Source: Cetobacterium sp. 8H (lineage in GTDB: Bacteria > Fusobacteriota > Fusobacteriia > Fusobacteriales > Fusobacteriaceae). Taken from it: a stretch of DNA of 64,000 bases. The notes under the pieces are model-generated. The model did no database searches. It worked only from the letters and a program-made list of their open reading frames with translations, and was not told where the DNA came from. The stretch lies in assembly GCF_014250675.1 (NCBI RefSeq), contig NZ_JACHTG010000004.1, positions 869,501 through 933,500 of the forward strand. The letters are read 5' to 3'. The position numbers and the translations under genes are program-made. Positions 1-64,000 of this stretch are shown here, one piece after another. The first letter of the stretch is position 1; each line of letters starts with the position of its first letter.

Positions 1-38
1 ACTATTTCAACAACTAAATCATTAGTTGGTGGATTTCA

Positions 39-387
39 TGGTGGAGATGACGGGAATCGAACCCGTGTCCAAAATTGCAAGCGCCATAAGCTTCTACAAG
101 CTTAGTTTGCTATTAAATTTCGCAATAGTTACTCCCGCAAACAGGGCTAACTAATGCTATCCTCTAGAATGTCCCCTAGAACTTAGAGAAATCAGCTTAG
201 GGTAATCTGTATTTAAGTGACACCTTTACTGAACGCTCCTACAGAATAGAAAGTTCAAAGGTGAGCTGACATTATGCAGCTAAAGCGTAATTATTGTTTC
301 CATCTAAACGATGAGTTGACCTCTCACAGCGATCAACCTGGCCTGCTACCTATAACCTCACAACCCTGTCGAAACCTTTGCATCCCC
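39..387 (-). ncRNA. ssrA: transfer-messenger RNA (tmRNA)
   Basis: Rescues ribosomes stalled on broken mRNAs together with SmpB, acting first as a tRNA-Ala mimic and then as mRNA. On the minus strand the 5' end reads GGGGATG and pairs with the 3' end CATCTCC followed by ACCA. The tRNA-like T arm (GGTTCGATTCC type) lies next to the 3' end, and the conserved GGTTTCGACAGGG block is near the 5' end. Length is about 349 nt, normal for a one-piece tmRNA. Its protein partner smpB is in this window at 36556-36999. Ends are set by acceptor-stem pairing and could be off by a base. Confidence 0.96.
272..301 (-). other. tmRNA proteolysis-tag reading frame
   Basis: Inside ssrA the sequence following TTTAGAT reads GGA AAC AAT AAT TAC GCT TTA GCT GCA TAA. 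It encodes the tag GNNNYALAA, whose ALAA tail matches the usual degradation signal. The resume codon is inferred to be GGA by alignment with the E. coli layout, in which the resume codon follows TTAGTC. Confidence 0.85.
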
Positions 388-405
388 ATTATTAAATTGT
401 ACTTT

Positions 406-434
406 ATTATAACACATATTTTTTTGAAACTCAA
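406..434 (-). promoter_or_regulatory. promoter of ssrA
   Basis: On the minus strand TTGAGT and TATAAT are 17 bp apart, and the -10 lies 18 nt before the mature tmRNA 5' end. This implies a short 5' leader that RNase P would remove. Confidence 0.7.
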
Positions 435-446
435 TGAAACTTTATA

Positions 447-1778
447 TTAACTTTTTAGACTTTTAATCTTTTTTAATGTTAAAAAGAAAAGAACAATTGC
501 TACAGTGGTATCAGCAATTGGAAAAGCTAACCAAACCCCTGTTTCTTGGAAAAAATGTCCTAAAATATAAACTAAAGGAATATTTAAAACAATAATTCTA
601 GCTACAAAAAATCTGGTTGCGATAACGTTCTCTTTTATAGATTGAAAAAAATTGTTACAAGCTAAGAAAATAGCTGTAAATGGCATTAAAAATAGATTGA
701 TTCTCATACTAGAAACAGTGAAATCAACAAGAGTAGGATCATTTTTTATAAAAAATGAAACAATTGTTTCTGTGTTTGTAAGCATCAAGACAACAAGTAC
801 AAAAGACACACTGATAACTGTATAAAGCTGTATTTTTAACACATCTTTAACTCTTTTAAAATTATTAGAACCAAAGTTATAAGATATTATTGCAGCAGTA
901 CCTTGATTAAATCCTTGAAGACTTGTATTCATAACACTTCTACAGATAGAAATGATACCGATAGCAGCAGTAGCAATATCCCCACCATAAATTCCAGCTT
1001 GTTTGTTAGTGACTGTTATAACTGAAGATTGAAGAAGTTGATTGTAGAATCGGGGACTTCCAATTCTAAATATCTCTTTTAAAATTTTAAGGTTCAAAGA
1101 GCAGTTTTTTTTAGAAAAGTTAATAGTGTCTGATTTTGTAAAATAATATAGAACGTAAAGAGCACTTAAAAAGGTTGCAATAAATGTAGCTAAAGAAGCC
1201 CCTTGAATTCCCATCCCAAATTTTAAAATAAAAATATAGTCTAAAATAACATTTAAGACTCCAGTAAAAATATTGACACCCATGGCTGTTACAGAATCTC
1301 CAATTCCTCTAATTAAGGTACTTTGCCCTAGAATCATTTGAAAAATTGCCACAGGGATCAAAAAGCTTGTGTATTTTTTAGCAAATGGAATAATCGAATC
1401 AGAAGCACCAAGATATCTAAGTATTGGAACATTGAAAGACCATAGAAAAATTGAAAGTAAAAATCCAACTATTATAATCCACATAAATCCTGTACATAAG
1501 ACTTTTTCAGCTCCATCTCGGTCATTGCTACCCAATTTAACTCCTATGATGATTGCAATACCAGAAAATGCAAAATTGAAACTATTGATAATCATGGCAT
1601 ATGGAAAAACTAGTGCAACAGCGGCCATGCCAGCTCTTCCAGCAACTTGTCCGATAAAAAATCTGTCTGTTAAAACACAAAGCATGCCTATAATAGCTCC
1701 AAAAGATGAAGGAACACTAAATTTTAAAATAGTAGATAGTGTTCCTTGTTTTTCAAATTTTATACTCAAATCATTCAA
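447..1778 (-). CDS. MATE family multidrug/metabolite exporter
   Basis: This is a cation-coupled efflux protein of the inner membrane, 443 aa, the usual MATE length. The protein is almost entirely hydrophobic, consistent with about 12 membrane segments in two homologous MatE halves (roughly residues 15-180 and 240-410). The N-terminal half carries the typical SVPSSFGAIIGMLCVLTDRF stretch and a GxGDSV-like motif before the fifth helix. It is the last gene of a minus-strand run after aroC, a deaminase gene and trhA, starting 24 nt after the trhA stop. A GGGGG ribosome-binding site precedes the ATG. The substrate cannot be told from sequence. Confidence 0.9.
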   Translation of the reverse strand: MNDLSIKFEKQGTLSTILKFSVPSSFGAIIGMLCVLTDRFFIGQVAGRAGMAAVALVFPYAMIINSFNFAFSGIAIIIGVKLGSNDRDGAEKVLCTGFMWIIIVGFLLSIFLWSFNVPILRYLGASDSIIPFAKKYTSFLIPVAIFQMILGQSTLIRGIGDSVTAMGVNIFTGVLNVILDYIFILKFGMGIQGASLATFIATFLSALYVLYYFTKSDTINFSKKNCSLNLKILKEIFRIGSPRFYNQLLQSSVITVTNKQAGIYGGDIATAAIGIISICRSVMNTSLQGFNQGTAAIISYNFGSNNFKRVKDVLKIQLYTVISVSFVLVVLMLTNTETIVSFFIKNDPTLVDFTVSSMRINLFLMPFTAIFLACNNFFQSIKENVIATRFFVARIIVLNIPLVYILGHFFQETGVWLAFPIADTTVAIVLFFLTLKKIKSLKS

Positions 1779-1802
1779 AATATTTCCCCCAAGTTGTGCC
1801 GA

Positions 1803-2432
1803 TTAAATTAAGAAGTATATTGAAAAATAGTTTAATATACTTCCGGCTAAAACAAAAATATGCCATATTCCATGAGAAAATTTTCTGTTTTTCATCATAT
1901 AAAATACAGTTCCAACAGAGTAGCTAACACCACCCCAAATTAATAATTTTAATGATATCGGAGATATAAGTGTTTTTAAATCATCGAAAACAAATACAAT
2001 CATCCATCCCATTAAAAGATATATAAGCGTTGAAAGAAAGTTAAACCTTCCAATAAAGAATAATTTGAATAAAATTCCAATAACAGTCATTCCCCATTGG
2101 ATAAAAAATAAAATCCATTTAACATTACCGTCAAAAACTCCTAAAAGATACGGAGTGTAAGAACCAGATATAAGAATGTAAATGGCCGAATGATCTAAAA
2201 TTTTAAAAAGATGTTTAAATTTACCTACATATAAAATATGATAAGTTCCAGACATCGTATAAAGTAAAATTAAAGAAAAACAAAATACCATAGAACCTAC
2301 AACGTATCCTAAATTGTTTGTTTTTAAAGAGTGAACTAAAAGTGCACCGGTTCCCACAAGAGCTAAAACTGCTCCAAAATAATGAGTCATTGAATTAACC
2401 CATTCTTCAATTCTAGATAGAGATTCACTCAT
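1803..2432 (-). CDS. hemolysin III family (TrhA/YqfA, PAQR-like) membrane protein
   Basis: A 210-aa inner-membrane protein with about seven hydrophobic helices. Hallmarks of the HlyIII/PAQR superfamily are visible: NSMTHYFGA near the N terminus, YHILY, DHSAIYILISGSYTPY in the middle and HGIWHIFVL near the C terminus, supplying the conserved His, Ser and Asp metal-site residues. Bacterial members affect membrane lipid homeostasis; hemolysis is not established for most. The start is the ATG preceded by AGGAGG at 6 nt rather than an ATG six codons upstream. It lies 10 nt after the deaminase stop, in the same run. Confidence 0.88.
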   Translation of the reverse strand: MSESLSRIEEWVNSMTHYFGAVLALVGTGALLVHSLKTNNLGYVVGSMVFCFSLILLYTMSGTYHILYVGKFKHLFKILDHSAIYILISGSYTPYLLGVFDGNVKWILFFIQWGMTVIGILFKLFFIGRFNFLSTLIYLLMGWMIVFVFDDLKTLISPISLKLLIWGGVSYSVGTVFYMMKNRKFSHGIWHIFVLAGSILNYFSIYFLI

Positions 2433-2442
2433 TTTTAACCTC

Positions 2443-2934
2443 CTAACCATTTTTTCTAAAGTTTAAAACAAGTTCATCAAACTTAGGTTCTAATTGTCTA
2501 AGCTTAATATTAGCGGCATTAAAAAGCTTTTTAGAAGCAATGTTTGAGTCTGTATTGCTATATTTATCAGAAAGATATACAACTTCCGATATGCCACTTT
2601 GAATTATACTTTTAGCGCATTCATTACAAGGGAATAAGTCTACATATATAGTACATCCTTTTAAACTTTTAGTACTATTTAAAATAGCGTTAAGTTCAGC
2701 ATGACAAACATAAGCATATTTATTATCTAAAAAATCTCCTTCTCTACTCCATGGAAACTCATCATCAGAGCAACCAGCAGGAAGTCCATTATAACCAACA
2801 CCAACAATTCTTTTGTCTGGAGTTACAATACAAGCTCCAACTTGAGTACCAGGATCTTTACTACGTTTAGCAGAAAGAATCGCAACACCCATAAAATATT
2901 CATCCCAATCGATGTAATTAGTTCTTTTTGACAT
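2443..2934 (-). CDS. comEB: deoxycytidylate (dCMP) deaminase
   Basis: A zinc-dependent enzyme that converts dCMP to dUMP, feeding dTMP synthesis. The protein is 163 aa. The cytidine-deaminase signature is complete, with CHAELNAI (His ligand and catalytic Glu) and PCNECAKSII (two Cys ligands). The N-terminal SKDPxTQVGACIV and GYNGLPAGCSD motifs are typical of dCMP deaminases. The start is the ATG 6 nt behind GGAGG; an upstream in-frame ATG would run into aroC. It begins 13 nt after the aroC stop, so co-transcription is likely. The comEB name refers to the family and does not imply competence here. Confidence 0.93.
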   Translation of the reverse strand: MSKRTNYIDWDEYFMGVAILSAKRSKDPGTQVGACIVTPDKRIVGVGYNGLPAGCSDDEFPWSREGDFLDNKYAYVCHAELNAILNSTKSLKGCTIYVDLFPCNECAKSIIQSGISEVVYLSDKYSNTDSNIASKKLFNAANIKLRQLEPKFDELVLNFRKNG

Positions 2935-2947
2935 TAAAGACCTCCAA

Positions 2948-3949
2948 TTAAAATTGTATTTTCTTACTTTGTAAATATAGATCTGCCAGAGCAATTGCCA
3001 CAGAGTTTTCCAAAACAATAGGAACTCTTAAAATAAATGCGACATCATGTCTTCCAGTTATATTCAAAGTTGAGATTTTATTTTCTTTAAAATTATAAGT
3101 ATCTTGAGATTTAAAAATACTTGAAGTAGGCTTAACAGCAACCTTCAAATAGATATCATTTCCATTTGTTATTCCACCGTTTATTCCACCGTTATTATTA
3201 GTTGTAGTCCTTCCGTTTTTATCAATAAAAAGATCATTAAATTTACTACCTAGTAACTTTGTACCCTCAAATCCAGCCCCAAATTCAATCCCTTTAATAC
3301 CTGGGATAGAAAAAACCATAGAAGATATCTTAGATTCAACAGATTCAAAAAAAGGTTCACCTAAGCCTATAGGGATATCTTTTATAGAAAGAGAAATAAT
3401 TCCTCCTAAAGAGTCACCATCTTTTTCAATCACTTCTAAATAATCTTTTAATTTGATATTGAAATCTTCTTTATTTAAGGTTCCGATGCTATCAATTTCA
3501 CAATTAAAAGTTACTTTTTTTAAGATTTTTTTAGCTATAACTCCTGCTGCAACAAGTCCTAGAGTCAATCTTCCAGAAAAATGTCCTCCGCCTCTCATAT
3601 CATTAAAAGAGTCATATTTTTGTACAGCTGAAAAATCTGAGTGTCCTGGTCTTGGATGAGATTTGAAATCTGCATAGACCTTAGAGTTTGTATTATTATT
3701 CTGAAAAAATATATTAAGTGGAGCTCCAGTGGTAAAATCATTAAAAATTCCAGAAAGAAAAATAGGAGAATCCTCTTCAATTCTTTTTGTAGTTCCAATT
3801 TTACCAGGTTTTCTTTTAGACAAATCTTCTTTAAAGTCCTCAACAGACAAAGGAATTCCAGGTGGGATACCATCAATGATAATTCCAACTCCAGGACCAT
3901 GAGATTCACCATATATTTGAACTCTGAAAAGAGAACCGAAACTATTCAT
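2948..3949 (-). CDS. aroC: chorismate synthase
   Basis: Last step of the shikimate pathway, converting EPSP to chorismate with reduced FMN. The protein is 333 aa, on the short side for the family, but signatures are intact: GESHGPGVGIIIDG at the N terminus, SHPRPGHSD, the RGGGHFSGR block, GGINGGITNG and a C-terminal RHD followed by VLADL-type sequence. It heads a minus-strand run of four genes, and none of the others is in aromatic synthesis. No other aro gene is in the window. The start is preceded by GGAGGAATTTT. Confidence 0.95.
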   Translation of the reverse strand: MNSFGSLFRVQIYGESHGPGVGIIIDGIPPGIPLSVEDFKEDLSKRKPGKIGTTKRIEEDSPIFLSGIFNDFTTGAPLNIFFQNNNTNSKVYADFKSHPRPGHSDFSAVQKYDSFNDMRGGGHFSGRLTLGLVAAGVIAKKILKKVTFNCEIDSIGTLNKEDFNIKLKDYLEVIEKDGDSLGGIISLSIKDIPIGLGEPFFESVESKISSMVFSIPGIKGIEFGAGFEGTKLLGSKFNDLFIDKNGRTTTNNNGGINGGITNGNDIYLKVAVKPTSSIFKSQDTYNFKENKISTLNITGRHDVAFILRVPIVLENSVAIALADLYLQSKKIQF

Positions 3950-4056
3950 AAAATTCCTCCAAACTTTTTAATATGTATAACCTTATTCTACCACAAAAGC
4001 TTATAAATATTAATTAAAAAACAAAAAAATACATAATAAAAAGCGAGTAAAATTAA

Positions 4057-4085
4057 TTGCAAAATTTTAGAAAAAAGTGTAGAAT
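4057..4085 (+). promoter_or_regulatory. probable promoter of obgE
   Basis: TTGCAA and TAGAAT are separated by 17 bp, about 70 nt upstream of the obgE GTG. The 3950-4156 intergenic region is a divergent promoter region. No clear -35 for aroC on the other strand was found. Confidence 0.5.
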
Positions 4086-4156
4086 ATAAGAATTAATACA
4101 TTTTGATAAAAAAGAATTTATATATAGGATAAAAAGTTATTCGGAGGAGATTAGTT

Positions 4157-5443
4157 GTGTTTATAGATGAGGTTATATTAACGGTTAAAGCAGGTAATGG
4201 TGGAGATGGAGCTGCCACTTTTAGAAGAGAAAAATTTATACAGTTTGGAGGTCCAGATGGTGGAGATGGAGGAAAAGGTGGAGATTTAGTATTTCTAGCT
4301 GACCCAAATATCAATACACTTATAGATTTCAAATATAAAAAATTGTTCCAAGCTGAAAATGGTGAAAATGGTGCCAAAAAAAATATGTTTGGGAAAACAG
4401 GAGAAGATTTAGTTATTAAAGTTCCTGTTGGAACACAAGTAAGAGATATGGAAACAGGAAAATTACTACTTGATATGAGTGTTTCAGGAGCAAAAAGAGT
4501 TCTTTTAAGAGGAGGAAGAGGAGGATTAGGTAATACTAACTTTAAAAACTCTATTAGAAGAACACCAACAATGGCTGGAAAAGGAAAAGAAGGAGTGGAG
4601 TTAAGAGTAAAATTAGAATTAAAACTTTTAGCTGACGTTGCTTTAGTTGGATATCCATCTGTTGGAAAATCAAGTTTAATAAATAAAATATCAGCAGCAA
4701 AATCTAAGGTAGGAAACTATCACTTTACGACATTAGAGCCTAAATTAGGAGTTGTAAGACTTGGAGAGGGAAGATCTTTTGTTGTTGCAGATATCCCAGG
4801 ATTAATTGAAGGAGCACATGAGGGTGTAGGTTTAGGAGATAAATTCTTAAAGCACATTGAAAGATGTAAAATGATATACCATATTGTGGATGTAGCTGGA
4901 ATTGAAGGAAGAGATCCGATAGAAGATTTCGATAGAATAAACAATGAGTTAACAAAGTTTAGTGAGAAATTAGCTAAGAAAAATCAAATTGTTTTAGCAA
5001 ATAAGATGGATTTGATTTGGGATATGGAAAAATATGAACAGTTTAAAACATATGTAGAATCAAAAGGACATGAAGTATTCCCAGTATCAGTTATACTAGG
5101 AGATGGAATAAAAGAAGTTTTAAATAGCACTTGGCATGTTTTACAAGAAACAGAAAGAGAAGAGTTAGAAGAGGAAGCTGATCTTGTTCAAGTACTAAAA
5201 GCTAATAAAACAACAAAAGAACCATTTACAGTTACTCAAGATGAGGATGGAGTATTCGTTGTAGATGGATCAATGGTTGATGGAGTATTAGCTAAGTATA
5301 TAATAACTCACGATGATGAGTCAGTAGTTACATTCTTACATATGCTTAGAACTTTAGGATTAGAAGAAGCTTTAAGAGATGCAGGAGTGGAAGATGGAGA
5401 CACTGTAAGAATTGCGGATACAGAATTTGATTTTGTTGAGTAA
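4157..5443 (+). CDS. obgE: GTPase Obg/CgtA
   Basis: A GTPase that associates with the 50S subunit and links ribosome maturation to growth and stress. The protein is 428 aa with three domains. The Gly-rich Obg fold (about 1-158, repeated GGDGG and RGGRGG turns) is followed by a G domain with P-loop GYPSVGKSS near residue 164, DIPGLIEGA and NKMD. The C-terminal OCT domain (about 345-428) is of the kind found in Bacillota and relatives. The start codon is GTG behind CGGAGGAG. It stands first on the plus strand, divergent from aroC, and is followed by a strong terminator. Confidence 0.97.
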   Translation: MFIDEVILTVKAGNGGDGAATFRREKFIQFGGPDGGDGGKGGDLVFLADPNINTLIDFKYKKLFQAENGENGAKKNMFGKTGEDLVIKVPVGTQVRDMETGKLLLDMSVSGAKRVLLRGGRGGLGNTNFKNSIRRTPTMAGKGKEGVELRVKLELKLLADVALVGYPSVGKSSLINKISAAKSKVGNYHFTTLEPKLGVVRLGEGRSFVVADIPGLIEGAHEGVGLGDKFLKHIERCKMIYHIVDVAGIEGRDPIEDFDRINNELTKFSEKLAKKNQIVLANKMDLIWDMEKYEQFKTYVESKGHEVFPVSVILGDGIKEVLNSTWHVLQETEREELEEEADLVQVLKANKTTKEPFTVTQDEDGVFVVDGSMVDGVLAKYIITHDDESVVTFLHMLRTLGLEEALRDAGVEDGDTVRIADTEFDFVE

Positions 5444-5449
5444 GTTGTG

Positions 5450-5479
5450 AAAGCTGAACCACTTGGTTCAGCTTTTTTT
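5450..5479 (+). terminator. intrinsic terminator after obgE
   Basis: A perfect 11-bp stem AAAGCTGAACC / GGTTCAGCTTT with an ACTT loop is followed by a T run. It sits only 24 nt before the miaA start, so miaA needs read-through or a promoter inside this short gap. Confidence 0.9.
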
Positions 5480-5503
5480 GTTAAAATTAAGAGAGGTGAA
5501 AAA

Positions 5504-6400
5504 ATGAAAGGAATAGTTATAGCAGGACCTACTGGGGTTGGAAAAACAGAGTTGTCTATAAAATTAGCAAAAGCATTAAATGCTGAGATCGTTTCAGCAG
5601 ATTCAGCTCAAGTATATATTGGAATGGATATAGGTACAGCAAAAATAGGGGAACAGGAGATGGACGGAGTTGTTCATCATATGATAGATATAGTAGAACC
5701 TATAAAAAAATATAGTGTTGGAGATTATCAAAGATCAGTAGATGATATATTAAAAAAATCTGAAGATAAAAATATTTTATTGGTAGGTGGAACAGGTCTA
5801 TACATAGATTCTGTAGCTAGAGGGTTGTCAGCACTTCCTGAAAGTGATTTAAAAATAAGAGAAAAATTAATGGCAGAGGATGGAGAAAAACTTTTTAAAA
5901 CTTTATGTGAGGTAGATCCAGAAAGTGCAGAATCAATTCATCCGAACAACAAAAGAAGAGTTGAAAGAGCTTTAGAGGTATTTTATCAAACAGGAGAAAA
6001 ATTTTCAGTATTATCTAAAAAAAATATAAAAGGTAACAATTTTAAGTTTTTAAAAGTTGCTCTTGAAAGAGATAGAGATTATCTTTATGAAAGAATAAAT
6101 AAAAGAGTAGAAATAATGATGGAGAATGGTCTTTTAGAAGAGGTGACATCACTATACCAAAAGTATGGAGAAACACTAAGAAAAATAAATATAATAGGCT
6201 ATACAGAGATAGTTGATTACCTTGAAGGAAAAATAAGTTTAGATGTAGCAAAAGAATTAATTCAGAAAAATTCAAGGAATTATGCAAAGAGACAATTTAC
6301 ATGGTTTAAAAATGATCATGAGTATATTTGGTATGATTTAGATAAAATGACAGAAAAAGAAATTTTTTTAGATATTTTAGAAAGATTTAATAGACTATAA
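5504..6400 (+). CDS. miaA: tRNA dimethylallyltransferase
   Basis: Adds a dimethylallyl group to N6 of A37 in tRNAs reading UNN codons. The protein is 298 aa, within the family range. It shows the P-loop GPTGVGKT at residues 7-14, DSAQVYIGMDIGTAK, GGTGLYIDSV and the C-terminal NSRNYAKRQFTWFKN stretch that contacts tRNA. The start is the ATG behind GAGAGGTG; a longer in-frame frame would begin inside the obgE terminator. With mtaB and sua5, this window holds three enzymes acting around A37. Confidence 0.95.
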   Translation: MKGIVIAGPTGVGKTELSIKLAKALNAEIVSADSAQVYIGMDIGTAKIGEQEMDGVVHHMIDIVEPIKKYSVGDYQRSVDDILKKSEDKNILLVGGTGLYIDSVARGLSALPESDLKIREKLMAEDGEKLFKTLCEVDPESAESIHPNNKRRVERALEVFYQTGEKFSVLSKKNIKGNNFKFLKVALERDRDYLYERINKRVEIMMENGLLEEVTSLYQKYGETLRKINIIGYTEIVDYLEGKISLDVAKELIQKNSRNYAKRQFTWFKNDHEYIWYDLDKMTEKEIFLDILERFNRL

Positions 6401-6447
6401 ACCCTTTATTAATCTAAGTTTATGAAAAATAGAGTAAAATAATAGTC

Positions 6448-6476
6448 TTGATAAAAAGGTATTCGTGTGGTATCAT
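6448..6476 (+). promoter_or_regulatory. promoter of the lipoprotein / anti-sigma / rny run
   Basis: TTGATA and TATCAT are 17 bp apart, ending 31 nt before the lipoprotein ATG. This placement argues against an upstream in-frame TTG start, which would coincide with the -35. Confidence 0.65.
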
Positions 6477-6507
6477 TGTACAGAAAAGCTTTAAAAGGAA
6501 GTGTTGG

Positions 6508-6894
6508 ATGATAAAGAAGATTTGTGTTATGTTTTTAGTTATTTTGACTGCTTCTTGTTCAAGTTTGGAAAATAAAACTAGAGAAAATTTAATAAATATT
6601 GATAGTAAATTAAATTCTAAACTAGAGCTTATTCAAAAAGATTTACAAGAGAACAACTTGATAAGTTTAAAAAATAGTTTGGATGTATCACTAAAAGAGA
6701 GATACATGATAAATAAATTATCTGAATATAACTTGTCAAAAATGAAATTTTACTTTACCAAACCCGAAATTATAAAAACTACAGCTAAAAATACTGTAGG
6801 AATTAGGAGTGGTGAAGAGATTATTTATTTTAATTTAGAGTATAAATATTCAAATGGTGATTGGAAAATAATAAAATTTACAGAAAGAAGGTGA
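6508..6894 (+). CDS. putative small lipoprotein
   Basis: I do not recognise the family. The 128-aa product starts with a short lysine-containing signal peptide and a lipobox-like ILTASC (Cys17), so it is probably lipid-anchored. The -3 residue is Thr rather than the usual Leu, which lowers certainty. The mature part is Lys- and Asn-rich and ends in a beta-rich stretch. The pattern is reminiscent of small lipoproteins with a secretion-type fold, but that is a guess. It lies 4 nt before the anti-sigma kinase gene, so all four genes to rny may share one promoter. Confidence 0.6.
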   Translation: MIKKICVMFLVILTASCSSLENKTRENLINIDSKLNSKLELIQKDLQENNLISLKNSLDVSLKERYMINKLSEYNLSKMKFYFTKPEIIKTTAKNTVGIRSGEEIIYFNLEYKYSNGDWKIIKFTERR

Positions 6895-6898
6895 AGGG

Positions 6899-7291
6899 AT
6901 GCAGAATGAAATTAAACTGTATGTTCCATCCTCTTTAAAAAATCTTTCTATTATTAGGGCTATGACAAAAACATATTTAGAACATCAAAAAGTTGATCAG
7001 AAGGATATAATGAAGATACTTTCAATTGTTGATGAACTAGCAACAAATGTTATAGAACATGGATATGAGTATAAATCTGGGGATATAATAATAGAACTTC
7101 AAAAAAATGAAGATATCATACATCTTGTAGTTGAAGACAATGGTATTGGTTTTGATGAAGGTAAGATGAGTAAAGATGAAGGTGGAATGGGACTTTTTTT
7201 AGCAAAAGCAATGGCAGATAATTTTAAAATAGAAAAAAAAGTTAATGGTACAAAGATAAAAGTTGAGAAGAGAATTAAGGAGGAGATTTAA
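6899..7291 (+). CDS. serine kinase/anti-sigma factor of the RsbW/SpoIIAB ATPase family
   Basis: A GHKL-type ATPase of 130 aa. The N box DELATNVIEH, G1 box EDNGIGFD and G2 box GGMGLFLAKAM are visible. Family members bind a sigma factor or another target and phosphorylate an antagonist STAS protein. A STAS gene starts 3 nt downstream, giving a partner-switching pair, but no sigma factor gene is adjacent. The regulated target is therefore unknown. The short length and lack of a receiver or phosphatase domain fit the stand-alone kinase class. Confidence 0.85.
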   Translation: MQNEIKLYVPSSLKNLSIIRAMTKTYLEHQKVDQKDIMKILSIVDELATNVIEHGYEYKSGDIIIELQKNEDIIHLVVEDNGIGFDEGKMSKDEGGMGLFLAKAMADNFKIEKKVNGTKIKVEKRIKEEI

Positions 7292-7293
7292 AA

Positions 7294-7641
7294 ATGACTA
7301 CAAACTTTGAAATAGTTGAAAAAAATGTAGATGATATAAGAGTAATAAAGGTATATGGGGAGTTAGATGCTTTAGTAGCACCAAAATTAAAAGAAAAAAT
7401 AGCGAAGCAAATTGAATTAGATATTACAAAATTTATTATAGATTTTGAAGAATTAGTACATATAAATAGTTTAGCAATGGGAATTTTAAGAGGAAAATTA
7501 AGAGTTGTTAGGGAATTAGGTGGAGATATAAAATTAGTTGGACTAAATGATCATATAAGAACAATATTTGAGATGATTGGTTTAGATGAGCTATTTGATA
7601 TCTATAGAACAGAAGAAGAGGCAATTGCTAGTTTTAGATAA
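7294..7641 (+). CDS. STAS-domain anti-sigma factor antagonist
   Basis: A 115-aa single STAS domain, the length of SpoIIAA/RsbV proteins. The VYGELDALVAPKLKEKI start and the HINSLAMGIL loop match the family. Ser59 in that loop sits where the kinase usually phosphorylates, although the common Asp-Ser-Ser/Thr-Gly context is altered. It is translated from AAGGAGG just after the kinase gene, and rny follows 21 nt later. It probably releases the partner bound by the RsbW-like kinase when unphosphorylated. Confidence 0.85.
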   Translation: MTTNFEIVEKNVDDIRVIKVYGELDALVAPKLKEKIAKQIELDITKFIIDFEELVHINSLAMGILRGKLRVVRELGGDIKLVGLNDHIRTIFEMIGLDELFDIYRTEEEAIASFR

Positions 7642-7662
7642 TAGATATAAAAAGGAGAGAAT

Positions 7663-9228
7663 ATGAACTTAATAATAGGAGTTGGATTAGCTATAGTTGG
7701 TATTGCAATAGTATTTAGTGCTATGTATAAAAAATCAACAATAGATAAAAAAATAGAGGAATTAAATAATTTAGAAGATGATAGATTAAAAGCTAAAATA
7801 AAAGCTAAAGATATTTTAGAAAGAGCAGAAAAAGAAGCTGCAGCTAAAGGAAAAGAGATAGAATTAAAAGCTAAAGAAACTGTTTATCACATGAAAGAAG
7901 AAGCAGAAAAAGAGATTAAGATAGCAAAGAATGAACTTTTACAAAAAGAATCTAGATTAGCTAAAAAAGAGGAAACATTAGAAGTTAAACTAGAAAAAGT
8001 AGAGAATAGAGCTGTTGAATTAGAAGATATAAATGCAAACTTAGAAAATAAAAAACTTGAAATAGAAGAGATTAAAAAATCTCAAGAAGAAGCTTTAGAA
8101 AAAATTTCTGAAATGACAAAAAATGAAGCTAAGGACATGCTTATTTCTAAATTAAAAGATGATTTAGTACACGAAACAGCTTTAGCTATAAGAGAATATG
8201 AGAATAAAATGGAAGATGAGAAAGATAGAATTTCAAAAAGAATTTTATCAACAGCTATAGGAAAAGCTTCTTCTGAATTTGTTGCAGATGCAACTGTATC
8301 AGTTGTAAATCTACCAAATGATGAAATGAAGGGTAGAATTATTGGTAGAGAAGGAAGAAACATTAGAACTATAGAAGCTTTAACAGGTGTAGATATTATA
8401 ATAGATGATACTCCTGAAGCAGTAGTTTTATCAAGTTTTGATGGTGTTAAAAGAGAAGTTGCAAGAAGAGCAATAGAGAAGTTAATAAATGATGGAAGAA
8501 TTCATCCGGGTAAAATTGAAGAGGTTGTAAATAAGTCTAGAAAAGAGATAGAAAAAGATATCGTAGAAGCTGGAGAGCAAGCTTTACTTGAACTAGGAAT
8601 ACCTGGAATGCATATGGAAATTATCAAAACTTTAGGAAAATTGAAGTACAGAACAAGTTATGGTCAAAATGTATTGACACATTCGATAGAAGTAGCTAAA
8701 TTAGCTGCAAACTTAGCTGCAGAGTTAGGAGCGGATACAAAGTTAGCCAAAAGAGCTGGATTATTACATGATGTAGGAAAAGTTTTAGAGCATGATATAG
8801 AAGCTTCACATGCTATTATTGGTGGAGAGTTCTTGAAGAAATTTGGAGAGAAACCAGCTGTAATTAATGCTGTAATGGCTCACCATAATGAAGTAGAATT
8901 TGAAAGTGTTGAGGCAATATTAGTACAGGCATCAGATGCTATATCAGCATCAAGACCAGGAGCTAGAAGAGAAACTCTATCTACTTACTTAAAAAGACTT
9001 GAAGGATTAGAAGAGATTGCAACTTCATTCGAGGGAGTAGAATCTTCATATGCAATACAAGCAGGTAGAGAGATTAGAATCATAATAAATCCAGAGGTAG
9101 TTTCAGATGATGCAGCTACTAAAATGGCTAGAGACATTGCAAAAAAAATTGAAGAAACAATGCAATATCCAGGACAAATAAAGGTAACTATTATGAGAGA
9201 AACAAGAGCTGTAGAGTACGCGAAGTAA
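7663..9228 (+). CDS. rny: ribonuclease Y
   Basis: A membrane-anchored endoribonuclease that initiates mRNA decay in many Gram-positive and related bacteria. The 521-aa protein has an N-terminal membrane helix (about 1-22), a long charged coiled coil (about 30-200) and a KH RNA-binding domain with [15 protein letters not shown] near residue 223. It ends with an HD domain carrying LLHDVGKV near residue 367 and AHHNEVEF. Length and order match B. subtilis RNase Y. It sits at the end of the lipoprotein/partner-switch run and is closed by an intrinsic terminator. Confidence 0.96.
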
Positions 9229-9233
9229 TCATA

Positions 9234-9265
9234 AAGGAGAAAAACTTTTGTTTTTCTCCTTCTTT
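9234..9265 (+). terminator. intrinsic terminator after rny
   Basis: A perfect 12-bp stem AAGGAGAAAAAC / GTTTTTCTCCTT with a TTTT loop is followed by TCTTT. It ends 30 nt before the next ATG. Confidence 0.85.
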
Positions 9266-9295
9266 ATTAGTGAAGGGGTAGTAAAAGGGGGAGAA

Positions 9296-10501
9296 ATGTA
9301 TAAAAATTTCTTAGATAATCATCGAAATGGGATTTTGATTTTAGATAAAGATTTTAAAGTTCACTACAGTAACAAAGCACTGCGGAAAATTTTTAAAAAA
9401 GATTCTCAAGAAAGGTGTGGGGAATTTTTAGAGTGTTTTTACCAAAATACTGAAAAACAGAGATGTTTAGAAACTTCTAGATGTAGCGGATGTGATATTA
9501 GAAGAAATATAAAAAAAGTTTTAGTTGGAGAATTAGAACAGATTTATATTGAAAATGTAATGTATGAAGCATTGCTTTTAGAAGAAAAAAAAGAAGTTTA
9601 TTTGAGTATGGAGATAAAAAGATTAATAGAAGAAAATAAAATATTTATAGCAATAGAATTCTTGAAAGTTAAAGTTAATGAAGAGATGGTAATTTCAGAT
9701 AAAAGAGTTATGCATGATATGTTAGATAATATGGGAGATTTTATTTTCTATAAAGATAGTGACTTGAGATATGTATATGCAAATAAATCTTTCTGCGATT
9801 TCATAGGGATAAAGAAAATAAATCTAATAGGCAAAAAAGATAGTGACTTTTTTCCAGAACAGATGAGCAAAAATTGGGAAAAAACAGATAAATATGTTTT
9901 AGAAAAAGGTAGTTATATGGAAGAAGAAAAAATAAATGGTAGATATTATAAAGTAAGTAAGGAAAAAATAAGAATAGATAAAGAAGATATATTAGCATGT
10001 GTGGTAAAAGATATAACCGATGAAAAAAATGAAATGAAAAAAGTTTATGTTGATAAGTTGACTGGAGTCGGAAATAGATATGGATACGATGAGGAGATTC
10101 GTAAACTTTTTCAAAAAAAAGATAAAAACTATGATTTAGCTCTTTTAGACTTAGATTATCTGAGAGATTTAAATAATAATTATGGACACTCTTTAGGAGA
10201 TAAGGTTTTAAAATATGTTGCTAAAACTATAAAAAAAGAGGGAATATCAAAAGTGTATAGAATAGGTGGAGATGAGTTCGCTATTCTTATAGAGGATGAT
10301 AAAGACTCTTTAGAGATTTGTAAAAAAATAAATGACAAAATAAAAGAATCATTGATAGATAATAAAAAAATTTCAACAAGTATAGGTGTAGTAAATTTGA
10401 AGTATAGCGAAAGTATTTTAGCAAACTTTAACTATGCTGACACCGCATTATACGAATCAAAGAAAAAAGGTAGAGGGACAGTAACAAAAGTAAAAAGATA
10501 G
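9296..10501 (+). CDS. PAS-PAS-GGDEF protein (probable diguanylate cyclase) with N-terminal cysteine cluster
   Basis: Probably makes cyclic di-GMP in response to a cytosolic signal. The 401-aa protein has no membrane segment. The first PAS-like domain (about 1-110) carries Cys41, 47, 57, 63 and 66, spaced C-x5-C-x9-C-x5-C-x2-C. A second PAS domain spans about 135-250 (DNMGDFIFYKDSDLRYVYANKSF). The GGDEF domain (about 255-401) has an intact GGDEF active-site motif near residue 324 and DKLTGVGNRYGYDEE at its start. The start is the ATG behind AAGGGGGAG; a longer frame would start in the upstream terminator. Confidence 0.88.
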   Translation: MYKNFLDNHRNGILILDKDFKVHYSNKALRKIFKKDSQERCGEFLECFYQNTEKQRCLETSRCSGCDIRRNIKKVLVGELEQIYIENVMYEALLLEEKKEVYLSMEIKRLIEENKIFIAIEFLKVKVNEEMVISDKRVMHDMLDNMGDFIFYKDSDLRYVYANKSFCDFIGIKKINLIGKKDSDFFPEQMSKNWEKTDKYVLEKGSYMEEEKINGRYYKVSKEKIRIDKEDILACVVKDITDEKNEMKKVYVDKLTGVGNRYGYDEEIRKLFQKKDKNYDLALLDLDYLRDLNNNYGHSLGDKVLKYVAKTIKKEGISKVYRIGGDEFAILIEDDKDSLEICKKINDKIKESLIDNKKISTSIGVVNLKYSESILANFNYADTALYESKKKGRGTVTKVKR

Positions 10502-10521
10502 AGATTTTTCTCTATCTTTTT
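10492..10521. terminator. bidirectional terminator between the GGDEF and AGCS genes
   Basis: A 13-bp perfect stem AAAAAGATAGAGA / TCTCTATCTTTTT with a TTTT loop and A/T runs on both flanks. It serves the convergent genes on both sides. Confidence 0.88.
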
Positions 10522-10522
10522 T

Positions 10523-11863
10523 TTAAATTTTTAATCTTATAAATTTTGATTCATAATCTTTTAGCGATTCAAAAGCAAATTTAGAAAGTGGAAAAACACC
10601 AGATAGATTAATTATTGTCATAAGTGCAAGACCTAAATCAGCCAAGTTCCACATAAATATATTTTGTTGAATTCCACCAATGAAAATCATAGATAGTGCA
10701 AAGAGCTTAAAAATTATTTGTCCAATCTCTTTGTCAGTTAAAAACTTAACATTAACTTTTCCGTAAAAACAAATTCCTAGTAAAGTAGAGAAACAGAAAA
10801 GGAATAAAATAATAGCAACAAAGATTTCACCAAAACTTGATCCTAAATGGTAGTTAAAAGATTTTTGTAAAAGTTCCATTCCATTTAAGTTTGCTATAAC
10901 CGATTCTTTCGTTAAAAGCATAACAAAAGCAGTGGCAGTACATATAACAAATGTATCTACAAATACACCTAAACTTTGAATAAGACCTTGTTGAACTGGG
11001 TGGACAACGTTAGCACTAGCTGCTGCACAAGGAGCACTTCCTGTTCCAGCTTCATTTGAGAATAGTCCCCTTTTAACACCTTGCATTATAATGCTTCCAA
11101 CAGCGCCACCAATTCCTTGTCTTAATCCAAATGCTTCAGAAAATATACGAGATAGAACATTAGGGATTAGGTTGAAATTTTTTATGATTATAAAGAAAAC
11201 AATAGCTAGGTATAAAAAGGCCATCAATGGAACTATTTTATCTAAAATTTTAGCTGTTTTATCTGTTTTTCCAAAAATTATAATTCCAGCCATTGAGGTA
11301 AGAATTCCAGACATAATAAATGGGTTTAATTTGAAAGCTACATTGAAAGATTCTGTAACAGAGTTAGAGACAACTTGTAAAACTCCAGCCCAACAGATTA
11401 TTCCAGTAACAACAAAGGCGATACCCCAACTTTTTTTACCTAAACCATTTTTTAAAAAAAAGCAAGGACCTCCAAAGAAATTACCATTTTTGTCACGTTC
11501 TCTAAAAAGGATAGCTAGTGTAGTCTCTATAAAAGCTGTGGCAGAACCTAAGAATGCGACAATCCACATCCAGAAGATAGAACCCGCTCCTCCAATAGAG
11601 ATTGCACTCACTACTCCCGCAAGATTTCCGGCGCCAACTCTGGTCGCGGTACTTATACAAAAGGCTTGGAATGGCGAAAGATTTTGATCATCACTATCAG
11701 ATTTTTCACATAAAAGAGCTATCATATGTTTGAAAAAACGAATCTGAACAAAATTTGTTTTAAAAGTAAAGAAAACTCCCGAAAAAATAAGCAGTACTAC
11801 AAGTAAATTTTTACCCCAAAGGATAGAGTTTAAAAAGTTAACAATAGTTTCTAAAAAATGCAT
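10523..11863 (-). CDS. AGCS family sodium:amino-acid symporter, candidate tyrosine transporter
   Basis: Sodium-coupled uptake of small amino acids in the inner membrane; characterised members carry alanine or glycine. The 446-aa protein has family signatures: QAFCISTATRVGAGNLAGV, IFWMWIVAFLGSATAFIETTLA, GGPCFFLKNGL and FSNEAGTGSAP. The start is the ATG 6 nt behind AGGAGG; the frame is open a further 37 codons upstream through the terminator, which is not a plausible N terminus. Upstream lies a leader with a Tyr5 peptide and an intrinsic terminator. Tyrosine is therefore a candidate substrate or signal; this is inference from regulation, not from the protein. Confidence 0.9.
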   Translation of the reverse strand: MHFLETIVNFLNSILWGKNLLVVLLIFSGVFFTFKTNFVQIRFFKHMIALLCEKSDSDDQNLSPFQAFCISTATRVGAGNLAGVVSAISIGGAGSIFWMWIVAFLGSATAFIETTLAILFRERDKNGNFFGGPCFFLKNGLGKKSWGIAFVVTGIICWAGVLQVVSNSVTESFNVAFKLNPFIMSGILTSMAGIIIFGKTDKTAKILDKIVPLMAFLYLAIVFFIIIKNFNLIPNVLSRIFSEAFGLRQGIGGAVGSIIMQGVKRGLFSNEAGTGSAPCAAASANVVHPVQQGLIQSLGVFVDTFVICTATAFVMLLTKESVIANLNGMELLQKSFNYHLGSSFGEIFVAIILFLFCFSTLLGICFYGKVNVKFLTDKEIGQIIFKLFALSMIFIGGIQQNIFMWNLADLGLALMTIINLSGVFPLSKFAFESLKDYESKFIRLKI

Positions 11864-11890
11864 AAAAGACCTCCTAAGATTAAATAAAAT

Positions 11891-11919
11891 AAAAAAAGCC
11901 TGTGGATTGACCACAGGCT
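11891..11919 (-). terminator. leader terminator (attenuator) before the AGCS symporter
   Basis: On the minus strand a 9-bp stem AGCCTGTGG / CCACAGGCT with loop TCAAT is followed by seven T. It ends 27 nt before the symporter ATG, downstream of the promoter and leader peptide, so it can only act as an attenuator of this gene. Confidence 0.88.
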
Positions 11920-11943
11920 GCAAATTAACAGTTCTATGTAACA

Positions 11944-12015
11944 AATCCATCTTACTAGTTATTACTGGTAACACAAAATGGATTCGTATTTTTTGAATGA
12001 AACAAAAATACCAAC
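11944..12015 (-). promoter_or_regulatory. alternative pairing segments in the AGCS leader
   Basis: In transcript order: GTTGGTA (12009-12015), AATCCAT (11978-11984), TACCAG (11965-11970) and ATGGATT (11944-11950). AATCCAT pairs with ATGGATT to form a hairpin that also closes an inner TTAC/GTAA stem. TTGGTA could instead pair with TACCAG and break that hairpin. The freed ATGGATT could then pair with AATCCA (11903-11908) in the terminator. The last helix is only 6 bp, so the exact switching is tentative. Confidence 0.5.
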
Positions 12016-12016
12016 C

Positions 12017-12073
12017 CTAGGTTAGATAATAATAGTAATATGAATTTATATTAAAAATTATTTTTTGCTCCAT
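12017..12073 (-). CDS. leader peptide with five consecutive tyrosine codons
   Basis: An 18-codon ORF, MEQKIIFNINSYYYYYLT, stops at TAG. It is preceded by a perfect AGGAGG 5 nt before the ATG and lies about 30 nt downstream of a promoter. Codons 12-16 are TAT TAC TAT TAT TAT (12026-12040). A strong ribosome-binding site, a run of one amino acid near the stop, alternative hairpins and a terminator before an amino-acid transporter gene are the layout of ribosome-mediated attenuation, as in trp or his leaders. Predicted role: ribosomes pause when charged tRNA-Tyr is scarce, the terminator is disrupted and the symporter is made. Confidence 0.85.
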   Translation of the reverse strand: MEQKIIFNINSYYYYYLT

Positions 12074-12100
12074 ATTTTCCTCCTGAAATTTATTTTATGT

Positions 12101-12128
12101 ATTATAACACAAAGAGAAAAAAATACAA
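12101..12128 (-). promoter_or_regulatory. promoter of the leader peptide and AGCS symporter
   Basis: On the minus strand TTGTAT (12123-12128) and TATAAT (12101-12106) have a 16-bp spacer. The -10 is 27 nt before the leader ATG. Confidence 0.75.
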
Positions 12129-12235
12129 GGAATTTATTTTTTTCTAAAATTAAGATGTGGTGGCTGTTCTTAAAAGGGTCCAAGGATATAAGAGAGAAGT
12201 CCATTATTTTATGAGGAATTAGGAACAAAAATATA

Positions 12236-12264
12236 TTGGATATATAAATATAAAATGGTATAAT
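12236..12264 (+). promoter_or_regulatory. promoter of the large plus-strand gene block
   Basis: TTGGAT and TATAAT are 17 bp apart, 56 nt before the DUF445 start. Between this and the divergent AGCS promoter (12129-12235) I see no gene or recognisable element. Confidence 0.65.
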
Positions 12265-12295
12265 AAATAATAATTTATAAATTTGATAAAGAATT

Positions 12296-12321
12296 AGAAA
12301 AGGTGAGAAAAGGTGAGAAAA
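12296..12321 (+). repeat. tandem duplication of a ribosome-binding site
   Basis: AGAAAAGGTG occurs twice in direct succession, followed by a third partial AGAAAA that runs into the ATG. This gives two AAGGTG ribosome-binding sequences, 6 and 16 nt before the start. Replication slippage is the likely origin. Confidence 0.8.
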
Positions 12322-12923
12322 TGTTTATAAAAGCCATACTTTTAGTTATAATTGGATCTATGATTGGATGGATTACAAATTATATTGCAATTAAAATGTT
12401 ATTTAGACCGTATAAGGAAATAAATTTATTTTTTTTCAAAATTCAAGGGTTGATACCAAAAAGAAGGCATGAAATTGGACTATCATTAGCGCACACAATT
12501 CAAAATGAATTGATTTCTTTAGATGATATTATGGCAAAATTAGAGAATGCAAACATAGAAAATGAGATGAAAAGAGTAATAGATGAAATTCTAGAAAAAA
12601 AATTAGCGACAGAAATTTCTTCTAAATTCCCGATGCTAGCTATGTTTTTAAATGAATCAACATTGAAAAAAATAAAAGACTCTATAAGAGATTCGATAAT
12701 GGAAAATAAAGATCAAATAACAGGGATGTTGTTTAAAACTTTGGAGAAAAATGTAGATTTTCAAGAAATAATAATAGAAAAAATAGACGGTTTTTCTTTA
12801 GAAGAACTTGAAAAAATAGTATTTTCTTTAGCTAAAAAAGAGTTGAAACATATAGAAGTTGTAGGAGCAATTTTAGGTGGATTGATAGGAATAGCTCAAT
12901 TCTTAATAACAGTTTTATTTTAA
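12321..12923 (+). CDS. DUF445 family membrane protein, short form
   Basis: Function unknown. The 200-aa protein opens with a membrane helix and the DUF445 signature GWITNYIAIKMLFRPYKE ... IQGLIPKRRHEIG. A helical charged middle follows, and the protein ends with a second membrane helix (about 175-198, VGAILGGLIGIAQFLI). It is about half the size of many DUF445 proteins, resembling the short YheB-like type. The chosen ATG is preceded by the duplicated AGGTG site; a GTG six codons upstream is less likely. ruvB follows 9 nt later. Confidence 0.82.
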   Translation: MFIKAILLVIIGSMIGWITNYIAIKMLFRPYKEINLFFFKIQGLIPKRRHEIGLSLAHTIQNELISLDDIMAKLENANIENEMKRVIDEILEKKLATEISSKFPMLAMFLNESTLKKIKDSIRDSIMENKDQITGMLFKTLEKNVDFQEIIIEKIDGFSLEELEKIVFSLAKKELKHIEVVGAILGGLIGIAQFLITVLF

Positions 12924-12932
12924 GGAGATGGA

Positions 12933-13922
12933 ATGGAGAGAGTAGTTTCTAATAAGGAGTTTGAGTTTGAAGGAGAGGTTCAAAAAAGTTTAAGACCAAA
13001 AAGATTGTCTGAATATATAGGACAGGAATCTTTAAAAGAAAAAATGGAAATTTTTATAGAGGCTGCCAAAAGAAGAGGCGGATGTATTGACCATGTATTA
13101 CTATACGGACCACCAGGACTTGGAAAAACAACTTTAGCAGGAGTAATTGCAACTGAAATGGGAGTTAATTTTAAAGTAACATCAGGTCCGATACTGGATA
13201 AAGCGGGAGATTTAGCAGCTATTTTGACATCTTTAGAAGAAAATGATATTTTATTTATAGATGAAATTCACAGACTTAATACATCGGTAGAAGAAATTTT
13301 ATATCCTGCTATGGAAGATGGAGAGCTAGATATTATAATTGGAAAAGGCCCTTCGGCAAGATCCATTAGAATAGAGCTTCCACCATTTACATTAATAGGT
13401 GCAACAACTAGAGCAGGACTCTTAAGTTCTCCTTTGAGAGATAGATTTGGAGTTGTCCATAGAATGGATTATTATAAAGAAGATGAACTAGAAGGAATAG
13501 TTAAAAGAGGTGGATCCCTTTTAGGAGTAAAAGTAGAGGATAGTGGAGCAAGAGAGATCGCTCTTAGAAGTAGAGGAACGCCAAGAATTGCGAATAGACT
13601 TTTAAAGAGAGTAAGAGATTACTGTGAAATAAAAGGAAATGGAATAGTAAATTTACAAAATGCAGTTAAAGCTTTAAATATTCTAGGAGTTGATGAACAA
13701 GGACTTGATGAATTGGATAGAGATATAATAACAGCAATAATAGAAAATTACGGTGGTGGACCAGTAGGTGTTGAAACTCTAGCTTTGATGTTAGGAGAAG
13801 ATAGACGAACGATAGAAGAAGTTTATGAACCATATTTAGTTAAAATAGGTTATATAAAAAGAACTAGTCGTGGTAGAATGGTTACAGATAAGGCTTATAG
13901 TCATTTTAAAGCAAAGGAGTAA
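12933..13922 (+). CDS. ruvB: Holliday junction branch-migration helicase RuvB
   Basis: Hexameric AAA+ motor of RuvABC recombination. The 329-aa protein has the N-terminal [12 protein letters not shown] block, Walker A GPPGLGKT near residue 52, Walker B DEIH, the sensor IGATTRAG and the C-terminal winged helix with GGGPVG and YIKRTSRGR. Length is typical. ruvA and ruvC are not next to it. The stop overlaps the leader of the Rrf2 gene by a few bases of spacing, so the two are probably co-transcribed. Confidence 0.97.
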
Positions 13923-13926
13923 GAGG

Positions 13927-14352
13927 ATGAAAATAAGTACAAAAGTTAGATATGGAGTAAAAGCTTTAGTATATATAGCGGAAGCTAGTCAAAAAGGAAA
14001 TCTTGCTAGAATAAAGGAGATATCGGAAGCAGAAGATATCTCTGTTCAGTATTTAGAGCAGATATTATTTAAATTGAAAAATGAAAATATAATTCAAGGG
14101 AAAAGAGGTCCTAATGGTGGTTATAAACTTTCAATAGAGCCCGAAGACATAACGTTACATGAATTATATAAAATATTAGATGAAGATGTAAAAGTGATAG
14201 ATTGTAATGAAAATAATAAGACTAAAAATTGCTCTTGTGTAGATGATGAATGTTCAAGTACATGTATTTGGAGCAAGTTAGATATAGCGATGACAAAAAT
14301 ATTAGAGGATACTACTTTAGCAGAGTTAATAAAAAATAAGGATATGATATAG
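13927..14352 (+). CDS. Rrf2 family transcriptional regulator
   Basis: A winged-helix repressor/activator of the IscR, NsrR and CymR group, 141 aa. The N-terminal MKISTKVRYGVKALVYIAE and GKRGPNGGYKL are classic. Cys93, 102, 104, 109 and 113 lie in the region that binds the [2Fe-2S] cluster in IscR. Five Cys in about 20 residues is more than the usual three, so cluster or redox sensing is likely. No isc/suf or cysteine synthesis gene is nearby. The start is the ATG directly after AAGAGG; upstream in-frame codons lie inside ruvB. Confidence 0.9.
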   Translation: MKISTKVRYGVKALVYIAEASQKGNLARIKEISEAEDISVQYLEQILFKLKNENIIQGKRGPNGGYKLSIEPEDITLHELYKILDEDVKVIDCNENNKTKNCSCVDDECSSTCIWSKLDIAMTKILEDTTLAELIKNKDMI

Positions 14353-14361
14353 GAGAATGTA

Positions 14362-15072
14362 GTGATAAGTGTTATAATATCTAAAGAAAATATAGCAAAT
14401 AATATAATAGAAATAACAGATAAAAATGATATAAATCATCTTAAAAATGCGTTTAGAGTAAAAGTTGGAGAGGTTATTAGAGCTGTTGATGGAGAATATG
14501 AGTATATATGTGAGATTTTATCAATAGATAAAAAAATCTTAGAGGCCAAAGTTTTAGAAAAAAATGAGGATAAATATTCAACAAAAGTTCAAATAGACGC
14601 AGCTATAGGAATTTTAAAAAATGATAAAATGGATTTATCTATTCAAAAATTAACAGAAGTTGGTATAACTAAAATAATCCCATTACTTACAAAAAGAGGG
14701 GTTGCAAAAATAACAGAAAAAAAAGATAAGTGGGATTTAACTGCAAAAGAAGCAATAAAACAGTGCCAAGCTGTTAAGTTGATGGAGATTGAGGAGCCTA
14801 AAAAGTTATCTGAGTTAAAGTTTGAAGAGTATGACTTAGCAATAGTTCCTTATGAGTGTGAAGAGGATAAATCTTTAAGAAATGTATTGAATAAGTTAGA
14901 AAAAAAACCAACAAAAGTGTTGTACATAATCGGTCCTGAAGGGGGATTTGACAAAGAGGAGATAGAGTTCTTAGAAGATAAAGGGGTGATTCCAGTATCT
15001 TTAGGGAAAAGAATTTTAAGAGCTGAAACTGCTTCAATTATTGTAGGAGGAATACTAGCAAATGAATTTTAA
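14362..15072 (+). CDS. rsmE: 16S rRNA (uracil-1498-N3)-methyltransferase
   Basis: Methylates U1498 in the decoding region of 16S rRNA using SAM. The 236-aa SPOUT enzyme has the N-terminal PUA-like part (HLKNAFRVKVGEVIRAVDG) and the knotted C-terminal motif IGPEGGFDKEE ... SLGKRILRAETA. It starts with GTG behind AGGAGAAT. It overlaps mtaB by 11 nt, indicating translational coupling. Confidence 0.94.
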   Translation: MISVIISKENIANNIIEITDKNDINHLKNAFRVKVGEVIRAVDGEYEYICEILSIDKKILEAKVLEKNEDKYSTKVQIDAAIGILKNDKMDLSIQKLTEVGITKIIPLLTKRGVAKITEKKDKWDLTAKEAIKQCQAVKLMEIEEPKKLSELKFEEYDLAIVPYECEEDKSLRNVLNKLEKKPTKVLYIIGPEGGFDKEEIEFLEDKGVIPVSLGKRILRAETASIIVGGILANEF

Positions 15073-16378
15073 TAAAAAAGTTGCTTTTTACACTTTAGGG
15101 TGTAAAGTTAATCAATACGAAAGTGAAAGTTTAAAAAACCAGCTTGTAAAGCTAGGTTATGAAGAAGAAAATTTTGAAAACAAAGCGGATATATATATAG
15201 TTAATTCTTGTACTGTAACAAGTATTGCTGATAAAAAGACAAGAAACATTTTAAGAAGAGCAAAAAAATTAAATCCTGATTCGATTGTAATAGTTACGGG
15301 ATGTTATGCACAAACAAACTCAAAAGAACTTTTAGAAATAGAGGAAATAGATTTTGTAGTTGGGAACAGTAATAAAAGTGAATTAGTTAATTTTATAAAA
15401 GATATTGAATCGAAAAAGACAAAAATTTTATCTGAAGATATCTTTCAAGAGAAAGCATATGAAGAATATGAATTCGCAACACTAAGAGAGATGTCAAGAG
15501 CATATATAAAAATACAAGATGGATGTAATAATTTTTGTTCTTACTGTAAAATTCCTTTTGGAAGAGGAAAAAGTAGATCTCGTTCTTTAGAGAGTATCTG
15601 CAAAGAGATCGAAATACTTACAAAAGAAGAGTTTAAAGAATTTATAATTATTGGAATAAATCTAGGAGCTTATGGAGAGGATTTAGAAGCTGATGTAGAT
15701 TTAGAAAAGTTGCTAGAAACTATTGTAAAGATTGATGGAGTAGAAAGAGTAAGAATAGGATCTATGTATCCAGATAAAATTTCAGATGGATTTATAGAGA
15801 TTATGAAAAATAATTCAAAATTGATGCCTCACTTACATATTTCTTTACAATCTTGTGATGATACAGTTCTAAAAAGAATGAGAAGACATTATGGAGCATC
15901 TCTAATTGAAGAAAGATTATTAAAATTAAGAGATAATATAGAAAATATGGAGTATACAGCAGACGTTATAGTTGGATTCCCAGGAGAAACAGATGAGATG
16001 TTTGAAAATACATATAATCTTATAAAACAGATAGGTTTTTCTGATTTACACGTTTTCCAATACTCAGATAGAGAGAAGACATTAGCTAGCACATTTACAG
16101 ACAAGATTGATGGAAATGTAAAAAAACAAAGAGCTGAAAAACTTGAAGCTCTTAGAAAAGAAATGGCAGAAGAGAGAAGAAAACAATATATAGGTAAAGA
16201 GTTGGAAGTTTTAGTAGAAGAGATAAAAGAAGATGGGTGCTCATATGGGTACAGTGAAAACTACCTTAGAGTAAAGACATTAAATGCTATTGCAGATGTT
16301 AATGAATTAGTGAAGGTTGAAATTTCAAAATTAGAAAAGGAGCTACTAATTGCAAATGAGAAAGGAAAAAGGGATTAG
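15062..16378 (+). CDS. mtaB: tRNA t6A37 methylthiotransferase MtaB
   Basis: Radical-SAM enzyme that converts t6A37 to ms2t6A37 in tRNAs reading ANN codons. The 438-aa protein has the N-terminal UPF0004 domain with its own cluster cysteines (TLGCKVNQYES, NSCTVT, GCYAQ). The radical-SAM motif CNNFCSYCKIPFGRGKSRSR and a C-terminal TRAM domain follow. The TLGCKVNQ start separates it from MiaB and RimO. Sua5, which acts in the first step of t6A synthesis, is at 56245-56880. Confidence 0.94.
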   Translation: MNFNKKVAFYTLGCKVNQYESESLKNQLVKLGYEEENFENKADIYIVNSCTVTSIADKKTRNILRRAKKLNPDSIVIVTGCYAQTNSKELLEIEEIDFVVGNSNKSELVNFIKDIESKKTKILSEDIFQEKAYEEYEFATLREMSRAYIKIQDGCNNFCSYCKIPFGRGKSRSRSLESICKEIEILTKEEFKEFIIIGINLGAYGEDLEADVDLEKLLETIVKIDGVERVRIGSMYPDKISDGFIEIMKNNSKLMPHLHISLQSCDDTVLKRMRRHYGASLIEERLLKLRDNIENMEYTADVIVGFPGETDEMFENTYNLIKQIGFSDLHVFQYSDREKTLASTFTDKIDGNVKKQRAEKLEALRKEMAEERRKQYIGKELEVLVEEIKEDGCSYGYSENYLRVKTLNAIADVNELVKVEISKLEKELLIANEKGKRD

Positions 16379-17351
16379 AAAAAAAAATAAGACAGGAACA
16401 AAATTATTAGGAAGTGTATTTTTAGCACTTCTTGCTATAGTTTTTTTGGGTGTATTTTTAACATATAATTTAAATAAAAATAATAAAAACTTAGAAAAAT
16501 GGGAAAGATACGCAATTATAGGTAAAAATAATATTATAGTTGTATATGAAGATAAGCTTGCTGTAAAAATTCCTTTTGATGTACAACTTGATAAAGAGAC
16601 AACAATTAAGAATTTAGTAGATTCTAAAAATTATGAGATGGTAATTGATTCAATAAATAATTTTTTGCCTGAAAAAGTTAATAATTATAAGGTTGTTAAA
16701 TATAGTGAGATATCATTGAATGTTAAAAACGCGAGAAACATACCAGAGATGGTTATAGAAGATAAAAAATATATTTTAACATCTGGTACACAAGCATTGT
16801 TTTCAGACTTATATGGTGGAGAGTTAAAAAGCTCAGGAAATATAGTTGTGGACATATTAAATGCAAATGGTGTAGGTGGATATGCGAGACAAACAGGTGA
16901 GAAATTAAAAAATAAACTATCATTAACATATACAGCAGCGAATTATGAAAAGAATACAAATTATAGTTTAATAAAAATAAATGAAGTTACAAAGGAAAAT
17001 CTAGAGGATATACTAACAAATGTAAATGAAAAATATTTCAAAATAAAAGAGGATAATGATATCCCAACTTTAGCAAGTGTTGTATTGATTTTAGGAAGAG
17101 AGAAAGATATTGATTTTAAAATTGATATAAAAGGAACTTCGGATAATGCCAAAAGTGCTTTAAAGGAACTTGAAGGTTTAGGTTATAAAAATGTTTATCT
17201 AAAAAATGAATCTAAAAAATTAGAAAAACCGGTTATAGAATATAATAAAGAGGATTATTACACAGCTTTAAAAGTTGCTAAAAAACTTAATATTATAGGT
17301 ATGATTGAAAATAATAGCTTAGATAACAAATTAAATATCTTAATGAACTAA
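16350..17351 (+). CDS. membrane-anchored LytR_C domain protein
   Basis: A 333-aa protein with a basic N terminus, one membrane helix (about 19-41) and an extracytoplasmic remainder. Around residues 166-190 the VDILNANGVGGYARQTGEKLKNK stretch matches the LytR_C fold found at the C terminus of LCP cell-wall proteins; no LCP catalytic domain is present. The TTG start is 7 nt behind AAGGAG; an ATG two codons on is possible but 13 nt away. It overlaps mtaB by 29 nt and precedes MreD-like and PBP2 genes, suggesting a wall-growth role. Confidence 0.72.
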   Translation: MQMRKEKGIRKKNKTGTKLLGSVFLALLAIVFLGVFLTYNLNKNNKNLEKWERYAIIGKNNIIVVYEDKLAVKIPFDVQLDKETTIKNLVDSKNYEMVIDSINNFLPEKVNNYKVVKYSEISLNVKNARNIPEMVIEDKKYILTSGTQALFSDLYGGELKSSGNIVVDILNANGVGGYARQTGEKLKNKLSLTYTAANYEKNTNYSLIKINEVTKENLEDILTNVNEKYFKIKEDNDIPTLASVVLILGREKDIDFKIDIKGTSDNAKSALKELEGLGYKNVYLKNESKKLEKPVIEYNKEDYYTALKVAKKLNIIGMIENNSLDNKLNILMN

Positions 17352-17368
17352 AATTATAAGGAGTGAAA

Positions 17369-17764
17369 ATGCTAGATTTTATCTCAATATTATCTATATT
17401 TATATTGGATAGTATTCCTCAAACAACATCAAAAGGATTTTTAGTAATGCCATATTTGGCTTATTTATCTTATAAAAAAGAGAAAAAAATAGTATTTTTA
17501 TTTCCTATATTAGCGATTATTCTAGCTTTACATTCTAGTGAACCAGCTTATGGTTTTATATTTATAGGGTTGAATATAATTTTTTATTATCTTTATTTTA
17601 TAAATTTTGATTATAATATTGGAAATGGTTATATTTTATCTATTTTACAAATTATAGTTTGGAAAAAATATGTTGGGGATCCTTTAATCATAGTAAATAT
17701 ATTGTTTCTTTCAATATTTTATTTTGTAATTAATTTATTATATATGAGGAGAGCAACTAAGTGA
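17369..17764 (+). CDS. MreD-like rod-shape membrane protein
   Basis: A 131-aa hydrophobic protein with about four or five membrane segments and few charges. Sequence alone does not identify it. Position, size and hydrophobic profile, directly before and overlapping mrdA (PBP2), fit MreD, which links MreBC to PBP2 and RodA. mreB and mreC are not in the window. The ATG lies 5 nt behind AGGAG; a GTG two codons earlier overlaps that site. Confidence 0.6.
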   Translation: MLDFISILSIFILDSIPQTTSKGFLVMPYLAYLSYKKEKKIVFLFPILAIILALHSSEPAYGFIFIGLNIIFYYLYFINFDYNIGNGYILSILQIIVWKKYVGDPLIIVNILFLSIFYFVINLLYMRRATK

Positions 17765-19551
17765 AAAAAGATCTTGGAATAAAACTGGGAAAAAGTTTTG
17801 AATTTAGAGGAGATATATATAAGGTATTTATATTTATTGTTTTTTTATTGTTAGGATTTAGAATGGCTTATTTACAAATTATAAAAAAGGATAAATATAA
17901 CTATTTAGCACAAAAAAATCGTGTAAAATTAAGAAAAATTGAAGCTGAAAGAGGAAATATTTATGATTCTAATGGTGAACTGATCGTAACAAACACTTTA
18001 GGGTATAGATTAGTTTATCTAAATCAAAGAAATATTGATGAAAATCAATTGAAAGAAATGAGTGAAGTTACAGGTTATACAGAGGACTATTTACAAAAGA
18101 GGATTAAATATGGAGAAATCGTACCATATACTAAAGAGAATATACTTATAGAGGATTTAGATTTAGGATTAGCACATAAGTTGATGGAAAAAATAAGTGA
18201 TTATCCATATTTAGAGGTTCAAAATTATTCAAAAAGAAAATATATATATGATACTTTAGCAGCTCATACAGTAGGTTATGTAAAAAAAATAACTGAAAAA
18301 GAATATGAAAAATTGAAAGATGAAGGTTATTCTCCTAGAGATATAGTGGGAAAAACTGGAGTCGAAAGAATTTATGATTTTCAAATGAAAGGGAAACCTG
18401 GATATGATTATATAGAGGTAAATGCCTTAAATAAAGCACAAAAAATAGAGAAGAGTAAAGATCCAATTCAAGGATACAATTTACACCTTACGTTGGATAT
18501 GCGACTTCAAAAATATATGGAAAAAATTTTTGAAGAAGAAAAATTAACTGGTTCTCTAATAGCTCTTGATGCTCAAACAGGAAAAGTTTTAACGATGGTA
18601 AGTTATCCTACTTATTCCCTGACAACTTTTAGTTCTAGAATTTCTCAAGAGGAATGGGCAGAAATAACAAATGATCCAAGAAAACCGTTAACAAATAAAA
18701 GTTTAGCAGGAGAATATCCACCAGGATCGGTTTTCAAACCATTTTCAGCATTTTCATTTTTTAATAATGGATTAGATCCTAAAACTAAAATTTATGATAA
18801 TGGAGTTTATAGTATCGGTAAATGGAGTTGGAAAGCTTGGAAAAAAGGTGGTCATGGAACTGTAGATTTTGAAAAATCTATAATTGAATCAGTTAATCCA
18901 TACTATTATAAATATGCAGATGAATTTGGTCATGAATCAATAGTAGATGTAGCAGGAAAATTTGGTTATGGAAAATTGACAAATATAGATGTTTTCGGTG
19001 AGAGGTCAGGAATTTTACCTAACGAAAAATGGAAAAAGAAAAGATTTAAACAAGGATGGTTTAAGGGAGATACAATAATTCTTTCTATAGGCCAAGGGTA
19101 TTTATTAGCAACTCCTCTTCAAGTAGCAGTGTCTTATATGGGACTTGCGAATAGAGGAAAAGCTTATGTTCCACATGTTGTTGATTATATGGAGAATGGG
19201 AAAGATCGTGTAGAGATAAAACCAGAAATTTTATATGAAAATAATTTACCAGGATGGTATTACGATGTTTTAAATAAAGCATTGATAAACACTGTAGAGA
19301 AAAATAATGGGACGACAAAATCTTTAAGAACCCCAGGACTTAGAATTGCAGCAAAAAGTGGATCAGCACAAAACTCAAGATTTGATGAGACGCATGCGTT
19401 AGTAGCAGGATACTTTCCTGCTGATAAGCAACCAAAGATTGTATTCACTGTTCTTTTAGAAGGAGCAGGTGGTGGAGGAAGCGTAGCAGGAGGAGTAGCT
19501 AAGAAATTTGTGGACAAATATTTGGAATATTACAATGAGGAGATGAAATGA
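17761..19551 (+). CDS. mrdA: penicillin-binding protein 2 (elongasome transpeptidase)
   Basis: Class B PBP that cross-links peptidoglycan during cell elongation, anchored in the inner membrane. The 596-aa protein has a membrane helix at about 22-42, the dimerisation domain with EAERGNIYDSNG, and a transpeptidase domain. The active-site motifs are SVFK near residue 322, SVN near 376 and KSG near 532. It starts with GTG overlapping the previous stop by 4 nt and overlaps the RNase J gene by 4 nt. Confidence 0.93.
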   Translation: MKKDLGIKLGKSFEFRGDIYKVFIFIVFLLLGFRMAYLQIIKKDKYNYLAQKNRVKLRKIEAERGNIYDSNGELIVTNTLGYRLVYLNQRNIDENQLKEMSEVTGYTEDYLQKRIKYGEIVPYTKENILIEDLDLGLAHKLMEKISDYPYLEVQNYSKRKYIYDTLAAHTVGYVKKITEKEYEKLKDEGYSPRDIVGKTGVERIYDFQMKGKPGYDYIEVNALNKAQKIEKSKDPIQGYNLHLTLDMRLQKYMEKIFEEEKLTGSLIALDAQTGKVLTMVSYPTYSLTTFSSRISQEEWAEITNDPRKPLTNKSLAGEYPPGSVFKPFSAFSFFNNGLDPKTKIYDNGVYSIGKWSWKAWKKGGHGTVDFEKSIIESVNPYYYKYADEFGHESIVDVAGKFGYGKLTNIDVFGERSGILPNEKWKKKRFKQGWFKGDTIILSIGQGYLLATPLQVAVSYMGLANRGKAYVPHVVDYMENGKDRVEIKPEILYENNLPGWYYDVLNKALINTVEKNNGTTKSLRTPGLRIAAKSGSAQNSRFDETHALVAGYFPADKQPKIVFTVLLEGAGGGGSVAGGVAKKFVDKYLEYYNEEMK

Positions 19552-21479
19552 ATTTAGAAAATATTGCTGAAAAGGAGAAAGACACAGTAAAGAAAAAACC
19601 AAAACGAAAAAAGTATTATAATAAACCTAAATCTACGGAAAAAAAAGTAGAAGAAATAAAAGTAGATGAAACAAAAGTACAAGAAGTAAAAAAAGTAGTA
19701 ACACAAAAAGATGAACAGGCACCCAAGAAAAAGATTCATAAAAAAATAGAGAAAATTGAAAAGATTGAAAAAGTAGAAGAAGATAAAAAAGTTTCTACAA
19801 AATCTGAAAAAGAAGAAAAAATGTATGTTATTCCATTAGGAGGACTAGATGAAGTAGGAAAAAATATGACTCTAGTTCAATATAGAGATGAGATAATTAT
19901 TATTGATTCAGGAGTTACATTCCCAGATGACGGTCTTTTAGGAATAGATTTGGTTATTCCTGATTTTAGCTATATAGAAAGTAACAGAGATAAGGTAAAG
20001 GGGTTATTTATAACTCACGGACACGAAGATCATATAGGATCGGTTCCTTATCTTTATCAAAAGATAGATAAGAATATACCTGTCCATGGTGGAAAATTAA
20101 CATTAGCTTTAATCAAATCAAAGTTTGAAAATGGTGATGTCTCAAAAGTTCTTCCAAAGATGAAAGAAGTTAAAGGTAGAGACAAGATAAAAATAGGAAA
20201 ATATTTTGAAGTTGAGTTTGTTGGAGTGACACACTCAATAGCAGATGCCTATGCTATTGTAGTAACAACACCAGCAGGAAGAGTAATGTATACAGGAGAT
20301 TTCAAAATTGATTTAACTCCAGTAGATGGAGATGGAGTAGATTTTTTAAGACTTGCTCAAATAGGAGAAGAAGGAGTAGATCTATTATTATCAGATTCAA
20401 CTAACTCTGAAATAGATGGATTCACACCGTCGGAAAGAACAGTTGGGGAAGCTTTTAAAGTTGAATTTACTAAAGCCAAAGGAAGAATAATTGTTGCAGC
20501 ATTCGCATCACATATACATAGATTGCAACAAATTGTAAATATAGCTCACGAACATGGAAGAAAGATAGCAATAGATGGTAGAAGCTTGGTAAAAGTATTT
20601 GATATAGCTTCATCATTAGGATATTTAAAACTTCCAGAAAACATAATGATAAATTTATCAGATGTTGATAAAATGAAAGATAATAAAGTTGTAATTTTGT
20701 GTACTGGAACTCAAGGAGAGCCAATGGCTGCACTTTCAAGAATTGCAAAAAATATGCATAAGCATACAAAAGTAAAAGAAGGAGATACAGTAATTATCTC
20801 TGCAACACCAATTCCAGGAAATGAAAGAGCTGTTTCTAACAATATAAATAGTCTGTTGAAATATGAAGCAGAAGTTGTATTTAAAAAAATAGCTGGAATA
20901 CACGTATCTGGACATGCGAGTAAAGAAGAGCAGAAGTTAATGTTAAACTTAATTAAGCCGAAAAACTTTATGCCAGTGCATGGGGAATTTAAGATGTTAA
21001 AAGCACATAAAGAAACAGCTATTGAAACAGGAATTCCAAAAAATAATATAGTTATTGCAACAAATGGAAGTAAAGTAGAAGTTACTAAAACGAGTGCAAA
21101 AGTAAAAGGAAAAGTAAATGCAGGAGCTACACTTGTTGATGGTTTAGGAGTTGGAGATATCGGACACATAGTTTTAAAAGATAGACAACAACTATCACAA
21201 GATGGAGTTGTAATAATTGTATTTACAATGAATAAAGAAACAGGAAAAATTGTAAGCGGACCTGATATTGTAACAAGAGGTTTCGTGTATTCTAGAGACT
21301 CTGAAGTTATATTAAATGAGGCAAATGATCACATAAAAGTAAAACTGAAAGAGTTTGAAGAAAATGGTATAAAAGATTGGACAACTATAAAAAATAGTGT
21401 TAGAGATATTGCTAGTAAGTTTTTCTATAATAGAATAAAAAGAACCCCTGTAATCTTACCAATCATTATGGATATATAA
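19548..21479 (+). CDS. rnj: ribonuclease J with a lysine-rich N-terminal extension
   Basis: A metallo-beta-lactamase RNase with 5'-3' exonuclease and endonuclease activity in mRNA decay and rRNA maturation. The 643-aa protein has the catalytic motif THGHEDH near residue 155, followed by beta-CASP (SDSTNSE, ASHIHRLQQI, SGHAS) and C-terminal domains. The first 90 or so residues are Lys/Glu-rich repeats (KIEKIEKIEKVE and similar) that the usual 555-aa RNase J lacks; the core starts at MYVIPLGGLDEVGKN. RNase Y and RNase R are also in the window. Confidence 0.95.
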   Translation: MNLENIAEKEKDTVKKKPKRKKYYNKPKSTEKKVEEIKVDETKVQEVKKVVTQKDEQAPKKKIHKKIEKIEKIEKVEEDKKVSTKSEKEEKMYVIPLGGLDEVGKNMTLVQYRDEIIIIDSGVTFPDDGLLGIDLVIPDFSYIESNRDKVKGLFITHGHEDHIGSVPYLYQKIDKNIPVHGGKLTLALIKSKFENGDVSKVLPKMKEVKGRDKIKIGKYFEVEFVGVTHSIADAYAIVVTTPAGRVMYTGDFKIDLTPVDGDGVDFLRLAQIGEEGVDLLLSDSTNSEIDGFTPSERTVGEAFKVEFTKAKGRIIVAAFASHIHRLQQIVNIAHEHGRKIAIDGRSLVKVFDIASSLGYLKLPENIMINLSDVDKMKDNKVVILCTGTQGEPMAALSRIAKNMHKHTKVKEGDTVIISATPIPGNERAVSNNINSLLKYEAEVVFKKIAGIHVSGHASKEEQKLMLNLIKPKNFMPVHGEFKMLKAHKETAIETGIPKNNIVIATNGSKVEVTKTSAKVKGKVNAGATLVDGLGVGDIGHIVLKDRQQLSQDGVVIIVFTMNKETGKIVSGPDIVTRGFVYSRDSEVILNEANDHIKVKLKEFEENGIKDWTTIKNSVRDIASKFFYNRIKRTPVILPIIMDI

Positions 21480-21509
21480 AAAGAATTTAAGAAGTAAAGA
21501 GGAGAAAAA

Positions 21510-21818
21510 ATGAATTTAACAAGTAAAAAAAGAGCATTTTTAAAAAAGAGAGCTCACAATTTAGATCCAATATTTAGAATAGGAAAAGAAGGATTTTCAG
21601 AAGCTTTAGCTCAAGGAGTAGCAGATGCAATAGGTCCAAGAGAATTAATAAAAGTAAAAATTCTTCAAAACTCAGAAGTAGAAAAAAAGGAAGTTGCTTA
21701 TCAAATTGCTGATGCAATTGGAGCAGAAGTAGTTTCAATAATAGGAAGAACTATAACTTTCTATAAAGAAAGTGAAGAAAAACCTTCAATATCTTTAGAA
21801 TTAAAAGGAATAAAGTAA
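21510..21818 (+). CDS. yhbY: CRM-domain ribosome-associated protein YhbY
   Basis: A 102-aa single CRS1/YhbY (CRM) domain that binds pre-50S RNA. LTSKKRAFLKKRAHNLDPIFRIGKEG at the N terminus and a variant of the GxxG loop (IGPRELIKVK) are characteristic. The C terminus carries a few extra residues. It follows the RNase J gene by 30 nt and has GAGGAG before its ATG. In other genomes yhbY often lies with ribosome-assembly genes, as here. Confidence 0.9.
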   Translation: MNLTSKKRAFLKKRAHNLDPIFRIGKEGFSEALAQGVADAIGPRELIKVKILQNSEVEKKEVAYQIADAIGAEVVSIIGRTITFYKESEEKPSISLELKGIK

Positions 21819-21841
21819 AAAAATAGAGAGTGGGGAAAACT

Positions 21842-22303
21842 ATGGAAAAAGGAATAATTTTAGGAAATAAAATTCTAGATGTAGTATTTATAGCTTGGTT
21901 TATAGCCCAGTTTTATAAAGTGATAATAACAATATTTATAGATAAAAAATTAAATATTAAAAGAATCTTTGAAACTGGAGGAATGCCAAGCTCCCACTCT
22001 TCAACAATGGCATCACTAAGTACAGCAGTTGGTATTGCTCACGGAACACAGAGTACAGTTTTTGCAATTTCTTTAGTTTTAGCAGGAGTTGTTATGTACG
22101 ATGCTGCAGGAATAAGAAGAGCTGCTGGAAAACATGCAGGGTTATTAAATACTTTATTAGATAGGTTTGCAGCTAAAGTGGGGGAAAAGTTACATGATGG
22201 TAAATTAAAAGAACTTTTAGGACACAGTCCTATGGAAGTTTTAGTGGGGGCTATATTAGGAGTGGTTGTAGCCTTTTTATTCAAAGGTTATATTCAAGCT
22301 TAA
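21842..22303 (+). CDS. divergent PAP2 family membrane protein (DUF212)
   Basis: A 153-aa inner-membrane protein with about four hydrophobic segments. The signature GGMPSSHSSTMASL and the later GVVMYDAAGIRRAAGKHA match the DUF212 branch of acid phosphatases. The substrate is unknown; a lipid phosphate is possible. The chosen ATG is preceded by GTGGGG. A GTG four codons upstream overlaps that site. Confidence 0.85.
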   Translation: MEKGIILGNKILDVVFIAWFIAQFYKVIITIFIDKKLNIKRIFETGGMPSSHSSTMASLSTAVGIAHGTQSTVFAISLVLAGVVMYDAAGIRRAAGKHAGLLNTLLDRFAAKVGEKLHDGKLKELLGHSPMEVLVGAILGVVVAFLFKGYIQA

Positions 22304-22314
22304 GGATGGAAAAT

Positions 22315-24132
22315 ATGAAGGTAGATAAAGAATACATTGAGAAATTAAAAAAAGAGAGTGAAGAGATTAGAAACACATTAATAGAAATAACAAGTAAAAA
22401 TGGTGGACATTTAGCACCTAATTTAGGTGTTGTGGAATTAACTCAAGCAATAAATGAAGTTTTTGATCTACCAAATGATAAAGTACTTTTTGATGTAGGG
22501 CATCAGTCATATGTCTATAAATTACTGACAGGAAGAAAAGAAAAATTTTGTACGTTAAGAAAAAAAAATGGAATAGGACCATTTTCAGATCCTAAAGAGA
22601 GTTGTTATGACTTTTTTATTGCAGGTCATGCAGGAAGTGCATTATCAGCAGGTGCAGGAATAGCTACAGCTAATCCAGATAGTAAAGTGATAGTTGTAGT
22701 GGGAGATGCTTCAATAGCGAACGGGCACTCATTGGAGGCCTTAAATAATATTGGAGAAAATATAAAAAATTTAATAGTTATACTTAATGATAATGAAATG
22801 TCTATTGGAAAAAATGTGGGCTCATTATCAAACTTTTTTGGTAGATTAATGGTAAGTAATACTTATATGAATATCAGAAAAGATATTAGAGATATAGTAA
22901 GTAAAGGAAAAGTTGGTATACAAGTAAAGAACTTACTAGAAAGAATAGAGTGTTCTGTTAAACAATTCTTTTTACCTTCAAGCATATCAGAAGTTTTGGG
23001 ATATCAATTTTTAGGTGTCATAGATGGCCATAATTTAGAACTATTAATAAAAACTTTATCTATAGCAAAAGAAATGGAAGGACCTATTTTTGTGCATGTA
23101 AAAACAGAAAAAGGAAAAGGATATCATTTAGCAGAAGAAAATAAAGAAAAGTTTCATGGAATATCACCATTTAACCCTGAAACAGGAGAAGTTGAGTCAG
23201 GCGAAAAGAGCTACTCAAGTATTTTTGGTAAAAAATTAGTAGAAATTGCAGAAAAAGATGAGAGTGTTTATGCTATCTCAGCAGCAATGATAAAAGGAAC
23301 AGGATTAGGAGAGTTTCAAAATAAATTTGAGAATAGATGTATAGATGTAGGAATAGCGGAAGGACATGGAGTTACATTTGCTGCAGGGTTGGCAATATCT
23401 GATAAAAAACCTTATATAGCTATTTATTCGACTTTTTTTCAAAGAGCTTTTGATCAACTAATTCATGACGTAGGTTTACAAAATTTACCAGTTAGATTTA
23501 TTGTTGATAGAGCAGGAATAGTTGGAGAAGATGGAAAGACTCATCAAGGGATACATGATTTAAATATGTTTTTAAGTATGCCTAATTATAGAGTTTTAGC
23601 ACCTACAACAGGAAAAGAATTAGAAAGAATATTAGAGTTTTCAAAAGACTTTAATGAAGGACCGTTAGCTATAAGATTTCCTAGAGGAAAAACCTTTGAA
23701 TTAAAAGAGGATATAGATTTTGAATTGGGAAAATGGAGAGAGATAAGAAAAGGTACAAAAAACCTTTATTTAGCAACGGGTTCAATGTTAAAAGAAGTGA
23801 TAGAGATAGAAGAAAAACTTAGAGAAAAAGGTTTGGATGGAACAATTGTTAGTTGTTCATCAATAAGACCTTTAGATGAAGACTTTATTTTAGATGAATT
23901 TTCAAAATATGAGAATATATTTACATTTGAAGATGCATATGAAAGAGGTGGATTCGGTTCTGAGGTTTTAGCATTTATAAATGAGAAAAAAATTAAAATT
24001 AAAATAAATATAATTGCTCTAGATAGTGTATCAATTCCACATGGATCTAGGAATATACTTCTAGAAGATTATGGCCTAAGAGGCAAAAAACTAATAGATA
24101 GAATTGAGGGTAGCATTAATGGCGAAAAATAG
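22315..24132 (+). CDS. dxs: 1-deoxy-D-xylulose-5-phosphate synthase
   Basis: First step of the MEP isoprenoid pathway, joining pyruvate and glyceraldehyde 3-phosphate with thiamine diphosphate. The 605-aa protein shows GHLAPNLGVVELTQAI, DVGHQSYVYKLLTGR, the thiamine-binding GDASIANGHSLEALN and the C-terminal transketolase domain (GIAEGHGVTFAAGLA). The ThDP loop deviates slightly from the usual GDGAMTGG. The ATG with AAGGA 8 nt upstream was chosen over one three codons earlier. ispH, the last MEP enzyme, is at 48631-49497. Confidence 0.93.
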   Translation: MKVDKEYIEKLKKESEEIRNTLIEITSKNGGHLAPNLGVVELTQAINEVFDLPNDKVLFDVGHQSYVYKLLTGRKEKFCTLRKKNGIGPFSDPKESCYDFFIAGHAGSALSAGAGIATANPDSKVIVVVGDASIANGHSLEALNNIGENIKNLIVILNDNEMSIGKNVGSLSNFFGRLMVSNTYMNIRKDIRDIVSKGKVGIQVKNLLERIECSVKQFFLPSSISEVLGYQFLGVIDGHNLELLIKTLSIAKEMEGPIFVHVKTEKGKGYHLAEENKEKFHGISPFNPETGEVESGEKSYSSIFGKKLVEIAEKDESVYAISAAMIKGTGLGEFQNKFENRCIDVGIAEGHGVTFAAGLAISDKKPYIAIYSTFFQRAFDQLIHDVGLQNLPVRFIVDRAGIVGEDGKTHQGIHDLNMFLSMPNYRVLAPTTGKELERILEFSKDFNEGPLAIRFPRGKTFELKEDIDFELGKWREIRKGTKNLYLATGSMLKEVIEIEEKLREKGLDGTIVSCSSIRPLDEDFILDEFSKYENIFTFEDAYERGGFGSEVLAFINEKKIKIKINIIALDSVSIPHGSRNILLEDYGLRGKKLIDRIEGSINGEK

Positions 24133-24949
24133 TAATGCACTAAAGTTTATTAAATTACTTTTGGAACATGAGATGGTTTTAGATTTAGATCATCATGATG
24201 ATCAAGGGGTAAAGATAACTACGCATACATACGATGTATTGAAAATATCTTTTGAAGAGATAAGAAGAGATTTTAGAGATTTAAAAGAAGCAAGAGAAAG
24301 AGTAGAATTTTTCTCTATAATAGTTGGAGTAATTATCCATGATTTAAGTAAGGGTAGTATTAGAAAAGCGGATGAAAAATTATCACACTCTCAAATGATG
24401 ATAAAAAAACCAGAATACATTATAAAAGAAGCAGAAAAGGTTTTGACTGAAATTGAAGAGGCTTTAAATCTAAGAATAATAGATAAAATAAAGAAAAATA
24501 TAACACACATAGTTATATCACACCACGGTAAATGGGGAAAAATTCAACCAAATACTAAGGAAGCTCATATTGTTCATAGAGCTGATATGTATTCAGCAAA
24601 ATATCATAGAATAAATCCTATTGGTGCAGATAAGATATTAAAAATGATGAGCGAAGGATTAAATATCGATGAGGTAGCTAAAAAGTTTAATTGTACAACA
24701 GGTGTAATCAAAGATAGATTAAAAAGAGCAAAACATGAATTGAGATTAAAAAATACAAAACAATTATTAGGATACTATAAAAGTAAAAAGAAAATTCCTA
24801 TTGGAGATGATTTCTTTACTAAGAGAGTAAGAGAGACAGAGAAATTAATAAAAGCTGTAGATAGAGAGGGATTTGAAAATCTGATATTAGAAAATCCATT
24901 ACTTAACTATCTAGAGGATGTTAAGATTTTTGAAAAGGAAGGCAATTAA
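24119..24949 (+). CDS. HD-domain phosphohydrolase with internal helix-turn-helix
   Basis: A 276-aa soluble protein. An HD metal-dependent domain spans about 35-165: HTYDV, VGVIIHDLSKGS, ISHHGKWG and HRADMYSAKY supply the His and Asp ligands. Residues about 178-212 (LNIDEVAKKFNCTTGVIKDRLKRAKHEL) look like a sigma-region-4-type helix-turn-helix. I do not recognise a named family or substrate. The start ATG overlaps the dxs stop; an upstream TTG is unlikely. It overlaps tlyA by one base. Confidence 0.75.
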   Translation: MAKNSNALKFIKLLLEHEMVLDLDHHDDQGVKITTHTYDVLKISFEEIRRDFRDLKEARERVEFFSIIVGVIIHDLSKGSIRKADEKLSHSQMMIKKPEYIIKEAEKVLTEIEEALNLRIIDKIKKNITHIVISHHGKWGKIQPNTKEAHIVHRADMYSAKYHRINPIGADKILKMMSEGLNIDEVAKKFNCTTGVIKDRLKRAKHELRLKNTKQLLGYYKSKKKIPIGDDFFTKRVRETEKLIKAVDREGFENLILENPLLNYLEDVKIFEKEGN

Positions 24950-25755
24950 TGAAAGAAAGAGTGGATGTTCTTCTAGTAGAAAAAGGATTTTATGAGACTA
25001 GAGAAAAAGCAAAAAGAGCTATTATGGCTGGATTAGTTATAATAAATGATAAGAAAATAGATAAACCAGGAACATCTATAAAAATAGATGAAGAACCTTT
25101 AATAAGAGTTAAAGGTGACGCATGTAAATATGTAAGCCGTGGTGGATTGAAACTAGAAAAAGCCATATCGGTTTTTAATATGGATTTTCAAGATAAGATT
25201 GTTTTAGATGTAGGATCTTCAACAGGTGGTTTTACAGACTGTTCTCTACAAAATGGAGCTAAATTTGTCTATGCTGTAGATGTTGGAACAAATCAACTAG
25301 ATTGGAAATTAAGAAATGATGAAAGAGTAAAATCACTAGAAAATATGCATATAAAAGATTTGACTTTAAATGATTTAGATAATAGAAAAGTGGACTACAT
25401 TGTAATGGATGTCTCATTTATATCTATAACTAAGGTTATAGAACACCTGATTAAGTATTTTGACAAAGAAACAAAGTTGATGGCTTTAATAAAGCCACAA
25501 TTTGAAGTTGGAAAGGAAAATATCGAAAAGGGTGGAATAGTTAAAGATAGTAAAAAACATTTAATGGCAATAGAAATGGTTGTAGAAGAGGCAAAAAAAT
25601 CAGGACTTAGATTAAAAGGGTTAGATTTTTCGCCAATAACAGGAACTAAGGGGAATGTGGAGTATATCTCCCTATTTGAATTAGGAGAAGATAACTCTCA
25701 GATTAATATTGAAGCTGTTGTAAAGTTAGGAAAAAACTTGGGAGGAGCTATATGA
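24949..25755 (+). CDS. tlyA: TlyA-family 2'-O-ribose rRNA methyltransferase
   Basis: The 268-aa protein has an N-terminal S4 RNA-binding domain (RVDVLLVEKGFYETREKAKRAIMAGLV) and an FtsJ-like methyltransferase domain. The SAM motif is LDVGSSTGGFTDC and KPQFEVG is a later landmark. Mycobacterial TlyA methylates rRNA ribose 2'-OH; hemolysin annotations in this family are mostly historical. It overlaps the protease gene downstream by 4 nt (ATGA). Confidence 0.9.
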   Translation: MKERVDVLLVEKGFYETREKAKRAIMAGLVIINDKKIDKPGTSIKIDEEPLIRVKGDACKYVSRGGLKLEKAISVFNMDFQDKIVLDVGSSTGGFTDCSLQNGAKFVYAVDVGTNQLDWKLRNDERVKSLENMHIKDLTLNDLDNRKVDYIVMDVSFISITKVIEHLIKYFDKETKLMALIKPQFEVGKENIEKGGIVKDSKKHLMAIEMVVEEAKKSGLRLKGLDFSPITGTKGNVEYISLFELGEDNSQINIEAVVKLGKNLGGAI

Positions 25756-27029
25756 CAAAACTGTTGAGAAATACTGGAGTAGCACTATTTTTATCTGGAA
25801 TAATGTTTGTAAATACAGTAAAATCTTACTCTGTAGATAATGGATTTATCACAAATATAAAAGAGTTAAAAGAGATGTCTGATATTATGAATATTATAAA
25901 AGAAAATCATGTAGGTGGAGATAAAGATCCTACAAACACAACTCTAATGCAAGGAGCTTTAAAAGGAATGATGGAATCTTTAGACGATCCACACTCAACT
26001 TATTTCACGAAAGAAGAGTTAGAGAGTTTTAAAGAGGATATTGAAGGAAAGTATGCTGGAGTAGGTATGGTTATACAAAAAAAATCAGATGAACCACTAA
26101 TTGTTGTTTCTCCAATAGAAGATACACCCGCATATTTAGCAGGAATTAGAGCTAAAGATAAAATAGTTGCAATAGATGGCGAAAGTACTTATAAATTAAC
26201 AAGTGAGCAATGTGTTAAAAAATTAAAAGGTGAACCAGGAACTTCAGTGAAACTTACAGTTTTTAGAGAGGAAGCCAAAGAAACAAAAGATGTAGAGTTA
26301 AAAAGATCAATAATAGAACTAAAATATGTTAAGAGCAGAATTATTGAAAAGAATATTGGTTATTTAAGATTAACTCAATTCGGAGAAGATGTTTATAAAG
26401 ACGTAAAAAAAGATTTAGAAAGTCTTTTGAAAAAAGGGGCTAAGGGAATTATCTTGGATTTAAGAAGTAATCCTGGAGGGTCTTTAGGACAAGCAGTAAA
26501 AATATCATCTATGTTTATTCCAGAAGGAAAAATAGTTAGTACGAAAGGAAAGACGGGAGATGAGGAGATTGCATATAGAGAAGGTAAGTATTTCGGAGAT
26601 TTCCCATTAATTATTTTAATAAATGAAGGAAGTGCTTCAGCTTCTGAAATAGTATCGGGAGCAATTAAAGATTATAAAAGAGGAATTTTAATCGGAGAAA
26701 AAAGTTTTGGAAAAGGAAGCGTTCAAACATTATTACCTTTACCAGATGGAGATGGAATAAAAATAACAATAGCTAAATATTATACCCCAAGTGGAGTATC
26801 TATTCATGGAACAGGAATAGAGCCAGATATCTTAGTTGAAGAGAAAGATGACTTTTTATTCTTTAATGGTTTTGTTACGAATATAAATGAAAATGAAACT
26901 AAAGAGAATAGAAATGAAATCATAAAAGAAGTTAAGGGTGAAGAAGAAGCTAAAAAGATGATATCTAAAGGAGATATTCAACTAGATAGAGCTATTTTAG
27001 AGATGAATAAACTTCTAGAGAAAAAATAA
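25752..27029 (+). CDS. S41 carboxy-terminal processing protease
   Basis: A periplasmic or exported serine protease of the CtpA/Prc group, 425 aa. It has an N-terminal signal sequence (about 1-28), a PDZ domain (about 95-175, ending before GEPGTSVKLTV) and an S41 catalytic core. The nucleophile Ser lies in NEGSASASEI and the general-base Lys in GEKSFGKGSVQTL. The C-terminal tail is charged and helical. The substrate is unknown; wall hydrolases are common clients. Confidence 0.93.
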   Translation: MTKLLRNTGVALFLSGIMFVNTVKSYSVDNGFITNIKELKEMSDIMNIIKENHVGGDKDPTNTTLMQGALKGMMESLDDPHSTYFTKEELESFKEDIEGKYAGVGMVIQKKSDEPLIVVSPIEDTPAYLAGIRAKDKIVAIDGESTYKLTSEQCVKKLKGEPGTSVKLTVFREEAKETKDVELKRSIIELKYVKSRIIEKNIGYLRLTQFGEDVYKDVKKDLESLLKKGAKGIILDLRSNPGGSLGQAVKISSMFIPEGKIVSTKGKTGDEEIAYREGKYFGDFPLIILINEGSASASEIVSGAIKDYKRGILIGEKSFGKGSVQTLLPLPDGDGIKITIAKYYTPSGVSIHGTGIEPDILVEEKDDFLFFNGFVTNINENETKENRNEIIKEVKGEEEAKKMISKGDIQLDRAILEMNKLLEKK

Positions 27030-27046
27030 GTAGAAAGAGGTAAAAA

Positions 27047-27712
27047 ATGCTTTATATAGTAGCAACACCAATAGGAAATTTAGATGATATAACATTAAGA
27101 GCTATAAAAACTTTTGAAGAAGTTGACTTTGTTTTTGCAGAGGATACAAGAGTAACAAAAAAGCTTTTAAATCATTTAGGAATAGAAAAAATTGTATACA
27201 GATACGATGAACATACAAAGATGCATCAAATAGCAAATATAGCAAATATGCTAGAAAATGGAAATAAAATTGCTCTAGTAACAGATGCAGGAACTCCATG
27301 TATTTCAGATCCAGGTTTTGAAATGGTAGATGAGGCATTAAAAAGAGGAATAAAAGTAGTTCCAATTCCAGGAGCTAGTGCAATGACAGCAGCAGCTTCA
27401 GTAGCTGGAATATCAACAAGAAGATTCTGTTTTGAAGGGTTTTTGCCTAAGAAAAAAGGAAGACAAACACTTTTAAAATCTTTAGCAACAGAGGAAAGAA
27501 CAATAATAATTTTTGAATCACCTCATAGAATAGAAAAAACACTTGGAGATATTGAGACATTTATAGGTGTTAGAGAAGTTGTTATAGTAAGAGAAATAAC
27601 AAAATTATATGAAGAGATTTTAAGAGGAACAACAACAGAGTTAATAGAAAAATTAGCTAAAAATCCTATAAAAGGAGAGATTGTTCTTCTAATAAAAGGT
27701 AACGAAAAATAG
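27047..27712 (+). CDS. rsmI: 16S rRNA (cytidine-1402-2'-O)-methyltransferase
   Basis: Ribose-methylates C1402 in the decoding centre. The 221-aa protein has the tetrapyrrole-methylase fold with LYIVATPIGNLDDITLRAI, EDTRVTKKLL, SDAGTPxISDPG-type sequence and PGASAMTAA. Length is somewhat under the E. coli enzyme because the C-terminal extension is missing, as in many Clostridia and Fusobacteria. The partner for N4-methylation of C1402 (RsmH) is not in this window. Confidence 0.94.
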   Translation: MLYIVATPIGNLDDITLRAIKTFEEVDFVFAEDTRVTKKLLNHLGIEKIVYRYDEHTKMHQIANIANMLENGNKIALVTDAGTPCISDPGFEMVDEALKRGIKVVPIPGASAMTAAASVAGISTRRFCFEGFLPKKKGRQTLLKSLATEERTIIIFESPHRIEKTLGDIETFIGVREVVIVREITKLYEEILRGTTTELIEKLAKNPIKGEIVLLIKGNEK

Positions 27713-27724
27713 AGGTGAAGTAAC

Positions 27725-28621
27725 ATGGCAATGACGAAAATAAACTGGTATCCAGGTCATATGAAGAAAACAAAAGATTTGATAAAGGAGAATATGCCTT
27801 TAATAGACATAGTTCTTGAAGTTGTGGATGCTAGAATTCCTCTATCAAGTAAAAATCCTGATATAGCAGGTTTTGCTAAAAATAAAAAAAGAGTTATAGT
27901 TATAAATAAAGCAGATTTAGTTACAAAAAATGAGATAAATTTTTGGAAAAAATTCTTTAAAGAAAATAATTTTGCTGATGAAGTTTTAGAGCTTTCTGCA
28001 GAAACAGGTTTTAATATAAAAGCTTTATACACAATAATAGAAAAAGTATCTAAAGAAAAAAAAGAAAAATTATTAAAAAAAGGATTAAGAAAAATTAATA
28101 CAAGACTAATGATTGCAGGAATACCTAACGTAGGAAAGTCTAGACTTATAAATAGAATAGTAGGTAAAAATAGTGCTGGAGTAGGAAATAAACCAGGATT
28201 TACAAGAGGAAAACAATGGATTAGAATAAAAGAGGGATTAGAACTTTTAGATACTCCAGGAATTTTATGGCCAAAATTTGAGAGTCAAGAAGTAGGATAT
28301 AACTTAGCTATAACAGGTGCAATTAGAGATGAAATACTGCCAATCGATGAAGTGGCTTGTGTTCTAATAGAAAAAATGCTAGCTATGGGAATGAAAAATG
28401 TATTAAAAGATAAGTATAAACTTCAAGATGAAGATTTTGATCAAGTAGCTGGAGGGTTACTAGAATCAATAGCACTGAGAATGAATATGCTACAAAAAGG
28501 TGGGCATTTAAATGTTCAACAAGCAACATATACACTACTTAGAGATTATAGAGCTTGTAAATTAGGTAAATTTGGTTTAGATATGGATTTAGCTGATCAA
28601 CTAAAAGATTTATACAAATAG
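27725..28621 (+). CDS. rbgA: ribosome biogenesis GTPase RbgA/YlqF
   Basis: A circularly permuted GTPase needed for a late step of 50S assembly in B. subtilis. In the 298-aa protein the NKADL (G4) motif comes first, then [14 protein letters not shown] (G1), KPGFTRG (G2) and DTPG (G3). [11 protein letters not shown] at the N terminus and a C-terminal helical RNA-binding domain (about 210-298) complete the family pattern. Confidence 0.95.
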
Positions 28622-28632
28622 GAGAAATTAGA

Positions 28633-29457
28633 ATGGATTGTAAATTAGATTTAGATTTAAATTTAGTTGAAAATATATTAGTTAATTTTTTAAAAGAAGA
28701 GGCAGAAAAAGTAGGGTTTTCTAAAGTGGTTTTAGGACTTTCTGGAGGAATTGATTCTGCAATAGTTGCTTATTTAGCTGCAAAAGCTTTTGGTCCTGAA
28801 AATGTTTTAGGTATACTTATGCCTTATAAATTATCAAGTAAAGAAAGTGTTGAGCATGCTAAACTAGTTGTTGATGATTTGGGGATAAATTCTAAACTTA
28901 TAGAGATAACCCCAATGGTTGAACCTTATTTTGAGATGAATCCTGATATGGATGGACTTAGAAAAGGAAATAGGATGGCAAGAGAAAGAATGTGTATTCT
29001 ATTTGATTATTCGGCTAAAGAAAAAGCTTTAGTTTTAGGAACATCGAATAAAACAGAGATGTTACTGGGATATAGTACTCAATTTGGAGATGCAGCATCA
29101 GCAATAAATGCAATTGGTGATCTATATAAAACTCAAATATGGGAGTTATCAAGACATATGGGAGTACCTGCTCCTCTGATAGAAAAAAAACCAAGTGCTG
29201 ACCTGTGGGAGGGTCAAACAGATGAAAGTGAATTAGGATTTTCTTATAAACTAGCAGATGAAATTTTATATCGTTTAGTGGATGAAAGAGAAAAAAAAGA
29301 AAATATTGTTGCTGAGGGGTATCCTGAAGAAATAGTGAATAAAGTGATCTCAAAGATAAAGATGTCACAATATAAAAGAAAATTACCATTGATAGCAAAG
29401 ATATCTACCCGAACTATAGGAAGGGAGTTTAGATATCCTAGAGATTGGGGAGTTTAA
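28633..29457 (+). CDS. nadE: ammonia-dependent NAD+ synthetase
   Basis: Converts deamido-NAD (nicotinate adenine dinucleotide) to NAD+ with ATP and ammonia. The 274-aa protein consists of the ATP-pyrophosphatase domain only, with [34 protein letters not shown] and [12 protein letters not shown]. No glutaminase domain is present, so free ammonia is the expected donor. NAD kinase, which uses its product, begins at 63539. Confidence 0.95.
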
Positions 29458-29469
29458 AAGGAGGGTATT

Positions 29470-29859
29470 TTGAGAGGGGAAGAACAACTAAGAGAAGAAT
29501 TACAAGAATTCCAAAAAGAGAAAGAAAGAATTAGGAATATTGTAGGTCAAATCGGAGGAACTAACAATAAACAGAACAAAATAGTGAACACATTATTAAT
29601 AGTAATTATTGTAGCTCTTTTAGTTTTAGGTGGTGTATTCAATAGAATTACTCCTTCTTTAGCTGTTCAAGTAGCAATACTTTTTGGTGTTATAAAGCTA
29701 ATTTGGATGTTCTATGAATCTCAAAGAGCAAGTCATTTTCAGTTTTGGATTCTAAACTCTTTGGAGTTTAGAATAAATGAAATTTATAAAAAAACAAAAA
29801 AGCTTGAAAAAGACTTGGAGTTATTAAAAAAAACTAAGGAGCAAAAAAATGATAAATAA
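29470..29859 (+). CDS. small coiled-coil membrane protein, unknown function
   Basis: A 129-aa protein not recognised by family. A charged helix at 1-35 is followed by two membrane helices (about 42-62 and 67-85) and a second charged helix (about 100-128), which together suggest a hairpin in the membrane with both coiled ends in the cytoplasm. It starts with TTG, 5 nt behind GGAGG. It overlaps the SEC-C protein gene by 11 nt. Confidence 0.6.
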
Positions 29860-30268
29860 TTTTAAAACAGCTGAAGAATTAATGAGAGCAAGATACAATG
29901 CTTTTGAAAAAGGAGAAGTTGAGTTTTTAGTTGAAACTCATGATCCAGAAACAAGAAAAGAGTTAGATGTTGAAGAAACTAAAAATTGGGCATTAGAATC
30001 AGAGTGGCTAGGATTAGAGATTTTATCAACTGAAGCTGGACAAGAAAAAGATGAAGAGGGAATTGTAGAATTTAAAGCATCTTATAAAGAGAATGGGAAA
30101 TTAACAGTTCACCATGAAAAAAGTAAGTTTGTAAAAAAAGATGGAAAATGGTTTTATCATGGATGGCTACCTCTTCAAGGAACAATTGTTAAGGATGATA
30201 AAATAGGAAGAAATGATCCATGTACATGTGGATCAGGAAAAAAATATAAAAAATGTTGTGGGAAATAA
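29849..30268 (+). CDS. YchJ-like protein with C-terminal SEC-C zinc motif
   Basis: The 139-aa product has an NTF2-like YchJ domain (about 1-112, [12 protein letters not shown] ... KWFYHGWLP) and ends in [20 protein letters not shown]. That tail is the SEC-C motif that binds zinc through three Cys and one Cys/His in SecA and elsewhere. In most YchJ proteins a further SEC-C lies at the N terminus; it is absent here. The biochemical role is unknown. Confidence 0.85.
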
Positions 30269-30295
30269 TTTAAATTAATGGTGGGAGAGTAACGG

Positions 30296-31582
30296 ATGAA
30301 AATAGCTATTGTGGGATACCCAGATTCAGTAGAAAAAATACTTAGAACTTTGTCGTCTCAGTATTCTGGAGTAACTTTTTTATCTTATGAAATTAATCAA
30401 TTAGGTGAACCTTTAGATCATTTAAATGAGTTAAGAGGTAAAGTAGATGGGATTTATTCGACAGGAATTGGGGTTTACTCAGAGATTGTAAATCAATTAG
30501 AGTTAGATATTCCAATTGTTTATTCAAATAGAGAAGTTGGTGGGATATTAAAAGCTTTATGGAAAGTTAGAGATGATTATTCAGATTTGTCAATGCTGAA
30601 AATAGGTGCAGATATTGTAAAAGAAAAAACATTAAATCAAGTATTGGAAGAGTTTGGAATAAAACTAGAAAGTGTTACCGTTCAGGAATATTTAGAAAAT
30701 AAAAAAGAGTCTGATTTTTTAGATGAGCATATAAAAAATTTAGCCCAAAATAAGGTTAATTGTATACTGACATCTTTTGGTTATGTTTATGACTATTTTA
30801 AGGGGAAAAATATTCCGGTCTATAGATTACAAGCTTCTAGAAATGAGATAATTAATCAAATGGATAATCTTTTGAAAGATATTCAAATTCATGAAAATAA
30901 TAAGAATAGAATAGGGATTAAAATAATTAAAATAGTTAAAAGAACTAAAAAAGATGAAAATTTTTATGATAAAGGGATGTTTAAAGTTAAATTAAATCAG
31001 TTGTTTTTAAAATATTCTAAAATTATTCATGGTAGCTATCAAGAATTAGGTGATGATGAATATGCATTTTTTACAACTCAAAGAATTCTAGAAAAAAATG
31101 ATAATCATGATTTTTTCTATAAAATTCTTAATCAAGTTGTTATTCCAAGTGATAAATTAGCTATAGGAATTGGTTATGCTGAAAACATTCAAGAAGCTTC
31201 TAAAAATGCTAGAAAAGCTTTAGAAATAAGTTTAATTAATGGTAAAGGTGAAGCATATCTTTTTTCAGATAATAAGATAAGGGGACCTCTTTATAAAAAA
31301 AATAGATTGGATTATATGACTAAAGTCTCTGATAATTTAAAGAAAGAAGCCAAAGAGATTGGAGTTAGTCCAAAATACCTTTCAAAAATTAAAGCGATTC
31401 AGGAGAGTTTAGGGAAACGAGAATTTACAAGTAAAGAGCTTTCAGAAATGCTAGAAATTAGTGAAAGAAGTGTAAATAGGGTAATAAAACCTATTTTAGA
31501 TAATGGATTTGCAACAACAATTGAATATGAAGTTTGCTCTAAAGTTGGAAGACCGAGAAGAGTTATCAGATTTAATTTTTAA
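30296..31582 (+). CDS. three-part transcriptional regulator with degenerate GGDEF-like module
   Basis: A 428-aa soluble protein, probably the regulator of the downstream DUF3100 cassette. Residues about 1-190 look like a PrpR-N-type alpha/beta sensor domain. Residues about 205-335 resemble a GGDEF/GTP-cyclohydrolase-III-like fold: GDDEY near residue 252 sits where GGDEF would be, followed by GYAENIQEASKNARKALEIS and GPLYKK. Residues about 370-428 form a winged helix (FTSKELSEMLEISERSVNRVIKPI ... GRPRRVIRF). The exact family name is not certain. It ends at a strong terminator, so the cassette after it has its own promoter. Confidence 0.72.
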   Translation: MKIAIVGYPDSVEKILRTLSSQYSGVTFLSYEINQLGEPLDHLNELRGKVDGIYSTGIGVYSEIVNQLELDIPIVYSNREVGGILKALWKVRDDYSDLSMLKIGADIVKEKTLNQVLEEFGIKLESVTVQEYLENKKESDFLDEHIKNLAQNKVNCILTSFGYVYDYFKGKNIPVYRLQASRNEIINQMDNLLKDIQIHENNKNRIGIKIIKIVKRTKKDENFYDKGMFKVKLNQLFLKYSKIIHGSYQELGDDEYAFFTTQRILEKNDNHDFFYKILNQVVIPSDKLAIGIGYAENIQEASKNARKALEISLINGKGEAYLFSDNKIRGPLYKKNRLDYMTKVSDNLKKEAKEIGVSPKYLSKIKAIQESLGKREFTSKELSEMLEISERSVNRVIKPILDNGFATTIEYEVCSKVGRPRRVIRFNF

Positions 31583-31619
31583 AAAAGTTGGAAATAGTAA
31601 AGCTATTTCCAACTTTTTT
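31581..31619. terminator. strong intrinsic terminator after the regulator
   Basis: A perfect 17-bp stem AAAAAAGTTGGAAATAG / CTATTTCCAACTTTTTT with loop TAAAG. This closes the block of co-directional genes that began at 12321. Confidence 0.93.
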
Positions 31620-31644
31620 ATTTTATGTTAAATCTAGATTAACA

Positions 31645-31659
31645 GTTCTGAAAAAGAAC
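31645..31659. promoter_or_regulatory. inverted repeat upstream of the DUF3100 promoter, candidate operator
   Basis: GTTCT-GAAAA-AGAAC lies 39 nt upstream of the -35. It would suit an activator site for the regulator encoded just upstream. There is no direct evidence of binding. Confidence 0.4.
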
Positions 31660-31698
31660 AATTGAATTTGAAAATAAATGAAAAATACGAAAATTCAC

Positions 31699-31727
31699 TT
31701 GACATATTACTAAAAAAATAGTATTAT
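31699..31727 (+). promoter_or_regulatory. promoter of the DUF3100/M20 cassette
   Basis: A consensus TTGACA and TATTAT with a 17-bp spacer, about 100 nt before the first gene. Confidence 0.8.
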
Positions 31728-31745
31728 TTAAAAAGATAATTAAAG

Positions 31746-31791
31746 ACCTATTAAAGACATAAACTTTAATTAAAAAAATCTTTAAATAGGT
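31746..31791 (+). promoter_or_regulatory. 5' leader hairpin in the DUF3100 transcript
   Basis: ACCTATTAAAGA (31746-31757) pairs with TCTTTAAATAGGT (31779-31791) apart from one bulged base, about 20 nt after the promoter. The loop is AT-rich with no T run, so it is not a terminator. It may be an operator or a message-stabilising hairpin. Confidence 0.45.
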
Positions 31792-31826
31792 AAATATAAG
31801 ACAACACAAAGGAAGAGGGATTTATT

Positions 31827-32636
31827 ATGAAAAAAAGCACATTTAATGTATTTCTAGTTGTAACAATAATTTCATTAGTTTGTGAAAAAATTGGAAAAAT
31901 ACAATTAGGAAAAGTAGCATTATTTCCAATGCTATTTGCAGTTATTATTGGAATGGCATTAACACCTGATTTATTAGGAAAGAAGATTCAGAAATTAAGA
32001 GAAATTATCGGAGAAAAAGAGATGAAAATAGCAGGAGATATGGTTATGCTTATTCTTCTGATGTTAGGAATAAAATTAGGAACTTTCGTAGGACCTAATA
32101 TAGAGAAAATAATTCAAGCAGGACCAGCGTTTTTAGCACAGGAGTTAGGACACGTACTAGCACCACTTGTAGCTGTGCCATTAGCTTTAAAATTAGGACT
32201 TAAAAGAGAGTCAATTGGAGCAGGATCAAGTATAAGTAGAGAAGCTTCATTAGGAGTAATTGGAGAAAAGTATGGAATATCTTCTCCTGAAGGAAGTGGA
32301 GTACTAGGAGTATATCTTGCAGGAACAATAGTAGGAACAATATACTTTGGAATTTTAGGATCACTAGCTATATACAGTGGACTTCATCCATTAGCATTAG
32401 GAATGGCTTGTGGAGTAGGAAGTGGAAGTATGATGACAGCAGCAGCTTCATCGTTAGCAGAAGTTGTAGGACCTCAATATGCAGAACAAGTATTTGCTTA
32501 TGCATCAACAAGTAATATGCTTTCAGGATTGACAGGAGTAAACATTTTAGTGTTTATATCACTTCCATTCACAGAGTGGTATTATAAAAAGTTAGAACCA
32601 AAATTTTCAAAAAAGGACGTGAAGCAACATGCGTAG
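31827..32636 (+). CDS. DUF3100 family membrane protein, probable transporter component
   Basis: A 269-aa hydrophobic protein with about eight membrane segments and Gly-rich loops (GAGSSISREASLGVIGEKYG, GMACGVGSGSMMTAAASSLAE). These look like the substrate-binding hairpins of secondary transporters. The family has no established function that I know of. It overlaps the next, four-helix protein by 8 nt and is followed by an M20 amidohydrolase. Together they suggest uptake and cleavage of an N-acylated amino acid or similar amide. AGGAAGAGGG precedes the ATG. Confidence 0.75.
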   Translation: MKKSTFNVFLVVTIISLVCEKIGKIQLGKVALFPMLFAVIIGMALTPDLLGKKIQKLREIIGEKEMKIAGDMVMLILLMLGIKLGTFVGPNIEKIIQAGPAFLAQELGHVLAPLVAVPLALKLGLKRESIGAGSSISREASLGVIGEKYGISSPEGSGVLGVYLAGTIVGTIYFGILGSLAIYSGLHPLALGMACGVGSGSMMTAAASSLAEVVGPQYAEQVFAYASTSNMLSGLTGVNILVFISLPFTEWYYKKLEPKFSKKDVKQHA

Positions 32637-33096
32637 TTTAGATTTAAAAAAATATTTAATATACTTTTTATTAATGTCAATGACAGGAGTTATGGTATTA
32701 ACAGGTCAAGCGATAGGAATGAACAAACAATTTATAGGGGCAATTCCAGGAATGTTTTTAATAATAGTACTAGCACTTCTTTGCTTTGCAGTAAAAGAGA
32801 TGTTTCCTAAATTTCCTTTACCAGCATATGCACTTTCAACAATAGTTGGAATGATAGTAAGTATTCAAGCGTTACCTTTTGCAAAATTATTTGCACCACA
32901 AATAGGAACAGTAGAATTTATGCCATTATGTACACCGCTTCTAGCTTTTGCAGGAATATCGGTTGGAGATAAAATAGAGCAATTAAAAGCTATGTCATGG
33001 AAAATTGTTATAATTGCCGTTGTAGTATTTACAACAATATTCTTTGCTTGTGCACTTATAGCTCAAACAGTTTTAAAGCTACAAGGAGTAATCTAA
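32629..33096 (+). CDS. small four-helix membrane protein, probable partner of the DUF3100 protein
   Basis: A 155-aa hydrophobic protein with about four or five membrane helices and a short LLAFAGISVGDKIEQLKAMSWK loop. It is not recognised by name. The start lies within the last codons of the DUF3100 gene, so the two are translationally coupled. The pair may form one two-subunit permease, comparable in layout to other split transporters; this is inference. Confidence 0.65.
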   Translation: MRSLDLKKYLIYFLLMSMTGVMVLTGQAIGMNKQFIGAIPGMFLIIVLALLCFAVKEMFPKFPLPAYALSTIVGMIVSIQALPFAKLFAPQIGTVEFMPLCTPLLAFAGISVGDKIEQLKAMSWKIVIIAVVVFTTIFFACALIAQTVLKLQGVI

Positions 33097-33127
33097 TATA
33101 TAATTTAAATTTTACAGGAGAGTCAAT

Positions 33128-34444
33128 ATGAATATAAATGAAATTAAAGACAGAGTAATTAAAGCTATTGATGAGAATAGAGAAGCAATATTAAAGGCTG
33201 GAAAAGCCATGTATGATAATCCTGAGTTTGGATATAAAGAGTTTGAAGGAACAAAAATAGTATCAAATTATTTTAAAAACGAATTAGGATTAGAAGTTGA
33301 AGAAGGAATTGCTTATACAGGATGTAGAGCGAGAGCCAATGAGGATGCAACAGGTCCTAAAGTAGCAATATTAGGAGAATTGGATGCAATTTCTTGTGGG
33401 GATCATGCAGATTCAAATGAGTTAGGAGCAGTTCATGCTTGTGGACACCATATTCAAATTGCAGGAATGCTAGGAGCAGCAACAGGATTAGTGAAATCAG
33501 GAATTTTAGAAGAACTAGGTGGAAAAGTAGACTTTATGGCAACACCTGCTGAAGAGTTTGTTGAATTAGAATATAGAACAAAATTAAGAGAAGAAGGTAA
33601 AATAAAATATTTTGGTGGAAAACAAGAAATGATATACAACGGAGCTTTTGATGATGTTGATATGTCACTAATGTTCCATGCTCTTGATTTAGGAGATAAA
33701 AAAGTTTTAACAGGACCTGTAAGTAATGGATTTATAGGGAAAACAGTTAAATTTATTGGTAAAGAGGCTCATGCAGGATCAGCTCCTCACGAGGGAATAA
33801 ATGCATTAAATGCAGCAATGTTAGGTATCAATAATGTTCATGCACAGAGAGAAACATTTAAAGATAGTGATAGAGTAAGATTCCACCCTATTATTACAAA
33901 AGGTGGAGATATTGTAAACTCAGTTCCAGCAGATGTAAGAATGGAATCTTATGTAAGAGCTAGAACGATCGAAGGAATGATAGATGCTAATAAAAAGGTA
34001 AATAGAGGTCTAATTGCTGGAGCACATGCAGTAGGAGCAGAAATTGAATTAACTGAGATACCAGGATATTTACCAATATTAAGACATGATTCTATGGAAG
34101 ATGTTTTAGCAAATAACTTAGAGTATCTAGGATTAAAAGATGATATGATAAAAGGTGGAGATTTCACAGGATCATTTGATTTTGGAGATGTATCTCATAT
34201 AATGCCAACACTTCACCCAATGTTTGGTGGAATTAAAGGAGCTTTACATACAAGAGAGTTTACTACGGTAGATGAAGAGATTGCAATCTTAATGCCTGCA
34301 AAAGCAATGGCACTAACAGTTGTTGAGCTGTTATTTGGAGATGCTGCAAAAGCAAAAGAGATTTTAGCAAACTTTAAACCTGTAATGACTAAAGAAGAGT
34401 ACTTAACTTTTATGGAGTCAAATGACAAGGTTATAAAAGCATAA
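33128..34444 (+). CDS. M20 family amidohydrolase
   Basis: A metallo-amidohydrolase of the M20D/AbgB-like group, cleaving the acyl-amide bond of a small conjugate. The 438-aa protein has the metal-binding HACGHHIQIAGMLGAA, ATPAEEF with the catalytic Glu pair, and a dimerisation lid domain (about 195-310, GKEAHAGSAPHEGINALNA). Its C-terminal FDFGDVSH motif supplies the last ligand. Candidate substrates include p-aminobenzoyl-glutamate or N-acyl amino acids; the sequence does not decide. Confidence 0.85.
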   Translation: MNINEIKDRVIKAIDENREAILKAGKAMYDNPEFGYKEFEGTKIVSNYFKNELGLEVEEGIAYTGCRARANEDATGPKVAILGELDAISCGDHADSNELGAVHACGHHIQIAGMLGAATGLVKSGILEELGGKVDFMATPAEEFVELEYRTKLREEGKIKYFGGKQEMIYNGAFDDVDMSLMFHALDLGDKKVLTGPVSNGFIGKTVKFIGKEAHAGSAPHEGINALNAAMLGINNVHAQRETFKDSDRVRFHPIITKGGDIVNSVPADVRMESYVRARTIEGMIDANKKVNRGLIAGAHAVGAEIELTEIPGYLPILRHDSMEDVLANNLEYLGLKDDMIKGGDFTGSFDFGDVSHIMPTLHPMFGGIKGALHTREFTTVDEEIAILMPAKAMALTVVELLFGDAAKAKEILANFKPVMTKEEYLTFMESNDKVIKA

Positions 34445-34472
34445 CAATAACTAATTTTAATATTTTTTCCTT

Positions 34473-34501
34473 AAAAGAGGCTGTCCATAGCCTCTTTTTT
34501 T
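34473..34501 (+). terminator. terminator after the M20 gene
   Basis: A stem AAAAGAGGCT / AGCCTCTTTT with loop GTCCAT followed by T's. Confidence 0.9.
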
Positions 34502-34577
34502 CTATACTTTTTTAATTTCATAACACTGTTCTTTAAAAATATTGTTCTTTTCATAACATGTCTATGTAATAAAAATC

Positions 34578-34606
34578 TTGAAATTATGTGCATATTAACG
34601 TATAAT
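34578..34606 (+). promoter_or_regulatory. promoter of the tetR-OMP pair
   Basis: TTGAAA and TATAAT with a 17-bp spacer, 47 nt before the tetR ATG. Just upstream (34518-34559) CATAACA and TGTTCTTT each occur twice, a candidate operator region for the TetR protein. Confidence 0.7.
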
Positions 34607-34653
34607 ATAAAACATGCTCAAAAAATAACATAACAAAATGTATAGGAGGATCA

Positions 34654-35247
34654 ATGGGAAGAAGGCCTAATTTTACTAGAGAAGAGATTTTAGAATGCGC
34701 TTTTGAAATTTTAAATAGTGAAAGCTTAAAAGAGGTAACTGCAAGAAATATAGCAAAAAAATTGGGAGTTTCAACCATAGCAATATATTCTACATTTAAA
34801 TCAATGGATGAGCTGAAAAATGAACTTGCAAAAAAAGCTAAAACAAAACTATTTGAATATACAAAAAGAAATTATGCAAACTTATCAATATTAAACATAG
34901 GTGTAGGTATTTGTTTGTTTGCTAAAGAAGAAAAAGCACTTTTTAGAACAATTTTTTTAAGAGAGGGAATGCCAAGAGAGTTTATGGATGAAATTATGAA
35001 TGATTTTAGAAATCTTATTCATAGTGGATTTAATAATAATGAAGTTTATAGTCAATTTCCAGAAGATATTATTGAATGGGTAATAAAAAAAGGATGGTAT
35101 TTTTCACATGGCTATGCAACTTTAATCTGCACAGGATTCTATATAGATATAGAGTTTGAAACTTTTAAAAAAGAGGTTGTAGATATGGGAAATGTTTTAA
35201 TACAAAAAGCTTTAGAGATGACAGAGGAGAGAGAGAATGAGATTTAA
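34654..35247 (+). CDS. TetR/AcrR family transcriptional regulator
   Basis: A ligand-responsive repressor of 197 aa. The N-terminal helix-turn-helix spans about 6-52 (FTREEILECAFEIL ... TARNIAKKLGVSTIAIYSTFKSMDEL). The C-terminal ligand domain is helical and family-divergent. It overlaps the outer-membrane protein gene by 11 nt, so autoregulation together with that porin is likely. The start follows AGGAGG. Confidence 0.9.
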   Translation: MGRRPNFTREEILECAFEILNSESLKEVTARNIAKKLGVSTIAIYSTFKSMDELKNELAKKAKTKLFEYTKRNYANLSILNIGVGICLFAKEEKALFRTIFLREGMPREFMDEIMNDFRNLIHSGFNNNEVYSQFPEDIIEWVIKKGWYFSHGYATLICTGFYIDIEFETFKKEVVDMGNVLIQKALEMTEERENEI

Positions 35248-36511
35248 GCAAAATTTAATTTTACTAGGAGCATTACTATCAGTTAGAGCGATGGGAGGAA
35301 GTATCGACTATCTTTCGCAACAGGATGCAGAGTATTTAGCTCATCCAGCTATGGTTGGAAAAATTGGTGTGTCTGGAGCTTACTATAATCCGGCTGGAAC
35401 TGTTTGGCTAGAAGATGGAACATACATGCAGATAAATAATCAAACGCATATAAAGAATTATAGTATGGAAATAGATGGTGCAAAGTTTAAAAGTGATAAA
35501 CCATCGCCAGTAGTTCCAAGTTTACAAATTGTAAAAAAAGAGGGCAATACAGCATATTTCTTCCATGCAGGTGCTATAGCAGGTGGAGGAAGTGTAGCGT
35601 ATAGTGGTGGAATAGGAACATTTAAAAATATAGAGCAACAACTATCGATGATAGGTGCAAAATATACAGGTGGATCAACTATTCATGGACAATCATACTA
35701 TGTGGCTATTCAAGGTGGAGTAGCTAGAAAGATAACTGATACATGGAGTTTGGCTGTAGGATTAAGAGCAGTTGACGCTGAAAGAAAATTTAAAGGAGAA
35801 GGAAACTTCGACTATTTAAGTTCAGGAAAAGCAAAGTTTGATATAGATTCTGAAAGAACAGCATTTGGAATAGCGGGAATATTAGGACTTAACTATCACC
35901 CAAATGATAGATTTAATTTAGGTATGAGATATGAAACAGAAACAAAATTAGATTTTGACAACAGTGAATCTAAATTGAAATCTGGATTTGTAAATTCTGC
36001 AGGACCTGTAATGGGAAATGTCTTCTATAGCTATATATTAAAAAATCCAGCTATAAAGCAGTGGATGAAAGAGGGAAGTGGAGAGAGAAATCTTCCTGCT
36101 ATGGCAGCTTTAGGAGCTTCATATCAGGCTACAGAAAAATTAACACTTCTGGCATCTGGAAATTATTACTTTATAAAAGAAGCTGGAGATGATATAGGGA
36201 ATTATGATAACCATGACAACGGATATGAAGTAGCAGTAGGTTTAGATTATAAGTTAAATCCTAAATGGACTCTTATGACAGGTTATCAGTACACTGATAC
36301 AGGAGCTAATGAAAATACTTATACAGATACTGATTATGCTTTAGATGCTAATATGTATTCTATGGGAGTTAAGTATAAATATGATGAGCAGTTAGATTTG
36401 ATGGCAACATATTCTCTTGTAGACTATAAGTCAGGAACAAATGTAAATACAAAGATAACATATAATAAAAAAGTAGATGCATTTGGATTAGCAGCAATAT
36501 ATAAGTTTTAA
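35237..36511 (+). CDS. OmpP1/FadL-type outer-membrane beta-barrel protein
   Basis: A 424-aa protein with a signal peptide (about 1-19, ending near VRA-MGG). NPAG at about 52-55 after SGAYY is the FadL hallmark. Many alternating strands and a C-terminal Phe (IYKF) support outer-membrane insertion by the BAM complex. FadL proteins pass hydrophobic molecules such as fatty acids. Coupling to the TetR gene suggests induction by such a compound. It is strong evidence for a diderm cell. Confidence 0.88.
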   Translation: MRFKQNLILLGALLSVRAMGGSIDYLSQQDAEYLAHPAMVGKIGVSGAYYNPAGTVWLEDGTYMQINNQTHIKNYSMEIDGAKFKSDKPSPVVPSLQIVKKEGNTAYFFHAGAIAGGGSVAYSGGIGTFKNIEQQLSMIGAKYTGGSTIHGQSYYVAIQGGVARKITDTWSLAVGLRAVDAERKFKGEGNFDYLSSGKAKFDIDSERTAFGIAGILGLNYHPNDRFNLGMRYETETKLDFDNSESKLKSGFVNSAGPVMGNVFYSYILKNPAIKQWMKEGSGERNLPAMAALGASYQATEKLTLLASGNYYFIKEAGDDIGNYDNHDNGYEVAVGLDYKLNPKWTLMTGYQYTDTGANENTYTDTDYALDANMYSMGVKYKYDEQLDLMATYSLVDYKSGTNVNTKITYNKKVDAFGLAAIYKF

Positions 36512-36515
36512 TAAA

Positions 36516-36550
36516 AAAAGGTTTGTAAATTTAAAATTTACAAACCTTTT
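36516..36550. terminator. bidirectional terminator between OMP and smpB
   Basis: A long palindrome built from AAAAGGTTTGTAAATTT and AAATTTACAAACCTTTT, flanked by A and T runs, between convergent genes. Confidence 0.92.
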
Positions 36551-36555
36551 ATATT

Positions 36556-36999
36556 TTAATAGTTTTCTTTTACTGCTCTATCAATAGTTCTTTGTTGATC
36601 TTTTTTAGCTAAAGATTCTCGTTTGTCATAGTTTTTCTTACCACGAGCAAGAGCAATTTCAACTTTAACATAGCCTTTAGAAAGGTGTATATTTAAAGGG
36701 ACAATTGTATATCCTTTTTGAGTAACCTTTTCGTGAAGTTTTTGAATTTCTTTTTTATGTAGTAAAAGTTTTCTAACTCTTCTTTCATCAGGATTATAAA
36801 CACTTCCAAAAGACCAGGGAACAACTGACATCCCCATTATAAAAATTTCATTGTTAATAATTCTTATAAAGGCTTCTTTGATACTTGTTTTTCCGGCTTT
36901 TAAAGATTTAACCTCACTTCCAACAAGTTCTATACCAGCTTCAAATCTGTCCTCTATAAAATAATCAAAAAAGGCTTTTTTATTATTTGCTAATATCAT
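36556..36999 (-). CDS. smpB: SsrA-binding protein SmpB
   Basis: Carries tmRNA to stalled ribosomes. The 147-aa protein has the oligonucleotide-binding beta-barrel with FDYFIEDRFEAGIELVGSEVKSLK and IIMGMSVVPWS-like core. Its C-terminal basic tail, GKKNYDKRESLAKKDQQR, mimics the missing mRNA. It begins 2 nt after the rnr stop, an arrangement seen in many Bacillota, and RNase R works with SmpB-tmRNA to destroy the faulty message. Confidence 0.96.
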   Translation of the reverse strand: MILANNKKAFFDYFIEDRFEAGIELVGSEVKSLKAGKTSIKEAFIRIINNEIFIMGMSVVPWSFGSVYNPDERRVRKLLLHKKEIQKLHEKVTQKGYTIVPLNIHLSKGYVKVEIALARGKKNYDKRESLAKKDQQRTIDRAVKENY

Positions 37000-37001
37000 T
37001 T

Positions 37002-39140
37002 TTAATATCTCCTTTCTTTTCTTCCACCAGTATACTCATGATGAAATTCTGTAGGAACAGCTTCAACTTCTAGCATTTGTAAATCTGCTCTGGCAATTAA
37101 AATATCCATTTTATCGCCTAGATGGAACTCTCTACCAGTATCCATGTCTTTCATAACATATTCATTGTCATCAAATTCATAGAAGTTTTGTGCAGTAGTA
37201 ACATCCCAGAAACACTCAACATGTTCTTCTGTTTCGAAGAAGATTTTTTTATTATTAAAACCAACGATTGTTGCTTTAAATTCGTCTCCAATTTTATCTA
37301 ACATATATTCGACAACTTTAATTTTTATACTTTCATCCTCTATTTTCATAGCCTTTCTCTCTGTTTGAGAGATATGAGCAGTCACTTCAGGAAGATAGTT
37401 AATAAGTGTTCCATATTGTTTTTTTGTAGGATATCCATGATTAGCAATATCTAAAATTCTATGTATTAAAAGATCTGCATACCTTCTAATTGGAGAGGTA
37501 AAATGTGTATAGTAGCTAGAAGAAAGACCAAAGTGTCCTAAGTTTTCAACACCATATCTAGCTTGTTTAAGAGACATTAAAATCATTTTGTGAACGATCA
37601 TATTAATTCCTTTAGCTTCTGAATCTTCAATTATAGATTGGAATTTCTTTGGATGAATATCTTCAAAAGAATGGATTTTATATCCAAATTTAGCTAAAGT
37701 ATCGTTTAGAGTTTTAACTCTTTCAGGATCCGGATTTTCATGGACTCTATATACAGATGGAATTTCTAACCAGAAAAGTTTTTCAGCAACGGCTTCGTTA
37801 GCCATTATCATGAAATCTTCAATAATTCTTTCAGATTCTCCTCTTTCAATATTTTTAAGGTACTTAACTTTTTTATTCTCATCTAAAACAACTTTAACTT
37901 CAGGAAGATCAAAATCAATACTTCCTCTATTGTATTTAATAGCTCTAATTATTTTAGAAAGCTCTAACATAGTGAAGATCATATCAACAATATCTTTATA
38001 CTTTTCAGTTGTTTCTTGATCTTGAGCAATAATTTTATTAACATTATTATAAGTCATTCTATGAACTGTTTTTATTACTGATTTATAAGTTTGTATATCC
38101 ATAACTCTTCCATGTTCATCTATAAGAAGCTCAACTGAAAAAGTTAATTTATCTTCATTTGGATTTAATGAACAGATTCCATTAGAAATTTCTTTTGGAA
38201 ACATAGGTAAAACTCTATCAACCATATAAACAGAGTTTCCTCTTTTTTCAGCTTCTTTATCAAGAAGAGATCCAGTTGGAATATAATGAGAAACATCAGC
38301 AATAGCAACAATAAGTTTGTAGAAACCGTTATCTAATTTTTCAACATAAACAGCATCATCAAGATCTTTAGCGTCGTCTCCATCAATAGTTATAATAGGT
38401 AGTGATCTTAAATCTTTTCTTTTTTTAATCTCTTCTGGAGAGATAGTTACAGGAATTCTACGAGCTTCAGCTAAAACCTCATCAGGGAAGTCTTCAGACA
38501 TACCTTCTCTTAGAATAAGAGCTTTAATCATATTATCTGTATCAAAAGGAGCACCAATACTTTCTTTTATTTTTCCCTCAGGCTTTTTCTCGTCACTTCC
38601 CCAAGAGATCATTTCAACAACAACAAGTTCTCCATCTTTTGCTCTATTAAAGAAATTTTTTGGAATATATATATCTCTTCCAAAAGATTGTGTAGGTCTA
38701 ACAAAACCAAAGTTTTCTTTTTTTTCAAAAACACCAATAACAGTATTTTTTTCTCTAACTAAAACTTTAACAACTTCACCTTCTTTTTTCCCTTTACCTT
38801 CAGGATTGTCTACAGTTATAAGAACAGTATCACCATCAAGAGCTGTACCAAATTTACTTCTAGGAATAAAATATCCTTCAGTATCGGTATCAACAAAAGC
38901 AAATTTTCCTTTTATGTTTGAGAATTTTCCTTTTATAAATCCTAAATTTTCTGGTAAATTATACTTATTTCTTTTATTTTTCATAAGTTCACCAGTTTCT
39001 AACCACTCTTCAAGAAGAGTTCTGTTTTCTTTTTTAAATTTTGGAGACCAACCCATAGCTTTAGTAATCTCATCAAGCGTAAGAGCTTTACTTCCTTTTA
39101 AAATATTTTTTAATTTGTCTAATTGTTTATCAATTTTCAT
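37002..39140 (-). CDS. rnr: ribonuclease R
   Basis: A processive 3'-5' exoribonuclease that degrades structured RNA. The 712-aa protein has an N-terminal winged-helix (about 1-65), cold-shock OB folds, the RNB catalytic domain with DGDDAKDLDDAVYVEKL and the conserved SYYTHFTSPIRRYADLLIHR, and a C-terminal S1 domain. The Lys-rich tail of the E. coli enzyme is short here (GGRKERRY). It is transcribed with smpB downstream and yqeK upstream. Confidence 0.95.
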   Translation of the reverse strand: MKIDKQLDKLKNILKGSKALTLDEITKAMGWSPKFKKENRTLLEEWLETGELMKNKRNKYNLPENLGFIKGKFSNIKGKFAFVDTDTEGYFIPRSKFGTALDGDTVLITVDNPEGKGKKEGEVVKVLVREKNTVIGVFEKKENFGFVRPTQSFGRDIYIPKNFFNRAKDGELVVVEMISWGSDEKKPEGKIKESIGAPFDTDNMIKALILREGMSEDFPDEVLAEARRIPVTISPEEIKKRKDLRSLPIITIDGDDAKDLDDAVYVEKLDNGFYKLIVAIADVSHYIPTGSLLDKEAEKRGNSVYMVDRVLPMFPKEISNGICSLNPNEDKLTFSVELLIDEHGRVMDIQTYKSVIKTVHRMTYNNVNKIIAQDQETTEKYKDIVDMIFTMLELSKIIRAIKYNRGSIDFDLPEVKVVLDENKKVKYLKNIERGESERIIEDFMIMANEAVAEKLFWLEIPSVYRVHENPDPERVKTLNDTLAKFGYKIHSFEDIHPKKFQSIIEDSEAKGINMIVHKMILMSLKQARYGVENLGHFGLSSSYYTHFTSPIRRYADLLIHRILDIANHGYPTKKQYGTLINYLPEVTAHISQTERKAMKIEDESIKIKVVEYMLDKIGDEFKATIVGFNNKKIFFETEEHVECFWDVTTAQNFYEFDDNEYVMKDMDTGREFHLGDKMDILIARADLQMLEVEAVPTEFHHEYTGGRKERRY

Positions 39141-39148
39141 ATAACCTC

Positions 39149-39718
39149 CTATTTGGCTTTAGCCATAAGCAAATGGTTACGCATATCAACGCTATTTAGA
39201 TGAATGATTGAACCGTTTTTGACAAGGTATTCAATTTTTCTATTAGCTTCAAAAAGTATAGCATCATCTAAATTAACCAAAGCTAATTTTCGTATTTCTT
39301 CTACATGAGGATAATCTCTTTTAGGTTCAATTGCATCAGAAATATAAACAATCTTTTCTATTAAAGTCATCTCTTTTCTACCAGTAGTATGGTATTTTAT
39401 AGCATTTAAAATTTCAAAGTCTGAAATTTTAAATTTTTCCTTAGCAAAATAAACTCCAGCAAAACTGTGAAGAATTTCATCTACGTTCATATAATCTTTT
39501 GTTTCTTCTTTAAAAAATATATTACAGATATTTCTTATCTCTGTATTATTCATCTCTTTAGCATAATCGTGTAAAATAGCTGCTATTTCTACTTTTGAAT
39601 TGTTAGCTTTATAAATAGAAGCTAAGTTTGTAGCAGTTTCTAAAACTCTAATTGAATGCTCATATCGTTTTATAGACAGAACTTTTTTTAACTCGTTTTT
39701 AAGATAGTCAATATCCAT
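39149..39718 (-). CDS. yqeK: YqeK-family HD hydrolase (probable diadenosine tetraphosphatase)
   Basis: The 189-aa HD-domain protein shows RYEHSIRVLETATNLA, AAILHDYAKEM, HSFAGVYFAK and YISDAIEPKRDYPHVEEIR, the family pattern for YqeK, an Ap4A-cleaving enzyme in Bacillota. In many genomes yqeK lies next to nadD and rsfS; here neither is adjacent, and rnr follows 8 nt downstream. The start follows GGAGG at 6 nt. Confidence 0.9.
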   Translation of the reverse strand: MDIDYLKNELKKVLSIKRYEHSIRVLETATNLASIYKANNSKVEIAAILHDYAKEMNNTEIRNICNIFFKEETKDYMNVDEILHSFAGVYFAKEKFKISDFEILNAIKYHTTGRKEMTLIEKIVYISDAIEPKRDYPHVEEIRKLALVNLDDAILFEANRKIEYLVKNGSIIHLNSVDMRNHLLMAKAK

Positions 39719-39735
39719 AACTAACCTCCAAAAAA

Positions 39736-39771
39736 TTTTTAAAAAGGAGCTTCTTAAAATAGAAACTCCTT
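39736..39771 (-). terminator. terminator between the GerMN and yqeK genes
   Basis: On the minus strand an 11-bp stem AAGGAGTTTCT / AGAAGCTCCTT (one U-G pair) is followed by TTTTAAAAA. No separate promoter for yqeK is evident between this and the ATG. Confidence 0.7.
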
Positions 39772-39781
39772 ATAAAAAATA

Positions 39782-40321
39782 TTATATGTTGCTATTTATT
39801 TTATAACTTTTACTAAGATTGATAAAGTTAACTTTATCAGCAGGAGCACCATTTATTAAAAGAACAACATTATCATTTCCCCCAAGACTAAGAAGAGTAT
39901 TAACAAAAGAATATATAATTAACAGTTCTTCTTGTGGATTTTTAGCAGATGATAAAATTTTTGAATCTAAATCTAAATAAAGAGTTCTATTTTTAATATA
40001 TACCTCATATTTAAATTGTTCTTTTTTTAAGATATGATTGTCCTCTAGTTTTGTTATTAATTTTGAAGTTATATCTTTCAAAATCTCCTCTTTAGTGATA
40101 AGTCCTTTTGAAAGAATTATATCTTCACTATTCAATTTGTTTTGTTTTAAGTTTGGAAAAAACAAAGTAACAGAGTAATCATTTAAATTAGTTTCATTTG
40201 ATTTAGGTGTATTTATTTGTGTAATTTCTTTACTCAAACGATTAAGTTTATTAGAATACAAACCAGTTATTATAGTTATTAAAATAAGAATAAATAAAAA
40301 ACCTTTTAATTTTTTTGACAT
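39782..40321 (-). CDS. GerMN-domain membrane-anchored protein
   Basis: A 179-aa protein with one N-terminal membrane helix (about 6-24) and an extracytoplasmic domain. The stretch from about 50 to 165 (VTLFFPN ... ILSSAKNPQEELLIIYSFVNTLLSLGGNDNVVLLING) matches the GerMN fold. In spore formers this domain occurs in GerM, which works with wall remodelling. Here it sits 8 nt after the amidase gene, so a peptidoglycan role is likely. There is no sign of sporulation genes in the window. Confidence 0.7.
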   Translation of the reverse strand: MSKKLKGFLFILILITIITGLYSNKLNRLSKEITQINTPKSNETNLNDYSVTLFFPNLKQNKLNSEDIILSKGLITKEEILKDITSKLITKLEDNHILKKEQFKYEVYIKNRTLYLDLDSKILSSAKNPQEELLIIYSFVNTLLSLGGNDNVVLLINGAPADKVNFINLSKSYKINSNI

Positions 40322-40329
40322 ATTTCCTC

Positions 40330-41367
40330 CTAATAGAAGAAACCTTTAATTTTATTGCTTAACTCTTCAGCCATAATGTTTTGGTTTACTTCTCTAGTCA
40401 TTTTTTTAATATCATTTTTATTGCTGATAAAACCAAGTTCAACAAGAATTCCAGGTCCATTAAAACCTCTTAAAACAGCAAAGTTAGCACCATAAATTCC
40501 TCGATCTTTCATACCCAAACGCTTAGCAAGAGAAGTATTTAAAGGTCTTGCTATAGCTATAGATTTTTCCATATTTTTATTATATGCAAGTTCACCCATA
40601 ATTTGAGCAATACTTGTAGTTTTTTCACCATATTTTTCACCGAAACTATTTTCATATGCCGCAATTTTTTCTGCATACGGAGAAGATTTTTTGGAAAAAT
40701 AAAATATTTCCATTCCTTCGGCGGCTGAGTTTTTAGCGGAGTTGATATGCAAACTAACAAATAAATCGGCTTTAGCTTTGTTTGCAATTTTACTTCTGTT
40801 GGAAAGAGTAATAAAAGTATCTGTTTCTCTTATCATTATAACATTAAAATCTTTAGAAAGTTTAGATTTTAATTTTTTTGCTACATCAAGAGTGATATCT
40901 TTTTCTTTATATTTTTTAAATCCTATGGCACCAGGGTCTTTTCCACCATGTCCAGCATCAATAGCTATAGTAAATTCTTTTTTACTTGAACTAGAAGGCT
41001 TAAAATCTATAACAACTCTATAAGGGCTATTTAACGTATAAATTTTATGATTGACATTAGGCTTTAGTTTTATAAAAAAACCAATATTTGAACCGTAATC
41101 AATCATATCAAATTTTTCGATATTTTTTCCAACAAATTTTGATCCGTTGAATTTTGTACCTATATCAGTTTTTTCAATTTCCAAAAAGAGTAATCTATTG
41201 TATTCATCATAGTTGCTACTAAATTTAGGCTTAGATTTACTGTTAATATCAAAAATAAGTTGGGAAGGATTTGTATTCATCCTAATTTTTTTTATAGTAG
41301 AGGTATTATTAGCAAACATCATCATAGATAAAATAAAAGAAACAAAAAAAAGTAAACATTTTCTCAT
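40330..41367 (-). CDS. N-acetylmuramoyl-L-alanine amidase (AMIN + Amidase_3)
   Basis: A periplasmic zinc amidase that removes stem peptides and splits daughter cells. The 345-aa protein has a signal peptide (about 1-20), an AMIN localisation domain (about 25-125) and an Amidase_3 domain. The zinc ligands are seen in AIDAGHGGKDPGAIG, SLHINS and the Glu near LVELGFISN. This type is normally switched on by EnvC or NlpD; an EnvC-like gene is at 62439-63527. The yajC gene lies upstream. Confidence 0.92.
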   Translation of the reverse strand: MRKCLLFFVSFILSMMMFANNTSTIKKIRMNTNPSQLIFDINSKSKPKFSSNYDEYNRLLFLEIEKTDIGTKFNGSKFVGKNIEKFDMIDYGSNIGFFIKLKPNVNHKIYTLNSPYRVVIDFKPSSSSKKEFTIAIDAGHGGKDPGAIGFKKYKEKDITLDVAKKLKSKLSKDFNVIMIRETDTFITLSNRSKIANKAKADLFVSLHINSAKNSAAEGMEIFYFSKKSSPYAEKIAAYENSFGEKYGEKTTSIAQIMGELAYNKNMEKSIAIARPLNTSLAKRLGMKDRGIYGANFAVLRGFNGPGILVELGFISNKNDIKKMTREVNQNIMAEELSNKIKGFFY

Positions 41368-41400
41368 AGTTTAGTCTCCGTAATCATAATAAATAAAATA

Positions 41401-41428
41401 GGATGGAAAAGATTATCTATTTCCATCC
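41401..41428 (-). terminator. hairpin between yajC and the amidase gene
   Basis: On the minus strand a 9-bp stem GGATGGAAA / TTTCCATCC is followed by TATTTTATTT. The U tract is interrupted, so termination may be partial. Confidence 0.5.
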
Positions 41429-41440
41429 TTGTAAATATTT

Positions 41441-41713
41441 TTATTTTAAAACTCTTGAAATAGAATTTTTAAGAACTTGGATATTAACACCTTTATCGAT
41501 TCTTATAGTTAAAAACTCAGGACCGATTCCAGTTATGGTACCTTTAATACCTCCAGCAGTTATAACTTCTACACCGTCTTTTAATGAGTCTAACATTTCT
41601 TGATGCTTTTTTTGCTTCTTTTTGTTTGGTAAAATTAATAGGAAATAGAACACTGCCGCCCAAATTGCAAACGTAAGAACCATTCCACCATATTTAGCAA
41701 ATAATTCATTCAT
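41441..41713 (-). CDS. yajC: preprotein translocase subunit YajC
   Basis: Accessory subunit of SecDF-YajC in the inner membrane. The 90-aa protein has one membrane helix (about 8-28), then the family signature ILPNKKKQKKHQEMLDSLKDGVEVITAGGIKGTITGI. secD and secF are not present alongside. The start is the ATG behind GGGGG; seven residues further upstream are in frame but lack a good site. Confidence 0.93.
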   Translation of the reverse strand: MNELFAKYGGMVLTFAIWAAVFYFLLILPNKKKQKKHQEMLDSLKDGVEVITAGGIKGTITGIGPEFLTIRIDKGVNIQVLKNSISRVLK

Positions 41714-41747
41714 CTTAATAGCCCCCTTACACATTTTTTCTAAGACA

Positions 41748-41776
41748 AGTATACCACAAGGTTATTGTCTTTTCAA
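41748..41776 (-). promoter_or_regulatory. promoter of yajC
   Basis: On the minus strand TTGAAA and TATACT are separated by 17 bp, about 35 nt before the start. Confidence 0.65.
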
Positions 41777-41781
41777 TATTT

Positions 41782-42945
41782 TTACGAGAAGAAGTTTTTT
41801 AATTTATCGAAAAATTTCTTATTGTCTTTATGATTTTTGTCTTTTAAACTTTCATCAAATTTCATTAAAAGTTCTTGTTGCTCATTGCTTAAATTAACAG
41901 GAACTTCAATTTTTATTCTAACTATTTGATCTCCTGTATATGGACTTCTAGGATTTTTTATTCCTTCACCTTTCATTCTAAATAGTTTATCATTTTGTGT
42001 TCCAGCAGGAATTTTAATAGTTTTCTTACCATTTAAAGTTGGAATATCTATTTCTCCACCAAGAGCCGCTTTTGCAAAAGTAACAGGGATCTCACAGATG
42101 ATATCAACACCATTTCTTTCAAAGAATGGATGCTTTTTAACAGATATGTAAACATATAAATCTCCGTTAGGACCGCCATCTAGACTTGCATTTCCCATAC
42201 CTGAAAGTCTAAGCTTTTGTCCATCGTCAATTCCAGCAGGAATATTAACAGATTTTTCAACAACTTCTGTATCTACTCCAGTACCATGACATTTTTTACA
42301 TTTGTGTTCTGGAACTTCTCCTTTACCATGACAAGCATCACACTCTTGAGTAGTTTGGAAATTACCAAAAACAGTTCTTTGAGTTACGTTGATAGTTCCG
42401 GTACCATTACATTTAGAACACTTATGCATTTTTGAGTCTTTTTCAGCTCCAGTACCATGACAAGTAGAACATGTTCCAGTTCTTCTATATTTTAAAGTTT
42501 TTTCAACACCTTTAGCAGCTTCTTCTAAAGTTAATTCAAGATTATATCTCAAATCTTCACCAGGTTCAGGTCCTCTTCTTTGTGAACCGCCAAATCCGCC
42601 AAATCCACCGCCTCCGCCGAAGAAAGAACCGAAGATATCACCTAAATCTTCAAATCCACCGCCTCCGCCGAATCCGCCAAATCCACCAGCTCCACCGCCT
42701 CCATTTTCAAAAGCAGCGTGGCCAAATCTATCATACTGAGCTTTTTTATTTTCATCAGAAAGTACTTGATAAGCTTCATTTACTTCTTTAAACTTATCCT
42801 CAGCTTCCTTTCTTTCAGATTCGCTAGCCCCACTAAATTTATCTGGGTGATATTTCATAGCAGCTTTTCTATATGCTTTTTTTATTTCTGTATCAGAAGC
42901 ACCTTTAGCGATTCCTAAAATTTCATAAAAATCTCTTTTTGCCAT
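41782..42945 (-). CDS. dnaJ: chaperone DnaJ (Hsp40)
   Basis: J-protein co-chaperone that stimulates DnaK ATPase. The 387-aa protein has the J domain with HPD (about 1-70), a Gly/Phe-rich linker (about 76-125), four CxxCxGxG zinc repeats (about 140-210) and the C-terminal substrate-binding domains. The start follows GGAGG; an upstream ATG in frame is not needed. It is separated from dnaK by a hairpin. Confidence 0.97.
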
Positions 42946-42972
42946 TTCCAAAAATCCTCCATTTCTCAAAAT

Positions 42973-42998
42973 AAGGGATAGAGTACTCTCTATCCCTT
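42973..42998 (-). terminator. hairpin between dnaK and dnaJ
   Basis: A perfect 11-bp stem AAGGGATAGAG / CTCTATCCCTT with a 4-nt loop. On the transcribed strand it is followed by ATTTTG rather than a pure T run, so it may lower rather than block dnaJ transcription or protect the dnaK message 3' end. Confidence 0.6.
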
Positions 42999-43025
42999 AA
43001 ATAAAGTATATATTAATTACAATTA

Positions 43026-44837
<1,812 letters not shown>

Positions 44838-44884
44838 TTAAAAAACCTCCTAATATATTCTCAATTTTTTAATTTAATTTAATT

Positions 44885-45427
44885 TTATTTTTTACACACC
44901 TTTACCATTGCTGGTCTAATAACTTTACCTTTCATTTTGTAACCTTTTTGAAACTCAGACATAATTTCATCGTTTTCATGTTCAGAAGAATCTTCAACAG
45001 CTACAGCCATATGTAAATGAGGATCAAAAGCTGATTTTTCAGTTATTATAGCTTCAACACCTTCACTAGCAACTGTTCCCTTCATTTGAGAAAGAGTAAG
45101 TTCAACACCCTTTACTAGAGAGTCAAAATCTTTTGTTTCAGCAGAAGCTGAAATAGCTCTTTCTAAGTTGTCGATTATATCTAAAACTTTTACAATAACT
45201 TTTTCAGAAGCAAAAGCTTTTAAATCTTCAAATTCTTTTTCTTTTCTTTTAGTAAAGTTTTGGAACTCTGCCTGCTTTCTAAGGTAAGAGTTTTTCCAGT
45301 CTTCAACTTCAATTTTTAGTTTTCCAATCTCTTCATCACAAGAAAGTTGGTCTTTAATCTCTTCTGCAGTTTCGATAGTTTCGTTTGTTTCTTCTATTAT
45401 TTCATCTTTAATTTCTTTTTCAGTCAT
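44885..45427 (-). CDS. grpE: nucleotide exchange factor GrpE
   Basis: Releases ADP from DnaK. The 180-aa protein has an acidic N-terminal part, a long coiled coil with WKNSYLRKQAEFQNFTKRKEKE, and the C-terminal beta-wing domain ending QKGYKMKGKVIRPAMVKVCKK. The start used is the ATG 6 nt behind AAGGAG; it overlaps the end of hrcA by 8 nt. Confidence 0.94.
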   Translation of the reverse strand: MTEKEIKDEIIEETNETIETAEEIKDQLSCDEEIGKLKIEVEDWKNSYLRKQAEFQNFTKRKEKEFEDLKAFASEKVIVKVLDIIDNLERAISASAETKDFDSLVKGVELTLSQMKGTVASEGVEAIITEKSAFDPHLHMAVAVEDSSEHENDEIMSEFQKGYKMKGKVIRPAMVKVCKK

Positions 45428-46412
45428 CATTATCTCCTTTATTACCAATTTGCTTTATAACTTTATTTACTTCTTGAGTAACATGTTGGATAACTCCCAT
45501 GGTTTTCGAATAAGACATACGTTTAGGCCCCATAACACCAATGATACCTGGAGAATTATCTAAATTGTAAACAGAGTAAACAAAACTATAATCTTCTAAA
45601 CCTTTTACTGCGAGTTCTTCACCGAAGATAACATTAACTTCATCCTCTTTAAAAGGTCTTGATTTAATGGCTTCTTCAAAAAGTTCTTTAATTTTTTCTC
45701 TTTTAGAAAAAATGTCTAGAACCTCTGTAATTTCATTAACCTGTTTATTTTTAAAAATTTCAGAGGAGTTTTCTAAAAAAAGTTTTCCTTCTACTTCATT
45801 ATAAACAAAGTCAATAATATTATCAATTTCGTGAGATTCTATAAAGTTATTTTTAATTTCATTATTAATTTTGTTAGATAGTTTAATTAAATCTTGTTCA
45901 CTACATTTTTCATCGAAAAATATTTTTTTAGTCCGAACATTTTTATTTTCCATAACAACAACTGCCATAGCCATGTAATCATCGATGTGTACAAGCTCTA
46001 CTTTTTTAATTTTATCTTTTTTGTGAGCTGGCTCAATAACAATACCTACGTAGTTTGTAAGTTTAGATAAGAGTGTAGAAGTCCTTTTTAAAACAGAATC
46101 AAGCTCTCTCATCTTACTTTCGTAAACTAAATCAATTCTAGCTTTTTCATCTCTTGAAAGTGTTTCTATCTTTAATAGTTCTTCTAAATAGAATTTATAA
46201 CCCTTATCAGTAGGAATTCTTCCAGAAGATGTATGAGTTTTTGATATAAATCCCATGTCTTCCAAATCTGACATGACATTTCTGATTGTAGCTGAAGATA
46301 AATCGATGTTATATTTTTTAACTAATGCTCTTGAACCAATAGTTTCACCTGATAGCAGATAAAAGTCTATAATTGCACTAAGAACAAGTTTCTCTCTATC
46401 GCTAACAACCAT
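45420..46412 (-). CDS. hrcA: heat-shock repressor HrcA
   Basis: Binds CIRCE and represses the chaperone operon, and needs GroEL for folding in B. subtilis. The 330-aa protein has an N-terminal winged helix (about 1-75, LSSATIRNVMSDLEDMGFISKTHTSSGRIPT) and the HrcA-specific dimerisation domains. It is the first gene of the operon it regulates; a perfect CIRCE site lies 25 nt before its ATG, indicating autoregulation. Confidence 0.96.
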   Translation of the reverse strand: MVVSDREKLVLSAIIDFYLLSGETIGSRALVKKYNIDLSSATIRNVMSDLEDMGFISKTHTSSGRIPTDKGYKFYLEELLKIETLSRDEKARIDLVYESKMRELDSVLKRTSTLLSKLTNYVGIVIEPAHKKDKIKKVELVHIDDYMAMAVVVMENKNVRTKKIFFDEKCSEQDLIKLSNKINNEIKNNFIESHEIDNIIDFVYNEVEGKLFLENSSEIFKNKQVNEITEVLDIFSKREKIKELFEEAIKSRPFKEDEVNVIFGEELAVKGLEDYSFVYSVYNLDNSPGIIGVMGPKRMSYSKTMGVIQHVTQEVNKVIKQIGNKGDNDD

Positions 46413-46436
46413 AAAATCACCCTTCCAAACTTTTTA

Positions 46437-46463
46437 TTAGCACTCGTCGATGAAGAGTGCTAA
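46437..46463. promoter_or_regulatory. CIRCE operator
   Basis: TTAGCACTC-N9-GAGTGCTAA, an exact match to the HrcA-binding consensus. It lies just downstream of the predicted transcription start of the hrcA operon. Confidence 0.97.
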
Positions 46464-46473
46464 TCTTGAAATT

Positions 46474-46502
46474 AATATAATATAAATAAAAAAAAAAGTC
46501 AA
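46474..46502 (-). promoter_or_regulatory. promoter of the hrcA-grpE-dnaK-dnaJ operon
   Basis: On the minus strand TTGACT and TATATT are 17 bp apart, with CIRCE directly after them. Confidence 0.75.
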
Positions 46503-46554
46503 TAGTTTTTTTTATTTTTTTTAAATTCTAATAAAATAATAGTTTAAAAAACGC

Positions 46555-46581
46555 TTGAAATAGGTTATAATTTGCTATAAT
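46555..46581 (+). promoter_or_regulatory. promoter of ptsI
   Basis: TTGAAA and TATAAT with a short 15-bp spacer; the -10 is extended (TGCTATAAT), which can compensate. It is 28 nt before the ptsI ATG. Confidence 0.6.
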
Positions 46582-46609
46582 TAAAGATGGTTTTAAGGGG
46601 AGAGATAAG

Positions 46610-48358
46610 ATGGGCACTATTATTGGTAAAAGTATATTTCCAGGTATAGTTATAGGTCAACCCTATATAGAAAGAAAAAAAAGAATCAATATAGAAAATT
46701 ATAAAATTTCTTCAGAAAGAGTTGAAGAAGAAATTAAAAGATTTCAAGAAGCCTTGCAAAAAGCAAAAATGGATATTAAAAAAATAAAAATGGATCTTCA
46801 AGGAAAGATAAATAAAGAGGATTTACAAATTTTAACAGTCCATATAATGATGTTAGATGATCCTCAGTTTATAACAGATATTAAAAAAGGTATAAAAAAA
46901 GATGAAAACAATGCCGAATCAGTAGTGAAAAAAGTTTCAAATAAATATATAGAGATGTTTGAAAAAATAGCAGATCCAATTTATAAGCAAAGAGCTTTAG
47001 ATATAAAAGACATTAGTGAAAGAATAATTATGAATTTAACTCATGAAGAGAATCTAGATGCTAATTTAAATGAAAAAATACTTGTAATAAGAGAGCTTTT
47101 ACCATCAGAACTTTTAAAAATTTATTATAGTGGAATCAGATTAAATGGAATAATAATGGAATATATGGGTGAAACCTCTCATACTGCCATTTTAACAAAA
47201 GCATTGGAAATTCCAACTTTGATGGGTGGAAATGATTTGTTTTCATTGGATTGGGGAGATCAAATCATTTTAGATACAACCTCTTTAGAGGGAAAGGTTA
47301 TCAGCAATCCAGATAAAAAAACCTTAAACAGATATGAAGAAGAAAAAAATAAATATAAAAATAAAATAAAAGAGATAGAAGCATCAATATATAAAGAGAC
47401 AATCACTCTGGATGGAGAAAAAGTAAGCTTACACCTTAATATAGGTGGAAGGTTAGATATAACTGAAGTTAATAAAAAAAATCCAGATGGTATAGGTCTT
47501 TTAAGAACAGAACTTATATATATGGATGCTAAAGAGTTCCCAGATGAAGAGAAACAAAGAAAAATTTATGACAACATAGCTAAGGAGTTTGGAGATGGAA
47601 AACCTATAATAATTAGGACTCTAGATATTGGTGCGGATAAAAAATTGTCATATTATAAAATGATGGATGAAGAAAATCCATCTTTAGGCTGTAGAGGTAT
47701 GAGGTTAACCTTAACAGATAAAGATTTATTTAAAAATCAAATAAAGGGTATATTAAGAGCCGCAAAAGACCATAACATAAAAATGATGTATCCTATGATT
47801 ACAAACTTAAGAGAAATTAAAGAAGCGGAAGAGTTTGTTAAAGAGTGTGAAAGAGAATTAAAAGAAGAAAATAAAGAGTTTAAACAAAATATTGAAATTG
47901 GAATGATGGTAGAAGTGCCTTCAAATGTGATGTTAGCGGATGTATTTATAGAATATGTAGATTTTTTTTCAATAGGAACTAATGATTTGACTCAATATAT
48001 TTTGGCAACAGATAGATATAGTCCTATAGCCGAAAAACTTTATGACTCTTATGATCCAGCAGTTATAAGAGCTATTGAAACAGTAGCCAAAGCAGGTATT
48101 TCAAGAGGTAAAAAGGTATCTGTGTGCGGAGAAATGGCCGGAGAAGAACAGGCTGTTGTAGCTTTACTAAGCTTTGGAATAAGAGATTTAAGTATGGCAC
48201 CAGCATACATACCAAAAGTTAGAAATTTGATTAGAAAAATAAAAATCGAAGAGCTAAAATTAATAAAAGAGAAACTTTTATCAGCTATAGATTCAAATGA
48301 AGTAAAAAAAATATTAAATGATTATTTAGAAGAGATAGAGGGGAGAAATAGAGAATGA
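46610..48358 (+). CDS. ptsI: PTS enzyme I (phosphoenolpyruvate-protein phosphotransferase)
   Basis: Transfers phosphate from PEP to HPr in the sugar phosphotransferase system. The 582-aa protein has the HPr-binding N domain, the phosphorylated His in GETSHTAILTKALEIP, and the PEP-binding C domain with GLLRTEL, GTNDLTQYIL and the CGEMAG cysteine motif. The order ptsI then ptsH is reversed from the common ptsHI. It overlaps ptsH by 4 nt (ATGA). Confidence 0.96.
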   Translation: MGTIIGKSIFPGIVIGQPYIERKKRINIENYKISSERVEEEIKRFQEALQKAKMDIKKIKMDLQGKINKEDLQILTVHIMMLDDPQFITDIKKGIKKDENNAESVVKKVSNKYIEMFEKIADPIYKQRALDIKDISERIIMNLTHEENLDANLNEKILVIRELLPSELLKIYYSGIRLNGIIMEYMGETSHTAILTKALEIPTLMGGNDLFSLDWGDQIILDTTSLEGKVISNPDKKTLNRYEEEKNKYKNKIKEIEASIYKETITLDGEKVSLHLNIGGRLDITEVNKKNPDGIGLLRTELIYMDAKEFPDEEKQRKIYDNIAKEFGDGKPIIIRTLDIGADKKLSYYKMMDEENPSLGCRGMRLTLTDKDLFKNQIKGILRAAKDHNIKMMYPMITNLREIKEAEEFVKECERELKEENKEFKQNIEIGMMVEVPSNVMLADVFIEYVDFFSIGTNDLTQYILATDRYSPIAEKLYDSYDPAVIRAIETVAKAGISRGKKVSVCGEMAGEEQAVVALLSFGIRDLSMAPAYIPKVRNLIRKIKIEELKLIKEKLLSAIDSNEVKKILNDYLEEIEGRNRE

Positions 48359-48624
48359 AAAAAGTAGAGGTAATAATAAAAAATAAAGCGGGATTACACG
48401 CAAGACCATCATCACTATTTGTTCAGGTGGCTAGCAAATATGATTCTGACATAAATGTACTATTTGAAGATGAGGTTATAAATGGTAAAAGTATAATGGG
48501 ATTAATGCTTTTAGCAGCTGAGCAAGGTAGAGTTTTAACACTTGAATGTGATGGAGAAGACGAGGATGAAATGATAGCTGAATTAATTGATTTAATAGAG
48601 GTTAAAAAGTTTAATGAGGAGTAA
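48355..48624 (+). CDS. ptsH: phosphocarrier protein HPr
   Basis: The small PTS phosphocarrier, 89 aa. The active-site His lies in NKAGLHARPSSLFVQ. The regulatory Ser region GKSIMGLM is also present, so control by an HPr kinase is possible; no hprK is in the window. Translationally coupled to ptsI. ispH begins 6 nt after its stop. Confidence 0.95.
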   Translation: MKKVEVIIKNKAGLHARPSSLFVQVASKYDSDINVLFEDEVINGKSIMGLMLLAAEQGRVLTLECDGEDEDEMIAELIDLIEVKKFNEE

Positions 48625-48630
48625 TAAAGT

Positions 48631-49497
48631 ATGGAGATAATTAGAGCTGAAAAAATGGGGTTTTGCTTTGGTGTAAAAAAAGCTGTGGAAACCTGTTATA
48701 AAGTTGCTAAGACAACCAACGGAAAAAAGTATATACTAGGAATGGTTGTACATAATAAAGATGTAGTAAAAGAAATGGAAAATATTGGATTTAAAGTGGT
48801 AGAAGAAAAAGATATTTTACAAGAAAAAGATAATCTAGAAAAAGGTGATACAGTAATAATTAGAGCTCACGGAACTACTTATGAAGTTATAAAAAAACTA
48901 AGAGATAAAGAAGTAAATCTTTATGATGCTACTTGTGTTTTTGTTGATAGAATCAAAGAGATTCTAATAGAAAGACAAGAGGAGGGGGATGAAATAATTT
49001 TTATTGGAGATAAAAATCATCCTGAAGTAAAAGGGATAGTATCTTTTGGAAAAAATATAAATGTTTTTAAAAATTTAGAAGAATTAAAAGGAAGTTCTTT
49101 AAATACGAGTAAAAATTATTCAGTACTAACGCAGACGACTTTAAATAAAGAAAAGTTTTTAGAGATAAAAGAATATTTACAAAAACACTATTCAAATGCC
49201 CAGATATTTGATAGGATATGTGGAGCAACTAGTGAAAGGCAAGATGCAACAAAAAAACTTGCAAAGATTACTGATATTGTAATTGTTATTGGAGATTTAA
49301 ATAGCTCTAATAGTAAAAAATTATTAGAAGTTGCATTAGCTAGTAATCCAAATAGCTATCTGATTCAAAATGAAAACGAATTAGATTTATCTATTTTTCA
49401 TGAAAATATGAGAGTGGGAATTACAGCTGGAGCATCAACTCCGGAAGAAATAATAAAAAAAATAGAAAATAAAATAAGGGGGAACTTTAATGTCTAA
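48631..49497 (+). CDS. ispH: 4-hydroxy-3-methylbut-2-enyl diphosphate reductase
   Basis: Last MEP pathway step, making IPP and DMAPP with an iron-sulfur cluster. The 288-aa protein has the cluster cysteines in MGFCFGVKKAVE, ATCVFVDRI and DRICGATSERQ, plus the VIRAHG and HPEVKGI motifs. Its 3' end overlaps rpsA by 8 nt. In many Clostridia ispH and S1 are fused or adjacent; here they are separate but coupled. Confidence 0.95.
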   Translation: MEIIRAEKMGFCFGVKKAVETCYKVAKTTNGKKYILGMVVHNKDVVKEMENIGFKVVEEKDILQEKDNLEKGDTVIIRAHGTTYEVIKKLRDKEVNLYDATCVFVDRIKEILIERQEEGDEIIFIGDKNHPEVKGIVSFGKNINVFKNLEELKGSSLNTSKNYSVLTQTTLNKEKFLEIKEYLQKHYSNAQIFDRICGATSERQDATKKLAKITDIVIVIGDLNSSNSKKLLEVALASNPNSYLIQNENELDLSIFHENMRVGITAGASTPEEIIKKIENKIRGNFNV

Positions 49498-51112
49498 CTT
49501 TGATCACTACGAAGAATTTGAAGCATTGCTAAATGAGTATATGCCTGTAAAAGAGGAAGAAGAAATAAAAACTAAAGTAACTGGAACAATAGTAAATATG
49601 GATAGAAACTTTACATATTTGGAAGTACCAGGACAACCTGCAAGTGTGAGAGTAAGAACAGAAGAGCTAACTGGCTATAATGTTGGAGATGAAGTTGAAG
49701 TTTTAATAGTTGCAAAAATGGAAGAAGACGATACTCTAGTTTTAATCGGTTCTAAAAAAAGAGTCGATATGGAAATTGGAGCTGAAAAATTAACAGCTGC
49801 TTTAGAAAATAAAGATATCGTTGTAGGAAAAATTTTAAAAAGAGTAAAAGGTGGATATGTTGTGGAAGTTTTCCATCAGCAAGGATTCTTACCAAATTCA
49901 TTATCAGAAATTCCTTTCGAGAGTGGGGATGAATATGTAGGGAAAGAAACTCAAGTAGTAGTTAAAGAGGTTAAAGAGGATAGAAGAGGAAAGAAAATAC
50001 TTCTTTCTAGAAAAGAGATAGTTGCTGCAAAAGATCTAGAGTCAATGGAAAAATTAACTTTAGGAGAAGTTGTAAAAGCTAACATAATTGAAGTTTTAGA
50101 GTTTGGATTAACAGTTAAAGTTAATGGAATAAGAGGATTTATTCATATATCAGAAATTGATTGGAAGAAGACGACAGACTTAAATAAACTATATAAAGCT
50201 GGAGATATTATAGATGCTAAAATAATTGAGATTGATAAAGAAAAAAGAAATCTTAAATTATCGATAAAAGCATTAACTAAAAATCCTTGGGAAACTTTAG
50301 CAGAAAATTATTCTGTAGGAAATGAAGTTTCAGGAAAGGTAACAAGAGTTGTTAATTATGGAGCTTTTGTTGAAATAATACCTGGTGTTGAAGGGTTAGT
50401 TCATAGCTCGGATTTCTCTTGGATTAATAAAAAAGTTAATGTAAACAACTTTGTAAAAGTTGGAGATGAAGTTAAGGTAGTAATAACTGAATTAAACAAA
50501 GCAGAAAGAAAATTAAAATTAGGAATTAAACAATTGAGTTCTAATCCTTGGGCAAAAGCTGCAGAAAAATATTCTGTAGGAACAGTTGTTTCAGGAAAAG
50601 TTGTAGAAGTTAAACCTTTTGGTGTATTTGTACAAATAGAAGAAGGAGTAGATGGATTTATTCATAACTCTGATTTTGCTTGGTCAGGAAATAAAAAGTT
50701 TGCTAAAGGTGATTCTGTGGAGTTTAAAATTACAGAATTAAATATAGAAGAGCAAAAAATAAAGGGAAGTATTAAAGATTTAACTAAAAGTCCTTGGAAT
50801 TTAGCTTTAGAAAACTACTCGATAGGAGATAAAGTTGAAAAAGAGATAAAGAATATTCAAGATTTTGGAATGTTTGTAAAATTAGAAGAGGGAGTAGATG
50901 GATTTATTCCAACTCAAATGGCTTCTAAAGATTTTATAAAGTCTTTAAAAGATAAATTCAAAGTAGGACAAACAGTTTTAGCTGAAATTGTAGAGATTGA
51001 TTCTGAGAAAAAAAGAATTAAACTTTCTATAAAAAAAGTTGAATTTGAAAATGCAAAAAATGAAGATAAAGAATTACTAGAAAAGTATGGAGTATCTTCA
51101 AGCGAAGAGTAA
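49490..51112 (+). CDS. rpsA: 30S ribosomal protein S1
   Basis: RNA-binding protein that helps load mRNA. The 540-aa protein shows six S1-type repeats at about 25-95, 110-180, 195-262, 280-348, 365-433 and 450-520; the first two are divergent and the later four match best (GKVTRVVNYGAFVEI, GFIHNSDF). An acidic tail ends the protein. It follows ispH without a promoter of its own. Confidence 0.93.
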   Translation: MSNFDHYEEFEALLNEYMPVKEEEEIKTKVTGTIVNMDRNFTYLEVPGQPASVRVRTEELTGYNVGDEVEVLIVAKMEEDDTLVLIGSKKRVDMEIGAEKLTAALENKDIVVGKILKRVKGGYVVEVFHQQGFLPNSLSEIPFESGDEYVGKETQVVVKEVKEDRRGKKILLSRKEIVAAKDLESMEKLTLGEVVKANIIEVLEFGLTVKVNGIRGFIHISEIDWKKTTDLNKLYKAGDIIDAKIIEIDKEKRNLKLSIKALTKNPWETLAENYSVGNEVSGKVTRVVNYGAFVEIIPGVEGLVHSSDFSWINKKVNVNNFVKVGDEVKVVITELNKAERKLKLGIKQLSSNPWAKAAEKYSVGTVVSGKVVEVKPFGVFVQIEEGVDGFIHNSDFAWSGNKKFAKGDSVEFKITELNIEEQKIKGSIKDLTKSPWNLALENYSIGDKVEKEIKNIQDFGMFVKLEEGVDGFIPTQMASKDFIKSLKDKFKVGQTVLAEIVEIDSEKKRIKLSIKKVEFENAKNEDKELLEKYGVSSSEE

Positions 51113-51121
51113 TAAAAAAAA

Positions 51122-51143
51122 GGCCCTCAGTTATTTGAGGGCC
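51122..51143 (+). terminator. hairpin after rpsA
   Basis: A GC-rich 8-bp stem GGCCCTCA / TGAGGGCC with loop GTTATT. No T run follows, so it may stabilise the 3' end rather than terminate on its own. Confidence 0.65.
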
Positions 51144-51166
51144 CAATAAAATCAATAAAAAATCAG

Positions 51167-51194
51167 TTGACTTTTTGTAAAATTGTGTTATAAT
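51167..51194 (+). promoter_or_regulatory. promoter of the infC-rpmI-rplT operon
   Basis: TTGACT and TATAAT with a 16-bp spacer, about 178 nt upstream of the infC start. Confidence 0.75.
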
Positions 51195-51200
51195 TGATAA

Positions 51201-51360
51201 AGACAATTAAAAAGATTTGCAAAGAAGAAACTTCCTGTTTCTCACCTTATGGGGCTAGGACCTTCATAATGGTTTTATAATTTTTTTAGGGCGAGCCTTA
51301 ATAATTATTTGAGTTAACAGGAAATTTATATCCTGTTTTTTTTATTTGATAGTTAATAGG
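51201..51360 (+). promoter_or_regulatory. infC operon leader with competing hairpins (L20-leader-like)
   Basis: AACAGGA (51316-51322) can pair with TCCTGTT (51331-51337) to make an intrinsic terminator with a T run. The same AACAGGAA can instead pair with TTCCTGTT (51232-51239), extended by GAG/CTC, which would prevent termination. This is the layout of autogenous leaders in infC-rpmI-rplT operons, where L20 is the usual effector. The conserved Rfam structure was not checked. Confidence 0.7.
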
Positions 51361-51371
51361 AGGTGTCTATT

Positions 51372-51875
51372 ATTTCGGACAAAATTAGAATTAATGAAAA
51401 AATTAGAGGTAGAGAGTTAAGAATTATCTCTGAAACTGGGGAGCAATTAGGTATCATGTCTTCTGCAGAAGCTTTAGAATTAGCAATGCAAAAGGAATTA
51501 GATTTGGTTGAGATTTCTCCAAATGCAGCCCCACCAGTATGTAAAATAATGGACTATGGAAAGTTTAAATATGAGCAAACTAGAAAAGCAAAAGAAGCTA
51601 AAAAGAACCAAAAACAAGTAATTGTTAAAGAGGTAAAATTTAGAGCTAGAATAGATCAGCATGATATGGATACAAAAATAGCCCAAGTTCAAAAGTTTTT
51701 AGAAAAAGATAACAAAGTTAAAATAACTCTTGTTCAGTACGGAAGAGAAAGAATGTATGCTGATCAAGGAATAGGAATGTTAGATCAGATATCTGAAAGA
51801 TTCACTGAAATCGCAGATGTTGATAAAAAATATAATGATAAGCAAAAGTATTTAATCTTATCACCAAAAAAATAG
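51372..51875 (+). CDS. infC: translation initiation factor IF-3, AUU start codon
   Basis: Prevents subunit joining and checks the start codon. The 167-aa protein (from the ATT) begins SDKIRINEKIRGRELRII and contains SAEALELAMQKELDLVEISPNAAPPVCKIMDYGKFKYE; both IF3 domains are complete. There is no ATG at the start. The AGGAGG (51358-51363) is 8 nt before an ATT, and the only other starter, GTG at 51363, overlaps that site. An adjacent ATT (51369) is a second possibility. AUU start is known in infC and used for autoregulation by IF3. Confidence 0.93.
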   Translation: MSDKIRINEKIRGRELRIISETGEQLGIMSSAEALELAMQKELDLVEISPNAAPPVCKIMDYGKFKYEQTRKAKEAKKNQKQVIVKEVKFRARIDQHDMDTKIAQVQKFLEKDNKVKITLVQYGRERMYADQGIGMLDQISERFTEIADVDKKYNDKQKYLILSPKK

Positions 51876-51902
51876 TGAAGATTTGAGAGGAGGAACATTA
51901 CA

Positions 51903-52109
51903 ATGCCAAAAATGAAAACTCATAGAGGTGCTAAAAAAAGAATCAAGGTAACTGGAACTGGAAAGTTCGTTGTTAAGAAGCCAGGAAAGAGCCATATCTT
52001 AACAAAGAAGACTAGAAAGAGAAAGAACAGATTAAAGAAGGATACAGTTATCACTTCAACATTAGAGAAACACTTAAAAGGATTATTACCATACGGAGTA
52101 GGAAGATAA
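51903..52109 (+). CDS. rpmI: 50S ribosomal protein L35
   Basis: A 68-aa basic protein of the large subunit. [22 protein letters not shown] and the [19 protein letters not shown] block are typical. It sits between infC and rplT, the standard order, with a GGAGGA before the ATG. Confidence 0.97.
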
Positions 52110-52160
52110 TAATTCTGGATTCAGATTATTGTAAAGAACCAATTTTAGGAGGAGAAGTAA

Positions 52161-52511
52161 ATGAGAGTTAAGACTGGAATAGTTAGAAGAAGAAGACATA
52201 AAAAAGTTTTAAAAGCTGCTAAAGGATTTAGAGGTGCATCTGGAGACGCATTTAAGCAAGCTAAACAAGCTGTAATGAGAGCAGAAGCTTTCTCTACAAG
52301 AGATAGAAAAGTTAGAAAGAGAAAGATGAGACAATTATGGATCATCAGAATCAACGCTGCAGCTAGAATCAACGGATTAACTTACTCTACTTTAATGAAC
52401 GGATTAAAGAGAGCTGGAATCGAGTTAGATAGAAAAGTTTTAGCAGATATCGCTTTAAACAATGCAGCTGAATTTGCTAAATTAGCAGAAACTGCAAAAG
52501 CAGCATTATAA
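52161..52511 (+). CDS. rplT: 50S ribosomal protein L20
   Basis: Binds 23S rRNA early in 50S assembly and represses its own operon in E. coli and B. subtilis. The 116-aa protein has [28 protein letters not shown] and [31 protein letters not shown] precedes the ATG. It is the last gene of the operon. Confidence 0.98.
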
Positions 52512-52516
52512 GATTG

Positions 52517-52541
52517 AAAAAGAGCTCAGGCTCTTTTTTTT
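52517..52541 (+). terminator. terminator of the infC-rpmI-rplT operon
   Basis: A 9-bp stem AAAAAGAGC / GCTCTTTTT with loop TCAG and further T's. Confidence 0.9.
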
Positions 52542-52577
52542 ATTTCAAAAATTCTTAAATAAAAATAAAAAATATGA

Positions 52578-52583
52578 TATAAT
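52578..52583 (+). promoter_or_regulatory. -10 element of the TPR-protein promoter
   Basis: TATAAT preceded by a TGA context (extended -10 like), 40 nt upstream of the ATG. No good -35 is visible. Confidence 0.4.
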
Positions 52584-52623
52584 GCCCTAAAGAGTAGTTT
52601 TAAAAAACCTAAGGGGGATTAAA

Positions 52624-53199
52624 ATGCTAAGAAAAAAAATACTAAAAAGAGCAAATATAAACAAAGAGCAGCTATTAGAATTAGAGCAAGAAATAAGATT
52701 TACTCTTTTATCAAAACCTAATGATATTGATAATTTAGATAGATTAGGAATGATACTTTTTTATAAAAGGGATTGTCAGGGTTCTTTAGAAATTTATGAA
52801 AAATTAAGAGTATTAGGAAAAAAGGATAGTGAAACATTGGGGTTTTTAGGATATCTAAACTATGAGTTGGGAAACTATACTCAAGCAATAACATATTTTA
52901 ATATGTTTTTAGATAAAAAACCAGGAGATGCATTTGTCTATTTTTTACTTGGGAATGCATATTCAAGAGCAGGAAAGATTATCGAAGCTATAAATAGTTA
53001 TGATTTTGCAATATTTTTAGATTTGGACATTTATAAAGCACATTTAGATTTTGCTGAAGAATATGAATCTTTAGGTAGAGATAAGAAAGCTTTAGTTGAA
53101 TATATTGCAGCTTATGAAATTGATCCTAGAAATAAAAATATAGAAGTAAAAATTAATGAATTAAAAAAGAAAATTAAGGATATAGAAAATAGGGGATAG
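52624..53199 (+). CDS. tetratricopeptide-repeat protein
   Basis: A 191-aa soluble protein with about three or four TPR units (residues about 35-175), e.g. SETLGFLGYLNYELGNYTQAITYFNMFLDKKPGDAFVYFLLGNAYSRAGKI-type helices. TPR proteins are scaffolds; the partner is unknown. The adjacent downstream gene encodes a membrane J-domain protein, which may be functionally linked. No signal peptide is seen. Confidence 0.75.
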   Translation: MLRKKILKRANINKEQLLELEQEIRFTLLSKPNDIDNLDRLGMILFYKRDCQGSLEIYEKLRVLGKKDSETLGFLGYLNYELGNYTQAITYFNMFLDKKPGDAFVYFLLGNAYSRAGKIIEAINSYDFAIFLDLDIYKAHLDFAEEYESLGRDKKALVEYIAAYEIDPRNKNIEVKINELKKKIKDIENRG

Positions 53200-53218
53200 A
53201 AAGTCTATTCCCTAATTT
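53191..53218 (+). terminator. weak terminator after the TPR gene
   Basis: A stem AGGGGATAG / CTATTCCCT with one G-U pair, loop AAAGT, followed by AATTTT. It begins inside the last codons. Confidence 0.5.
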
Positions 53219-53247
53219 TATATCTGTATTGTAAATAAGGAGAAAAA

Positions 53248-53775
53248 ATGATATCAATCGCAATATTTTTAACAGCAGCTATATTTTTAATAATAGCTAT
53301 GTTATTTGGTATGAATAGAGCAATTTCAGCTTTACCAGTACTATTTTTTATTATGTTATTAATTTCATTCTTTGGTTTTATAGTAGTTCAATTTTTTCCA
53401 ATAATACTTATATTTTTAGTTATTGGATATTTTAGAAATAGAAATAAACCTAAAAAAACTGGAAACTTTTACTATAGAACATATACACAAAAAGATTTTG
53501 AAGATATGTTTAGAAATCAAGGCGGACAGTCATATGGTGGGAACTATCAAGGTGGATACCAAAATAACTCATTTGGAAACTTTGAGGATAAAACTAAGTA
53601 TTATAAAATTTTAGGAGTTCAAGAGGGTGTAACTCCAGAAGAACTAAAAAAAGCTTATAGAGATTTAGCAAAAAAACATCATCCAGATAGATATGCTAAC
53701 GCTGATGAAGAAGTGAGAGCTATGCATGAAAGAAAATTTAAAGAGATAAATGAAGCGTATGAAAAACTTCAATAA
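53248..53775 (+). CDS. membrane-anchored J-domain protein
   Basis: A 175-aa protein with two N-terminal membrane helices (about 1-25 and 28-62), a Gly/Gln/Asn-rich linker (about 90-112) and a C-terminal J domain (about 115-175) with the HPD motif in KKHHPDRYA. It should recruit DnaK to the membrane. It lacks the zinc and substrate domains of DnaJ. Confidence 0.85.
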
Positions 53776-53790
53776 CATAAGGAAAATTAT

Positions 53791-53820
53791 TTGAAAAAAC
53801 CTTATACCTTATGGTACAAT
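53791..53820 (+). promoter_or_regulatory. promoter of glmU-prs
   Basis: TTGAAA and TACAAT with an 18-bp spacer, 27 nt before glmU. Confidence 0.6.
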
Positions 53821-53847
53821 ATAAAGGTTAAATAGATGGAGGGTATA

Positions 53848-55194
53848 ATGAGCTTAAAAACATTAATTTTAGCAGCTGGAAAAGGTACAAGAATGAAATC
53901 AAATTTACCTAAAGTTTTACATAAAGTTTGTGGAATTCCTATGGTAAAAAAGATAGCAGATATATGTAGTCAAATAGGATCTGAGGAAAATATTTTAATA
54001 TTGGGACATAAGAAAGAAGAAGTTTTGAAAGTCCTAGGAGATATAGAGTATGTGGAGCAAAAAGAACAGTTAGGTACAGGACATGCTGTAATCCAAGCCA
54101 AAGAAAAATTAAGTAATTTTGATGGAACTGTTATGATTTTATGTGGTGATACCCCATTATTAAGAAAAGAAACTTTAGAAAGTTTATATAAATTTCACAA
54201 GGAATCTAATGCTGCAACAACAATCTTGACATCAATTTATGAAAATCCTTTTGGATACGGAAGAATTGTAAAGCAAGATGAGAAAGTAGTAGGGATTGTA
54301 GAAGAAAAAGAAGCGACAGAAGAGATAAAAGCTATTAAAGAAGTAAATGCAGGAGTTTATTGTTTTGAAGCTAAAAGTCTTTTAGAAGCTTTAGATAAAA
54401 TAAATAATAACAATGAAAAGGGAGAATACTATTTAACTGATGTAATAGCAATAAATGTTTCGGAAGATAAAGTAGTAAAAACTTTTTTATTAGAAGATAA
54501 TGATGAAATATTAGGAATAAATTCTAAAATTGAATTGGAAAAAGCCAACTGTATAATGAGAGATAGAATAAACTCTCAACATATGGAAAACGGTGTAATA
54601 CTAATAGATAAAAATAATACTTATATAGAGGAAAGTGTAAAAATAGGTCAAGATACATTGATTTATCCAGGAGCTTTACTTCAAGGAGAAACTTCAATTG
54701 GAGAAAATTGTGAGATACTAGGAAACACAAGAATAATTGATTGCCAAATTGGTAATGATGTAAGAGTTGAAAGTTCTATACTAGAAGAAAGTATAATAGA
54801 ATCAAAGGTAACAATAGGTCCATTTGCTCACCTGAGACCAAAATCTCATTTAAAAGAAGAGGTTCACATAGGGAACTTTGTGGAAGTAAAAAAATCAACA
54901 CTAGAAAAAGGAGTTAAAGCAGGACATTTAACTTACTTAGGAGATGCGACAGTAGGAGAAAAAACTAATATAGGAGCAGGAACAATAACTTGCAATTATG
55001 ATGGTAAAAATAAATTTAAAACATCTATCGGAAAAAATGCTTTTATCGGAAGCGATACAATGTTGGTTGCCCCTGTAAATATTGGGGATAATTCGTTAAT
55101 AGGAGCTGGATCAGTAATAACTAAAGACGTACCAGAAAACGCTTTAGCTGTATCTAGAAGTAAACAAGTTACAAAATTTGATTGGAGGAAATAG
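53848..55194 (+). CDS. glmU: bifunctional GlmU (GlcN-1-P acetyltransferase / UDP-GlcNAc pyrophosphorylase)
   Basis: Makes UDP-GlcNAc for peptidoglycan and lipopolysaccharide. The 448-aa protein has an N-terminal uridyltransferase (about 1-230, [20 protein letters not shown]) and a C-terminal left-handed beta-helix acetyltransferase (about 250-440, [12 protein letters not shown]). The start is the ATG behind GGAGG; four extra codons upstream are excluded by that site. prs starts 5 nt after the stop, as in many Bacillota. Confidence 0.97.
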
Positions 55195-55199
55195 AGAAA

Positions 55200-56150
55200 A
55201 TGGAAAGACCTGGGGTTAAAATTTTTGCTGGAACATCAAACCTGGAGTTAGCTAAAAAAATAGCTGAGAAATACGGAACTCCTTTAGGAGATGTGGAAAT
55301 TGTTAGATTTAAGGATGGAGAGGTTTATGTTTGTATCGATGAAACAGTAAGAGGAAGAGATGTATTTGTGGTTCAGTCTACATCTGAGCCAGTAAACGAA
55401 AACATAATGGAACTTCTTATATTCATAGATGCCTTAAAAAGAGCATCAGCTAAATCAATAAACGTAATTATTCCTTACTACGGTTATGCTAGACAAGATA
55501 GAAAATCAAGACCAAGAGAGCCGATTACATCGAAACTTGTAGCTAATTTATTAACAACAGCAGGAGCAACAAGAATTGTTACTATGGATTTACATGCTGA
55601 TCAAATCCAAGGATTCTTTGATATTCCAATGGATCATATGCAAGCATTACCTTTACTTGCGAGATCATTTATGGCTAAAGGTTTACATGGAGAAAATGTT
55701 GTAGTAGTATCACCTGATATCGGTGGAGTAAAAAGAGCTAGAAAATTAGCGGAGTGGTTAGATTGTAAAATTGCTATAATTGATAAAAGAAGACCAAAAC
55801 CTAATATGTCTGAAGTTATGAACTTAATCGGAGAGGTTGAAGGAAAAGTTGCTATATTTATCGATGATATGATAGATACAGCAGGAACAATAACAAATGG
55901 AGCAGATGCAATAATGGCAAGAGGAGCTATAGAAGCTTATGCATGTTGTACTCATGCTGTTTTCTCAGGACCAGCAATTGAGAGATTAGAAGCATCTTCG
56001 TTAAAAGAGATTTTAGTTACAGATTCAATAGCTTTACCAGAAGAAAAAAGAATAGATAAAGTTAAGGTAGTTTCTGTAGATGGAATTTTAGCAGAGGCAG
56101 TTAGAAGAATCGTTAATAACGAATCAGTTTCTGAATTATTTGAAAAATAA
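55200..56150 (+). CDS. prs: ribose-phosphate pyrophosphokinase
   Basis: Makes PRPP from ribose 5-phosphate and ATP for nucleotide and histidine synthesis. The 316-aa protein shows [49 protein letters not shown] and the PRPP-loop [10 protein letters not shown]. The upstream TTG overlaps the GGAGG site of the gene, so the ATG was used. Confidence 0.96.
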
Positions 56151-56160
56151 AAGCATACAG

Positions 56161-56193
56161 AAAAGCTAGTATTGCACTAGCTTTTTTTTTTTT
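56161..56193 (+). terminator. terminator after prs
   Basis: A stem AAAAGCTAGT / ACTAGCTTTT, loop ATTGC and a long T run. Confidence 0.92.
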
Positions 56194-56244
56194 AATATGT
56201 TAAAATTATTTTATAATAAATAAAGATTAAGAAAAGGGTTAGAT

Positions 56245-56880
56245 ATGAAAAGAATTGTATTTAAAAAAGACAATATAGACTTTCAAATTATAGAAAATTC
56301 TTTAAAATTGGGAAAGATAATAATATATCCAACAGATACAGTCTATGGGGTAGGAGCGAGTATAGATTCTATAGATGGAATAAACAAGATTTATACAGCC
56401 AAAGAAAGAAACTTTAAATCACCATTAATAGCTCTTTTAAGTAAACGTGAAAATATAGAAAAAATAGCAATTATCGAGGAAACAAAAAAGGATATTATAG
56501 AAAAATTAGCCAATGAATATTGGCCAGGAGCTCTGACAATAATCTTAAAGAAAAAAGAGTGTGTTCCTGCCATAATGGTTTCAGATGGCGATACAGTAGG
56601 GGTTAGAATCCCTAACTTAAAGCTTGCTCGAGAAATAATAGAATCAGTAGGTGGGATATTGCCTACAACGAGCGCAAATATTTCAGGAGAAAAAACACCT
56701 AGAAGTTTTGAAGAGTTAAGTGAAGAGTTTAAAGAAAGAGCGGATATTTTAATAGATGCAGGAGAATCTCCTTTAGGAGTTGAATCAACAATAATAGATT
56801 TAACAAAAGATGTACCTGTTATATTAAGAGAAGGTGCAATTAAAAAAGAAGCAATAGAGAAACTTATTGGAAAAATATAA
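56245..56880 (+). CDS. L-threonylcarbamoyladenylate synthase (Sua5/YrdC/YwlC)
   Basis: Forms threonylcarbamoyl-AMP for t6A37 in tRNA. The 211-aa protein has the YrdC fold with IIYPTDTVYGVGASI, KERNFKSPLIALL, WPGALTIIL, GVRIPNLKLAREII and PTTSANISGEKTP. It lacks the C-terminal Sua5 domain, so it is the short YrdC form. A -10 (TATAAT, 56212-56217) lies upstream. The tRNA-modifying MtaB, which uses t6A, is at 15062-16378. Confidence 0.93.
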   Translation: MKRIVFKKDNIDFQIIENSLKLGKIIIYPTDTVYGVGASIDSIDGINKIYTAKERNFKSPLIALLSKRENIEKIAIIEETKKDIIEKLANEYWPGALTIILKKKECVPAIMVSDGDTVGVRIPNLKLAREIIESVGGILPTTSANISGEKTPRSFEELSEEFKERADILIDAGESPLGVESTIIDLTKDVPVILREGAIKKEAIEKLIGKI

Positions 56881-56895
56881 AATTGGAGGAAAATA

Positions 56896-57327
56896 ATGAA
56901 GGCACAGAAGGTAAACCCAAATAACATGAACCCGATGCAAATGAATGCAATGTCATCTATGATGGGAATGATGAACTCAATTCAAAAGATTGGAAAAGGA
57001 AAAAGAAAGTATTCAGTAACTTTAGATAAAGGAACTAAAAAATTCTTATCAAAATTTATAGAAGAGATAAAAAAGCAATTTGCTGTAAACAATGGGATGC
57101 AAAATGTAAATCAATTCTTAGATTATGTTAAAAGTATTGCAGATACAAAAGATAGAATGGAATTAAAATTATCTTATGAAGAGCAAGAGTTTTTAACTAG
57201 AATGGTTACAGATGCTGTAAAAGGAATGGAAGCAGTTAAATTTAAATGGTATCAATTGATAAAAAAATCAATGACAAAATTAATGATTAAACAATATAGA
57301 GAATTATTAATACAGTTAAAAAAATAA
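56896..57327 (+). CDS. small basic protein with methionine-rich N terminus, unknown function
   Basis: A 143-aa protein that I do not recognise. Residues 1-28 contain nine Met and many Asn (NNMNPMQMNAMSSMMGMMNS). The remainder (about 40-143) is helical and Lys-rich. There is no membrane segment or signal peptide. It follows sua5 by 15 nt behind GGAGGA and ends at a terminator, so it is probably cotranscribed with sua5. Confidence 0.6.
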   Translation: MKAQKVNPNNMNPMQMNAMSSMMGMMNSIQKIGKGKRKYSVTLDKGTKKFLSKFIEEIKKQFAVNNGMQNVNQFLDYVKSIADTKDRMELKLSYEEQEFLTRMVTDAVKGMEAVKFKWYQLIKKSMTKLMIKQYRELLIQLKK

Positions 57328-57340
57328 TATTGTAAAGATT

Positions 57341-57371
57341 GAAGTAGAGAAATATTCTACTTCTTTTTTTT
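57341..57371 (+). terminator. terminator before the tRNA cluster
   Basis: A stem GAAGTAGA / TCTACTTC with loop GAAATAT and a T run. Confidence 0.92.
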
Positions 57372-57382
57372 AAAAAAAAAGT

Positions 57383-57411
57383 TTGACTTTTTTTAAATGA
57401 TAGGGTATAAT
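57383..57411 (+). promoter_or_regulatory. promoter of the tRNA cluster
   Basis: TTGACT and TATAAT with a 17-bp spacer, 19 nt before tRNA-Thr. Confidence 0.8.
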
Positions 57412-57430
57412 TATAAATGTCTGAAGGGAT

Positions 57431-57506
<76 letters not shown>

Positions 57507-57511
57507 TGAAC

Positions 57512-57586
57512 GCCCCGTTCGTTCAGTGGTTAGGACAATAGATTTTCACTCTATAAACAGGGGTTCAATTCCCCTACGGGGTACCA
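57512..57586 (+). tRNA. tRNA-Glu (anticodon TTC)
   Basis: A 75-nt cloverleaf: acceptor GCCCCGT pairs with ACGGGGT, anticodon stem ATAGA/TCTAT around loop TTTTCAC, T arm GGGTTCAATTCCC, encoded CCA. It starts 5 nt after tRNA-Thr. Confidence 0.97.
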
Positions 57587-57604
57587 TACAATTTAATAAA
57601 ATTT

Positions 57605-57689
57605 GGTGAGGTTCCCGAGCGGCCAAAGGGATCAGACTGTAAATCTGACGGCTCTGCCTTCGAAGGTTCGAATCCTTCTCTCACCACCA
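57605..57689 (+). tRNA. tRNA-Tyr (anticodon GTA)
   Basis: An 85-nt class II tRNA with a long variable arm, acceptor GGTGAGG, anticodon stem CAGA/TCTG around loop CTGTAAA, T arm GGTTCGAATCC and encoded CCA. It decodes the codons repeated in the leader peptide at 12017-12073. Confidence 0.97.
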
Positions 57690-57695
57690 ATTTTA

Positions 57696-57742
57696 CTACA
57701 CTAACCTGAAACAGTTTGAAGGATATGTGTGGATTTTTTTTT
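57696..57742 (+). terminator. probable terminator of the tRNA cluster
   Basis: An imperfect stem CTACAC...CCT / AGG...GTGTGG is followed by nine T's. It lies between tRNA-Tyr and the tuf promoter. Confidence 0.6.
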
Positions 57743-57755
57743 AAACGGATTTTTT

Positions 57756-57783
57756 TTGTAAGATAAAAAAAAGATAATATAAT
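57756..57783 (+). promoter_or_regulatory. promoter of tuf
   Basis: TTGTAA and TATAAT with a 16-bp spacer, 22 nt before the start codon. The leader is short and contains AGGAGG. Confidence 0.7.
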
Positions 57784-57805
57784 ATAAAACAGGAGGAAAT
57801 TTCAA

Positions 57806-58993
57806 ATGGCTAAAGAAAAATTTGAAAGAAGCAAACCGCACGTTAACATCGGAACAATCGGACACGTTGACCACGGAAAAACAACAACAACAGCAGCAAT
57901 CTCTAAAGTATTATCAGATATGGGACTAGCTAAGAAAGTAGATTTCGCTAACATCGACGCAGCACCAGAAGAGAGAGAAAGAGGAATCACAATCAATACA
58001 GCTCACATCGAGTATGAAACAGAAGCTAGACACTACGCACACGTAGACTGTCCAGGTCACGCGGATTACGTAAAGAACATGATAACTGGAGCAGCACAAA
58101 TGGACGGAGCAATCCTAGTTGTATCTGCAGCAGATGGACCAATGCCTCAAACAAGAGAGCACATCCTATTATCAAGACAGGTTGGAGTTCCATACATCGT
58201 AGTATACTTAAACAAAGCTGACATGGTAGACGACGAAGAGTTACTAGAGTTAGTAGAGATGGAAGTAAGAGAGTTATTAACAGAGTACGGATTCCCAGGA
58301 GACGACTTACCAGTAGTAATGGGATCATCATTAGGAGCGATGAACGGAGAAGAGAAATGGGTAAACCAGATTAAAGCTCTAATGAACGCAGTAGATGAGT
58401 ACATACCAACACCTGCAAGAGCAGTAGACCAACCATTCCTAATGCCAATCGAGGATGTATTCACGATAACAGGAAGAGGAACAGTAGTAACAGGAAGAAT
58501 CGAAAGAGGAATAGTAAAAGTTGGAGAAGAGATTGAGATCGTAGGAATCAAAGAAACTTCATCAAAAACAACTTGTACAGGAGTAGAGATGTTCAGAAAG
58601 CTATTAGACCAAGGTCAAGCTGGAGATAACGTAGGAGCTCTATTAAGAGGAATCAAGAAAGAAGATGTAGAGAGAGGACAAGTACTAGCTAAGCCAGGAT
58701 CAATCTTACCTCATACAAACTTCAGATCAGAAGTATACGTATTAACAAAAGAAGAGGGAGGAAGACATACTCCATTCTTCTCAGGATACAGACCACAGTT
58801 CTACTTCAGAACTACAGATATAACTGGAGCAATCGCTTTACCTGAGGGAGTAGAGATGGTAATGCCAGGAGATAACATAGAGATGAACGTAGAGTTAATC
58901 CACCCAATCGCAATGGAGCCAGGATTAAGATTCGCAATCAGAGAGGGAGGAAGAACAGTAGCTTCTGGAGTTGTTGCAGAAATTACTAAGTAA
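57806..58993 (+). CDS. tuf: elongation factor Tu
   Basis: Delivers aminoacyl-tRNA to the ribosome. The 395-aa protein has GHVDHGKTT (P-loop), the [13 protein letters not shown] switch, DCPGHADY and NKADM. Compared with its neighbours the gene uses more C-ending codons (AAC, ATC, TAC), as expected for strong expression. It stands alone with its own promoter and terminator, not in the str operon. Confidence 0.98.
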
Positions 58994-59012
58994 TCTTACT
59001 TATTAAAAATAT

Positions 59013-59046
59013 AAAGAGTTAAGTTTTAAACTTAACTCTTTTTTTT
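59013..59046 (+). terminator. terminator after tuf
   Basis: A long stem AAAGAGTTAAG / CTTAACTCTTT with a small AT loop and a T run. Confidence 0.92.
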
Positions 59047-59073
59047 ATATTTTAATCATTAATTAAAATGTGC

Positions 59074-59079
59074 TATAAT
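59074..59079 (+). promoter_or_regulatory. -10 element of the YdjM-like gene
   Basis: TATAAT located 25 nt before the ATG at 59104. It overlaps a longer in-frame upstream ORF, which supports the shorter start. No clear -35. Confidence 0.5.
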
Positions 59080-59103
59080 ATAGAAAAAATGGAAGGATTA
59101 TAC

Positions 59104-59712
59104 ATGGTTATAGATTTTACAGAAGTTCTGGATTTGTTAGAACCAATTGGATTTATTGGTCTAATGTTACTTTGGATGTCATTTTTAATAGGGATGAAGT
59201 TTCCAGATTGGGATTTTAAATTAAAGATAAAACATAGAAATATTCTTACACATAGCCCAATTATACTGTGGGCAATGATTTATTTTTATAATACTCGAAA
59301 AGATGCAGAGGTTTTTAGATTTTCAATAATGGGATTTGCATTAGCCATCGGTTTGCACATGATTTTTGATTTTTTTCCAAAAGGTTGGGCAAGAGGAGCG
59401 CTTATATATTTTCCATATTGTAAATTATGCTTAGGCATTAAGGGCAGTAAGGGTTTTATATTTTTTACAGGAGTTTATTCAATATTTTTATCAATAAAAT
59501 ATTCAAAAAGTTATATTGAAATAATTTTTTTAAGTTTAATAGGGATTTATACTATTGTAAAGAATACAAAAAAAGAGGAGAAGTTTTTTAGACCGTTTTC
59601 TTTTTTTACAGTTGTATTATTATTTTTAAGTGCTATAAAATATAATGAAATAAGTAGCTCAATAGCTTTTATTGTACACTTAATTTCAGAAAAAGTTAAA
59701 ATCCTATTTTAG
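59104..59712 (+). CDS. YdjM-like membrane metal-dependent hydrolase
   Basis: A 202-aa inner-membrane protein with about five hydrophobic segments. KIKHRNILTHSPI and GLHMIFDFFPKGW resemble the HRGxTHS and H...D motifs of the YdjM/LexA-regulated hydrolase family, supplying metal ligands. The substrate is unknown. The start follows AAGGA at 6 nt; earlier in-frame ATGs overlap the promoter. It is flanked by terminators or promoters, so it is likely a single-gene unit. Confidence 0.6.
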   Translation: MVIDFTEVLDLLEPIGFIGLMLLWMSFLIGMKFPDWDFKLKIKHRNILTHSPIILWAMIYFYNTRKDAEVFRFSIMGFALAIGLHMIFDFFPKGWARGALIYFPYCKLCLGIKGSKGFIFFTGVYSIFLSIKYSKSYIEIIFLSLIGIYTIVKNTKKEEKFFRPFSFFTVVLLFLSAIKYNEISSSIAFIVHLISEKVKILF

Positions 59713-59746
59713 GGCAATAAAATATGAATAAATCCCATCCCTTGTC

Positions 59747-59776
59747 TTGACAATAGAAGTCAATTTTTAATATAAT
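59747..59776 (+). promoter_or_regulatory. promoter of the transketolase genes with overlapping palindrome
   Basis: TTGACA and TATAAT with an 18-bp spacer. The -35 forms the left half of TTGAC-N7-GTCAA (59747-59763), a candidate operator. Confidence 0.7.
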
Positions 59777-59808
59777 TTAACTAAATAAAAGGATTGAGAG
59801 GAGAAAAA

Positions 59809-60636
59809 ATGAGAGACACAAAATTTTTAGTAGAGCAAGCTGCTAAAATAAGAAAAGACATTGTTCAAATGATATGTAAAGCAAAATCAGGGCATCCTGG
59901 AGGATCATTATCTGCAGCAGATATAGTTACCGCACTATATTTCTCAGAGATGAACATAGATCCTAAAAATCCAAAGATGGAAGGAAGAGATAGATTTGTT
60001 TTATCTAAAGGTCACGCTGCACCAGTACTTTATTCAGCATTAGCAGAAAAAGGATACTTTAACAGAGAACTTTTAGATACTTTAAGAGCTTATGGATCAC
60101 CTTTACAAGGGCATCCAGATATGAAAAAAGTTCCAGGAATAGAGATTTCAACTGGATCTTTAGGGCAAGGTTTATCTGTAGCAAATGGTATGGCACTTTC
60201 AGCTAGAATCTCAGGAGAAAACTATAGAACTTATGTTTTAATGGGAGATGGAGAGCTTCAAGAAGGGCAAGTATGGGAAGCAGCAATGACAGCAGCTCAC
60301 TATAAGCTAGATTCTGTTTGTGCTTTCGTTGACTCAAACAATCTTCAAATAGATGGAAATGTTGATAAAATAATGGGTGTTGATCCACTAGATAAAAAAT
60401 GGGAAGCATTTGGATGGAATGTAATTCAAATAGATGGACATAACTTTGAAGAGATATTAGATGCTTTAGATAAGGCAAGAGAAACTAAAGGACAACCAAC
60501 AGTTATTATTGCTAATACAACAAAAGGTAAAGGAGTTTCATTCATGGAAAATGTTTGTGGATTCCATGGAGTTGCACCAACAGTTGAAGAAACTGAAAAA
60601 GCAGTAAAAGAATTAGAAAAAGTATCAGAGATATAA
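59809..60636 (+). CDS. transketolase, N-terminal subunit
   Basis: The thiamine-diphosphate-binding half of a split transketolase in the pentose phosphate pathway. The 275-aa protein has CKAKSGHPGGSLSAADIVTALY, GHAAPVLYSALAEKGYF, TGSLGQGLSVANGMA and the ThDP/metal loop MGDGELQEGQVWEAAM. The C-terminal half is the next gene. The start is the ATG behind GAGGAG; a TTG five codons upstream overlaps that site. Confidence 0.94.
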   Translation: MRDTKFLVEQAAKIRKDIVQMICKAKSGHPGGSLSAADIVTALYFSEMNIDPKNPKMEGRDRFVLSKGHAAPVLYSALAEKGYFNRELLDTLRAYGSPLQGHPDMKKVPGIEISTGSLGQGLSVANGMALSARISGENYRTYVLMGDGELQEGQVWEAAMTAAHYKLDSVCAFVDSNNLQIDGNVDKIMGVDPLDKKWEAFGWNVIQIDGHNFEEILDALDKARETKGQPTVIIANTTKGKGVSFMENVCGFHGVAPTVEETEKAVKELEKVSEI

Positions 60637-60653
60637 TAATTTTGGAGGATGAA

Positions 60654-61580
60654 ATGGTGAAGAAATCTACAAGACAAGCTTACGGAGAAGCATTAGTAGA
60701 GCTTGGAAGACAGAATAAAAATATAGTAGTTTTAGATGCAGATTTAACAAAATCAACAAAGACAAACCTATTTCAAGAAGCTTTCCCAGAAAGACATATA
60801 AACGTAGGAATAGCTGAAGCAGATTTAATAGGAACAGCAGCAGGACTTGCTACTTGTGGAAAGATTCCTTTTGCTTCAACATTTGCGATGTTCGCAGCAG
60901 GAAGAGCTTTTGAGCAAATAAGAAATACAGTAGCTTATCCAAAGCTAAATGTTAAAATAGCACCAACTCATGCTGGAATTTCAGTAGGAGAAGATGGAGG
61001 ATCACATCAATCTGTTGAAGATATAGCTATAATGAGAAGTATTCCAGGAATGGTTGTACTATCACCAGCAGATGCAACAGAAACTAAGAAAATGATATTC
61101 GCAGCAGCAGAATATAATGGACCTGTTTATATAAGAATGGGAAGATTAGATGTACCTGTACTGTTTGATGAAAATTATGATTTCCAAATAGGAATAGCAA
61201 ATACAATAAAAGAAGGAACTGATGTTACGATAGTAGCAACTGGTCTTATGACAGCAAAAGCTTTAGAAGCGGCTGAAAAATTAAAAGAGGATGGAGTTTC
61301 AGTAAGAGTAATCAATGCGGGAACAATAAAACCTTTGGATGGAGAAACAATTTTAAAGGCAGCTCAAGAGACTAAGTTCATAGTTACAGCAGAAGAGCAT
61401 TCTGTAATAGGTGGACTTGGATCGGCAGTATCAGAGTTTTTATCTGAGACGCACCCAACACTTATAAAAAAAGTTGGAATCTATGATGTTTTCGGACAAA
61501 GTGGAAAAGCAGAAGAGCTTTTAGAAAAATATGAATTAACATCTGAAAAGTTAGTATCTGTTATAAAAGAAAATCTATAG
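60654..61580 (+). CDS. transketolase, C-terminal subunit
   Basis: The pyrimidine-binding and C-terminal half, 308 aa, forming the active enzyme with the upstream protein. GIAEADLIGTAAGLA (the catalytic Glu region), APTHAGISVGEDGGSHQ and the final AEEHSVIGGLGSAV domain are characteristic. Split transketolases are common in Fusobacteria, Clostridia and archaea. It starts 17 nt after the N subunit, behind GGAGG. Confidence 0.94.
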   Translation: MVKKSTRQAYGEALVELGRQNKNIVVLDADLTKSTKTNLFQEAFPERHINVGIAEADLIGTAAGLATCGKIPFASTFAMFAAGRAFEQIRNTVAYPKLNVKIAPTHAGISVGEDGGSHQSVEDIAIMRSIPGMVVLSPADATETKKMIFAAAEYNGPVYIRMGRLDVPVLFDENYDFQIGIANTIKEGTDVTIVATGLMTAKALEAAEKLKEDGVSVRVINAGTIKPLDGETILKAAQETKFIVTAEEHSVIGGLGSAVSEFLSETHPTLIKKVGIYDVFGQSGKAEELLEKYELTSEKLVSVIKENL

Positions 61581-61590
61581 AAATATAAGG

Positions 61591-61625
61591 ATAGAGGCGA
61601 GTTAAAATGCGCCTCTATATTTTAA
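61591..61625 (+). terminator. terminator after the transketolase genes
   Basis: A 9-bp GC-rich stem ATAGAGGCG / CGCCTCTAT, loop of about 10 nt, followed by ATTTTAATT. Confidence 0.8.
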
Positions 61626-61638
61626 TTAGGGAGAGCGT

Positions 61639-62436
61639 ATGGGAACAAAAAAAATAAAGAGAACATTTATAACATTAGCGCTTAGTTTCATGGTTTTTAG
61701 TTTGTTTGTTTCAATGGCATCGAACAGTTATTTTATAGGGAAGATGTTGAAAAATAATTATTTTTTAACGATAGAACTACAAAATGAAAGTAGTAGAGAT
61801 AAAATTCAAGAGTTCGAAAAGTTTTTAATCGAAAATGAAAATGTAAAAGGGGTTAGATTTTTAGATAGAAATGAAGCCTTTAGAAATCTTCAAAAAGAAT
61901 TGGAAATAGTGATACCTAAAAGTGAGAACCCTTTACCAAACTCAATAATAGTATATTTTAAAGATGAAAATAAACTAAACGCAATTCAAGAATTATTAGA
62001 TGTAAATCCAATTGTTAGAGAAATTTATCTAGACAGTAATTTATTAGAAAGTACACAAAAGAAAGTAAGTGCTTTAAATATATCGCTGTTTATATTTTTA
62101 TTTTTTGCAATATCGATGTATTTTCAAATATCTACAATATTGAGAGGAATTGTTGTAAGAGATTATATGATTTTAAGTGTAAAAGCTCCTCAAAATAATA
62201 GAAATTTTGAGATTGCTAGAAATAGAAATTTAATTCCATTTGTAGGTGCTTCAATAATTGGAGGACTTGTATTTTTTAATTTTTACGTTATTTTTAGACA
62301 AAAATTTCAAGATATACTTTCAAATCTTATTTTACAGAGTTTCAATCAACTAGTTTTAATTGAAGTTGTTGCAATATTTTTTGCAGTAGTTTTTTCATGG
62401 AAATCTTCAAGTAAACTCAAAAAAGAAGAGGCTTAA
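61639..62436 (+). CDS. ftsX: FtsX-like cell division permease
   Basis: Membrane half of FtsEX, which transmits ATPase signals to wall hydrolases. The 265-aa protein has an N-terminal membrane helix (about 10-33), a periplasmic domain with the FtsX pattern VKGVRFLDRNEAFRNLQKEL and SIIVYFKDENKL, and three further helices in the C-terminal half. The ATPase gene ftsE is not upstream, as it is in most genomes. It starts 2 nt before the EnvC-like gene with the same transcription unit. Confidence 0.82.
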   Translation: MGTKKIKRTFITLALSFMVFSLFVSMASNSYFIGKMLKNNYFLTIELQNESSRDKIQEFEKFLIENENVKGVRFLDRNEAFRNLQKELEIVIPKSENPLPNSIIVYFKDENKLNAIQELLDVNPIVREIYLDSNLLESTQKKVSALNISLFIFLFFAISMYFQISTILRGIVVRDYMILSVKAPQNNRNFEIARNRNLIPFVGASIIGGLVFFNFYVIFRQKFQDILSNLILQSFNQLVLIEVVAIFFAVVFSWKSSSKLKKEEA

Positions 62437-62438
62437 TT

Positions 62439-63527
62439 ATGAAGAGGATAATACTTTTTTTTATGTTATCAACATTAATTTTTGGAGATAGTGTGGATAA
62501 TTTGAAAAATAAAATGAAAAAAATAGAGAGTGAAATAAAGAAAAAAAATAACAGAATAGAAGATATAAATTCAGAAAAAATAAGTATAGAAAAGCAAATT
62601 GATAATATAAATAAAGAGATAAGAGATATTGAAAAAGAAGCAGATAAAATAAAAGACGAAATAAATATTGTAAATAGAAATATCAACTACGGTGAAAAGA
62701 ATTTAAAAGTAAGTGATACAGTTTTAGAAAGAAAAAAGTCTGAATATAAAGCTAAAATGATTGAAGTTAGTAGAATTTCAAATTTATCGAGTGAAAATAG
62801 AGAGAAAAGTATAGCAAAACGTAGTTTTTCAAGATTGTTGTATAGTGACTTAGAAAGCATGGAACACATAAAAGATGTACAATCTTCTATAGAGCATGTG
62901 AAGAAAAATATAGAAAAGAATAGAAATAAACTGACAGAGTTAAAAAGAAAATTAGACTCAAATAGAAGATCGGTAGAAAACAAAAAAATAGAAAAAAATA
63001 GATTGATATCTAAATTAAATAAAGAGAAAATAACACATGTAAAGACAATAAGCAAATTACAAATTCAAAAGAAGAATCTAGAAAAAGAGATTGAAAAAAT
63101 AATAAAAGCAAGAAGTGTGAGCAATAAAAATATAAAGTTAAACACGGCTGTAAAAAATTTAGGGAAATTTTTAAAGCCAGTTTTAGGAAGAACCGTAGTA
63201 AGATTTAAAGAGAAAAAAAATGGAGAAGTTGTCAGTAATGGAATAGAGATAGAAGCAAAAATGGGGGCTAAAGTGAAAGCTGCCATGAGTGGAAAAGTGA
63301 TTTATGCTGATAAATTCCAAGGATTGAATAGCGTTGTTATGGTTGACTATGGCTATAATACAATAGGTGTTTATGGAAACCTTATAGCTGTTGGAGTAAA
63401 ATTAAATCAAAAAATAAATAGAGGTCAGGATATAGGAGTTTTAGGATTAACAACAGAAGGAGAGGCAAATCTTTATTATGAGGTTAGATTTAATTTGAAA
63501 CCTATAAATCCTGAAAATCTATTTTAA
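62439..63527 (+). CDS. EnvC-like murein hydrolase activator with degenerate LytM domain
   Basis: Periplasmic activator of amidases. The 362-aa protein has a signal peptide (about 1-16), a long coiled coil (about 18-225) and a C-terminal LytM/M23 domain (about 245-362). The catalytic HxH near the end is replaced by LYYEVRF, as in E. coli EnvC, so it should bind and activate an amidase rather than cut itself. The likely client is the amidase encoded at 40330-41367. It follows ftsX by 2 nt, and FtsEX recruits EnvC in E. coli. Confidence 0.87.
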   Translation: MKRIILFFMLSTLIFGDSVDNLKNKMKKIESEIKKKNNRIEDINSEKISIEKQIDNINKEIRDIEKEADKIKDEINIVNRNINYGEKNLKVSDTVLERKKSEYKAKMIEVSRISNLSSENREKSIAKRSFSRLLYSDLESMEHIKDVQSSIEHVKKNIEKNRNKLTELKRKLDSNRRSVENKKIEKNRLISKLNKEKITHVKTISKLQIQKKNLEKEIEKIIKARSVSNKNIKLNTAVKNLGKFLKPVLGRTVVRFKEKKNGEVVSNGIEIEAKMGAKVKAAMSGKVIYADKFQGLNSVVMVDYGYNTIGVYGNLIAVGVKLNQKINRGQDIGVLGLTTEGEANLYYEVRFNLKPINPENLF

Positions 63528-63538
63528 TGGAGGAAGTT

Positions 63539-64000
63539 ATGATAGGAACTATAATTTATAATGAAGATAAAAGCTTAGCTGTAAAATTAAACAAAGAGTA
63601 TTTGGATTTTTTTTCAGAAAAGAAGATAGAAATAGTTCCTAGTTCTGAAATTGAAAAAGCTGATTTTGTTGTTGTTATTGGCGGAGATGGGACTCTTTTG
63701 AGAGCATCAAAAAAAATTATAAAGAAGAAAGATATAGATGTATTTGCAGTAAATGCTGGAGCATTAGGTTTTTTAACTGAAATTCAGATGTCTGAATTTG
63801 AACCTACTTTTGAAAATTATTTACTTGGAAAAAGGAAAATAGAGGAAAGAGGATTATTACAGGTGTACTTTAAGGAAGAGAAAATTGATGTTTTAAATGA
63901 AATTGTAATCTCTAAAGAAAAAGCGAGCTCTAAAATTTTGAATATTTGTGTAAGTACTGAAAAATCTACGATTTGTAGCTATAAAGCAGATGGATTAATA
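63539..64000 (+). CDS. nadK: NAD kinase, 5' part (cut by window end)
   Basis: Phosphorylates NAD+ to NADP+. Only the first 154 codons are in the window. VVVIGGDGTLLRASKK carries the signature GGDGT with its catalytic Asp, and NAGALGFLTEI is the second family motif. The start ATG follows GGAGGAAG, 11 nt after the EnvC-like gene. The rest of the gene lies beyond the window. Confidence 0.92.
   Translation, partial: MIGTIIYNEDKSLAVKLNKEYLDFFSEKKIEIVPSSEIEKADFVVVIGGDGTLLRASKKIIKKKDIDVFAVNAGALGFLTEIQMSEFEPTFENYLLGKRKIEERGLLQVYFKEEKIDVLNEIVISKEKASSKILNICVSTEKSTICSYKADGLI

Follow-up and report, generated by a model that had tools for sequence, protein, structure and literature searches.

A putative tyrosine leader-peptide attenuator before an AGCS symporter gene of Cetobacterium and its re-coded relatives in Fusobacteriaceae

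The leader and the symporter gene

The window, a stretch of 64,000 nucleotides from the 2.57 Mb genome of Cetobacterium sp. 8H, encodes on its minus strand an AGCS-family sodium:amino-acid symporter preceded by a short open reading frame with five consecutive tyrosine codons (Table 1). Curated models place the symporter in the family (PF01235/TIGR00835), one score being 433 bits against a cutoff of 273 and the other 449 bits against a cutoff of 24, and among solved structures the archaeal AgcS (6cse) is the closest to it. The gene starts at the conserved ATG at 11863; the mechanical ORF call runs on to a GTG at 11974. A strong bidirectional terminator of 13 bp lies at 10492-10521, between the AGCS gene and a convergent GGDEF-like gene.

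The minus strand from 12128 to 11861 was read base by base, and all elements listed in the first-pass annotation, which had proposed a tyrosine leader-peptide attenuator, were found in place. Promoter elements TTGTAT and TG.TATAAT also lie 5' of the leader in same-genus orthologs. In the predicted switch of five segments, the first Tyr codon is 23 nt upstream of segment 2, which begins with the final base of the leader stop codon (UAG), and segment 3 overlaps the 5' arm of hairpin 3:4 (11987-11974). The terminator hairpin was also recovered by an independent terminator scan, and 27 nt separate the end of its T run (11891) from the symporter ATG. The leader RNA folds better than 200 of 200 dinucleotide shuffles (z -4.3), and five Tyr codons in a row would arise by chance in any one 18-codon ORF with a probability roughly estimated at 3e-6, assuming 4.5% Tyr. 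A U-rich stretch, UUUUGU, directly follows segment 3 (11979-11974) and is also present in Met and Trp relatives of the leader despite their different stem; it may be a polymerase pause site synchronising polymerase and ribosome.

Table 1. Positions of the leader elements and symporter gene in the window, with the other attenuators of the same type in the host genome
Feature	Position	Strand	Sequence or basis
Promoter	12101-12128	minus	TTGTAT 12128-12123, 16-nt spacer, TG-T-TATAAT (TATAAT 12106-12101)
Leader Shine-Dalgarno AGGAGG	12079-12084	minus	Direct reading; all orthologous leaders have AGGAGG or GGAGG
Leader ORF MEQKIIFNINSYYYYYLT	12017-12073	minus	ATG 12073 to TAG 12019-12017, 18 codons
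Tyr sensor, five consecutive codons	12026-12040	minus	TAT TAC TAT TAT TAT; (TAT/TAC)5 in all orthologs
Segment 2, 5' arm of hairpin 2:3	12004-12017	minus	Folding; family covariation
Segment 3, 3' arm of hairpin 2:3	11980-11993	minus	Folding; family covariation
Segment 4 as 3' arm of hairpin 3:4 (termination-permitting form)	11941-11954	minus	Alternative-fold computation
Predicted antiterminator, 5' strand	11928-11949	minus	UGGAUU, CAUAG, CUGU; computed pairing
Predicted antiterminator, 3' strand, within terminator	11903-11921	minus	GCAG, CUGUG, AAUCCA; computed pairing
Intrinsic terminator	11897-11919	minus	AGCCTGTGG-TCAAT-CCACAGGCT; 9 bp, 6 G-C
Terminator T run, seven T	11891-11897	minus	Direct reading
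Symporter Shine-Dalgarno AGGAGG	11870-11875	minus	Direct reading
AGCS-family sodium:amino-acid symporter, 446 aa	10523-11863	minus	PF01235; TIGR00835
Host Met-MetN attenuator	C5:35119		R2 model, E=2.6e-4
Host Pro-PutP attenuator	C4:297932		Weak in R2, E=0.44; RF04312, E=5e-4
Host His-ABC binding protein attenuator	C4:1524433		RF04312 search and locus reading

Conservation and predicted switching of the leader

The Tyr leader and its hairpins are kept before 13 orthologous AGCS genes from several genera of Fusobacteriaceae, and this conservation argues most strongly against a chance arrangement. The orthologous leaders have a Shine-Dalgarno sequence, an ATG or GTG start, an N-terminal part that drifts, five Tyr codons and a stop, and their peptides range from MEQKIIFNINSYYYYYLT to MFRFRKINTTSYYYYYRT and MLKTIKINTTSLYYYYYL. 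The Tyr codons change only synonymously (TAT/TAC). Homologs of the leader without a Tyr run, or without a terminator, had been foreseen as counter-evidence to a tyrosine attenuator; all 13 keep both, and the proposal is in this respect supported by comparative genomics. A search of 61 genomes of the family for YYYYY-type ORFs, using a Shine-Dalgarno-start-(TAY)5 pattern, gave matches in 12, which were the AGCS leader in ten and unrelated in two (G070, and a low-complexity TAT repeat in G080), and reversed control patterns found nothing in the same 61 genomes.

Symporters with the Tyr leader form one clade (ultrafast bootstrap 86, SH-aLRT 80), and the whole element is absent from the sister pair of AGCS genes (L013, L016). 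One of these, L016, has a different terminator-like hairpin before the gene (GACTG...CAGTC followed by T8), possibly another kind of control. At three loci (L133, L134 and L135, in G014, G033 and G079) two Tyr attenuators stand in tandem before one AGCS gene, both of them complete with a Tyr run and a terminator, and G082 gives the same two model matches. A tandem arrangement could steepen the response.

An alignment of 11 leaders shows nearly invariant arms, GGRUU in segment 2, AAUCC in segment 3, GGAUU in segment 4 and AAUCC inside the terminator. RNAalifold predicts hairpin 2:3 with the terminator from this alignment, and alternative folds of the 11 homologs with segment 2 removed give 3:4 and the full terminator. 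Once 2:3 is formed, segment 4 is computed to pair with the 5' arm, the loop and half of the 3' arm of the terminator, with -12 to -15 kcal/mol in same-genus sequences; in more distant homologs different pairs do this job. Among 19 members of the wider family described below, helix 2:3 and the terminator have both-sided changes at 18 of 22 pairs, a result matched by none of 500 shuffles and one that leans towards the structure because the alignment was fitted to it. Slid controls collapse in the same test. The terminator keeps 9 of 9 pairs in the family alignment, with both-sided changes in seven.

Equilibrium folding of the RNA downstream of the ribosome predicts antiterminator pairing in the window of 0.73 with a ribosome stalled on the Tyr codons against 0.34 with a terminating ribosome, and none of 60 shuffles gave as large a difference. 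The means for 40 family leaders are 0.50 and 0.29 (shuffles 0.30 and 0.28), the predicted switch being clear in 21 leaders and in the wrong direction in four. In a separate test, the values obtained for segment-4/terminator complementarity are below the shuffle mean in all 40 (mean z -2.3). When a simulation allows the RNA to pair across the ribosome and the ribosome occupies the stop codon, P(3:4) is 0.99. Untranslated leader RNA is predicted to take the terminator form, and in full-length leader RNA the terminator is always the more stable form at equilibrium, so that read-through would rest on kinetics.

Leader-peptide attenuation is classical, and its usual ingredients are found here: a short ORF with Shine-Dalgarno sequence, start and stop, whose translation is indicated by 13 orthologous loci with synonymous Tyr codon changes; an antiterminator and a terminator that are mutually exclusive by computation; and a codon run which, judged by its conservation and by the scaffold-family matches, stands for an amino acid related to the gene, tyrosine being the putative substrate of the symporter. 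Together the leader and the exclusive hairpins very probably switch on an amino-acid importer when tyrosine is short, and we are confident, short of certainty, that ribosome-mediated transcription attenuation by tyrosine supply controls the AGCS gene and that the symporter most likely imports tyrosine. The first-pass reading is upheld with two corrections: the element belongs to a homologous scaffold that has been re-coded, and segment 4 acts as a specific antiterminator in the predicted switch.

We infer the following sequence of events. RNA polymerase would transcribe the leader peptide region with its five Tyr codons. When Tyr-tRNA is plentiful, the ribosome would reach the UAG that overlaps segment 2 and mask this segment, leaving segment 3 to pair with segment 4, and the terminator (5:6) would form and stop transcription before the AGCS gene. 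When Tyr-tRNA is scarce, the ribosome would stall at the start of the Tyr run, some 20 nt before segment 2, which would let 2:3 pair and free segment 4; the freed segment would then take up the terminator 5' arm, loop and half of the 3' arm and permit read-through into the symporter gene. In a leader that is not translated, the Tyr-codon stretch would pair with the segment-4 region and the terminator would still form, so the predicted default is off.

Leaders of the same scaffold with other codon runs

The covariance model R1, for which only Tyr-AGCS leaders were used, found the same layout in other genera before tyrS (leader ending in SSYYYCN), DAHP synthase (NWYFYYYFRN), trpS (SYWWC), homoserine dehydrogenase (MLMMMLW) and homocysteine synthase (LMLMMLW). 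A second model (R2), built from 19 diverse members, has matches in 44 of the 61 Fusobacteriaceae genomes at E<=0.1 and in 39 at E<=0.001, against none at E<=0.001 in 35 genomes from the remaining families of the order, used as an AT-rich negative control. Further loci have Met runs (metN, metG, aspartokinase), NNNNN (asnA), HHHHH (hisZ and family-3 binding proteins), WW or WCWC (SNF-family symporters), YYYYY (a second tyrS type) and PIPPR (putP). With downstream genes identified from NCBIfam and Pfam, the scaffold serves tyrS for Tyr, DAHP synthase-tyrA for Phe/Tyr, trpS, TrpX and an SNF-family transporter for Trp, metN, metY, hom, lysC and metG for Met, hisZ and an ABC binding protein for His, asnA for Asn and putP for Pro. 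Codon run and gene show no mismatch wherever the specificity of the gene is known (three loci, L219, L238 and L242, are unassigned). In four genomes (G024, G035, G077, G014) the DAHP synthase gene with the Phe/Tyr leader is closely followed by a gene for prephenate dehydrogenase. Judged by these homologies, the window element is a member of a scaffold that Fusobacteriaceae have in re-coded versions for no fewer than seven amino acids. In the host genome we found four such attenuators, the Tyr-AGCS leader of the window and the three others in Table 1.

Enterobacterial his, trp and pheA attenuators consist of a short ORF with a regulatory codon run, exclusive hairpins and an intrinsic terminator. 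The window leader has all of these in common with them, and its chain of alternating pairs is also seen in the his leader, whereas its run is Tyr-only, its target is a transporter and its host belongs to a different phylum. We know of no common sequence scaffold among the enterobacterial leaders, while in Fusobacteriaceae one scaffold is re-coded for many amino acids. Bacilli have a His leader common to hisZ and a hisS paralog (Naville and Gautheret 2010, PMC2965389); there too a codon-run leader and homologous attenuators precede different genes, but for one amino acid only, and in Firmicutes. Our search of the open-access literature found no tyrosine leader before an AGCS gene and no leader attenuators in Fusobacteria, and the re-coded switches appear to be a previously unrecognised family.

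Leader-peptide attenuators would on this evidence be a re-codable homologous module, comparable to T-boxes, rather than devices of separate origin in each operon, and Fusobacteriaceae would possess a readable amino-acid-sensing system where T-boxes are absent or rare. As the codon run shows what a transporter or operon responds to, the substrates of uncharacterised transporters should be predictable from a few codons, among them the AGCS protein of the window, SNF-family symporters and ABC binding proteins. What is likely to surprise specialists is that a re-codable scaffold is found family-wide and that it is linked to the trpB motif, as set out below.

Symporter substrate, the trpB motif and other readings

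Prephenate dehydrogenase (PF02153) has no match in the host genome and no match over the cut-off in any Cetobacterium-group genome, and no T-box was found in 12 genomes of the genus. With neither found, tyrosine import appears the most economical role for the symporter. It is probably a tyrosine importer in an organism apparently unable to make tyrosine, a substrate well motivated by the leader codons, the missing prephenate dehydrogenase and the agreement of run and gene in the family. No pocket residue diagnostic of tyrosine was identified in the symporter sequence, and the GxGN motif of helix 1, considered as a guide to the substrate, is uninformative because it is common to paralogs that have no Tyr leader.

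That shared motif also leaves room for a real attenuator in which tyrosine is only the cue and the symporter carries another amino acid, such as Ala, Gly, Gln or another aromatic one. The characterised AGCS proteins carry Ala/Gly or Gln (PMC12795558; 6cse AgcS), and GutA (Cj0903), an AGCS glutamine transporter, shows that substrates in the family extend beyond Ala/Gly; the part of that report available to us mentions no leader peptide (PMC12795558). An amino acid also acts at the RNA level on a gene of AGCS type in Streptococcus pyogenes, where a sodium:alanine symporter gene is reportedly preceded by a glycine riboswitch, with a glycine aptamer and no leader peptide (PMC5829553). We nevertheless regard another substrate as unlikely, if clearly the most serious alternative, as the codon run fits the gene wherever specificity is known in the leader family, the AGCS leader is Tyr-only where the DAHP synthase leader mixes Phe, Tyr and Trp, the symporters with the leader are a single clade, and the host has no prephenate dehydrogenase.

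No Rfam family reached its gathering score in the window leader or in 22 related loci. The best structural match below threshold is the trpB motif (RF04312), which scores 25.5 bits in the window against a gathering score of 59, up to 52 bits in relatives, and the gathering score in no Fusobacteriaceae genome searched. A full-length cmscan alignment places its P1 on hairpin 3:4 and its P2 on the terminator, in agreement with the hairpin layout of the leader. RF04312 (SRC-39-1) was published as a strong candidate for an orphan riboswitch, with over 900 representatives in Firmicutes and Fusobacteria and an antiterminator in the right shoulder of P1, its authors allowing that it might instead be a classic attenuator (Narunsky et al. 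2024, PMC11109978). The two elements have in common a hairpin (3:4) with the antiterminator in its right shoulder followed by a terminator, and an occurrence in Fusobacteria before amino-acid transporters; RF04312 is also found in Firmicutes, and its model begins downstream of the leader ORF.

Matches to RF04312 below the gathering score occur in 39 of the 61 Fusobacteriaceae genomes and coincide with R2 at 12 or more loci, among which are the host putP leader and, in G014, the tandem Tyr-AGCS leader. When 26 further RF04312 loci were read, all but three followed a short ORF with a Shine-Dalgarno sequence and regulatory codons, namely His runs where the gene is hisZ or encodes a binding protein, Pro codons for putP and Trp codons for TrpX. 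This argues for leader-peptide control of the RF04312 loci in Fusobacteriaceae. For Firmicutes the same control is a hypothesis; four Bacillota genomes gave no RF04312 match over the cut-off.

If the published interpretation were carried over to the window, the leader RNA would be a metabolite riboswitch and its short ORF incidental. Resemblance of the hairpin-plus-terminator half to RF04312 speaks for this, as does the ranking of that motif by its authors (PMC11109978), but each kind of gene has its own run (His, Trp, Tyr, Met, Asn, Pro) and the hairpin-terminator half remains similar throughout, which is the opposite of what a single-ligand aptamer would show. The Shine-Dalgarno sequence, start and run are also kept while the N-terminal codons drift, and the stop codon abuts segment 2. 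A riboswitch is thus very improbable here. We lean, by a narrow margin over doubt, towards a broader proposal, in which a re-codable Fusobacteriaceae scaffold operates on at least 12 gene types and at least seven amino acids, RF04312 is the switching half of a device of this kind and no ligand-binding riboswitch, and the AGCS symporter is the first tyrosine-specific member of its family. This would offer a testable mechanism for an orphan riboswitch candidate.

Attenuation might also depend on binding of tyrosine by an arrest peptide inside the ribosome tunnel and not on tRNA shortage, and TnaC-type leader peptides provide a precedent. Only the homopolymer run is kept in the present leaders, the remaining peptide drifts even among AGCS orthologs, and the identity of the run changes with the gene, which makes such arrest a scarcely plausible explanation. 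Direct sensing of uncharged tRNA-Tyr by a T-box, the form of control that acts on tyrosine genes in Firmicutes and of which a conserved AGGRUUGGU near the stop codon is faintly reminiscent (the UGGN bulge), can practically be set aside, as RF00230 is unmatched in the window and in 12 of 12 genus genomes, stem I is absent and the Tyr codons lie in a translated frame.

Several matches were discarded. Weak R1 matches in the host (L170-L173, L175) have no leader ORF and lie within or at the ends of genes; R2 matches L224, L235, L237, L240 and L247 likewise lack a leader ORF and were judged false positives, and L236 is doubtful. The RF04312 matches L270 and L274 are terminators behind a rubredoxin-like gene and were judged false positives, as was L271. 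Sub-threshold matches to OmrA-B and GlmZ score on little more than the terminator or have many broken pairs, and antisense matches on the leader arise from its palindromes.

Other loci carry leaders of unusual composition. The Phe/Trp/Tyr-rich leader MSLRKVRAMFWFMYYFKTKVYI (L242, G009:C1:312196-312351, minus strand), with hairpins and terminator, precedes a gene for a GldA-like iron-containing alcohol dehydrogenase. An Ile run is found in MFRLTITTTIIIM (L219, G024:C2:755701-755870), and MKLINTFTLNNSPIMP (L238, G014:C4:242082-242279) is, like it, followed by a terminator. Two leaders before the gene for the tryptophan binding protein TrpX (L260, ending in KYWQSH, and L268, with NSWQSHWI) carry the motif WQSH in place of a run, and their Trp codons number only one or two.
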